From: Ptychodera flava
Taxonomy: Eukaryota; Hemichordata; Enteropneusta; Ptychoderidae
Assembly (NCBI RefSeq): GCF_041260155.1
Contig: NC_091935.1
Coordinates: forward strand, 39,331,303-39,395,302
Length of the DNA stretch: 64,000 nucleotides
Direction of reading: 5' to 3'
Position 1 is the first letter of the stretch. Each line of letters starts with the position of its first letter. Both the position numbers and the translations under genes were made by a program. The notes beneath the pieces were generated by a model. The model worked only from the letters and a program-made list of their open reading frames with translations. It was not told the origin of the DNA and did no database searches. Of the stretch, positions 1 through 64,000 are shown piece by piece.

Positions 1-106
1 GTATTTCGAATTTTGACCTTATGTTATCGGATTATGTATTGATGTAATTGCAATTATTTTTCCAAATCAATGTGTATGCCCACAATCCTTAATACCATGT
101 TTAGCA

Positions 107-198
107 ACAAGTCACTATTTATATTCATACACTAGTATAACAAGTCACTACTTATATTCATACACTAGTATAACTTATATTCATACACTAGTATAACA
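107..198. repeat. short tandem repeat, ~33-bp unit
   Basis: Two full copies and one partial copy of a unit containing TTATATTCATACACTAGTAT lie head to tail. The first two copies share the AGTCACTA lead; the third lacks it. No coding potential. It sits about 1 kb upstream of the first acetyltransferase gene. Confidence 0.85.
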
Positions 199-1181
199 CT
201 TGTACAAATGCTAAAAACCTGTCGTAAACCACGTAAGCACATTCATTCCATATCTGGTTTTACTTTTTGAGATACATTACATTGAAATATACCATACCAT
301 TTGTCTTTTTGTTGTTCATTGTTCTTATATAAAGTTAAGCATTCAAATATGAAGCGAGCTAATTAGGACTGAAGTATTACAATTCCTGTACCGTAGAGGT
401 CTAAACAGTTACTTTACAATTGCCTTTCCGGCTTTTTGATTGAATAAAGGAAATGTGTGTTGCTATCGATGTGAATCCCAACCTAGCTCTACCCTTATCG
501 CTAACCAACCATATATGAAGTTCATAGAAGTTCAGTTGAGAGATGGGGAATGCGGATGTGACTGTGTAAGCTAACTTCCATGCTGGTGTGTGTTAAAAGC
601 TTGGGTTTCAAGTACATGTACTCAATTTCAAGCATTCTCACTACTACAGGACGCCTTTCCCTGGAACTAAAATATGACAACTGACAAGTTATTTAACAAA
701 ACGTGACCAGTTCGCACAAAGGACGAAGAATGGACGTTTACCTCATATTGTTTTGAGTCTGATCTCTGCATTTACTTATCACCATGAGTCCAAATAGGCA
801 TTTGGATCGGCCTACCGAATAATTCTGTAAGAGTGAATTAGAGATGTAAATCAGTATATAATGATTTAAAGTTACATTTATTATAGAGTTAAATATGAAA
901 AATTGTAACCTTGCATATCAGTTCAAACTAATGAAGAGATATAAAATGAACTAGCTTCACAGTGCTGAACCACATCAGAGTATGCAATCAGTGCATTTAG
1001 CGTTGCAACACATAGCCCTCCGCTTCGCGTCGAAGAACACATTGCGCTTGTGCCATCGTGCATCCTTTGCGGTATTTCGTAATAATCTCGATAATGTAAA
1101 ATACACACAGATTCTAGTTAACCACAGTTAAATGACTTTTAAATAAGTTAATTTTTTTCTTACATTTTACTTGCCGTCTAG
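199..1181. other. upstream region of the first acetyltransferase gene
   Basis: No ORF with coding character. The end is a pyrimidine-rich tract closed by AG at 1180-1181, which reads as a 3' splice site, so this stretch probably holds the 5' noncoding exon and intron of the gene that follows. I could not place the first exon or the promoter. Confidence 0.5.
1180..1181 (+). promoter_or_regulatory. 3' splice site of a 5'-UTR intron (copy 1)
   Basis: A T-rich tract from about 1151 ends in CTAG, and the following bases up to the ATG align with the same interval of copy 2 (both end in CTTCAAAATG or a close variant). This supports a noncoding first exon upstream. Confidence 0.65.
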
Positions 1182-1201
1182 GTTCAGAGTTACTCTTCAA
1201 A

Positions 1202-1885
1202 ATGCTTTCGCCGAGTAGTAATCGTGAGATCGTCTACATGCAGTTAACAGAAGATCACATCGAAGAAGCTGCCCAGATTTTAACTATTGCTCTACTTAAC
1301 GGAGAACCACTCAGCGGCGTGGTGAAACAGCCCTGCAATGCAGAACTTGCTCTAAATCGAATGATTTGTTTTGAGTCTGCGCAAGATGGAGTGTCAGTGG
1401 TTGCCATTGACAAGGAGTTGAATAAGGTCATTGGTGTTTCCTCGGGTAAAATCATGGCCGGAACAAACACCAAGACAATGCTAGATGACCTCCCTCTGTT
1501 TCCAGAGGAAGTAAGACCTTATTATGCTGTATTTGCCCCTTTAGCTGCAAAACTTGAAGAATGTTTATTTGAAAGTCCCGATATTCGAAATAATCCTTAT
1601 TGCAAAATCTTGAAAAGTGACAAAATAGGTGTCCATCCCGATTACAGAGGCTTCGGTATTGCCACGAAAATGGCCGACACGCGACGAAGTCTGGCGGAGC
1701 AAAAAGGCTTAAAATTTATATTGGTTGTTGCGTCTGCTATTGGTAGTCAGAAATTATACCGGAAGCTTGGTTACAATGAAATAGGGGAAGTCGTGTATAA
1801 AGAATACATGTACAAGGATGGCAAGCCATTGGCTGGGATCATCTCCCCTCCATCTGCAAAAGCCATGGTACTGCAATTATTCTAG
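1202..1885 (+). CDS. GNAT-family N-acetyltransferase, arylalkylamine N-acetyltransferase-like (copy 1)
   Basis: An intronless 227-residue coding exon. The protein resembles the invertebrate arylalkylamine/dopamine N-acetyltransferase branch of the GNAT superfamily, which moves an acetyl group from acetyl-CoA to an amine in the cytosol. The acetyl-CoA motif is visible as VHPDYRGFGIATKM around residues 144-157, fitting R-x-x-G-x-A at R149-A154. The N-terminal NGEPL (E35) matches the place where insect dopamine acetyltransferase has DEPL with its catalytic Glu. The C-terminal KLYRKLGY block is the usual GNAT beta-6/alpha-4 region. The start is the first ATG after a 3' splice site (AG at 1180-1181), giving 20 bases of leader in this exon. 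AATAAA follows at 1911-1916. A paralogue lies at 9806-10489. Family is secure; the substrate is unknown, and arylalkylamine, polyamine or other amines are all possible. Confidence 0.9.
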   Translation: MLSPSSNREIVYMQLTEDHIEEAAQILTIALLNGEPLSGVVKQPCNAELALNRMICFESAQDGVSVVAIDKELNKVIGVSSGKIMAGTNTKTMLDDLPLFPEEVRPYYAVFAPLAAKLEECLFESPDIRNNPYCKILKSDKIGVHPDYRGFGIATKMADTRRSLAEQKGLKFILVVASAIGSQKLYRKLGYNEIGEVVYKEYMYKDGKPLAGIISPPSAKAMVLQLF

Positions 1886-1910
1886 GTGCACACAAGATTT
1901 CCGATGAGAA

Positions 1911-1916
1911 AATAAA
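1911..1916 (+). terminator. polyadenylation signal AATAAA of acetyltransferase copy 1
   Basis: Canonical hexamer 26 bases after the stop codon of the gene ending at 1885. Other signals further downstream are possible. Confidence 0.6.
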
Positions 1917-2745
1917 CGAACCTTCATGTGGTGATAGAAGAGGGTATATTTTTCAAATGAAAAGTCTGTCAGCCATCAAGGAATACTTTTACGGTTTCTT
2001 ACATAGTGCAACATAATGTCGTATTTTGTGTGATTTCGAAGTGATGCATCTGAATTTTAAGCTTTTATTGATTCGAAACAATAATGCGTGTATTTGTGCG
2101 AACTTCAAGGCGACCTACCGAGATTAAACGAGTTTGAAATTTCTTGCTTACCTTGCAAGGGACAAATGTCATTTAAAGCTTGGTCTACTTGGTCAAACTG
2201 ACAGGGTTTAACGTCTTAAATTTGCACATGGCTAGGCCTGATATTACTTTGCTATTGTCATGCGAAACGTCTTAGTGTCACAGAATGAATGAAACGGAGT
2301 TGCTTCCCGAATGATAGAAGAACGCTTCTCCTTTCAAATTCTATCTTTTACACATAGTCCTTCCACCATCGGTCTGGAGACGCAGATGGGTTCTACGTGA
2401 CATTTTGTTATACGGATGAATTATAATGAACACTTTTGAAACTATTTTGAATATTATTGATGCAGCATTTTACTTGTCATGCATGTCTTCACGTGTTCCA
2501 CGCTGTTGATATCAAATATCACACAAAGCTGGAGGCTGTGTTACTGTCACAGGGCAAGAATTACTCTTTTATGGGTATTTACAGACTCTTATATTGATAT
2601 TCACGGACTGTTATTATCTAGTAGCGATTTAGGCATTTATTTCACTTTTATATACTTAAGACTTGTTATGTGACCTACTTATGTAATCTGTTTTGAATGC
2701 TCAACAACATGTCTTGTAATATTTACGACTGTTATTCAACTTCTT
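1917..2745. other. intergenic, nothing recognised
   Basis: AT-rich sequence with only short chance ORFs and no repeat structure that I could see. Confidence 0.5.
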
Positions 2746-2749
2746 TTAA

Positions 2750-3087
2750 GGTAGAATGCTTCTCGGGGATAGATAGATATTCCGACTCTCAAACTTTTAA
2801 TTTATTTCTGATCTACCACTTGTAGGGGTTCGTTGTAAAGCCATGGGGTAAGGAAACTTTTTACCGGCTTAGTTTTTTCGGAAACCGGAAATAATATATA
2901 TTTTTTTCAGGGACTTAACAAGGGATGGCGGCCATTTTGTATTTCGAATGTCGGTAAAGTTTGGGTAATTGTCGGTCTTGTACCAGAATCTGCACGGTGA
3001 ACCTTGATTTTTATTCTTGATTTGAAATACTCTTGAGGAAAATTTGAGAAAAAGTTTAAGTCTTGTACTTTCGAGCCGCATGCTACC
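2750..3087. mobile_element. TTAA-flanked MITE-like element, 338 bp
   Basis: TTAA occurs at 2746-2749 and at 3088-3091. Just inside are inverted ends: GGTAGAATGC at the left and GCATGCTACC at the right, matching at all but one position over 10 bases, followed by a weaker match. TTAA target duplications are typical of piggyBac- and Kolobok-type DNA transposons. There is no transposase ORF, so it is non-autonomous. The GGTAG terminus is shared with the element at 17106-18063. Confidence 0.7.
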
Positions 3088-3091
3088 TTAA

Positions 3092-5220
3092 CAATTTTTC
3101 TCTTTGTATTTTTCACGATATCTGATGTTTTCCAAAGCGGGGCGCATTGCTCTAAACAGGAGAATGTAGTCATGTATTCTTAGTAGTTATAATCATAAGC
3201 CGATCACCTTGGACTTATTAAAACAGACTGCAATATGAGCAGAGGTCAAGGAATCTTTCCCCTATGATGATTATTTTCTGGATCACGTCTTGCAACCATG
3301 TCATTCAAACAAACTTTTATCTTACAAGGTATATCTTTCCTTAAAAACTATCTACTGTTGATTGACCAATCAGAGTGCTCAATTCAGGGTGCTTTATTTA
3401 CTCGTAAAGCCTTGATCACCAAATTCCACAAGCGAATGACAGCGCCGTAGTAAAGTACTGTCCAATCAAAAATGAACATGTCATATTCTGTAGACATCTG
3501 GTACATTATAATATTCAAATTTGATAACACAGCGGAAACAAGCTGCAACACAAAATCTGCTGTGCCCTGGGGCATTTATATAATGTGCCCTAGGGCATTT
3601 ATAGGATGTTCCATTACACTGGAAGGCTATTTCACAAATGAAAGTTTTAATTCATATCCTAAACATGTTACAATGACAAAGGGGACGGTTGACGTAAACA
3701 CATTGAAAACGAAAATATATCAGTTAGGGGCGATAGTTTTTAAGTCGGATAAAGCCCTCGTACTCGGGCTTTATCGTATACTTTAATAGAAAGTATATCT
3801 AAAGGAACGATTGAATTTACAAAATCGACACAATAAAAGGCGAATCATTCGATGTAATTTTAAACCTTGCCATTGTATGGAAATGCATTTTAATCTATAC
3901 CCAGTGAACGCCTATTTTCGCGAATCAATACGATTAGATTATTATTTTCTCTTTAAAAGGGAGACTTTTATGAGAAAAAGGCGGAGCACGATACTGCTGG
4001 GCAAGTTACTGTTTAGCTTGATACCAAGCCAATAAACCCTTCTAATGCCAGTCTAACTACTTGTGAGTCTCTACTTTGTTGATCTTTTAGTACCTCACCA
4101 CATCAATTCCCCTTGAAGACGATACAGCCGTATCATTAACTTCAAAATACTTCAAACGTTGAATTTTTTAAATTTTTGTTGGGCAGCACTTAATACCTGG
4201 AACACGTATAAGAGATGGCAATACGAAATTGCCACATTGTAATCACTTGGGCCTCCAAAAGATGTGAAATCAAACAGGAAATGAGAGTGTTTAATTGTTT
4301 CTACGTTTCGATGTTTACGTTTTTGTCCCGGCACATTAAAGAATACATTTTTTAGAACTTGAAATCACCACTCTATCCAAAGCAAGATTTTAACTCCTCG
4401 ATATCAAAAACGCTGGCAAACTTGGAGACTGATCAATATCGAGCACTGTCCTTGCAGTTTTGGTAATTCAAACCTCAAACGATGTGTGTTGCTAGAACTG
4501 ATGATGAAGGCGCTAACAGAGAAATAGAAAATATTAAAGATTGGTTGGAAAAAGGAGATGAACCAAGACTACATAGTATTCGCAAACACAAAATTTAAAA
4601 AATCCAGAAGACACTTGTAGATAACTATATGAGTCCAGTGACATGTCAATGTTTCATACGTATAGGTAGTTTAATTTTTCTCTTGTCACAATAGTACGGC
4701 AACATCTAAAATACCTAATTTACGTGTACTATAACATTACATGGTTTTGGAAGCGCCTTAATTTCAAAAGGAAAAGCACACTTTCTCGGCTGCAACCATT
4801 TTGAAGTCTGCATTCTTCATTCAATTTCTGAAGTGAAGGATGAACAAACTTTTGCTTTTTTCAACTCAGTGTCACCTCATTTGAGGTTACAGCTATAACG
4901 AGAATCCAACACCTGAATTTTTTGATAGACGGGTACCCATCGGGATCGATATTAGCCAACATGAAATGGAATCACCGACAATTAGCATAACACCATGTCA
5001 AAATTACGAAGACAACGCTTCGTTTTACGATGAAATACCCATACACAGTGGGATGGAAAGTTTGTACATGTGTCCCGGTGTACACTTGCTCGCATCTTGC
5101 ACGATAATACGCGACAGTGCGTATGTCATCGGACAGTGACACTCCAACCATCATAACCATGCGTTCATAGAGGGTAGTCAACAACAGGTTTTTTTGCATC
5201 GTAAAACCATAGAGGCAATT
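3092..5220. other. intergenic with two small local repeats
   Basis: No gene recognised. Two copies of a ~22-base unit with the palindromic core CCCTRGGG lie at about 3562-3605. A hairpin with 10-bp arms (GATAAAGCCC and its complement) lies at 3748-3775. The rest has only chance ORFs. Confidence 0.5.
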
Positions 5221-5717
5221 TACATATCCGTCCCCAGGGGTGGGGACGGGGGTATGGGTGTCGTGGTCTCAGCACGTTTCTTGTTGCTCTTGTTTATTTT
5301 ATTTTATTATGTTTGACTATTGCCAATAAAGATTTGTAACAGTGGATACCCTCGCTGGTGCTTTCGTCGTTGACTTTGTCAAAGTTTAATAGTCCAGTGA
5401 TAATCTGGTGACAGCGTCCACAGATAAGTAACTTACACTTGCTTGCTTTGGGGTATTTGGCCATCGAACGTATCAGATAAAAGACACCACACAGTGATAG
5501 AACCTCGCATAAGATTGTCATAGGACAAATACATGACACAGTGAAGGAGAAAAAGAAATCTTTGTAAAACCAGTGCTAACGTAAGACCAAGACACCAAAA
5601 GGTTTGTTGTATTAACCTTTACTGGCAATACATATCATAGTCAAACGTGTTAAAATAAAATAAACAATAGCACCGAGACACCCCTACCCCCATCCCCACC
5701 TCTGGGGATAGACATGT
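5221..5717. mobile_element. inverted-repeat (foldback) element, ~500 bp
   Basis: The arm at about 5221-5340 (CCCCAGGGGTGGGGACGGGG, then a TTTATTTTATTTTA tract, then GTTTGACTAT) recurs inverted at about 5600-5717, with mismatches and small indels. The middle, about 5341-5599, is single copy. No transposase ORF. A MITE or foldback remnant is the simplest reading; a clear target duplication was not found. Confidence 0.7.
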
Positions 5718-5901
5718 CAACTGCTCTCTGTGCTTGTATGAAGAAGTTTGAAGTAGACCTCTAAAGTCACTTTGCACAATTCAGAATGATATGATGAAAT
5801 CGCGGCGAAAGAATATCTGATTGGTGTTGATTAGCCTGTGGTTGCCAATGGTGCAGTTCTTCAAGGATGACATGTAGACTTTCCTATCGTTCAAGGCTAT
5901 G

Positions 5902-6390
5902 CACAGGGCCTCACAAATGGCTATTTAAGTCAATATTACAGCGTTTTTCTTTCTTTTTCAATGTTACAAATAAACCAGCTAAAGAGCACAACACTTGTGT
6001 AGCTATCTTTTGTGTAGCTTGTATTGGCATGTATAGTGCGCCCTCAACGGGGAATGTGATCACATGTAAATGCGAACTTTAGTTCCGTGACCTCTAGCCA
6101 TGCCTACTTCCTGTCCTCGCTATGCTTACTGTACTAAGAGTACAGTAAACACAGCGACGTCCGTACGCATGGCCATGGTGAGGAAGTAGGCATAGCTAAA
6201 GGTCACGGAACTAAAGGTCGCATTTACATATGATCACATTCCCGTTGAGGGCGCACTATACATGCCAATACAAGCTACACAAAAGACAGCTACACAAGTG
6301 TTGTGCTCTTCAGCTGGTTTATTTGTAACATTGAAAAAGAAAGAAAAACGCTGTAATATTGACTTAAATAGCCACTTGTGAGGCCCTGTG
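5902..6390. mobile_element. near-complete palindrome with ~240-bp arms
   Basis: The left arm from CACAGGGCC at 5902-5910 is answered by GGCCCTGTG at 6382-6390, and the match runs inward to the centre TTACTGTACT-aag-AGTACAGTAA at 6126-6148. Only a few mismatches and indels separate the arms, so a transcript or single strand would fold into one long hairpin. It is probably a foldback/MITE insertion, about 190 bases from the inverted-repeat element that ends at 5717. Confidence 0.8.
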
Positions 6391-9300
6391 GGCTATGGTT
6401 AAAATATAACAAATCTACATGAGAATGGATATTCTACGAACTATTGGACTATCTCTCATGACAATTTGTTATAATAGTGAATTTAAAAGGATGTTTCCAA
6501 TTTCTTTCTGACAATTTTATAGATTTTATTTATTTAACATGGCATTTATATTATATTTTTTACAACTTGCTTCTTCGAGTGTAGTGAAACGTGAACAAAT
6601 ATAGCGGGTGAGGCTATTTCAGGTATCATGTAAACTCTGTTATGACCCAGTGAATTATATGAGTATCAAATGATAAGCTTACTGGTAGATGACTCGTGGT
6701 CCCATTGGAAAGTGACAGGCGATGATCGAGTGGAAATTCAATGAATGAAATGGCAAGGTAGCTTTACATTTTTGTCTCATAAACTTTAACAGACAGTCAG
6801 TCAGTCAGTCAGCCATTAGAACATATCTTCTAATTGCTGTTGTATTTTTGTTAATTTTTCAGACTCCCGGGCCCGTCAAGGCTTACGAAATAAGCAACAC
6901 CGATGACCTGGCTTGCAGTTGATAAACTTTGTTTTTAATTTATATTCGATACCCGACTGTTCCTACCTATTCTCAGTGAAGTGTTACAGCAGAGCTTGAT
7001 AGGCAGTCAGTCCCCTTGTTGCTTTACAGTACCACTCCATTCATTTTTGACACAGAAAAGTGGTTTGGCGAGGCCAAGTACACCATCATGAAAAGTTCGT
7101 TCTACTAGATTCTAAGTCAATGGAAATGACCATGACCGTCAGATCAAAACGTTTGAAGGTCCTTCACACACGTCCTTTAGTTGTTATTTATAGTGTAACG
7201 TTTGACAAGCAACATTACTGCACTTGTATATATTCGCATTTACGTCTGACAAGCCGTATATTTGGTATGAATGTTTTTGACCCTGTCATTATTTTGACAA
7301 CTAAAACATATCAGTATGGTATGTATTGTTGGAAAATTCTTTAATTGTCTGTATATCAGCTAAATATCGTAATTGAGTTCACATTTTAGCCTCTTTACAA
7401 ATACATGTCAAGGTAGAAATGTTTTTGTGTATCAGTACACTCTTTGACAATACAACGTGTATTGCTTCTTCTGTCATTGCGATAAGCACATCGCATTATT
7501 AATGCATTAAGCCCAGTTTCTGCAAGAGACAGTTCTCCCAGAAGTCAGGCTGTGAATGTTTAAAGAGCCACCCTTCGCCTCCAGAAACTCCTGCATGGCC
7601 GAACTCCCCCTCATAATCATTGGAATTTTCCCTTTGTATTCGCTATCCAATTACAGCAAGTTATAAATAGCGCGTACCCGACCCTACTTTCGCAAGCAGG
7701 ACGTGGCCAGGTATAGAAAGGTACCAGGACACATATATTCTGTTTAATTTAGCTTGCAAGACATACGCAACCAGTGAACAACTACGCGACAAACGTTCAC
7801 ATTCGGAGCACCTCAGACTTCGAGACGATCTGAGATTGTGAGTTTGTCCCCCTCGGTAATCTCGCGCCAGGTAAGTCACTGCAGAGACACGGTCAAGCAT
7901 ATCACAGATATTGGTAGCTTGGTTTATTACCATGAAAAGTAATAGTACACTTCACAAGTCATAACAAGCAAATACAAAATTTACATTTCAGTGGTAATGT
8001 GGAGCCAGAAAATATAGCTGTTCGCTAGTCGAGCCTGGCCCATTTACAAAATTTAAATTAGTTAGGTTAACACGTACGCTGTTATACAAAGAGTTCTACA
8101 AACATTATTTATATGTATATGATACAAGTTCGATATCAGAGCGAGGTATTCCTGAAAATTCTTACACAATGATGTGACGACTATTATGATTAACTAGTTC
8201 ACTGTAGGTATTCCTGTAACCACAGTCCCTCTATCCCTCCCTACACTTTCTGCATTGAATCTCTAAACTGTAATTTGATGCCAAGTATTTAGCATATCAA
8301 CACAACCTATATGAGTATAATCTCCATTGTCATTGTTGAAAATTGTATTCAAGTCCGGACTAGAATTCATTTGTAAGCAATAAACAATGATCACTACACA
8401 CATACAAGCTGTGCTGACAAAAAGAATTGTCGAAACTTCCGGCATGACAAACAGATTAGTGTCAGACACGGTAGTTGATATACAGAAGCAGAATACTGAA
8501 AAAACTTCAGAATACTGAAAAAAAAACTTGCCACAAGTTACAGCTTATGTCCCTTTAAAGAGCCTGGCAAATTTTCAAATCTGTTAAACCACACAGCAAA
8601 ACTTGAAACCGTTTTTACACATTTCCAGGGATTGCTCTCAGACAGGCCAACCGGATTGAGCTCAACTACTGATATGACCATAGACCCTCGAGTTTTGTCG
8701 GCGCAATTTACTGGCAAACAAGTAGATACATAAACAATGAAATGTATTCTATTCATGAATTCAACCCTTATTGACCGACCTTCTTGCAAGGTCGATATAT
8801 GCTTCATTTTGAACAACGATTTCAATGACAGCACTGACCTCAGCATGACAAAGAGAGAAACATCACATACGAGGCATATTACAAGCGTTGGTGGAAATTC
8901 AAATCACTGTTACTGGAACTGTACACAAGCTGTGTAAAATCAAATCTTGAAAGGGTACCGTGTAGTTGTAGTTCTAATGACATCCCACTCCTCTTTTGCC
9001 GTAACGCTGTATGTGAAAATTCGATTCGCCTTGTTGCATTATCTCACACAAGAACGTTGTCCTTCACGAACACGGGTCAAAGTTGGCATATGGGTACGTT
9101 TACAAATAAAGTTAAGGGGTGAAAGGTTTAAAGCTGAAAATACCTTATTTGTTTCTTGTCACTTCCCGTATCAAACGCAATGTTGAGGTAACCCAATATT
9201 TGGTATGGACAATTTTAAGTAAGCTCGATCCACTCGGTCGGCAAGCAAGTTTATACTTTTACGCAACGATATTGGAGAATTTCTCCCTTAACGGTTTTTC

Positions 9301-9784
9301 TAGGAATTTGTCAGGGGAGTCTGCAAATCCTGTCTGTACAAACTAACCGTAACGGCTGCCAAAATTCTCTTAGCATCTGCATATCATTTCGCAGAAGCTG
9401 CGATTAAAATTGCACTTTCAAAGTTTCTTTAAATTATCATTTCTATGAAGTTTTGTTATAATTAAGCAGTAATGTGCCCCCTCCCCTGGCCCATGAAGGA
9501 CGAAAGCAATCTTTGAACGATATGTACAAGGTGAAGCTAGTACATTATAGAGTGCAAAGTTTGCTTAGGTCCATTATGGGTCGGGAGTTTTGCCATTATT
9601 TTACAGTTTTGGCAATGCATATGTATAAATTTTGTAGATGTAGAAAACATTTGGGGCCACAATGCTGGTAAAACGGATACATTATCACTGATAATCTGGG
9701 GGATGACGTCACAAAATTTACCGGGATTTACGAAGCTATAATCTAATACTGAATACTTCACCTGTTTGATATTTTTTCTCACAG
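6391..9784. other. intergenic, no gene recognised
   Basis: Contains a short CAGT tetranucleotide tract at about 6791-6812 and only chance ORFs. The end (about 9755-9784) is a T-rich tract closed by ACAG, the 3' splice site of the second acetyltransferase gene, so an upstream noncoding exon is expected somewhere here. Confidence 0.5.
9783..9784 (+). promoter_or_regulatory. 3' splice site of a 5'-UTR intron (copy 2)
   Basis: A T-rich tract ends in CTCACAG, and 21 bases of exon precede the ATG at 9806. Position and sequence parallel the site in front of copy 1. Confidence 0.7.
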
Positions 9785-9805
9785 GTTGTGAATAACAGCT
9801 TCAAA

Positions 9806-10489
9806 ATGTCTTCGTCAACCACAAATCATGAGATTGTCTACACCGTGCTAACAGAGGATCACATAGAAGAAGCTGCTCAAATTTTGACAATCACATTCAT
9901 CAATGGAGAACCACTAAGCAGCGTGGTGAAACAGCCCTACGATGTAGAACTTGCAGTCAATCGAATGATCTGCCGCAAGGCGGCGCAAGATGGAGTGTCA
10001 GTGGTTGCCATTGACAAGGAGTTGAATAAAGTGGTCGGAGTTGCAGTAGGTACTATCATGGAGTTAACCGAAAACAAATCAATGCTGGATACTATCAAGC
10101 ACCTGCCAGATGAAGCAAAACCTTATTATATTGTATTCGCACTTTTAGCTGAAAAACTCGAACCGTGTTTCTTTCAGAGTCCACACTTGCGAGATAATCC
10201 TGACTGTAAAATTTTGAAGAGTATCAAATTAAGTGTCCACCCTGATTACGAAGGTCGTGGTGTCGCTACAAAAATGGCCGACATGCGCAGAGATCTGGCG
10301 GCGAAGAAAAACTTAAAATTTATCATCCTTATCGCTACTGCTGTTGGAAGTCAAAAAGTGTATACGAAATTGGGTTATAAGGACATTGGGGAACTCCCAT
10401 ACAAAGACTTCACGCATAATGATGAAATACCGTTTGCTGGAATTACCATCCCTCCTTTAGCAAAAGCTATGATCCTGCAGGTATTTTGA
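9806..10489 (+). CDS. GNAT-family N-acetyltransferase, arylalkylamine N-acetyltransferase-like (copy 2)
   Basis: Paralogue of the gene at 1202-1885: the same 227-residue length from the ATG at 9806, roughly two thirds identical by eye and alignable end to end without large gaps. The frame stays open a little further upstream to a GTG at 9788, but that is not a plausible eukaryotic start and the length match favours 9806. The GNAT acetyl-CoA motif reads VHPDYEGRGVATKM; the usual Arg/Gln at the start of R/Q-x-x-G-x-A is Glu here, unlike copy 1. The NGEPL segment with its candidate catalytic Glu is kept. Polyadenylation signals follow at 10707 and 10746. The pair is a tandem duplication in direct orientation about 8 kb apart. 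Cytosolic amine acetylation is inferred; the substrate is unknown. Confidence 0.9.
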   Translation: MSSSTTNHEIVYTVLTEDHIEEAAQILTITFINGEPLSSVVKQPYDVELAVNRMICRKAAQDGVSVVAIDKELNKVVGVAVGTIMELTENKSMLDTIKHLPDEAKPYYIVFALLAEKLEPCFFQSPHLRDNPDCKILKSIKLSVHPDYEGRGVATKMADMRRDLAAKKNLKFIILIATAVGSQKVYTKLGYKDIGELPYKDFTHNDEIPFAGITIPPLAKAMILQVF

Positions 10490-10706
10490 GCATATCGCAG
10501 AACACATAGTGTATAATCAATTAAAGATGAATATTGTAATTTTATGCCAATAACATCCAAGTATTGCAGTATAAGACGGGGTTTACGTAACACTCTTTGT
10601 ACAAGCTAATGCAAACTGCCACATTTGACCTCATGGAACTCTGGCTCCTTGTTTGTTTGTGTTTGTTTGTTTGTCTGTTTATGCGTGCTGATTCCATGTA
10701 CCGTAC

Positions 10707-10751
10707 AATAAAGAAGCTATTAAAGAATTGTATTTTCCGTTTGTCAATAAA
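10707..10751 (+). terminator. two polyadenylation signals of acetyltransferase copy 2
   Basis: AATAAA occurs at 10707-10712 and again at 10746-10751, about 220-260 bases after the stop codon. Which one is used cannot be told from sequence. Confidence 0.5.
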
Positions 10752-11378
10752 GAAAGGCGTTTGTTTATTTGTCTTTTGTTGTTTACAAGTATAGTCAATA
10801 AATTTTACATGTACTTTAAAAGTTTGTGATAAAATCTTACATATGAAAGAAGGCATACCCCTTCTTTGCCATGAGGAGCAAGGACTTGTGTGTGTCCACT
10901 ACTCTGTATGAATACTCACCCTTTCTAATAACTCACAAGGGGAGCTTCTTTGCTTGCCATTTGACCCAACCATCCTTTTTAAAGTCTAGCTAAAACACTG
11001 GATAAATGACTAACAAATAAAATACCGTATGTGTACAGAGAACATTACCTCTATTTACTGCATCAACTCTTTAATTTATTGTATTCCTTTGGAAAGATCA
11101 AAAATTGGCGATTTTTCACATCGTACCCAAGCCCTCCTTCAACGAAACGTATATACCACACTTTAGCGGATTATCTTATGATTTAAATTCATACTGGACC
11201 AATCAGATGGCTTGTATCTCCTGCCTCGGCCGTAGCTTTTCACTTTCCAATTGCGAGCCTCGTCCCATAGAGAATTTACATCGACGAATTTTGCCTGGTT
11301 TTTGTCCCTTTTAAGATTCAGTTCACGATTATTTTGAATGCTGCAAATTTTCCCATATTTCCAACATAAAATCTGCGC

Positions 11379-11450
<72 letters not shown>

Positions 11451-11929
11451 GACAAGAGTAGGGTGATTGAAAGTGCAGATGTGACCAAAAACTATTAGAT
11501 TAGAATTTCATTTCAACCAAATCAGCAATCATATCACTATACATGGGAGTCTATGAGGGAACTGTGATCAAATTTTATATCCTCAAAACTTACTACATGG
11601 GTGCATTCGCAAGTATTTATCGGTTAATATGGACTTTTGGGTTGTAATAAGTTTCTTGAAAAAACGCTAATATTGCTCTCTGAACAACTACAAAACTAAC
11701 TTTAAATGAATGTAAACATTTCAGCTATTGTCTCTTTCATTTTGAAATGCATATTGCACTATATGTACTTAATAAATTTATTTATTGTTAATATGAAATG
11801 TCGTTTTCATGATATTAATTGAAATCTTGCATATATGTGATTATTTGTAAAGGTTAGAAAAATATTGTTTGAAAATTCAAAGATCAAATGAGAAATTATT
11901 TGTCAATTTAATCTTTTTTATTTAACATG
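10752..11929. other. intergenic with a (TA)n tract
   Basis: No gene recognised. The only structure is the TA microsatellite listed separately. Confidence 0.5.
11384..11447. repeat. (TA)n microsatellite
   Basis: About 32 uninterrupted TA dinucleotides. Confidence 0.98.
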
Positions 11930-12775
11930 TACAAAACAAAAAAGGTATAAAACATACAGAAGAAAAACAAAACAAAACATAAAATTCTAATCTATGTGGC
12001 ACAATATGTAATAAGTTTAAAGTTCTCCATTTCTTAATGTTTTTCCAATGCGTCATCTGAAAATACAAAATCGTCCCATAAGAAAAACAAAGTTGATAAT
12101 TTTGCTAGTCATAGGATTTATGTCACCATGAAAGCAAATCATAGCATTCAACTATAATTTGGTCTGTGTAACACCGTAAACCCACTTCTTCTTTATTACT
12201 GAATTCGAAAACAGAGCATGATAAGAATCTCCCTCTACCTATTTACAAAATGAAAACTTTGGCGATTCAAATAAACCCCAAGTGTGTAATAAGCGATTTG
12301 ATGGTATAATCTTCATGATAAGTTTGTATTGAAATTTCCGCAGTTTAGTATCAATGCTTATTTTGAAAGGAAGTAAAAATACTATGTTTAACGGAATAAC
12401 AAATCCGATATATTGTGCCAGTACATTAAAATGTTAGAAAGAATACCGACAGGTGTTTCTAAATTCATAACATTCAAGTTCATTTTTACACTTGACATCC
12501 ATTTATCATTTCGAAGGTTTTGCTTACAGACTGATAACTTTGATGCATATGATCTTGTGATCACCTTTCTCCAAGTAGGTGATACTTGGTTATACACATA
12601 ATTACTACAAATATTTCCGTATTTTCCAACAAATTTGTCAAATGTATAAAACTTACAATCAGCATCAAGAAGATCATTAATAAATACAACGCCATTCTCA
12701 GAAAAATAATTCCACAAATTTGGCATCCCATTAATGCACATGCTAGAATTAAACTTAGAAATTACAAAATTGTAC
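11930..12775 (-). pseudogene. decayed LINE ORF2 C-terminal fragment (L1/Tx1-like)
   Basis: On the minus strand the piece at 12388-12775 reads with VVFINDLLDA and FYTFDKFVGKY, a pattern found in the region after the reverse transcriptase domain of L1/Tx1-type LINE ORF2 proteins. Further along, in another frame (about 12300-12345), comes KISIDTKLRKFQYKLI, again LINE-like, and then near 12000-12180 stretches such as KIINFVFLMGRF interrupted by stops. Frameshifts and stop codons mark it as dead. Only the 3' end is present, the normal outcome of incomplete target-primed reverse transcription. The family assignment is by memory of the motifs, not by a search. Confidence 0.65.
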
Positions 12776-15316
12776 TATTTACTACAATGTACTGCGCACG
12801 ATCCTGATAAAAAAGCTGCTTTTGACACAAAGTTAAACGCCTGTAGGTTGGTCAGATTTAGACTGAAAGATCCGTCGCTCGAGGGCGCTCTCTACGCTCC
12901 CCCTCTTGTGAGAGGAGGGGAGCGCGAGCGCGAGACAGATTGAGACCACCAAATTCATTTGATATTGTGTATATTACTTCCCTTCACCCAATCTCGTTTT
13001 CCTTCCCATAGAAAAGTCATACTTCTTTAACAAGTCGATGTCCGGTGATGGAAGGGACATAAAAAGATATGTTAAACGTGAAGTGACCAAGGATTTATTA
13101 AGAGTTACTTTCCCATACTGGGTGAGACCCGGACTCTTCCATGGCTGCAGAATTCCTTGCCTTTTCAAGACGAGGATTACTGTCGACAGTGATAAGTTGT
13201 GATACATCTATCGGAATATGCACGACAAAAACATCAACAGCACCATTAGTTCATTCTAAAGTACATGAACTTTTGATATGGAAATTCGTGGATTTCAGAG
13301 AGCCGATACATAGCATCTTACATTTATCGTATGATATCGTATATAGATTTCAAACCAGAAACCGATGAAAAATAATTCAAAATATCAAGTAAAGCATTAA
13401 ATCACCGTCCTTCCACCCACCGTTGGGTGGAATGACGGTGATTAAACAATTGGCTGAACTGCAAAATTCCTGTCATTAGCATATCGTGGGATGTGGTTCT
13501 CTAACAAATCCGTGGTTGAACGTTTAACAACCTTACTATTTCTCACCCGGATTGCCAGCAATGCTAAAGCAATGACAAATAAATGTGTATTTACCATTGT
13601 CGATGCAGATATTATTGACATGGATTGTAACATGCAGGGGGAAGGGCACTGCTTGCAAATGGAAATTTGGGGAGCTTACTATTTGTCTTGCGAACACTTA
13701 ATTAAGAAGGGTCACTATTTTCAGTGCAGCGTCATTTCAAAAAAACACCCCACAGTGCTGTAATTTCTGTCCAGTCCCTATAGTGTCTTCGCCACCGGCT
13801 CAAATACAGCTTAGAAAAGGTAGAATTTGATTTTAAAATGTTTACAAGCCTAACGGATCTGCTGACTTGATTGTCCCATTACTAACCATTATTGTCTGAT
13901 GAGCTATTAAATATACCATTAAATATTGTCTGATGAGCCGATATACCCATCTTAGTCCGATGAGCCAATCTACCGACTATTCAACCAAAGTAGAGAGGCA
14001 AAACAAAGTGGGTCCCAAGAAGTCCGATAAGATCAACCTTCTACTAGACTTTAACTTTCGAAAGGTAAGGGCTTGGAATTGCATGGAAAGGGTAAACCGG
14101 AAAGGCCAGTGCATGTAGGTGTTCTGAGATGGTAAGGACTGGTACAACTCGCTAGAGTCTCAAAGACAAACATGTACTGTGAAAGCGGCAATGGGTTGAC
14201 TAAATCACACACATACCTGTATGATTTTACAATGACTCGGCGAATGAAATCTATCCCGGTTCAAACATAATGAGAACCATTTCGACACAGTTTGGTTTGC
14301 TCATTTGTTTTGCGGGATATGATTTCAACACTTCTACTTGTTCGACATGAGGCATTCCTTGTGAATGTTCATCTCATCAAGGCAAGTGCCGACAAGACTG
14401 GAGTTGCATTCCCGGTTTCCTCTCTTCAAGTTTTTCAAACTGGTCAGGCTATCTAGCTGTACCGCAATGTTTTAGTTCTCAGACATTTTTAATGACTGCC
14501 TAACATATTGCGGACCAACTTTTTACTGTTTAAAGGAAGGCCATACCCCGTACATTGTGCTTTTGTGGTAAATTTTAGTATGTCAAAAAACCATCGATAA
14601 CTCAAACTAAGAATATTTTTTTCGTACGATTATCTCTCATTTTTTCAGTCTCTAAGGTCAGTTACTGAAGCAAAATTACGTGGTTTTCTGATGTTAAGAT
14701 GATGACGTTTTTCCCATATGTGGAATTAAAATCTTGCTTTGAATCACATAATAAGGTATGAAACTTTAAAGTCGGGAAATGATGTGAAGAGAAGCATAAA
14801 ACTTTTCAGTCTCGTTGCTATTTTGCAAGAAAACATTCACACGACCATAAACTTGAAAATGTGTTGAATTCTGAAAAAATGAGCGAAGGCTATGCCATAA
14901 ATAATCTGAATGACTGTTTTACACAAATTTTGACACTTTTTATCATACTTAACCGTTAAATCTAGTGACCGGATTGTAGTCGTCAGACAACAGTGTACCG
15001 GTACATACAACTGTCAGCCTTGGTCAAAAGCTTATACTTTCTTGATGCCAACAGGTATCGCTATCTACCTTCGCTACTCATACGGACTCAGATTCAATTC
15101 ACTACATGCCTGAAATCGGAAAGTTGCTGAAAAAGGAGTGATGATGACAGTCCATATGATAGGCCTATGACCTTTAGCAGCCATCCACCGTTTATGTAGC
15201 ACAGTGCTGAAAGCAAGTTTTCGGCGATTTTGAGAGCTGTTGAGTAGCGCATGTAGCCTTGCAGACCAGACGATGCTAGGGTTTTGGTAGACTAGAAGTT
15301 CGAAAGAAATAGTATG
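12776..15316. other. intergenic with small hairpins and a degenerate repeat
   Basis: No gene recognised. It holds a GC-rich hairpin near 12893-12924 (CGCTCC... paired with GGAGCG), the strong hairpin at 13398-13446, and a degenerate repeat of the word TGATGAGC at about 13890-13970. ORFs here are short and without recognisable motifs. Confidence 0.45.
13398..13446. repeat. 49-bp near-perfect hairpin
   Basis: AATCACCGTC and TTCCACCCA pair with TGGGTGGAA and GACGGTGATT across a 4-base loop, with one opposed mismatch. It could be a tiny MITE or an expressed hairpin; nothing in the sequence decides. Confidence 0.8.
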
Positions 15317-15521
15317 TAAGGGACTGGTCAGTTTCTTCAGCCTGGGGGGGGGGCGGTGGATTCATGGGGGGGTCACCCTGTTTTTGACTTTGGTGATAGG
15401 GGGGTCACCATGTTTTTGAAATGCCCAATAGGGGGGGGGGGTCAGTGTGTTTTTGAATTTTGACACAGGCTCATCATTGCCTAAAATGCTAGTGTCAGCC
15501 ACAAATTTCATCATTCAGTTG

Positions 15522-15811
15522 TATTTTTTGGCGCGCCCTTTGGGCGCGCAACTTTAATAATCAGTCATATTTTTCAGCACGCCCAACTTTAACATATCAA
15601 GCATACATACATCAGAGATATCTGTATGTTCAATATTTTTCAGCGTGCTCTTCAAGCTCATTACTTTAATATATCAGACATTTTCAGCATGCCCTTCAGG
15701 TGCATGACTTTAATATACAAGGCATATATATCAGAGATATCAGGATGTTTCATATTTTTCGGCGCGCCCTTCAGGCGCCATACTTTAATAAATCAGAGAT
15801 ATCTTGATGTT
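15522..15811. repeat. degenerate subterminal repeats of the outer element
   Basis: Four to five imperfect copies of a module running TATTTTTCAGC-GCGCCC-TTCAGGCGC-ACTTTAATA, then TCAGAGATATC. The first copy holds the palindrome GCGCGCCCTTTGGGCGCGC. Repeated subterminal motifs are common transposase-binding arrays in DNA transposons. Confidence 0.75.
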
Positions 15812-16504
15812 TGCTAAGTGAAAGTGTACCATTATGAAATCTGCATTTCATGACAAATTCCTGATACTTTTCTGTTCTCTCTATGAGAATTCAGTATGAG
15901 AAAGCAACATGCACAAATACTTCACAATATATATTTGATACAGTGACTTATTATGACAAGATATCTTTCCTTCTCATTGATGCAATTATTTTCCTTTGTT
16001 TCACAGGTTTTCTGTAGAAAGATGCTTTTTTATGAACAAAATAGCAGTTAAAAAAGGCAGTTTTTGTCATTATTAGCTGTGCTTTTATGGTTTCAATGTT
16101 ACAAGAAAAGGTCCTCTCAGGCACTGTACACATCAGATTTGGCTAAAAAGGCTCTCTATGGCTCCTCAGGAGATTTAATTGGATGGTTGGCAAGTCTTAA
16201 CACCCATCAAAGTTTTTGATTCACTGCTTTTTCCTCTTTGATATTAATGATTGACATCCATTTCTGTACAACAGTTCAGGACATCTGGTTAGGCATAGAA
16301 AGTGTGAAATACATTCACATCTCATTCAAAATACAGCTCATTCAAATTGTACTGTATTCAAACTTTAAGATTGACACTTTGAAATTCCTATCTTACAACT
16401 GACATGTCAACGATTTCATTAAAACATAGAATGACTATTTAAAATATAAATATATGTAAAATGTAAAATATAATATATATGTGTATATATATAATATATA
16501 TACC

Positions 16505-16505
<1 letters not shown>

Positions 16506-16596
<91 letters not shown>
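16506..16596. repeat. (TA)n microsatellite, left of the retroelement
   Basis: About 45 TA units directly abutting the truncated 5' end of the Penelope-like element. ORFs made of Tyr-Ile repeats across it are artefacts. Confidence 0.98.
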
Positions 16597-16602
<6 letters not shown>

Positions 16603-18488
16603 GGCAAGTTCTACCCGTATCGTAAACCGAACGACCAAACAATGTATGTCCATAAGCAGTCTAATCACCCGCCAACCATTATTAATCACATACCTGACGC
16701 AATAAGCAAACGCATCTCAACAACATCTTGTGATAAGGGCATCTTTGATAAATATAAAGGGCGATACAATACAGCGCTAAAGGCAAGCGGCTACAACGAA
16801 CAAATTGAATTCACCAAGACCAACCAATCAACGAGGAGAAGCAATAACAGGAAGCGTCATATCACGTGGTTCAACCCCCCTTTCAGCAAGAATGTGGAAA
16901 CTAACATCGGCAGGAAATTTCTCCAACTTGTCGATAAATATTTTCCAAAGGGGTCTAAACTTCACAAGATCTTCAACAGAAACACAATTAAAGTGAGTTA
17001 TAGCTGTATGAGGAATATGGCAAGCATAATCAAATCGCACAATAAGAGGGTAATCTCCAGAGAACAGCGTAAGGACCAACCAGCTGATTGCAATTGCAGG
17101 GTTAAGGTAGCGGTAAACGCTAGAGCGTCAGTTATAAACTTCAATAAAACTATTAAACATGAAAGAAGTCAACATTCTCTGTGGAATAAAAAAAACTAGA
17201 CTTTTGGGGTCATAAGCATTGCAGAGTTATAGCCCATTGAAACTTCTGAAAAACTGACCAAATAAGAGGAAGTTGGGGAGTCCTTAGTGTATTAACTATG
17301 GTAGAGGTCCCCTAGCTTTTAAAAAGTGTTTGAAAAGGGAAAGTCATTTTTTACTGTTTTTAGGAAAGTTTGACAAGGCAGTGCTTGCATTCAGAATGCG
17401 TGACTGCTATTATAAATGCATTTTTAGATTCTTTGAGTGTCAAAGAGGTGTCAAAAGTGCGATTAACCAAAAAGACTGCTCTTTGACTTCAAAAGAGGGG
17501 TGCAAATATGGCTTGTTTTCAACAATTTAGACAGAATAACAGTTTTCCTACATAATTTTATACCAATTAAATCCAACCTTTGAAATGAGATATGGACATG
17601 GAATTTTTACAGCCTATTAACAAGGTTACAGATAAGATTTGTACGGCACAATTTTCCTGTATTGAAGTACTTTTTGAAAAATCACATTTTGAAATTTGAA
17701 AGAATTTTTAATAATTTTTTGATATGTAAACCCATGTAAAATCATAAAAACAAATTTTATTTACAAATCCTGCCGTACAAATCTTACAATTAATAGTGTC
17801 AACATATTTATAACTAATTTGGTAATATTAATTTATTATTAAATTCAAAGATGTAAAAAAATATGAAAAATTAAATTTTAATATTGATTGGTGTCATATT
17901 TCAAAATCATGGCTACAAATATACAATTTTTATATTCTTTGGAGAAAGTATTAACTAAGGGAGTTATCCTGAAAATTTGAACTAAATATCTTGATTCTAA
18001 CACTTGAAACTTGACATTAACTCTGAGAAAAGAATTGGTGCAAAAATAGCCTTTACCGCTACCTTAAGTCGGCATGCCCCTTAAAGGGTAACTGTCAAGT
18101 CAAAGGCGTGGTGTACAAGGCCAACGTATCCACGGAGGACAACGGAGAGAGGGTTTACATCGGCCTCACTGATAACACCTTCAAGACGCGCTACACTAAT
18201 CACATGAAGTCGTTCCGCAACGAGAGATACAAAAACGACACCGAGTTATCAAAATATGTATGGAACTTGAGATATAAGGGACAAGACTTTGACATTTCAT
18301 GGTCAATCATTGATAAAGCATTGAGCTACTCTAACATGAACAAGCGATGTAATCTTTGTATATCAGAAAAGCTGCACATTATCAATGCTGACGAATCTAC
18401 ACTGTTAAACAAACGCTCTGAGTTGGTTTTAAAATGTCGCCACCAAAACAAATATCATTTATCGAATTTTAACACTACCTACAAATAG
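16603..18488 (+). pseudogene. Penelope-like retroelement, 5'-truncated, ORF split by an insertion
   Basis: Part 1 (16603-17104) reads in one frame from GKFYPYRKPND through SNHPPTIINHIP, TWFNPPFSKNV, NTIKVSYSCM to DCNCR, the end of a reverse transcriptase and its linker. Part 2 (18068-18488) resumes with ACPLKGNC, then VVYKA, RVYIGLTDNTFKTRY, NLCISEKL and LLNKRSE, ending in TAG at 18486-18488. Part 2 is a GIY-YIG endonuclease with its Tyr-Ile-Gly, Arg, Glu and Asn blocks. C-x-C plus C-P-L-x-G-x-C in the linker look like a metal-binding knuckle. RT followed by GIY-YIG is the hallmark of Penelope-like elements. The RT palm (catalytic Asp motifs) is missing because the copy is 5'-truncated at a TA tract. 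The split is caused by the TTAA element at 17106-18063. Confidence 0.85.
17106..18063. mobile_element. TTAA-flanked non-autonomous element inside the retroelement ORF
   Basis: TTAA at 17102-17105 and 18064-18067 flanks inverted ends GGTAGCGGTAAA (17106-17117) and TTTACCGCTACC (18052-18063); after one mismatch the match continues for GCTA. Counting one TTAA, the two ORF halves join in frame (codons GTT and AAG span the site), so this is a clean insertion into a previously open frame. Inside, TAAGATTTGTACGGCA at 17633-17648 recurs inverted at 17771-17786. There is no transposase ORF. The class is piggyBac- or Kolobok-like from the TTAA target. Confidence 0.85.
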
Positions 18489-18527
18489 AATGGTTCGTCC
18501 CAATCATATATGTAAGAGTGTCGAGCT

Positions 18528-18593
18528 AGTAATCCTTTCACTCTATCTGAGGATTGCAAGATGCATGAAACTTAAGTAATAGATTTCATTACT
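18528..18593 (+). ncRNA. candidate hammerhead ribozyme in the Penelope 3' region
   Basis: The core reads CTGAGGA at 18547-18553, stem II TGCA-AGA-TGCA (18555-18565), GAAA at 18567-18570, stem III ACT-TA-AGT (18570-18577) and the cleavage base A at 18578. Stem I inner helix is TCTAT (18542-18546) with ATAGA (18579-18583); an outer helix AGTAAT (18528-18533) with ATTACT (18588-18593) is separated by an asymmetric internal loop. This is a type I architecture with a very short stem III, as known for hammerheads of Penelope-like elements. It lies 40 bases after the ORF stop. The weak point is a U-U in place of the usual G-C at the base of stem II. Confidence 0.7.
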
Positions 18594-18613
18594 TTGTACT
18601 TGAAGTAATTTTG

Positions 18614-18715
<102 letters not shown>

Positions 18716-19518
18716 GTCCACCTTTTGTTTTACCTATGTCGCGCCCGGGGGGGGGGGTGTCACCCTGTTTTCGAAATTTGGAATAGGGGGGTCACCCTGT
18801 TTTCAAAATTTGGAATAGGGGGGTCAGCCACTTTTTGACGTCGGCAAAAAATAATCCAACCCCCCCCCCCCCAGGCCGAAGAAACTGACCAGTCCCTAAG
18901 TCGGGTTGGAACTTGCATGTATTGTGAGACGCGCGGATCGTCTACACAAATAGTCGATTTTCTCTTTTCCGTTCTTTTTTGGCAGGGTGTACTTATACGA
19001 TGGGTATATGTTGGCGGTACCTGGAAAGATCTGCCCTGATTTTTTGCCGGTTGACAGTGCATGAATATATCTAAAATACCATTTCTCTAATTTCTAAACT
19101 GCCCAAAAATGAGGATTTGTGAGGAACGTCAAGAAAAGCCGAAATTCCAAGACCATGTTTCCCCCAGTATACACAGCTGTCAATTGCCGTGGCGAATCAT
19201 CTAGAGCTGTAGTCTATTGTTCCTTATGCTGTTTTGAATGAAAAAGAAAACACACAAAATAACCAACATTTTTGAGTTCGGACAGCAGTCTTCTCCCTCT
19301 ACTGTCTATGATACTGACACCTGTTTTTTTGAATAGTAAATAAAAATTGCGTATGGTACTCTATTGAAAACAGGTGCTGACACACTTGGGCCTCTATATA
19401 ACCTCAAGTATCATCCAGATTACACACTGCATCATGCAATTTCCAGAATATGTGTTTGTAGCCTGATTTTCATTTTTTCACTAGCAGTCCTACACACAAT
19501 TGACAATGTGAGTGTGTT

Positions 19519-19521
<3 letters not shown>

Positions 19522-19562
<41 letters not shown>
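19522..19562. repeat. (GA)n microsatellite
   Basis: About 20 GA dinucleotides without interruption. Confidence 0.97.
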
Positions 19563-19565
<3 letters not shown>

Positions 19566-22500
19566 TCCATTGTGGAAATATGTGAGAGTATTAAAGGAAT
19601 TAGGAAATATGGCGTAATACAGAATGTGTTGGAAATTAATGTTTCTTGGTTTACCATGGCAACCCTTTTTTTCTAATCATACTACAAAACTTGTTCACAG
19701 TTTCCAAACATTTCTGAATTTTCCTGAAATCAAATGACAGTAGAGGTCACATCAAATCACAGGACAATGCATGCATGCAAAAAGGTTGACTCATTATTTC
19801 ATGTACCATGACCTCACACATTCTGGAATAGTTCAAGGAATGATGTTCAAGGCATAATCTCTGGATCAGATTTTCAGAGATTCTTGCAACCTTTTATAGT
19901 TCTCTTTTGTGCAAAGCAAATGTGCTGTCTAATTTCAAAACCTGCAGAGTAAGTTAGGTAGTACCATCCTGTTTCCTAGAAAGGCATATATTTTGATTCT
20001 CCCATTAGCATGAACATAGCATAGTGGCCATAGTAAATTTCAAATGAAGATAATTTTTAGTTCTCTTCTCTCCTCAAAAAACTTTACATTTTGAAACCTG
20101 ATTTTTAATTTTGATTTTGAAAGTAGTTCCAGACTTCCTTCAGAAATGGTAATAGTGATAACTTTATTACACATTAAAATGTAACAGTGATGACCTAGAA
20201 ATGTATCATTCAGTGTTTGTGTCCAGTAAAAAATTTACACAAAGTGGCAAATCTTTGGACTTTAAATATAATTATATACATTTTGTAATGATTCCTGCAG
20301 GAAATACAAATCCAAAAACAACTAACATAGCTGGAATTACAATGACTTAATGCTGAACTGTACATTGAGCTCAAGTTCTGTGATCCACTCATGGCATATT
20401 ACAAACACTCACATGGCAAATAATGTGAACATGCATTTCTCTATGCAGTGCAGTGCAAATACCTATGAAATAACTGATGCAAAAATCAACATAGATACAG
20501 ACTTGGTTCAAGTTGGTGAATAAATCACAAGATGTCTAAAACAACCTCATGTGTATCTCTCTTTATTTCACGCAATGCTTTTTGACTTTGGCACTGTCCT
20601 TTTCCAGTGAGAACTAAATTACTAAGTTAATTCAGCTTATAGTTGAAAGGCGTATCTGCGGTGTTTTCTCTCCATGTTCACTGAAGGGGGCAATTTCTGC
20701 CCCATTCATCGAAATTAGGGGCAGATTTGACATTTTAGGGGCAGAAATAACAGCAAATTCAAAGGTCACTACACTATCATGAGCTTGGGTCGCCATCATA
20801 TGGGCGTATTTGCTTGCTGTGTTTTTTTTTGCGTGCGCGATTTTCGCCCAGTGGTAGTAACTTTTCAAGGGCTAAATGGCTCAAAATGCACAATATGTGC
20901 AATTGTGTGGTCGAGAGAAAACCCTGTATCTGTGTGGTTGTGTGAACATTGTTCAGCTACTTGCCGACAGATTTGACAATAACTCACTGTATTGTGTTCA
21001 TCCCTCTCAAACATTTCACTCAATGATCACAAATTCAAATGAAAGTACTGAAAGCACAGACTTGAACCAAGTGTAACATGGTTACTGGTGAAGACACTAG
21101 TTATGGTGTCTGTTGCACATGCCAACACAACATGATTGAAAGATATCAAATTTTTATAAGAGGCAACTAACCACAACAACACATGAATGTTTGTTTGCTG
21201 TGTGGATTCAGTATGATCACTTGTGTTGTGTGTGATGCAAAATTCCACTTAAATGTTCAATAGTATGCCCTGCAAGAAAAACCTGACATGTGACTGATTC
21301 AAGAAAGTTATCTTGATGCAAGAAAGATTCTCATATTTCATATTCTGGTGTAAGGTGTAAGGCTGATGTACAGACATTTCTAGAAATTCCTGAATACACA
21401 AAAAGAGTCTACAAAGATCATACATGTAAGTCAGAAAACACACTGGTGATCATGACAAACACTGACACGATGAACAGATTTTATACATATGCCAGTACAG
21501 ACAGGTCCAACTATACTGTGGCATTGACGTATGCAAAAATCTGCATAGGAACTGATAGAAACATGCATATGTACACAGTAACATATTGCAAACTCCCATA
21601 CAGAGGGCGCTGCTAGCACACAATTCATGTAGTGATCAATGTACCAGTAAATAGAGTATCCAGGGAACAGACGAATACAAACACTGTATTTCTTGCAATA
21701 CAGCTTAATCAAAGTCATTTGCATTTATTATTTTATTTTAAACAAATATGGTTGGCTAACTTCATGTTGCAAACGTTTGACATCACATAAACTTCAGATT
21801 AGCTCCAAATAATAATTGCTCAAGCAAAACTTCAGATCACACTCTGAATGCTACTATTGATTTCAATATCTCTGAACTACACATCATTCTTAAAGAAAAA
21901 TAAATAATGCAAAGTTTCTAACTCCTGAAAACACCATAACTTAAAGTTCAGAAATCTAGCAAACAAAGGCAATTGCTATACATGTATCTTAGCATTCACA
22001 TCAGATGCCTAGAACCTAAAACCAAGATTCTTTGTAAAATTGTAAAGTAAATACATACAAGTCAAATTGGCAAGCATCAGATTTTCCCTATGTAAACGGT
22101 CAGCTTCAATCCTCAATAGCTCCTATGAAGATATATTAAGTAAAAGTACTTGAAAACTTTAAGAAAGTCCCTGAAGAGGGAAATTTGACACTAATTCTGA
22201 TGAACTATAACCATACTTGTTGACTGTCAGTTTCAGTTCTGTTTATTTTAGTACTTATGGCCTCTGGCCAAAATGTACTAATATTGTAACAGAGATATAG
22301 AATACAGATCGCTTGGTCAAATACCAGAATTGCATCCAGTAAAAATAGAAGTTATTTACAAATAAACAATATGACCTAATTACCAATTTCACACAAAGAA
22401 TGGTATTTTGTTTGATAATGATAGACATAAATACACATCTATAAAAAGCTGAAGTGAAATTACACTGCAATAATACACTGCATTTGCCTGTACAACAATG

Positions 22501-23864
22501 CCATACATAACATATGGTATCTAGATTAAGTGATTTAGCTGTGCAAATCGTTGGAAATACTCAAGCACAATCTATTTTTTAGCAAGTCAAGTTTCCCATA
22601 CATTGAGACCATTAACACACATACAGTATAACATAAAATTCTATACTGGTTTACAGCTGTACATGTACCAAAGTATACGCTGGAGAGTTGAACACTAGAC
22701 TACTGATGGGCTCTCCAGCACTTCCCAACCTCTGCCCAGGGCACCAGCATACGGCTGAATCTTTAGTCAACAGAGCCCATATTCCTTTCAAAAAATTGGC
22801 CAATGTGACCATGTTTAAACATGTATAATTTTGTTTCAGCAAAAGTTAGCATTTACATGCCTTTACATGCCTTTTTATCCGACTGTCTTGGGGTTGGCAC
22901 TGGTCGGAGTTTACGCCGATCTTTGCTCTGTATCATTGAAAACAATTTCCTTCCAAAATGGGACATAGTTTGATGTGCAGTATCGGTTGACACCACATTA
23001 TAGGTACTCAGTAAACCAAGGCCTGCTTTGTATCCTTGGAGCAAATAATTGCTTACCATTTAACTGATCTGGCGGTCAATTGAACGCAAATGTAGTGTTA
23101 CATTAAAAACAGGATTCCCAAATAAGGTTGTCCACAAGTAGCCACTAGTCTACCCCTATGCTGGTCCTGTCAGCAAACACATTTCACATCGATTTGCTCA
23201 TCTCTGTAGTGATATATACTGGTAAAGGTCAGTGTCTGAGTTGTTGTAGCTACACGATCACAATCATGGCAAAATTAACCATTGTCACTTTCATAATGTC
23301 AGATGGTGCCATATATTTGTGTTGGCCTTAGTCTTTGGAAGTAAGCAACAACTCAGAACATGTAAGCCTGACAGTTGCAGTTTGCAAACTTGAGTGTATC
23401 ATTGCCTGTTGTTCATTACAGTGAAAAATACATGTAAAAGTCAGATGTGAAATTTTAAAGTTGATAATGGTACCAAGATAATTGTTATGTTCACCATTAG
23501 AAATGTACGGTGTAATACAGATTGAAAGCCAGCCACGTGATCTTTGATTTGATGGCAACTAGAACACATATTGAATGTTATTTGATACTTCCACTATTAC
23601 AAGGCTGACTAAACTAGATTTAAAGAAATTCCAAGTTGGCTCAAAAAAGAGTTCAAATACCTTGAAAGTGGGCACACTGCTACGTGTACCTAGATTTGGG
23701 TACTATGTAAAACAAAGGTCTGAAGCTGCAATCACTGGAAAGATCATGGCAAAAGAAATACACTATACAGCTAAAACAGAATTACTGGTGTATACTGGGA
23801 ATACAGTATTACCGAGATACAGAGTGGTATAGCCAGGAAATGCAAGAGCGATATTCCTAGAGGG

Positions 23865-24030
23865 GATCTATTTCACACAAAGCACTACTGACCCATTTCA
23901 CATTAAGGACAATGGGGACCCATTCTACATGAAGTACTGATAGACACCCATTTCACACCAAGAACATATAGGGATTCATTTCAAACCAAGAAACAATAGG
24001 AACCCAACTTCACACCAAGCACTGGTGGGA
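23865..24030. repeat. degenerate minisatellite downstream of TRIM23
   Basis: About five diverged copies of a ~35-base unit with the words CCATTTCACAC and CAAGCACT/CAAGAACA. It lies just beyond the TRIM23 stop codon, probably inside the 3' UTR. Confidence 0.7.
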
Positions 24031-24106
24031 AAGGTCTGTTATTCTTACCAGGGGTCCATTTCATTTTAGAAATATGAGACATATCTGCTGCAAGATGGAA
24101 AGTTTA

Positions 24107-37007
<12,901 letters not shown>

Positions 37008-37723
37008 TTTGTCTATCGCAGAATGGACCACCTAGGCTGCTGTAATTTACTGAACTGCGTCATTCATGTACACATCACCAAAGAGCGTTTTTCCGTTGCA
37101 GGGAGAGGAAAATAATTCGTATTTGCCCATACATTTGAAACGCGAAACTATTATTTTATTATTGTATGATATGATACGAACAAAACCATATTTTTCAACC
37201 ATAACTAGTTCCACTTTCCTTCGCGATACCCGCGCGAATTGGTCAAATCCACTGTCAAAACAAGGCCTCAGTAAAAACATTGGTGACCGTTGACCTTAGT
37301 GACCTGACCTGGCTATCTTTATGCAAATAGTGAGTTAGCCGCTGTGAATTTCACGGAGTATTCGACTTGTCGAATACTGTAAAAACCACCGTATCAAATA
37401 ATTGATTTCAGTCAATAAGTTAACAAGTTGTGTTCAAAATATGCTGGAAAATTTTGTACAACTTCATGAAATCAAAAACTAGGAAACTGAGATGTAATAA
37501 CTCCACCGATAGGTGGCGTTATTCGTACCAGAACGCGAAACACCGTACGCACATCTCCGAGCTCAATCTGCTGCATTTTGTAAATCATAATCACACACAG
37601 GTCCCATCGATTCAAATAAGTGAAGCAGGTAACACAACACCATACATGTAAGAGTTAAGAATCTGGTACCCTTAGCTTCTATAAAGGCAACGACTGAAGC
37701 CATCGACTATATAGAGTAGCGCA
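37008..37723. promoter_or_regulatory. bidirectional promoter region between TRIM23 and TRAPPC13
   Basis: Only 716 bases separate the two start codons, which read away from each other. The stretch holds several CpG-rich patches (near 37210-37235 and 37535-37555) and no TATA box placed convincingly for either gene. A perfect 22-base palindrome lies at 37357-37378. Shared control is inferred from geometry and from the same head-to-head pair in vertebrates. Confidence 0.7.
37357..37378. promoter_or_regulatory. perfect palindrome in the shared promoter
   Basis: AGTATTCGAC and GTCGAATACT flank a TT centre. It could be a dimeric factor site; no factor is recognised. Confidence 0.6.
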
Positions 37724-37778
37724 ATGACAACTAAAATGGAAGCCGGTCGAGAAAAGGAACACCTACTTGCTCTGAAGG
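37724..37778 (+). CDS. TRAPPC13: TRAPPC13 coding exon 1
   Basis: [18 protein letters not shown] plus one base of the Val codon, then donor GTGAGT. Confidence 0.88.
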
Positions 37779-40700
37779 GTGAGTGCAGTGTTATTTTTAT
37801 CGAATCACATTTATCAAATATTCGTATTTGCAAATTCGGAATTGTGAAACTTCTAAAAAATTGTGCACGAAATTAGTTTGTACTTCATCCCACTGCCAAT
37901 CACCGTTGATTTGGGATCCATAGCTTGCGGATACCACAGACACTCGCGACTCGATGCGATGCCAGCAAACCGTCACTGATACAACCAGTAATAATTATTA
38001 ATACTGGTTGCATCAGCGCTAGTTTCTTGCATTGAGTCGAGTGCCTGTGGCAGATACCACAGCTATAGGAGAATCTGCTCTCTGTCAGCGGTGTCGGGCA
38101 GAGGAGCGTCCCCACCCAGTCACTGAGAGGGGAGGGCAAAGCTTTTGGGAAGGAGACAATATCAAAGTTAGAAGAATTCAAGAAAAGTCGTGTCTCAGGT
38201 TATGGAACTTAACAAATCCTGGACAGATGCTATATTTCATGTTTTTATCTTTTTTTGGTTTGTTTTTTCTTTTGTTCTTATTTGTCCCACACAAGTCATT
38301 CACACTATTACATGATTTATAAACACCTTTGACACTCGAATGAGTAGCCACAAGTGTAGACTTTAAGGGCACTCATAATTACCCCCTCCCCCTATTACAA
38401 AGACAGTCATCCTTACCAAAATTGGAGTCTCCAACATGATCTGATACCAATATGTTCTCAGATTGTATAGATACAGTGTTGCGGCCAGAAGGGGCCCTTG
38501 CAACAGTGTCCCCAAAACAGAACCAGTTGTCCTGCATTCTCTTGTACTGTGTGTCACCTCAGCGCATTCATGAGTCGACTGTGTTTGAAAACGTCTTTGG
38601 GTAATATATGATACTGACAGTGGCCTTTGTTTTACATGATTACTTTTAGGCTTATATTTACATACTTTCGTAGCTGTGATTAGAAGTAATTATTGCGTTG
38701 TACTTGATATCATAACTTGCTTCTAGTCGAACTGAGCTCTGATTGGCTGCAGATATGGGTAATACTACAATTTCCTGCTAGAAATTCAAACATAGAGATG
38801 CGGTCCCGATAGCTTGAATTTTGTTTTGTGAAACTGACTTGTACAGAGTAATACAAAATTTGATTGACAACTGACATGTTGTCCCCAAAATGTGCAAAAT
38901 GTCCCCAAAAATAAACAGTAGCAGGACACAGTGTCCCCTGGTTTGAAAATCCTGTGTGCATCACTGAAGATTGTACAAAATGCTAAATATACACATAATT
39001 CAGCTGTACTTTAAGCATTTTGTTTTCATTTTGAAAAGTCATTTTTTGTGTGATATATGATCATTGAGGTCAATTGAAAATATTAGAATGTACAGGAATA
39101 CTTTCTGCACATTTCTGCATTGAAATTTATCTGTGTTAGGATGCAACTACGTACAGCGTATATTTGCCTCCTGCATTGTTCAAATGGCAGGCTTACATAG
39201 CCTGACATCTCAACTTACGGGTCAGTCACAATCAGGGTGCGCTAGATGATTTTCATTTGTTATGGACATATATCTGCTATTCAGACTGATATTATATTGC
39301 TTATTTGTTTCTAATAAATAGTAATAGTTGTATCTAACTTGGTCACATAAAGAAATATTGCATATATTGTGCAGGTTTGGTTGTACATCCACAAAATGCC
39401 TTTAAAAACTGTAAAAAGTAGCGTTATGCTGTTTCACTTCAAAATGTACTTAATTTCAAAATGTTTTTTGGAACACAGTGTTAAAATTGTGGAATTTTTA
39501 GCTTACATATGTTATTGCAGAATACCTAATCTTTCTTTCACAAGTTATTTCATGTGATTATGTGCATCGGAACAGAAACTGTGGTATTTTTACCAAAACT
39601 GTAACATCGTTATGTTTTTTGTGTTTTATGACCATAAGTACATATACCTTTACTTTTTATGTAGAAAAATGGGTAAAATATTGTAATATTGAATTTAATT
39701 CCAACCTCAACATCCATGGCAAGCAGTTTATACACCAAAATTAAAATAAAATTGCATATTGTATTGTTTTGTGAATAATGAAAATGGAGATGGTTGTGGT
39801 CGGAATTTCTTGTAGCGTCCGTGACACACTCATATCTTAAGGACAACAGGAGTTATAAAAGATCTGATGTCACAGGCCTAAGTGTCAATAGGTGCCTACC
39901 TTAAATAAACAAATTATATAATTACTGTCCCTTGCATTCACTATTAATATTCCAAAAATATGGAAATGTAGCATCCGTGACGGTGTAGCGTCCGTGACGG
40001 TGTTTACTACATAGTCATAATTAATAACTATATTTAAAACATTTTAAAGCAGTTAATCCACTGAAACATAAATACTAGTGTGTATTGGGTGTACATACAT
40101 GGAGTTGAGTTACAAAATGTCTTCAAGGCATAAAACTGTACATTTGCACAAATTGATTTTTAAAAAGTAATAAAACACTCAAAAATTTATGTTGAGCCTC
40201 AACTGTAACACTTAGATTGGTGTTTTTTAAGAATGCAGTAATTATATTGAATATGTTATTAGAATTCTAGTGAAAAGAACAATGAATTCTGTGCTGTATA
40301 TGCATTTATTATTGTGTATTCCATTTCAATTCATTATGTCACGGATGCTACGATAAAATGCAAACATTGTTTTTCAGATTATAAGCCAATCTGAATGTGA
40401 AATAACCACCACATTTTATTGTTTTGTTATCATAGTTTGAATTTTAAAAATCAAGGGGGTAAGAAATGACATTTGTGTTAACTCTGTCTCCGCTACTTTC
40501 ACATATTATGAAGGCAGAGAGTACGAACGTAAAGTTGGCATCATCATCATCCTCATCCTCAGTGACCTTTCTAGCTGACGCTAAAATGACGCTACTCAGC
40601 ATCAGCTTCAGCGTCGTATCCAAAGATTGCCGAAGTTACGCTACCCGATGATGGATAAATGATAAATTCCCCATAACTTAAGAAAATAACAACTCTACCG

Positions 40701-41443
40701 TGGCCGAAAACGACACAGACCCTCTTCAGTTTGTAATTGCGTCGTTCTGTTTGAGCTGCGTCGTTCTGTTTGAGCTGCGTCGTTCTGTTTTGACCTGCGC
40801 TCTTCAGTTTGTAATTGCGTCGTTCTGTTAGAGCTGCGTCGTTCTGTTTTGACCTGCGCTCTTCAGTTTGTAATTGCGTCGTTCTGTTTGAACTGCATCG
40901 TTCTGTTTGATCTGTGCTCTTCAGTTTGTTTTCAGCATAACACGGAAGTACTGGAGTAAACATTTTGTAACAAACATTGAACGGTCACTTGGAGAATATG
41001 CAACTTGGCATGGGTGCCCGTGGAGTCATAGGTAGTAGAGGGAGAGCAACTCCACACATCGTTCACATATTGGTTGTTTGCGTTTAATGTATGGTGGTGT
41101 GTATTTTTTGTTTCACTGTCTTGTGTACAGAACAGAATAGGTACGGCGAGACAGCTGAATATGAATGTCAGTGCAGTCTGTACAATGGCAATTTAGGTAC
41201 GGCGAGACAGCTAAATATGAATGTCAGTGCAGTCTGTACTCCAGAGTAGAGACACTGCGTACGACACTAACGCTATGTTTCGAAAGTTTGCCAGACTTTC
41301 TTTATCAATCGCCTCAAGTCAGGTTCAGTGGATAAATTTCGTGGTATATAAACGGCAGATTGTACGTATTCTTTCATTCTGGAAGCTAGGATGTCTAACT
41401 TTGTTCTATTGTGTTAAAGGTTGTGTTCGTATTGTGTTTACTA

Positions 41444-41540
<97 letters not shown>

Positions 41541-44500
41541 GGAGTGTCTATTGCCACGCGCGTGGCAATAGCCAAGTTGCCTATTCCACGCGAGTGGCAA
41601 TAGCCAAGTTGCCTATTGCCACGCGCGTGGCAATAGCCAAGGTGGCTATTGACACGCTTAGATTTTTCGGAGACATATTTTGTCAACTGATTGAAGTAAA
41701 CTTTTCCCAGTTTGTGTAGAAATTAGTTCAAGTAAGTGTAATTGTATATTTCTGCCACGATTCACCTTGCGCTCGGAAAGTTCATGAAGTTGGTCTGATG
41801 GTCGACGAAGGGGACGACCGGTCAACAGCGTCACCGGTGTAGCGACCTTTTACATATTAACCAGCTTGATTTTGGTAAATTATTTCCGATAAAACTTTGA
41901 AATTCGAATTAAAAGGGCCTTGGCAACAATTTTTATAATAAAAGTTTAAAAGACAAATAGGTCCCCAAGTTTTCAGCTGCAGACGATCTTTTTCTTTTTT
42001 ATCAATCAAAGTAATGGTTGCTTGTCTTTGGGGAAACTGACACTGACAACTCTCCATATGGACGTGTACATATAGTTTAAACTCAGTACAATTAAATTAC
42101 CATATAAAGGGCCAGAAACGCCATTCTCCGGGCTTTTATTACTGGACATGTTTTTCGAAGCTTGGTAGCCCTCTTCGAGACTCAAATAACCCTCACAAAT
42201 ATTGTTCTATAATTCTGACAGTAAAGGAATATGCAAATCGCCAGTGAACTCTTCTGGTTTTTCTTCAGGAAAACAATGTGTAGTCTGGTATAAATTTGGA
42301 TAAAATTTTTCTACGTGTTTAAAATTTCATTTAAATCTGTAGATGCTTGAAGTTTACGAATGTGATTTTTGTAATGATTTCTCTTTTCAAGCTTCAAAAA
42401 ATAAGCATTGCTTTTTTCACCAAGCTCATGTCATCTTACTCTAGCACGTTGAATAATACCTTGTGTTTTGACTTCGTAAATATCATCTAAAGCTCTCTGA
42501 ACTTCATCAATGTCTTTTCATGTTTTATCTATTTCACTTTCTTAATTTCGAAGTCCTTTTTTGTTGCTCCAGCTTTTTTTTCCTTGTGTCTTTGACACTT
42601 AGCCCGTTTTTGCTGTATTTTATACAAAAATCCATGATTTTATACTATTTAAGCCTTGGATCAAGAACGTCAGTGAAATCTTGTCCAAAATATTTTTTTC
42701 ATGCTGCAAACCTTCGAGCAACCAATAATCGCATACAGAAGGAACAGAAGTATGCGATACACTTACAAATGCCAGACTTCACAAAGCTACAATAGCTCGC
42801 ACTCAGATTCAAATGAGCATACGCAAACACAACAAGACTAAACCGTGGACATAGCTTCCGTAATTGAACAACAAACTTCAGTGGAACAACATATTAACAC
42901 ACAAAATCAATCAATCATTCAACATGTCTCACCAATCAAAAATGAATTTTAAGTGACTGATGAAGAAAACTCTGTTTTCGAAACGTAGCTTCAAAGGATC
43001 GCAGTGTAACGCTAGTCTCTCCGCTCCGATGTGGGTTAACAGCAAGACACTGAAGACACGTAAATTACGGGTACGTCTCGCCATGGCTAATCAACCCTTT
43101 ACATAAAACAGCTAAACATTATATACACACACATAGAATCATACACAAAACGCAAAGAATTCACATATGAACGATATGAGGAGTTGCTTTCCCTTTATTA
43201 CATTCGCCATGGCTGACCAATACTCACATAAAACAATCAAACATGATACACACTCACAATATACACAATATCATACACAGAATGCAAACAACTCAGATAT
43301 GAACGATGTGTGGAGTTGCTTTCCCTTTATTACAACAAAACAAACTGAAGAGCGACGATCAAACAGAACGATACAGTTCAAACAGTACGACGCAATTACA
43401 AACTGAAGAGCGCAGGTCAAAACAGAACGACGCAGCTCAAACAGAACGACGCAATTACAAACTGAAGAGCGCAGGTCAAAACAGAACGACGCAGCTCAAA
43501 CAGAACGACGCAGCTCTAACAGAACGACGCAATTACAAACTGAAGAGCGCAGATCAAACAGAACGACGCAGCTCTAACAGAACGACGCAATTACAAACTG
43601 AAGAGCGCAGTTCAAAACAGAACGACGCAGCTCAAACAGAACGACGCAATTACAAACTGAAGAGCGCAGATCAAAACAGAACGACGCAGCTCTAACAGAA
43701 CGACGCAATTACAAACTGAAGAGGGTCTGTGTCGTTTTCGGCCACCGGTACAACTCCATTCTTTCTCAACTTTCTTTTGAATCCTAAAACTGGTTTGCAG
43801 GTAATATTTTATCGTCTGAATATCTCATATGGAATAGTTTTTTGGAAATGTTCGTAATTTTCAGTCCATTGATCCGCGGATGTGTTTGTTGGTATCCTCT
43901 TAACTCTTGCGTTAAGATTTTCCAAAAATTGGTGCAAAAAAGGTAGACATGGTCCGAAATGTGTAAAAATCGCCACCATGAGAGGTGATATGAAAGCCCT
44001 AATTATTCAAAAGACATATAAAACAATTAACTTGTATAACTATGACTTGAGGCCTGAAAAGTCAATGTATTAAACATAAAACCTTTGAACTTTAAGGAAA
44101 TAAGGGCTAAGAATGTGTTGCGTTATAACTACAACATGAGAAACGGAGAGAGGTAACTAAATATTATGAAATGCAAATCCCTCTGTGTTTTAATTAACAT
44201 TTGCAGTGATATGAAACTTGGAGCACATTTTTAAAGACATTTTTCACTTATCATTCCATCAGACGGATTTGGGAATAATCGGATCTGACGCCGGTGGAGC
44301 TGACGCTGTAGCGTCATCCTCATCCTCATTTTTGCGTGACCCCTGAGGCTGAGGATGAGGATGAGTATGACGCCAACTTTACGCTCGTCAGAGAGTACAG
44401 ATATATTATAGAACAGAGGTCAAAGGTTGGCAGACTACGTCTCTGATTTCCAGCCTCACCTAGGTGTGTGTGCGCCCCATCCTGACAGGTGTTAGAACAG

Positions 44501-47500
44501 CTGCAAGCCATTTGGATTTCTGGGGTGGTGTGTCAGATACATTGTAGCAAATTTTATTGTGGGACCACAGGTCAAAGTTTAACAACCTGTCGCTCTAGCC
44601 TGATCTAGGTGTCTAGTTTTATCTTGGTTTTACACTTTAATTAAGGCACAAGCAATGTTAACTTCTGTGTTTTTTGACGTATTGAAAGTTTATTACTGGT
44701 ATAGACATTTTTCACATACTCTGATTTTTGTAGTAGTTGCTATAGCTTTCTTGTTCAATTTAAAGAAATTGTCAATGTTTTGACACAATTTTCACAATTT
44801 AAATGTTTGATAGAGAAAAGTTTTGGAGAAAAGAGAAAGAAAAAACCAGATTGTTGATTGCTTTTTATATTTCAAATTGACCTAACTTTCAAGTTTGATT
44901 TTGGTAGCGTCCGTGACAAAATTACATATCATACTAAACAGAAAATATTTTAGAAAGAAGTTCATTTTGATTACACTAAATGGTATTAATATTGTTGCTA
45001 TAGCATGGTTAATTCATGACAATAAAACTTTTAAGTACAGCATACCAGTGGAAGGACATAGAGAAGTTGAAAGTCCTATTAAAAAATATGATCAATATTG
45101 TTGTATTTCTCACTAAACTTGAGGTTGTGTTATTCATGGAAAAATTAAGTAAATCATACCAAGTATAGCTTATTTTAATGCCAATATGCATCTTTTATAT
45201 TGTAATAACATAAGAAAGCATTAACAAATCATTGTTTAAAATTTTATTATGACATTTGTGTTTCATGTACAACATTTCTGTAGCGTCCGTGACACTGCGT
45301 CGACCATATAAAACATGTGCACTGTGGTAAAACTAATGACGTTTGCTTCACCAAATTTTAGGAAGATATGCCCCATACCATAACCTTTCAACATATTATT
45401 TAACTGGACAGTTATCATGAACTTGAAATTTTGACCTAAGTGACACACTCTAGCGCACCCTGATTGTGACTGACCCCTTAGTTTGCAAAAGATTCAAGTC
45501 ATTTATACATGCATTCATGTCATTCATCATGTACCGGTATGTAAGGGTAGGTCAAACCCCTAACTGGGACCGCTAACTGGGACTCCCAGTTGGCTCAAAA
45601 TGCACTCTGGGACCGGTCCCAGTTGGCTTCAAAATGCACTCTGGGACCTGTCTCAGTTGGCCTCCAGGACCAGTCCCAGTTTGCTTCAAGGACTGCTTCC
45701 AGGACTGGTCCCAGTTGGCTTCCAGGACCGGTCCCAGTTGGCTTCAAAATGCACTCTGGGACTGCATGGTCCCATTTGGCCACCAGGATCTGTCCCAGTT
45801 CACTTAACCCTTTTCCTGCCAGACAGTAATAACTGTATCACTTCCCCATCAGCCAAGTCAGTAAAAAGCGGTATTGAGCCAAAACATGACGTATTTTCAC
45901 CCACTTGGCTTGGTATGTTATAGCATCTTTTGTCCAAAAAAAATCAACTTTACAGTATTATATTTTCAACAGCCTTCAAATGTACAGTATTATGTTAAAA
46001 TACATCATATTGAATATGTTGTGTTTCATTAATTTTAACCATCTTGACCTGGTGGTGAAATATGGACTTGGCAGGAAAAGGGTTGGGACATGTCCAATTT
46101 GTGAAGTGGGACCAGTATGGAAAAAACCAGTTACTGATACTTCATACTAATAATCTGTTAATGTTTATCTTTTTAATCTGCCATAATTATAGGTATACAC
46201 TGCATTTAATAGATCTCAATTAAGGCCAAAGTAATTTAATTCTTTGTTTTGCATCTGTGTGCACATAAAAGGTTTTTTCTACTGTCTATGGTTCGAATAG
46301 CATTTTACTGAGCAGCTATTCTGCCTACAACTCTTTGTTTACAAAATTTCACATCTTGTAAGTTATGATGATCACGATGAAAGAAGTTTCTGATGATTTT
46401 TGTAATGACACTTATGTTGTTACATTGAAATATCAAGAAAATATAACTTGTGTGTTTTAATTTTCTTGTATGTGTTTTTTTACCGCCTTCCTGCTCATGT
46501 TTTCAAACATTTGAGTGGGCGCAAAACAAAAAATGTTATTACTTTGTTCTAACTGTGATGTGCACAGTCTTAGCAATAGTACATCCTGTGCTATGGTGTG
46601 TGTGGAAATCTTATTGATAGAAAGACCGGGTACTGATGAAAAAGGGAGATGAAAATAGCTTTGCAAGACTAGCAACTCATCAAGGCATACAAATGGTATA
46701 TTATTTGAAAAGTCAGTTATCAGTCAGAATCTTGGAATGTGCTTAAACAGCAATCTGGCTAATAAAATAAATACTGTAGTTGGATTATGATGGTGATACG
46801 TATATTATGAGATATGTTCTAACAAGTATTAATACATGATCTTGTTTCATGTTTCCTTGCAGTTATGAGGTTGACTAAGCCATCATTTGCAACCACCATT
46901 CCTGTGATATCAGAAGACAGAGACCTTCCAGGCAATCTCTTTGTACAAGCCTTACAAGCAGACCTGGCTGCCACTAAAAATATTGAGTCATTTGCCACTG
47001 GGGAGCTACTAACACTTCCACAAAACTTTGGGTGAGTGAAACCGCTGTAATATTGCTTCTATGGTTACCATGATGTACTTTGATGATCTTGTCTAAATAT
47101 CATCAATTTTACAAAGCCGACAATGACCATCAAAAATGTAGACAACGACCATCAAAAATGTAGAATGTACAAAGTTGGTTTTTTGTCATAAAACCATAAA
47201 CTTTTTGTAAACATTGAAATCACTGTTGCTGCTTAAGGCAGAATGCAGTTCTGATGTAATATTATAAGTTTAATATTGACCTGCAAATATGCATTCCAGG
47301 AAGATTGTTTAAGTTATTGTGGTCATTTCTTTGATCAGTAAGGGGACCTTAAGTTTTACCTCTGTGGTACAGTATTTTGAAATTGTTCTATACCCTGGTT
47401 TGTTTGTTGATGTGATGATTCATTGCAGCCAATGGAACTTGTATGCTAAATCAGAAGTTTATACTGATTTTGATTCATACAGGAACATTTTCCTGGGAGA

Positions 47501-50500
47501 AACATTTTCATGTTATATCAGTGTACACAATGATAGTAACCAGGCTGTGCAAGAAATACTTGTCAAGACAGACTTACAGACCAGTTCACAAAGGCTTACT
47601 TTATCTGGAGGCAATGCAAAACCAAGTCCTAGTTTAGAACCTGAAAATTGCATCGATGAAGTGGTGTATCATGAAGTCAAAGAATTAGGAACTCACATGT
47701 AAGACAAACTTAATTTTGATTTGTAGACTACTAGGCCAAAGTCAGTAAATTCTTTATTACATGTACTGTATGAGTCCTTGTCTGTGTAGGTTTTCAGAGT
47801 TTTCCGGGTAAATATCACAAACTTGCAGATTTTTTCTTCATTAGCGACATTTTGTCACAAAACTAAGTCATTATTTTTACGATTCTCTGTAGCAGTGATA
47901 TCATAACAGTAGAATTGTGCGGCAACACAAAACAGTACCTTCTAGAAGCATATTTACCATTGAGTACAGGAAAGTGCAAGGTATATTAGTCGGGTCGGAA
48001 GGTAGGGTTCCCATGCACCCCATGGATGTATTTTTTTAACCTACATTTTTGTAATCCTTAGGGTCTATATTTAATGAATTTTGATGTTCCCAAAATCAAA
48101 TCGTGTCCCATGGGGTTCATTTGGCGCCATCTTTGCCGCCATCTTGGCCGCCATCTTGGATTTCAACAATGGGGTAGGGATCACGTATCTACCGCTCAAC
48201 GGAAACAGAAACAATAAAATATTATAAACGTTACATTTTTAGAAAGCCAAGATCATGGCCTTTTCATTGATATATAACTTAATAGGGATTAATAAATATT
48301 CGAACGTCGATTAGACTTTATATCGGTCATTGGCCGTAAATCGTAAAATTTGCTAAATTTCACACCCAATAATTAAGATCCCGTTCCTCCAAACAATTTT
48401 TCATAAGGTATTTATATATTTTTTGGAAGAACTCAGTGCAATAAACAAGAAAAACAACATTAAAAGTATGTGTCTTGAGATTTAGTGGGTGCATGAGCTT
48501 GTTTTCTTATTACGCGGTATGCCACATATCCGTGTGTAACATAAGGGGTAGGGGTAATGTTTCCCTTTCTGTTTCGAATCATGAATGATGAAACCATAAA
48601 AATGTTACATTTTTTGAAAGTGCTGCATCAGACCTTTCTAAAAATATATAGATTTATGGGGAAAAGTTGCATATTTAAAAGAAACAAAGCTTAAACCTTT
48701 CGGTTTGTGTCGATTTTAAGTGATTTTTTAAGAACGAAATTACAACATATGGGGTAGGGGTAATGTTTCCCTTTCTGCCTTGAAACATGAATTACGAAAC
48801 AATATAAATGTTATACTGTTTGAAAGCTCTGGAATGGGCCTTTCCAAACATGTATAGTTTTATTGGGAAAAGTCCATATTTTAAACTTACAAAGCTTATG
48901 TCTTTCAGTTTGTGTAAATTTTAAGTGATTTTTTGAGGACGAAATTACAACATATGGGGTAGGGGTAATGTTTCCCTTTCTGCCTCGAACCATGAATTAC
49001 GAAACCATATAAATGTTATACTGTTTGAAAGCTCTGAAATTGGCCTTTCTAAACATGTATAGTTTTATTGGGAAAAGTCCATATTTTAAACTTACAAAGC
49101 TTAAACCTTTCGGTTTGTGTCAATTTTAAGTCATTTTTTAAACAAAATTTTAATATAAGGGGTAGGGGTAATGTTTCCCGTTCTCCCTTGAACCATGAAT
49201 TATGAAACCATATAAATGTTATACCGTTTGAAAGCTCTGAAATTGGCCTTGCCAAACATGTGTTGTTTTATTGGGGAAAATCCATATTTTAAAGTTACAA
49301 AGCTTATGCCTTTCAGTTTGTGTCAATTTTAAGTGATTTTTTAAACAAAATTATAATATAAGGGGTAGGGGTAATATTTCCCGTTCTGCCTTGAACCATG
49401 AATTATGAAACCATATAAATGTTATACTGTTTGAAAGCTCTGAAATTGGCCTTTTCAAACATGTATAGTTTTATTGGGGAAAGTTGCATATTTGAAAGTT
49501 ACAAAGCTTAAGCCTTTCAGTTTGTGTCAATTTTAAGTGATTTTTTTGAACAATATGCACAAAACAGTTAGTCTGTTGGCCAGGTATCGAAATCATCCCC
49601 TCTAAGGCATTTTACCCACTATGATTTTCTGTTAGCTAGTATTCTCAGCTGTCATAATCTGCTTATTTTCCATTTTACTGATGATGTGTGAGAGTGTAAC
49701 GACTTGTTTGTGAAGGGCTGTCACGCCCTCCGTAGTAAAATAGGAATGGGTTAGGGGTAACATATTTACCGCTAGTCGGAAACAAAAACAAAAAAGTACC
49801 ATAAACAATACATTCTTAGAAAGCCCAGATATAAGCTTTTTACTTTTTTGATAATTATTCGACTTTAGATGACGCCAATATTCCGTATGTACATGGCGGT
49901 CAGCAGCTGAATCATTCACATAACGAACGTTGATATGGCCTGAAACTTCGGTAAATTCATTCAAGCAAACTCTTGTTTGATTAAGTTGATAGTTTTCCTT
50001 TCTTTTTTATTTCGAGTATTTGCCATGGCATGACTGAAACGAACCTTGAAACGAAGGCTGTACGTATCTATATTAGTCCGAGCCTGAGCGTGATCTGAGA
50101 GCAAACAGATCCGCAGATAATGCGAACGATCGCAACCGTTACCAACAGACTCATTATGCAGAGCCATGCCCCAAAACGCCCAACCATACTTGGCACTAAT
50201 CATGATCCCAGTCCATTTCGAGCCGGGCTTTAAGGGAAGTGCAGTGGCCTTTGAAAGGCCCTTTGGTTTGTTTTGTACCTTAGTATAGGAAGAAAACCCG
50301 ACCTGTCGTCGTTGCTGTGAATGTTTGTGTTGTTTTTAGCCTCTTTTTTGCCTATTTGAAGAATCGTCTTTGCAGCCTTCCATCCTGCGTTCTGTGTAGC
50401 GAGTGTCTTCGATCGCTCTCTTAAGTTTGTGATGTACAACTGTCTTGAGTCCCGGTGCTTATTGGGTGTAGAGGTAAAGAGTTAGAGATCAGGGTGATAA

Positions 50501-53500
50501 ATTGGTTGCCGCAGTGTCTTTCCAGGTGTTGCCACTTTTGAAGGAATTCAACACTCGGTATTTTGGCCTGGTAAGTATTCTTTAAGGTGTACCTGTAGGC
50601 TACGTGGTACTGAATAGGGGCCACTTAGGTTTCAACACATTCGATACTCTTGGCTTTCGCTTATACCCCGTTGTATGAGTAACTGGGATCGGAAATGGGA
50701 AAGGCTTAATTAATATCCATCTTTGCTAATATTAATTCTCGTTTGGCTTACAGATGGCCACCTCTACTTGTTTCGGTGAAAATTTGACTTTCAATTGGAC
50801 AAAACATTGTGTATGACTTTCTTCTGTGTGTTATTTAGGCCTATGAAAAATATGAAAATTGCATATATATTGTTGTCAAATATCTCAAATCTTAGATTGT
50901 AAGAGATAGGCTTAGGCTTCCCTGTAATCATACAAATGAGTTAAATGGGAATTTATTGGAGTAGATTACAGTAATCGAAGAGAATGATTGACACTATAGA
51001 AAGACTTATCTCGGATTGCGGGGACCTAACTATAAAAGAACAGCACAGAATACTTGCCGGATGTATTGACTGTTCATGTACAGTACAGGCTAGTACAACA
51101 TGGAATGTAAAACATACAAATCAAAGAAGTGGCAAATTTTCTCAACTTTTCACAAAGTTTATATTCCATCATTACTATCAGGATTAGGATTTTCCAAATC
51201 TATAAATAAGCTATTACTTGATTACACCTTGATTCAGCATGACCAACATTTTGCATTTGCCACGCAACCAGCCATGCCCGTCCCTGGGATCGCGAACAAT
51301 GCCTTTAACGAAGCTATTGAACGCTTTTTGTGAATTGTGTAAGAATGTCCTCTCTGTGGAGTATAATGTGTGAAGCCGTTGTCAAGCTCGCTTGACTCTG
51401 ATGATTATGTTGACTTATTTTTTTCTCACTGCTGGTGGCTGATCTAGCTCGAAAGTTAGATCAATCTAGTCTCTCTGATTCGATCATGCTGGTGGGAATG
51501 GTATCTTCAAGCATTGACCCTAAAATGTCCGTTTGTAGGGTCTTTGCTTCAAAGACGTCAGGGTCTAACATTGGTTAAATGTCATCCATGATAAGAAACT
51601 AATGATAGATTCACTCACAAGGCATTTTAAACATTGAGGTGTCAATGGGAATATAAGCCTTTTAGTCATTTTCTGAGGTTTGTCTCGCCTTCTTATTGCT
51701 TGGTGTAGAGAGTGTTTGTTCGCCTTCTGTTTACTATTTAGTTGCGTAATTTGAATGCGTTCTGTGACATTTGGCTTTTCGGGTTTTAGTTCCAGAATTA
51801 TTTTGCTATTGAATTTTAGTACCTAGTCGAAAATGTAATCCTCATTGGGAGTATATAGTGTTCTGCGTTGTAAAATAATTTCGAAAAATTGGTTATGATC
51901 TCTTGTTTTCTGGTAAGGAAGGTAAAGTGTTGTCGATCCATCTTATCTTATTATGAAGAAGCTATGTGGATTAATGGTGATTGGTTTTCAGCGATAAAAG
52001 ATTCTCTCGTGTTCCCGTGTGGTATTAAAAGTAACACTATTAATAGTGAGCTCTGATTTGCCAAGACGGTCACGTGACTGTGCATGTATTTACGATATAC
52101 TGTAAAGTTGGCCATTCTGTCTCCAAAGTGGGTTTCTTTCACATTGTTTGTATTTTTATCACAAGTTTCAATATACTGATATAATATAGCGATAAACAAC
52201 CCCTATAAGTTGGGTACGCCACTCGAGCTCGGTTTTGACCATTTCACTCCTTATACACACGACTGAAGTTCGTGCGTATATGTTGTTTACCGGTCAAAAC
52301 CGTGTGGTATCCTTTCAAAGTGGTGCTTTATTGCTTATATATCTCTCGCGATACAATTAAAGAAAAGGGATTGATTGTTGCTGCTGTCATATCAACTTTG
52401 CATGACGACTATGACATCCAATTTAGTGTTTGTGGGTTTGGAATATATAATTTTTGACATATTATAGCTGTTAACTTTCTTTCCCTAATTTGAGTTATTG
52501 AAATGAGTAAAACGTCTTTTATTAACCACCATTTTAGCTTTTTAGTGCTATTCAATGCCTATAGAGTATTTTTCTATGTTCCTTTTAACAAGTAAATGTC
52601 AGTAAAGTAACACAAACTTTTGAGTTTAGGCATTTTCACTGCATAATTTTTGAGTTTACCCCATCAAGCCATATCTTGTTGGAAAAACAACTGCGTTAGT
52701 GTTTCAGAGATATGATATTTATGTGGCTTCCTTATTCGCTGCGTTTGGTAGGAGAGGAAACATTACCCATACCCCTATCCCTTAAATGTATATTATAGAG
52801 GGATGTACGGCATACCATATATTAGGTAAACAATCGACGCACCCCATAAGTCTCAAGAAGATACACTCTTTTAATGTTTTTTACTTCTCTATTGCATTAA
52901 GTTCTTTCAAATGATATATAAATACCTTGTAAAAATTGTTTGGAGGAACATGAACTTAATTATTGGGTTTGAAATTAAGCAAATTATACAATTTACATTT
53001 CATGTCCGATATAAAATCTAATCGATTTTTCAATATCGATTTATCCCCATTTAGTTGTATACCAATGGTAAGGGGATTATCTGGGCTTTCTAAGAATGTA
53101 TTGTTTATGGTACTTTTTTGTTTTTCCCCTAACCCATTCGTATTTTACTACGGAGGGCGTGACAGCCCTTCACAAACACTATCACACACCATCAGTTAAA
53201 TGGAAAATAAGCAAATTATGACAGCTGAGAATACTAGCTAACAGAAAATCATAGTGGGTAAAATACCTTAGAGGGGATGATTTCGATACCTGGCCAACGG
53301 ACTAACTGTTTTGTGCATATTGTTCAAAAAATCACTTAAAATTTACACAAACTGGACGGCTTAAGCTTTGTAACTTTCAAATATGCAACTTTCTCCAATG
53401 AAACTATACATGTTTGAAAAAGCCAATTTCAGAGCTTTCAAACGGTATAATATTTATATGGTTTCATAATTCATGGTTCAAGGCAGAACGGGAAACATTA

Positions 53501-56500
53501 CCCCTACCCTTATATTATAATTTTGTTTAAAAAATCACTTAAAATTGACACAAACTGAAAGGCATAAGCTTTGTAACTTTAAAATATGGACTTTTCCTAA
53601 TAAGACTATACATGTTTGGAAAGGCCCATTTCAGAGCTTTCAAACAGTATAACATTTATATGGTTTCATAATTCATAATTCGAGCCAGAAAGGGAAACAT
53701 TACCCCTACCCCATATGTTGTAATTTTCGTTCTTAAAAATGTCTTAAAATTGACACAAACTGAAAGGTTTAAGCTTTGTAACTTTAAAATATGGACTTTT
53801 CCCAATAAAACTATACATGTTTAGAAAGGCCAATTTCAGAGCTTTCAAACAGTATAACATTTATATGGTTTCGTAATTCATGATTCGAGGCAGAAAGGGG
53901 AACATTACCCCTACCCCATATGTTGTAATTTCGTTCTTAAAAAAATGACTTAAAATTGACACAAGCTGAAAGGCATAAGCTTTGTAAGTTTAAAATATGG
54001 ACTTTTCCCAATAAAACTATACATGTTTGGAAAGGCCCATTCCAGAGCTTTCAAACAGTATAACATTTATACGGTTTCGTAATTCATGATTCGAGGTAGA
54101 AAGGGAAACATTACCCCTACCCCATATGTTGTAATTTCGTTCTTAAAAAATTACTTGAAATCGACACAAACCGAAAGGTTTAAGCTTTGTTTCTTTTAAA
54201 TATGCAACTTTTCCCCATAAATCTATATAAATTTAGAAAGGTCTGATGCAGCACTTTCAAAAAATGTAACATTTTTATGGTTTCATCATTCATGATTCGA
54301 AACAGAACGGGAAACATTACCCCTACCCCTTATGTTACACACGGATATGTGGAATACCGCGTAATAAGAAAACAAGCTCATGCACCCACTAAATCTCAAG
54401 ACACATACTTTTAATGTTGTTTTTCTTGTTTATTGCACTGAGTTCTTCCAAAAAATATATAAATACCTTATGAAAAATTGTTTGGAGGAACGGGAACTTA
54501 ATTATTGAGTGTGAAATTTAGCAAATTTTACGATTTACGGCCAATGGCCAATATAAAGTCTAATCGACATTCGAATATTAATTAATCCCTATTAAGTTAT
54601 ATATCAATGAAAAGGCCACGATCTTGGCTTTCTAAAAATGTAACGTTTATAGTATTTTATTGTTTCTGTTTCCGTCGAGCGGTAGATACGTGACCCCTAC
54701 CCCATTGTTGAAATCCAAGATGGCGGCCAAGATGGCGGCAAAGATGGCGCCAAATGAACCCCATGGGACACGATTTGATTTTGGGAACATCAAAATTCAT
54801 TAAATATAGACCCTAAGGATTACAAAAATGTAGGTTAAAAAAATACATCCATGGGGTGCATGGGAACCCTACCTTCCGACTAGACTATATGAGAATATTG
54901 TCAAATAAACGCACACTGGTTTTGTGTTCATTTTTTGTATTCATGCTTTTTAACCTCTGACCCACTCGCCTTCTCTTATTGGAATCAAACAAAGATATTT
55001 ACTTACTTTGCAACTATTGGAATTTACTTGTACAGTTCACTTCCCATTATTAACACAATTTTCAACTGAGAAATATAACCCGTCAGAGATAAAACCTACT
55101 GTACATGTACAGTAAGTTCTACATTCAGAATCAAGTTAGGTATGTTTACTCTGTCTGGATCTTATTCTAATTGTAATGAAAGTGCTAATCTCTGCCATCA
55201 GTACACAAGTGTGCTGTATGAAAACATCTTAATGACCTATTTATGTACCAATTTATACTGTAAGTATCAATCCTCCAAGATTTCTTTGTAAGCAGTATAC
55301 AAATGATTAGAAGAATTGGTTTCACTGAGGTTCAGTATACCAGATGTGAGGATAGCCAGTAGTCAGCCAGTGGTCCAAGGTCAAGGATGGAGAAATATTT
55401 TGCTCAGAGCTATGCGCTGGACCAAAGGACCTATGAATCATGACTTTTATTATGATGAACAGATATTTATGCTAGATTAGCCAAGTAGACTGTATGACAG
55501 TAGCATTAACTTTAATTTTGAGCCCAGGAAAGATCATATAGTGTACTGCAAGTGTTCGCAGTCATTTTGTCGAAAGCAAAGCTTGTACATATTTCTCTCA
55601 GACTGACATTTTTATTTGTTGTTGTTAGATTGGTTTGTGCAGTGAGTTACACAACAGCTATGGGAGAAAAAATGTATTTCAGGAAGTTTTTCAAATTTCA
55701 GGTAGGTATATAACTTGATAGTTAAATGAGGTAATGGTTAGCTGTCTGCAGCAAGTTATGAATTATGCTATGAAGTTATGAAGCTATGGCATAACTTTGA
55801 TACAAAGAAACGCATCTGGAAAATTTATATAAACAAGCACTATAGACAAGTTACACTGAAGATTAAATAAACTGCTTTGTTAAAAAATAATGGGACATTT
55901 TCTCGGCCCTTTTTGAAATATTACATGGTGATTCCTATTAAATGGTCACTACAGTTATATTTAAAATTCAGCGGCAAACTAAATTGTAAGGTAGTTCATT
56001 AAATACATGTGAAAGACTATGAGTATGGGCCAAACTGCACAGGGACTTTCACAGTTCTCTCTTTACAATTTGCCATTTCATTCTCCACACCAAAAGCCCA
56101 AGAAAGTTTTTGGCTACTACACTGAAAATTTTCAAAACTGTCCAGTCTTTCTTACCACTTTGGGATTTCCCCTGGTGCAACTGTTTGTCCTTTCTCTGAA
56201 ATTGAATGGCTTGGGGAGTTTGTGTCACTGATATACAGTATGCACCTGATGAGGAGACCCACTGCAACTTACTTGTCAATCTCTTTATTATAAGTGTGAG
56301 CTGATCATCACTTTTTTTAAATATATGTATACTGCTTGTTTCAACTTTAGGTTTTGAAACCTTTAGATGTGAAGACAAAGTTCTATAATGCAGAGGTGAG
56401 ATATTTAAACATTTAATCTTATTCATTTCAATCACTGCCTAACATTTAGTACACAGTGGATTACTATAATATGAATGAGTACATAGCCATGAGTTGAGCA

Positions 56501-59500
56501 CTGCCAGTATATACAGTGTTTGGCATTTATATTTAGGCTAAGGTCCAGTTAAGTACTTTTACCTGTTCCAGCAATTCATAAAGTTGGACTTGAAAGTGTA
56601 CACTACTGTTATAAAGTGTGTACAGAGTATGTAACATCATCATATTACTTCATCTTCTTAAACAATAGACAGCTTTCTCGACTGTCTAATTAAAGCCGCA
56701 CTTTTCAATCCCAGGTTCTCGCATTAGTGAGTTCTCCTCCTAGTCATGAAAACACATGGCCAGTATGATGTTTGATTTCTATAACATTAATTACACAAAC
56801 TGATCTCAACCTTTCTTCACATTTTGCTAATCCTGCAAACAGAGTTTATGCAAGCTTTTGATTGACGGTCGGTTCAAATCGCCAATGGTCATTGATTCCC
56901 CACCACAAACGCTCGAATTTCCTAAAAAATTGTCTTCCAGTCACGTTAAACTTTGAATATAACCACAGAGTTCAATTGGCAACAACCTCACGCTGACCGC
57001 TTGGCAGTCTGTCTGTGTTTTTGCGGCCGGGGAAAACTAAAAAGTGACATTTTCAGGAGCGTGTACCTGCGTGTTGCCTGTTTGGTGTCCACTTACACAA
57101 TGAACGCCGCCATACCTTGGCGTCCTTTTAAAGGGAGGCTCCGCCTTTAAACGAGTAATTTTTTTGTTTACATCCTTATGTTTATTAATCATAAAATCTA
57201 TTCCAACTTTGCTTTTACAAGTTGAAATTTCATAATATGCCTGTATCAATACAGCCTGCAATATAAAGGCAACTTTTGCTGATTCTTTCACTGTTTTTGT
57301 TATGGTTTTTGTTTTGTATGCCAAATGCAAAATCATGTTCTACTCCCCAAAGCATGTTGAAACACCCTCTATTCACTTGTCAACATAGCATCTACAACTG
57401 TAAAATGCACTGTTATTTCTTACACGTGAATTCTAATCTAGACTAGAATTCACTTGTCAACAATAACAATGCAATCTGCACATGTACAGGCTGAGTTCAC
57501 CAGCTGAATACTGTGTATCTCAGCATGCTGTGGGGAGTAGAACAAGAAACTGTGCTTGACATTAAAAATAAAAATAGTGAAAAGAATCATCAAAAGGTAC
57601 AGCTACTGGCCTTTTAACCCTTTGCACCCTGACCCCCTTGTACTCTATGACATCATCGGACATTTCTGTTCGAGCCGGGTTCAAAGGGTTAACAAAGGAC
57701 CAGTATCCTGACAATATCAAGAATTTCCCCAATATATACATCTGTGTTTCTTACAATCCTACAACATCTGTCATCTTACAGCAGAGATGCGCGTGTCATG
57801 TTTATAACACAGCAACTAATAACACAGATCTTCTTCCCTATATTTTATTGCTTGCATATTGATCCTATTTCCATGTCTAGGACTACGTAGTAAGTTGTAG
57901 ACCATAACAATTAAAATGCTTTAAGTTCTATCCACAACAATTACCTTCTTCTTCTGCCTACTTTCTGAGCTGTAAGGGTGATAACTCCTCCAGTAGTTCA
58001 AAATTGGTGATGGTTTAACCTTTGACCTTATAATTAGTCATCTTGCAGAACCAACTCCCAGCCATAATTTGCCTTTCGTCCAGTAGAAACACACTTAGAC
58101 ATATTCCAGTGCAATTATCTGGTAAATTCTGATGATATATGCCACATTTTGGCCGATAGCTATGATGGTAAATTATTTCAAACACTGGCTGTGATTTGGT
58201 TATGTCTTTTTTATGAATCTGTATGTAAATATTACTCATGTCATTCACCCCATGGAATGATCTCAACCGAATGTGCTGGTAAAATATCATCATTTTATTC
58301 CTTAAGGACCATTTGATAATGAATGCGATGGGTGAGGTAGACTGTATTACAGCAGATTACATAACATATCAATTTTTGTTTATGCACCAACATCTCCAAT
58401 AATACAGTGGTTCAAAGTTTTCTTCTGAAAATTAGAAAGAATAGATTTTGGAGGAGCTATGTGTAAAAGTGTAATGAAATCTACAAGTCCAGTAATGGAA
58501 AAGTTACAATTTATTTTGAGATCAATGCAACGTTGACAAGTACATAATTGTGATGGCAATATAACAAAGATACAGTAAAGCGTGATAGTTTGATGATTGA
58601 CTCAAATTTTGTAACTTTTGTCCAATGAAGTATTTTCTCATTGTGAAAAATACTATTTCTATGGCAAATCAAGCACAGGGTTTTCATTGAAATTGAGGGT
58701 TACAATTGTCTGTTTCATAATTTCACATGAAGTAATCATCATTATTCATCAGTTATGAAAAGTTTCAGCATGACAAGATACTTGGTACATCTATCTGATT
58801 TGGTGCAAATATGGTATCCTTGGGGATTCTATCAATCTCTTCTTCTCATTCATGGAAATATGATCTATTCATTTCCACAAGACATTCCCTAACATGTCTT
58901 GAACTGTTTGTATTTACAGTCCAATGCAGTATATCTGGAAGCCCAAATTCAAAATATAACAAATGGTCCAATGGTAATGGACAAAGTAACGTTAGAACCA
59001 TCAGCGTTGTATACAGCTCAAGAACTCAATTCAGTACCGAACAGTTCTGAAGGGTAAGTGTTTAAATTTGATATTCCTGAAAACCTCAATATTTTTTTAG
59101 TTCAATGCAGAAGTTAACATCATGAAAAAGAGTGCTTTAAAATGGAACACTTCCCACAGTGAGTGCTTACTAGACCAATAGCTAAAAAGTTTTGTTTCAG
59201 GATAATAATTTAACCACCCAGTGGGTTAGATAACGAAACCCACAACCAAACAGGTGATGTCATTCAATATTGAAGTTATATGTCATTGTTTTTTAAATAC
59301 AATGAGAAAAGAAAAAGGGTTTCAAATTAGGTTCCCTTTGAAATATTTTGTATAAGTTGTGACCCTGGTTGCTTTTGTTTATTAAACATGGCAGATTTTC
59401 CAAATTATGACATCCTAAGAGGACCATTTTCAACTGCAGCCATTCAACAAAACAGCAGAAGTTCAAATGAGGAATGATATTGATATTCCAAGCAATTTCA

Positions 59501-61896
59501 AGGTTTTATCTGGTGAAACTTCCGCACAATATGGAGTATATTATATTCTGTAGCTCATAGCATTGACATTCTCTGAAATGTTCAAAACCCGAACCAGTAT
59601 TAAAAGAGGAAGTCACATTGTGTGTATTTTTGTTGTAATTTCTACTTACAGTGAAACTACATTTGGTAATTTGAATTATTTGAATCCAATGGATACAAGA
59701 CAGTATCTGTTCTGTCTGACTCCAAAGTCAGTGGAGACACATGACAAGAGTACCACAAAGGGTGTTACCAACATTGGCAAATTAGATATTGTGTGGAAGA
59801 CTCATCTTGGTGAGAGAGGAAGATTGCAGACAAGTCAGCTGCAGAGAATGGTAAAAAATTTGAATTTATAACTTTTAAGATTTATCATCACTTTGTAACT
59901 GTTTGGGCATGTATGTCATCCTGCTAGCATATTACACTAATGTGTAAATAAGTGCAAAATAATAAAAACACAGGTGATCAGATAGAGACACATGGCTCTT
60001 CATGTCAGGTGGTTTTGCTTGTCTTTCATGACAGCTGGTGTCAGTCGGTTGTGTACCAGTACATACATGTCCCTGTACGATGTTGGCTGTATTTGAATAT
60101 TTCATAAATTTACAGTTTACTTTCAGTGTAGAGCATTAATAATAACTTGAAGCAGCTTGACTCTGGACATAACACAACAAGTAGATTCCTTTCCATGGCC
60201 TGTTGTATGTTGTACATACATGTACTGGCAAATCCATCCAGACTAATGTGGATTGGATTAGAAGTACCGGTAATATTAAACTATTGCAGATTATGTAAAT
60301 ATTAAATTTGATCAAAACGAGCATATGATTTTAATATTTCGTTTCCTTTTCAGGCTCCAGGGTATGGTGATATCAGGCTGACCATTGAACAGATTCCTGA
60401 TGGTGTACAATTAGAACAGTCATTTGAGGTCAAATGTAAAGTTACCAATTGTTGGTAAGTGAGATGATCTATATTTTGATGATTGAATGAACAAGCAGGT
60501 CTGTACTGGTTGAAGAGAGAAACAGACATCTCTTCAAACATGTTCATATCCCTAATGCACAGATGGCAGAGAAGCAGTGTGTTAAGTCGTCAAGCCAACT
60601 AATCAGAGAGCTGAAGGGAGCTATGAGTTTCACTGTGCTGTCAGTAATATTGTGATGTTCCTGTTGTGAACCTACATCTACCGTATCTTTTCAGAAAAAA
60701 ACACAATATTCAGACAGTTTCAATATGAGTGCGATGCTGATTGAAATACATTCTTGTGATAGGAGAAAGTGTTCTCATGTCACCAAGTGACATTGAGTTG
60801 CATCAGTGGTCTGCTATTAGCGCAATCTTGACACTTGATTAAAGGGGACAGTTCTCAATCCCTGGTTCTTGCATTAGTGGTTGTTGACATTGACTGTCTA
60901 TATGATTATAGTCCTTTGTTTTCCTTTTAAAGTTGTGTTCAGTCAGAGCTGATAAGAAACCTGCCCCTATAAGTACAGTATTGGTACATTGTGTAATTCC
61001 ATGTAGGTACACTTTCTCTAAGAAACTGTAGAGTTCAACTAGTGTTCAGTATTTATGGATCTATGGATCATTTTATCCTAATATGATATACATTGTATCT
61101 GTATGTGATTCTCCCCAGTGAACGTACCATGGATCTATTACTGGTATTGCAAAACCAAAATAATGGTTTACATTGGTGTGGTATATCTGGCAGACAGCTT
61201 GGTAAACTGGAACCCAGTGATAGCATGGTCTTAACTCTCAACTTACTGGCATCAATACCTGGTTTGTTGGTGAGTAACCTTGTATAATTTACCATGTGTG
61301 ACATAACATACTTGTAAACTTTGTTGAATGTTACTACGATGAGCTCCCTATTAAAGGTAAGCACAATGATGAAGAGATGTACTGGTATAGATCATATAGC
61401 CAGTGATGTACACAAACAGCCTTGCTTTGTATCAGCTCTCCCCTGGATTATGTGTGCATTCTCGTGCAAAATACCAGCATCAAGTCACAAGATAGATTAA
61501 AATGAACTGGAGAATGATTGATAACACTGCTGACTGTAAATTTATGGCGAGTGAATTTCACTTATACACACCGTGTTCTGTGATTCAGGAGTCAATAGCT
61601 GTGTTATATTTTACATTTACCTGGAGTTGATAGAGTAATATAAGACTTGTCTGCAAGAAAACATGTCGTCAACAGCACCTCTCAATCCTTGAAATTTATG
61701 TGCGAATTCATCTATATGACCCATTGCAATATCTTTGCATTATAGACCGCAAACAGTTTTCTCACTGTATTTCTACTTCTTCCATGTCTAGAGCATATCA
61801 GGACTAAGGCTGACAGATACCTACCTGAAGAGAACTTATGAACATGACGACATTGCACAGATATTTGTCTACTCACAGCAAGAAACTGGAGCATAA
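37724..61896 (+). CDS. TRAPPC13: TRAPPC13, TRAPP complex subunit 13
   Basis: Ten coding exons: 37724-37778, 46863-47031, 47483-47698, 55629-55701, 56351-56395, 58920-59053, 59652-59850, 60354-60454, 61119-61269, 61792-61896. GT-AG throughout, phases agree, product 415 residues, near the vertebrate length. Diagnostic blocks: [101 protein letters not shown] and [18 protein letters not shown]13 is a peripheral subunit of the metazoan TRAPP tethering/GEF complexes acting in ER-Golgi and Golgi traffic and autophagy. The first ATG (37724) has an in-frame TAG upstream; the second, at 37736, matches the vertebrate start better ([14 protein letters not shown]), so either may be used. Introns 1 (9.1 kb) and 3 (7.9 kb) are swollen by mobile elements. 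Confidence 0.96.
37922..38064. mobile_element. foldback hairpin in TRAPPC13 intron 1
   Basis: Imperfect ~65-base arms: CCACAGACACTCG... and TACAACCAGTA at the left are answered by TACTGGTTGCATCAG and CGAGTGCCTGTGG at the right, around the AT-rich centre near 37995. MITE-like, no ORF. Confidence 0.7.
40715..40935 (-). repeat. minisatellite, left arm of the inner element
   Basis: Roughly three to four copies of a ~59-base unit built from GTCGTTCTGTTTGAGCTGC and CTCTTCAGTTTGTAATTGC words. It is the reverse complement of the right-arm array. Confidence 0.9.
41140..41239. repeat. tandem duplication of a 44-base block
   Basis: GGTACGGCGAGACAGCT plus 27 further bases at 41140-41183 recurs at 41196-41239 with one mismatch. 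Confidence 0.85.
41447..41538. repeat. (TA)n microsatellite
   Basis: About 46 TA units in the middle of the inner element. Confidence 0.98.
41548..41657. repeat. tandem array of palindromes
   Basis: Three and a half units of about 33 bases; each has the self-complementary core TTGCCACGCGCGTGGCAA (one copy degraded) and the linker TAGCCAAGTTGCC. Starts right after the TA tract. Confidence 0.85.
43340..43730 (+). repeat. minisatellite, right arm of the inner element
   Basis: About six to seven copies of AATTACAAACTGAAGAGCGC then GTCAAAACAGAACGACGC and CAGCTCAAACAGAACGACGC. It gives a long repetitive ORF that is not a gene. The copy number differs from the left arm. Confidence 0.92.
45568..45803. 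repeat. GGACCGGTCCCAGTTGGCTT minisatellite
   Basis: About eight diverged copies of GGACYGGTCCCAGTTGGCTT, some joined by CAAAATGCACTC. The core GGACCGGTCC is palindromic. It starts about 90 bases after the outer element and abuts the TTAA of the next MITE. Confidence 0.88.
45808..46082. mobile_element. piggyBac-like MITE, 275 bp
   Basis: The ends CCCTTTTCCTGCCA and TGGCAGGAAAAGGG are perfect 14-base inverted repeats. TTAA precedes (45804-45807); the right side reads TTGG, a decayed TTAA. CCCTTT-first ends with TTAA are typical for piggyBac. A diverged relative lies at 27966-28250. Confidence 0.8.
46863..47031 (+). CDS. TRAPPC13: TRAPPC13 exon 2
   Basis: Completes Val, then [27 protein letters not shown] and LLTLPQNF plus two bases. 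Acceptor CCTTGCAG, donor GTGAGT. Confidence 0.93.
47483..47698 (+). CDS. TRAPPC13: TRAPPC13 exon 3
   Basis: [20 protein letters not shown] through [14 protein letters not shown] to VKELGTH plus two bases. Acceptor CATACAG, donor GTAAGA. Confidence 0.94.
47987..54887. mobile_element. 6.9-kb foldback element in TRAPPC13 intron 3
   Basis: The left arm (47987 to about 49890) and right arm (about 53000 to 54887) are inverted copies. The outermost 200 bases (GTCGGAAGGTAGGGTTCCCA and onward, including the repeated GCCATCTTGG words) match almost base for base. Each arm holds five tandem ~204-base units with GGGGTAGGGGTAATGTTTCC (starting near 48546, 48750, 48954, 49159, 49362 on the left). On the right a further block at about 52733-53080 is a direct relative of 54280-54670. 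The loop, about 49890-52730, has only short ORFs I do not recognise. Flanks share TAT; the target duplication is unclear. Confidence 0.85.
49890..52732. other. loop of the foldback element, no gene recognised
   Basis: Single-copy sequence between the arms. Small ORFs on both strands (longest about 80 codons, for example 51100-51333 + and 49961-50203 -) carry no motif known to me. If the element had a coding part it should be here, but it is either decayed or of an unknown kind. Confidence 0.5.
55629..55701 (+). CDS. TRAPPC13: TRAPPC13 exon 4
   Basis: [15 protein letters not shown] then [10 protein letters not shown]. Acceptor TTGTTAG, donor GTAGGT. It lies about 740 bases after the right end of the foldback element. 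Confidence 0.94.
56351..56395 (+). CDS. TRAPPC13: TRAPPC13 exon 5
   Basis: A 15-codon exon, [15 protein letters not shown]. Acceptor ACTTTAG, donor GTGAGA. Confidence 0.93.
56690..56735. repeat. dispersed repeat, copy 1
   Basis: TTAAAG..., then TCAATCCCAGGTTCTCGCAT and TAGTG, resembles the piece at 60839-60882 with few differences. Both start at TTAA, so they may be ends of a TTAA-targeting family. Confidence 0.55.
57274..57597. mobile_element. ~320-bp inverted-repeat element in TRAPPC13 intron 5
   Basis: TTTTGCTGATTCTTTCACTG and TTCTACTCCCCAAAGCATG at the left are answered by CATGCTGTGGGGAGTAGAA and CAGTGAAAAG-type sequence at the right. The centre, near 57434, is GTGAATTCTA...TAGAATTCAC. 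MITE-like, no ORF. Confidence 0.7.
57618..57688. mobile_element. 71-bp TTAA-flanked miniature element
   Basis: TTAA at 57614-57617 and 57689-57692; ends CCCTTTGCACCC and GGGTTCAAAGGG are inverted with one mismatch. It looks like two piggyBac-type ends with almost nothing between. Confidence 0.7.
58920..59053 (+). CDS. TRAPPC13: TRAPPC13 exon 6
   Basis: [20 protein letters not shown] then [12 protein letters not shown] and [10 protein letters not shown] plus two bases. Compared with vertebrates about eight residues before YLEAQIQN are missing, as if a small optional insert were absent. Acceptor TTTACAG, donor GTAAGT. Confidence 0.92.
59652..59850 (+). CDS. TRAPPC13: TRAPPC13 exon 7
   Basis: [20 protein letters not shown] through [20 protein letters not shown] to SQLQRM. 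Acceptor ACTTACAG, donor GTAAAA, the weakest donor of the gene. Confidence 0.94.
60354..60454 (+). CDS. TRAPPC13: TRAPPC13 exon 8
   Basis: [18 protein letters not shown] to VKCKVTNC plus two bases. Acceptor CTTTTCAG, donor GTAAGT. Confidence 0.93.
60838..60882. repeat. dispersed repeat, copy 2
   Basis: TTAAAGGGGACAGTTCTCAA then TCCCTGGTTCTTGCATTAGT; relative of 56690-56735, in TRAPPC13 intron 8. Confidence 0.55.
61119..61269 (+). CDS. TRAPPC13: TRAPPC13 exon 9
   Basis: [33 protein letters not shown] and [12 protein letters not shown]. Acceptor CCCCAG, donor GTGAGT. Confidence 0.93.
61792..61896 (+). CDS. TRAPPC13: TRAPPC13 exon 10 and stop
   Basis: [20 protein letters not shown] then [14 protein letters not shown] and TAA at 61894-61896. 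Acceptor TGTCTAG. Confidence 0.93.
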
Positions 61897-64000
61897 ACAG
61901 TGCAGAATATTAATATTGGTAAAGTTGATACTCTTCACATAGCTAGGAACAGTATCATGCAGTGTATAGATGTGAAAAAGAACTATGAGTGTCATTGGAC
62001 ATATGGCAACAACTGTAGAGACTTCCCTAAGTATTTCCTACTGTTGCCCTCCATGATCAGATACCGCTCATATTTGCCATAGTGTCAACTATGGAACTCA
62101 CTTACCCAGTACAGCATATAGAGATACAGAAACCTGTGTGAACTACACCAGTATGCAATGTTGATATAAGAAATGAAGTGCTGACATAAGTGATTATTAG
62201 GCATTACCAAAATATGTTTAACTTACAGCCTTGGGGAAAGATTGATGTAAACATAATTAATGATGCCTTGGACAGTTGATACAAGCAAGAACGATGTAAA
62301 TATCGAATACAGTAACTGTATCAGAATCAGTGATACATAGGTACATACCCATGAAGAGTTTGATGTACAACTTGCTGGATACATATTCATCATATTTTCA
62401 AAACCTGGTCATATGTTAGGATTAAACAATATTGTATATTCAGAGAAGAAGATGAAGAATTTCACTCTTTTATAGTATTATTTGCATGTCAAGAGAAAAA
62501 TGTGCTTTCCTACAAGCAATTTTTGAATACAGATGTCAGTGTATGATATATGTAAGTGTCCAGTATAATGTTGCTGTGTTTCATGTCAAGGTCTGCAGGT
62601 TGTTGAAGCAACTGTCAGTTTATATTAATCCTAGTTACCCTGGTACACACTGGGCTCTCTCACAGCCCTACCCTGGCTATGCACAGTGGCCCTCTATGGG
62701 GGCCCTCTTCTGCCATGATTTTGAGCTGATGTAGCCAGAGACTATGCCATCTTAACATTCAGGCATGAGAGGGTTACACTGAATGGTCAGCAAGGGCCTG
62801 TGAGAGAGTCTTGGTACACATGTCATTATATCTTTTCTCCTTTGTTTGTAAATAGTGCTGAAGGCATCAATTGTCAATTCTCAGCCTGTTTCAAGATGCC
62901 GGACTGAAATACAACTTTATCATTGTATTTTACAAATAGCAAGAAAATGTTCAAAGATAGCAATTTCATCCTTTAATTCTAGATACAAGTGCACCCTACA
63001 CTTTCAGCTGCTATTGTTTCATGAATTACTCTTTACATGTACTTCTTTGTTGAGGACTCCTGTTCTTCATCTCAATTATCATATCTAGCCATTTCAAAAG
63101 TTCTTTGTCATTGTCACACCAACTCTCCTGAAGTAACTTGATTCCCAATCAGTCAAACAAAAGTAACTGTAACATATTCTGAAAATTCATATTCTGCTGG
63201 ATATCAATAAGGGCATGGAATGTATATGTACATGTAATATGTAAACAAGAACAATAAAAAGTTATAATTTGAATTTTGGTGGTGCTTTTATTTTGACCGA
63301 CTGGTGTCACCATGATAAAATATATTTGTAAGAATTGTCTAAAATCATACCATGGTGAAAATACTGAAAAATGGCACACTTAACATATTAAATGGAAAGT
63401 CTTCAACTTAAAACTCTTCCCATGCCCGGAAAAGTCATAAATTCAGGGCAAAATTCAAAATGACAAAGTCAACCCACACTCTGCATGTCAATGGCATGGA
63501 AAAAATTTATCCTTACAAAAATTAATCTTTGCACTGTTAAAACTTTGCCAACAACGTAATACATTATCAGATCATATTTATTTATTTAAATTGACTTATT
63601 TTGTTTTGAAATAATATCTGTGAATAGATTTTTCAAAAAATAATTTTGTCAACTTCTACATGGAAAAGCACTCAGTTCCACCAGGAAAACAATAGAAAAT
63701 GACTTTTTGCAGTGGACCCAGAGTTTCTTTGGAAATCTTTCTCTCTAGTCAGATCAGTTACAAGCTAGACTCCAAAAAGACAGTGACTGTTGATCTATAT
63801 TTTGTGAAGTTTTCCCAGTCAGTCTTTCCAATGATTTGTTCATTAGGTTGAATATTTATTCAGAGGTTTGACCTACATTGCCAGGAACGTGGGACTAAAT
63901 TTCTACAATCTTTGATGATATGAATATCATTGGATCTAGCATGCACAATGTGTAACATTCTTAATAGTATGCATCTATATGAAAACTGAAATTCAAATGG
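61897..64000. other. TRAPPC13 3' UTR and downstream, no further gene recognised
   Basis: The 3' UTR start is certain, its end is not; AATAAA occurs at about 63252. An imperfect inverted repeat lies at 62638-62824. ORFs here lack recognisable motifs. Confidence 0.5.
62638..62824. repeat. imperfect inverted repeat downstream of TRAPPC13
   Basis: CTGGTACACA and GGCTCTCTCACAG at the left are answered by CTGTGAGAGAGTC and TTGGTACACATG at the right, with a partly matching interior. Confidence 0.6.

Follow-up and report, generated by a model that had tools for sequence, protein, structure and literature searches.

A predicted hammerhead ribozyme of the Penelope-like kind behind a GIY-YIG endonuclease frame in Ptychodera flava

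Judged by its letters, a motif behind the GIY-YIG endonuclease frame of a Penelope-like element (PLE) in the hemichordate Ptychodera flava is a real hammerhead of the already known PLE kind and a predicted ribozyme. The window, that is, the whole stretch of 64,000 nt analysed here, spans positions 39,331,303 to 39,395,302 of contig NC_091935.1 (GCF_041260155.1). Our reading, in which we have good confidence, is that of a PLE hammerhead located in the stretch between successive ORFs of a head-to-tail array, with predicted dimer cleavage. A first-pass annotation had pointed to this place by inspection of the sequence, and the letters and positions of the motif are exactly as it gave them. The features discussed below are:

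16468..16602, no strand: AT repeat on the 5′ side of the 5′-truncated element
16603..17105 (+): end of the reverse-transcriptase (RT) region, 5′-truncated (tblastn, 48-53% identity to P0126, P0128, P0140 and P0233)
17102..18063 (+): 962-bp insertion interrupting the ORF (TTAA at each junction; perfect terminal inverted repeats of 12 bp)
18045..18488 (+): GIY-YIG endonuclease part that closes the element ORF (element from 18064 onward; stop at 18486-18488)
18108-18488 (+): endonuclease ORF as listed
18528..18593 (+): interval of the first-pass annotation, including a proposed outer stem I helix (outer helix not beyond chance)
18542..18583 (+): hammerhead motif proper (core letters, descriptor scan, three-row covariation)
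18542-18546 with 18579-18583 (+): inner helix of stem I, 5 bp
18547-18553 (+): core CTGAGGA
18554/18566 (+): U-U opening of stem II, followed by 4 bp (18555-18558 with 18562-18565)
18567-18570 (+): core GAAA
18570-18572 with 18575-18577 (+): stem III, 3 bp as first drawn
18578 (+): predicted cleavage-site base, A
18578..18579 (+): predicted cleavage site, A18578/A18579 (from the type I core)
18579..18615 (+): element past the cleavage site, 37 nt to (TA)n, containing the 3′ strand of stem I
18616..18709, no strand: TA repeat on the 3′ side of the element

The motif and its host element

The type I core order is complete with three helices at 18542-18583 (+), in sense orientation to the element: CUGANGA, GAA(A) and UH follow one another and the open end lies at stem I. 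The RNA runs through stem I, CUGAGGA, stem II with loop AGA, GAA, stem III ACUUAAGU, A18578 and the return strand of stem I, the stem III sequence being an 8-nt palindrome. A tiny stem III had been proposed with a UA loop; the short helix is present, and the loop is not retained, because standard folding rules forbid one of 2 nt, so that stem III is better read as 2 bp with a UUAA tetraloop.

The proposed order of core and three helices was recovered by a descriptor, written after the candidate was seen and tolerating the U-U opening of stem II, which on both strands of the window returned a single match, at 18542-18583 (+); a second motif with three helices was found on neither strand. Taken without its helices, the core order CUGANGA-N6-24-GAAA-N2-12-UH has four occurrences on the plus strand and none on the minus strand; requiring the three helices leaves one of the four.

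The placement behind a Penelope GIY-YIG ORF was borne out as well. The motif lies 58 nt past the stop codon, the C-terminal GIY-YIG endonuclease expected of a PLE has a fold like I-TevI, and the RT fold of a relative is most like telomerase, the telomerase-like RT being the other PLE character; a first Foldseek search with the first structure found nothing at E <= 0.001. For the endonuclease part, 910 homologues were obtained at a threshold of E <= 0.001. Among the 120 matches listed, a single entry carries an organism name, Holothuria leucospilota, and the nearest homologue shows 96% identity over 92% of the query, on a 686-base contig. Two other identities were rejected on the weakness of their matches: Dam for the RT fragment (19.1 bits vs a cut-off of 28.1) and a ribosomal protein for the endonuclease. 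The ORF is open to its stop codon across the empty site of the 962-bp insertion, which has a TTAA target duplication and the inverted repeats GGTAGCGGTAAA and resembles a non-autonomous DNA transposon of the TTAA type.

Several other features of the window were observed. Inverted copies of GGGACTGGTCAGTTTCTTC(A/G)GCCTGGGGGG at 15320-15360 and 18850-18896, with 32-bp GGGGGGTCACC... repeats inside, flank the AT arrays and the retroelement and may mark where a larger mobile element terminates. GNAT acetyltransferase domains are present in the ORFs at 1202-1885 (227 aa) and 9788-10489 (233 aa), which are perhaps paralogues; the ORF at 34926-35321 matches a RING finger, and that at 47319-47702 the N-terminal domain of TRAPPC13 (E 1.1e-24). 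Such ORFs give the window a eukaryotic appearance.

Related elements, covariation and chance

In a collection of prokaryote genomes, 58 stretches matched a pattern and two of them encode relatives. Both relative-bearing contigs, found in bacterial assemblies, are probably eukaryotic contamination. One, here L002, is NZ_MPRK01000087.1, a Solemya elarraichensis symbiont record; the other, JAAEPJ010000379.1, bears two element copies in opposite orientation at its opposite ends (L001 and L005). The relatives on both contigs are retroelements with telomerase-like RT and GIY-YIG endonuclease. Within the family of the Solemya symbiont only one of 210 genomes matched, that of L002 itself, and the family of the other relative-bearing genome comprised that genome alone. 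A DNA search of both genomes with the L002 spacer returned the spacer and, in G001, one further match of 23 bases. No relative was confirmed in scans of viral contigs, and a plasmid search likewise yielded none. A core-pattern search yielded 13 matches vs 16 for its reversed control, one of the 13 (L023) being the L002 motif.

In L002 one element ORF ends at 1129 and a second one in the same direction starts at 1376 (by homology at 1436). The motif stands between them at 1250-1293 and reads CCACAC-CUGACGA-UCCAGCAAUGGU-GAA-ACGGGCCGU-U-GUGUGG, with a stem III that is palindromic save for one central G. The two ORF pieces cover different, non-overlapping protein parts, so that their membership of one family is putative; for the head-to-tail arrangement of PLEs with pseudo-LTR, L002 offers two same-direction ORFs in non-overlapping pieces and the window one truncated copy. 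The tail of L005 reads CUGACGA-GUGCGUAAGCAC-GAAAC before the contig end cuts the motif and removes its 3′ part; it was spotted by eye, since a truncated motif escapes the full descriptor. L001 is uninformative because its contig stops short of where the motif would lie, so that two of the three related tails (L002 and L005) have the motif and the third is too short to tell. The motif follows the endonuclease stop after 126 nt in L002 and 124 nt in L005. The characters of minimal PLE hammerheads, namely a short helix III, the sense strand and a position between ORFs, are all found, two ORFs being present only in L002.

The annotation had made its proposal depend on covariation among related copies, and this is seen in an alignment of three rows (window, L002 and L005, the last lacking the 3′ part). 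Of its 29 cells 27 are paired, and 8 of 13 pairs are changed on both sides, which gives compensatory change in the three helices of a type I fold, with stems I and III resting on two rows only. None of 500 shuffles reached either value, and slid versions of the alignment paired 21-52% of their cells. The three sequences support a hammerhead fold, but are few. The two cells that do not pair come one each from the window and L002, where stem II opens with U-U; the corresponding pair in L005 is G-C. Between the variant and the decayed copy that had been considered on account of this opening, the variant fits better: the U-U is common to the Solemya copy, which argues against decay, and recurs in axolotl HHR_Amex2, and the frame is open save for the insertion.

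Shuffled sequences seldom give such a motif. Over 300 dinucleotide-shuffled versions of the window, searched on both strands, two matches had a stem I of at least 3 bp, one of at least 4 bp and none of at least 5 bp. When each tail was mononucleotide-shuffled 50,000 times (for the window, the 132 nt behind the endonuclease stop codon), the full motif appeared 0, 1 and 1 times and the half motif, all that L005 shows, 7, 23 and 21 times for the window, L002 and L005, respectively.

The search with the Rfam type I model, one of the checks suggested at the outset, missed the gathering cut-off. On 76 nt of the window RF00163 (Hammerhead_1) scored 19.1 bits (E 0.011, cut-off 34), aligned to the motif end to end over model positions 1-45. 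No hammerhead was reported for the whole window at gathering, and Hammerhead_1 was absent at E <= 10 from a 501-nt stretch with the motif. Trimmed L002 gave Hammerhead_1 at 22.5 bits, under the cut-off, trimmed L005 gave Hammerhead_3 at 18.0 bits (cut-off 48.5), and L001 and L002, scanned as whole loci, were without a match up to E 5. The Hammerhead_3 match was rejected as weak, stem I being left with only 3 nt, and matches to AT repeats around the motif were set aside as well. The RF00163 gathering cut-off is a detection limit and not part of the fold, and the motif is not filed under that family.

Cleavage mode and alternative readings

Taken as a lone strand, the hammerhead folds poorly: -1.2 vs a best of -13.8 kcal/mol for the 66 nt, -0.1 vs -4.9 kcal/mol for the inner motif and -7.2 vs -12.7 for L002, under standard energy parameters that credit nothing to the non-canonical core pairs. 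A double hammerhead comes closer to the best two-strand fold, at -12.6 vs -14.1 in the window and -30.0 vs -32.6 in L002. The poor score of the lone fold makes dimer cleavage via the palindromic stem III appear more likely than cleavage of a lone motif; this is a lean and not proof, as these energies come without a shuffled control and, given a stem, a self-complementary 2-nt loop is expected by chance about 1 in 4 times. From these data we infer cleavage, its dimer mode and the role of the motif as follows. Within a transcript of such an array, the palindromic stem III strand of one copy's motif would pair with that of another to form a double hammerhead. Both motifs would then cleave immediately 3′ of the core (in the window, after A18578), and unit-length RNA with a 5′-hydroxyl end would result.

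That the motif is a PLE hammerhead of this dimer-cleaving sort seems highly probable to us. For it we count the shuffles, the covariation, the position relative to the stop codon, the second ORF of L002, both protein folds, the dimer energies and the literature; against it count the sub-cut-off Rfam scores in all three sequences, the poor lone fold, the limitation to three rows, the non-overlapping L002 ORF pieces and, in the excerpts of the work on the Anolis element PAc, a ribozyme that was active only with protein and dispensable for insertion in vitro. RNA of the window motif would probably be able to cut itself. The window copy is single and 5′-truncated; it therefore lacks a partner motif within the window, and its present effect is probably slight.

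A hammerhead by descent that is now inactive, its core held by alternative hairpins in a relic copy, is possible and less probable. The best single-strand fold does draw the core into other hairpins, and a truncated copy that is interrupted by an insertion and has no second motif in the window suits a relic; yet no part of the core is missing, every helix has matching strands, and the frame is open save for the insertion.

We think it unlikely that the motif acts singly as a full hammerhead inside an RT and GIY-YIG element, with a two-part stem I and a contact between its internal loop and the loop of stem II. Were such a loop-extended stem I with tertiary contacts real, it would link the canonical retrozyme hammerheads to the elements suspected of moving non-autonomous retrozymes, an idea to which we give equally little credence. 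Of the two-part stem I first proposed, the inner 5 bp stand. Six outer pairs do fit at 18528-18533/18588-18593, but shuffling the flanks 5,000 times yields a helix of at least 6 bp in 31% of cases; the outer helix is not seen in L002, where the best one has 4 bp and 3766 of 5000 shuffles reach it, and the single fold lies far above the minimum energy. At chance level in both sequences, the outer helix was rejected as evidence. Its 3′ arm, AUUACUU at 18588, also pairs with AAGUAAU at 18574-18580 or 18603-18609; a 3′ hairpin could form directly ahead of the terminal (TA)n and perhaps belongs to the start site of reverse transcription.

That AT-rich flanking DNA matches the motif by chance would suit the low Rfam score and its first detection by eye, but is very improbable given the low shuffle rates and two relatives that repeat the motif at the same place with compensatory changes.

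Known hammerheads and significance

Minimal type I hammerheads of PLEs were reportedly described by Cervera and de la Pena in 2014 and by Lunse, Weinberg and Breaker in 2017. That hammerheads are established in Penelope-like elements, as the annotation had stated, agrees with the excerpted text of three papers (PMC6155905, PMC7761336, PMC11167929). Within the excerpts, PLE hammerheads are conserved and minimal with a role given as unknown (PMC6155905, PMC7761336), those in tandem may self-cleave as dimers (PMC7761336), and the elements form pseudo-LTRs and tandems (PMC3846280). The window motif resembles them in being type I, with a very short helix III, behind or between ORFs of an RT and GIY-YIG element, and dimer cleavage is plausible for it too. 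It differs in that they are usually described there without helix III (PMC7761336, PMC6155905), whereas two to three pairs can be drawn here. With axolotl HHR_Amex2 it shares, according to the text seen, U-U at the helix II base and a two-pair helix III with a tetraloop; HHR_Amex2, however, resides in short non-coding tandem repeats of retrozymes and the window motif in an RT-coding element (PMC7229834).

The Poseidon element PAc of Anolis carolinensis likewise combines a hammerhead with RT and GIY-YIG and prefers AT-rich DNA, as at the AT-rich target sites here; its motif overlaps its ORF start, whereas in L002 the next ORF starts 89 nt (by homology 149 nt) past the cut. By the excerpted account, the PAc hammerhead was observed to cleave only in the presence of protein, and hammerhead mutants left in-vitro insertion unaffected (PMC11167929).

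The window motif adds a covariation-supported example to a ribozyme class that Rfam models miss at their cut-offs, and because of this such motifs are probably under-counted in genomes. The DNA retains both strands of stem I and continues as element sequence for 37 nt beyond the cleavage site before (TA)n, so that the RNA template of the window insertion would have been uncut at the A18578 site. The locus would then be an insertion from RNA not cut at its own 3′ ribozyme, in agreement with the in-vitro behaviour of PAc, for which, in the part of the report available, cleavage is unnecessary for insertion (PMC11167929).
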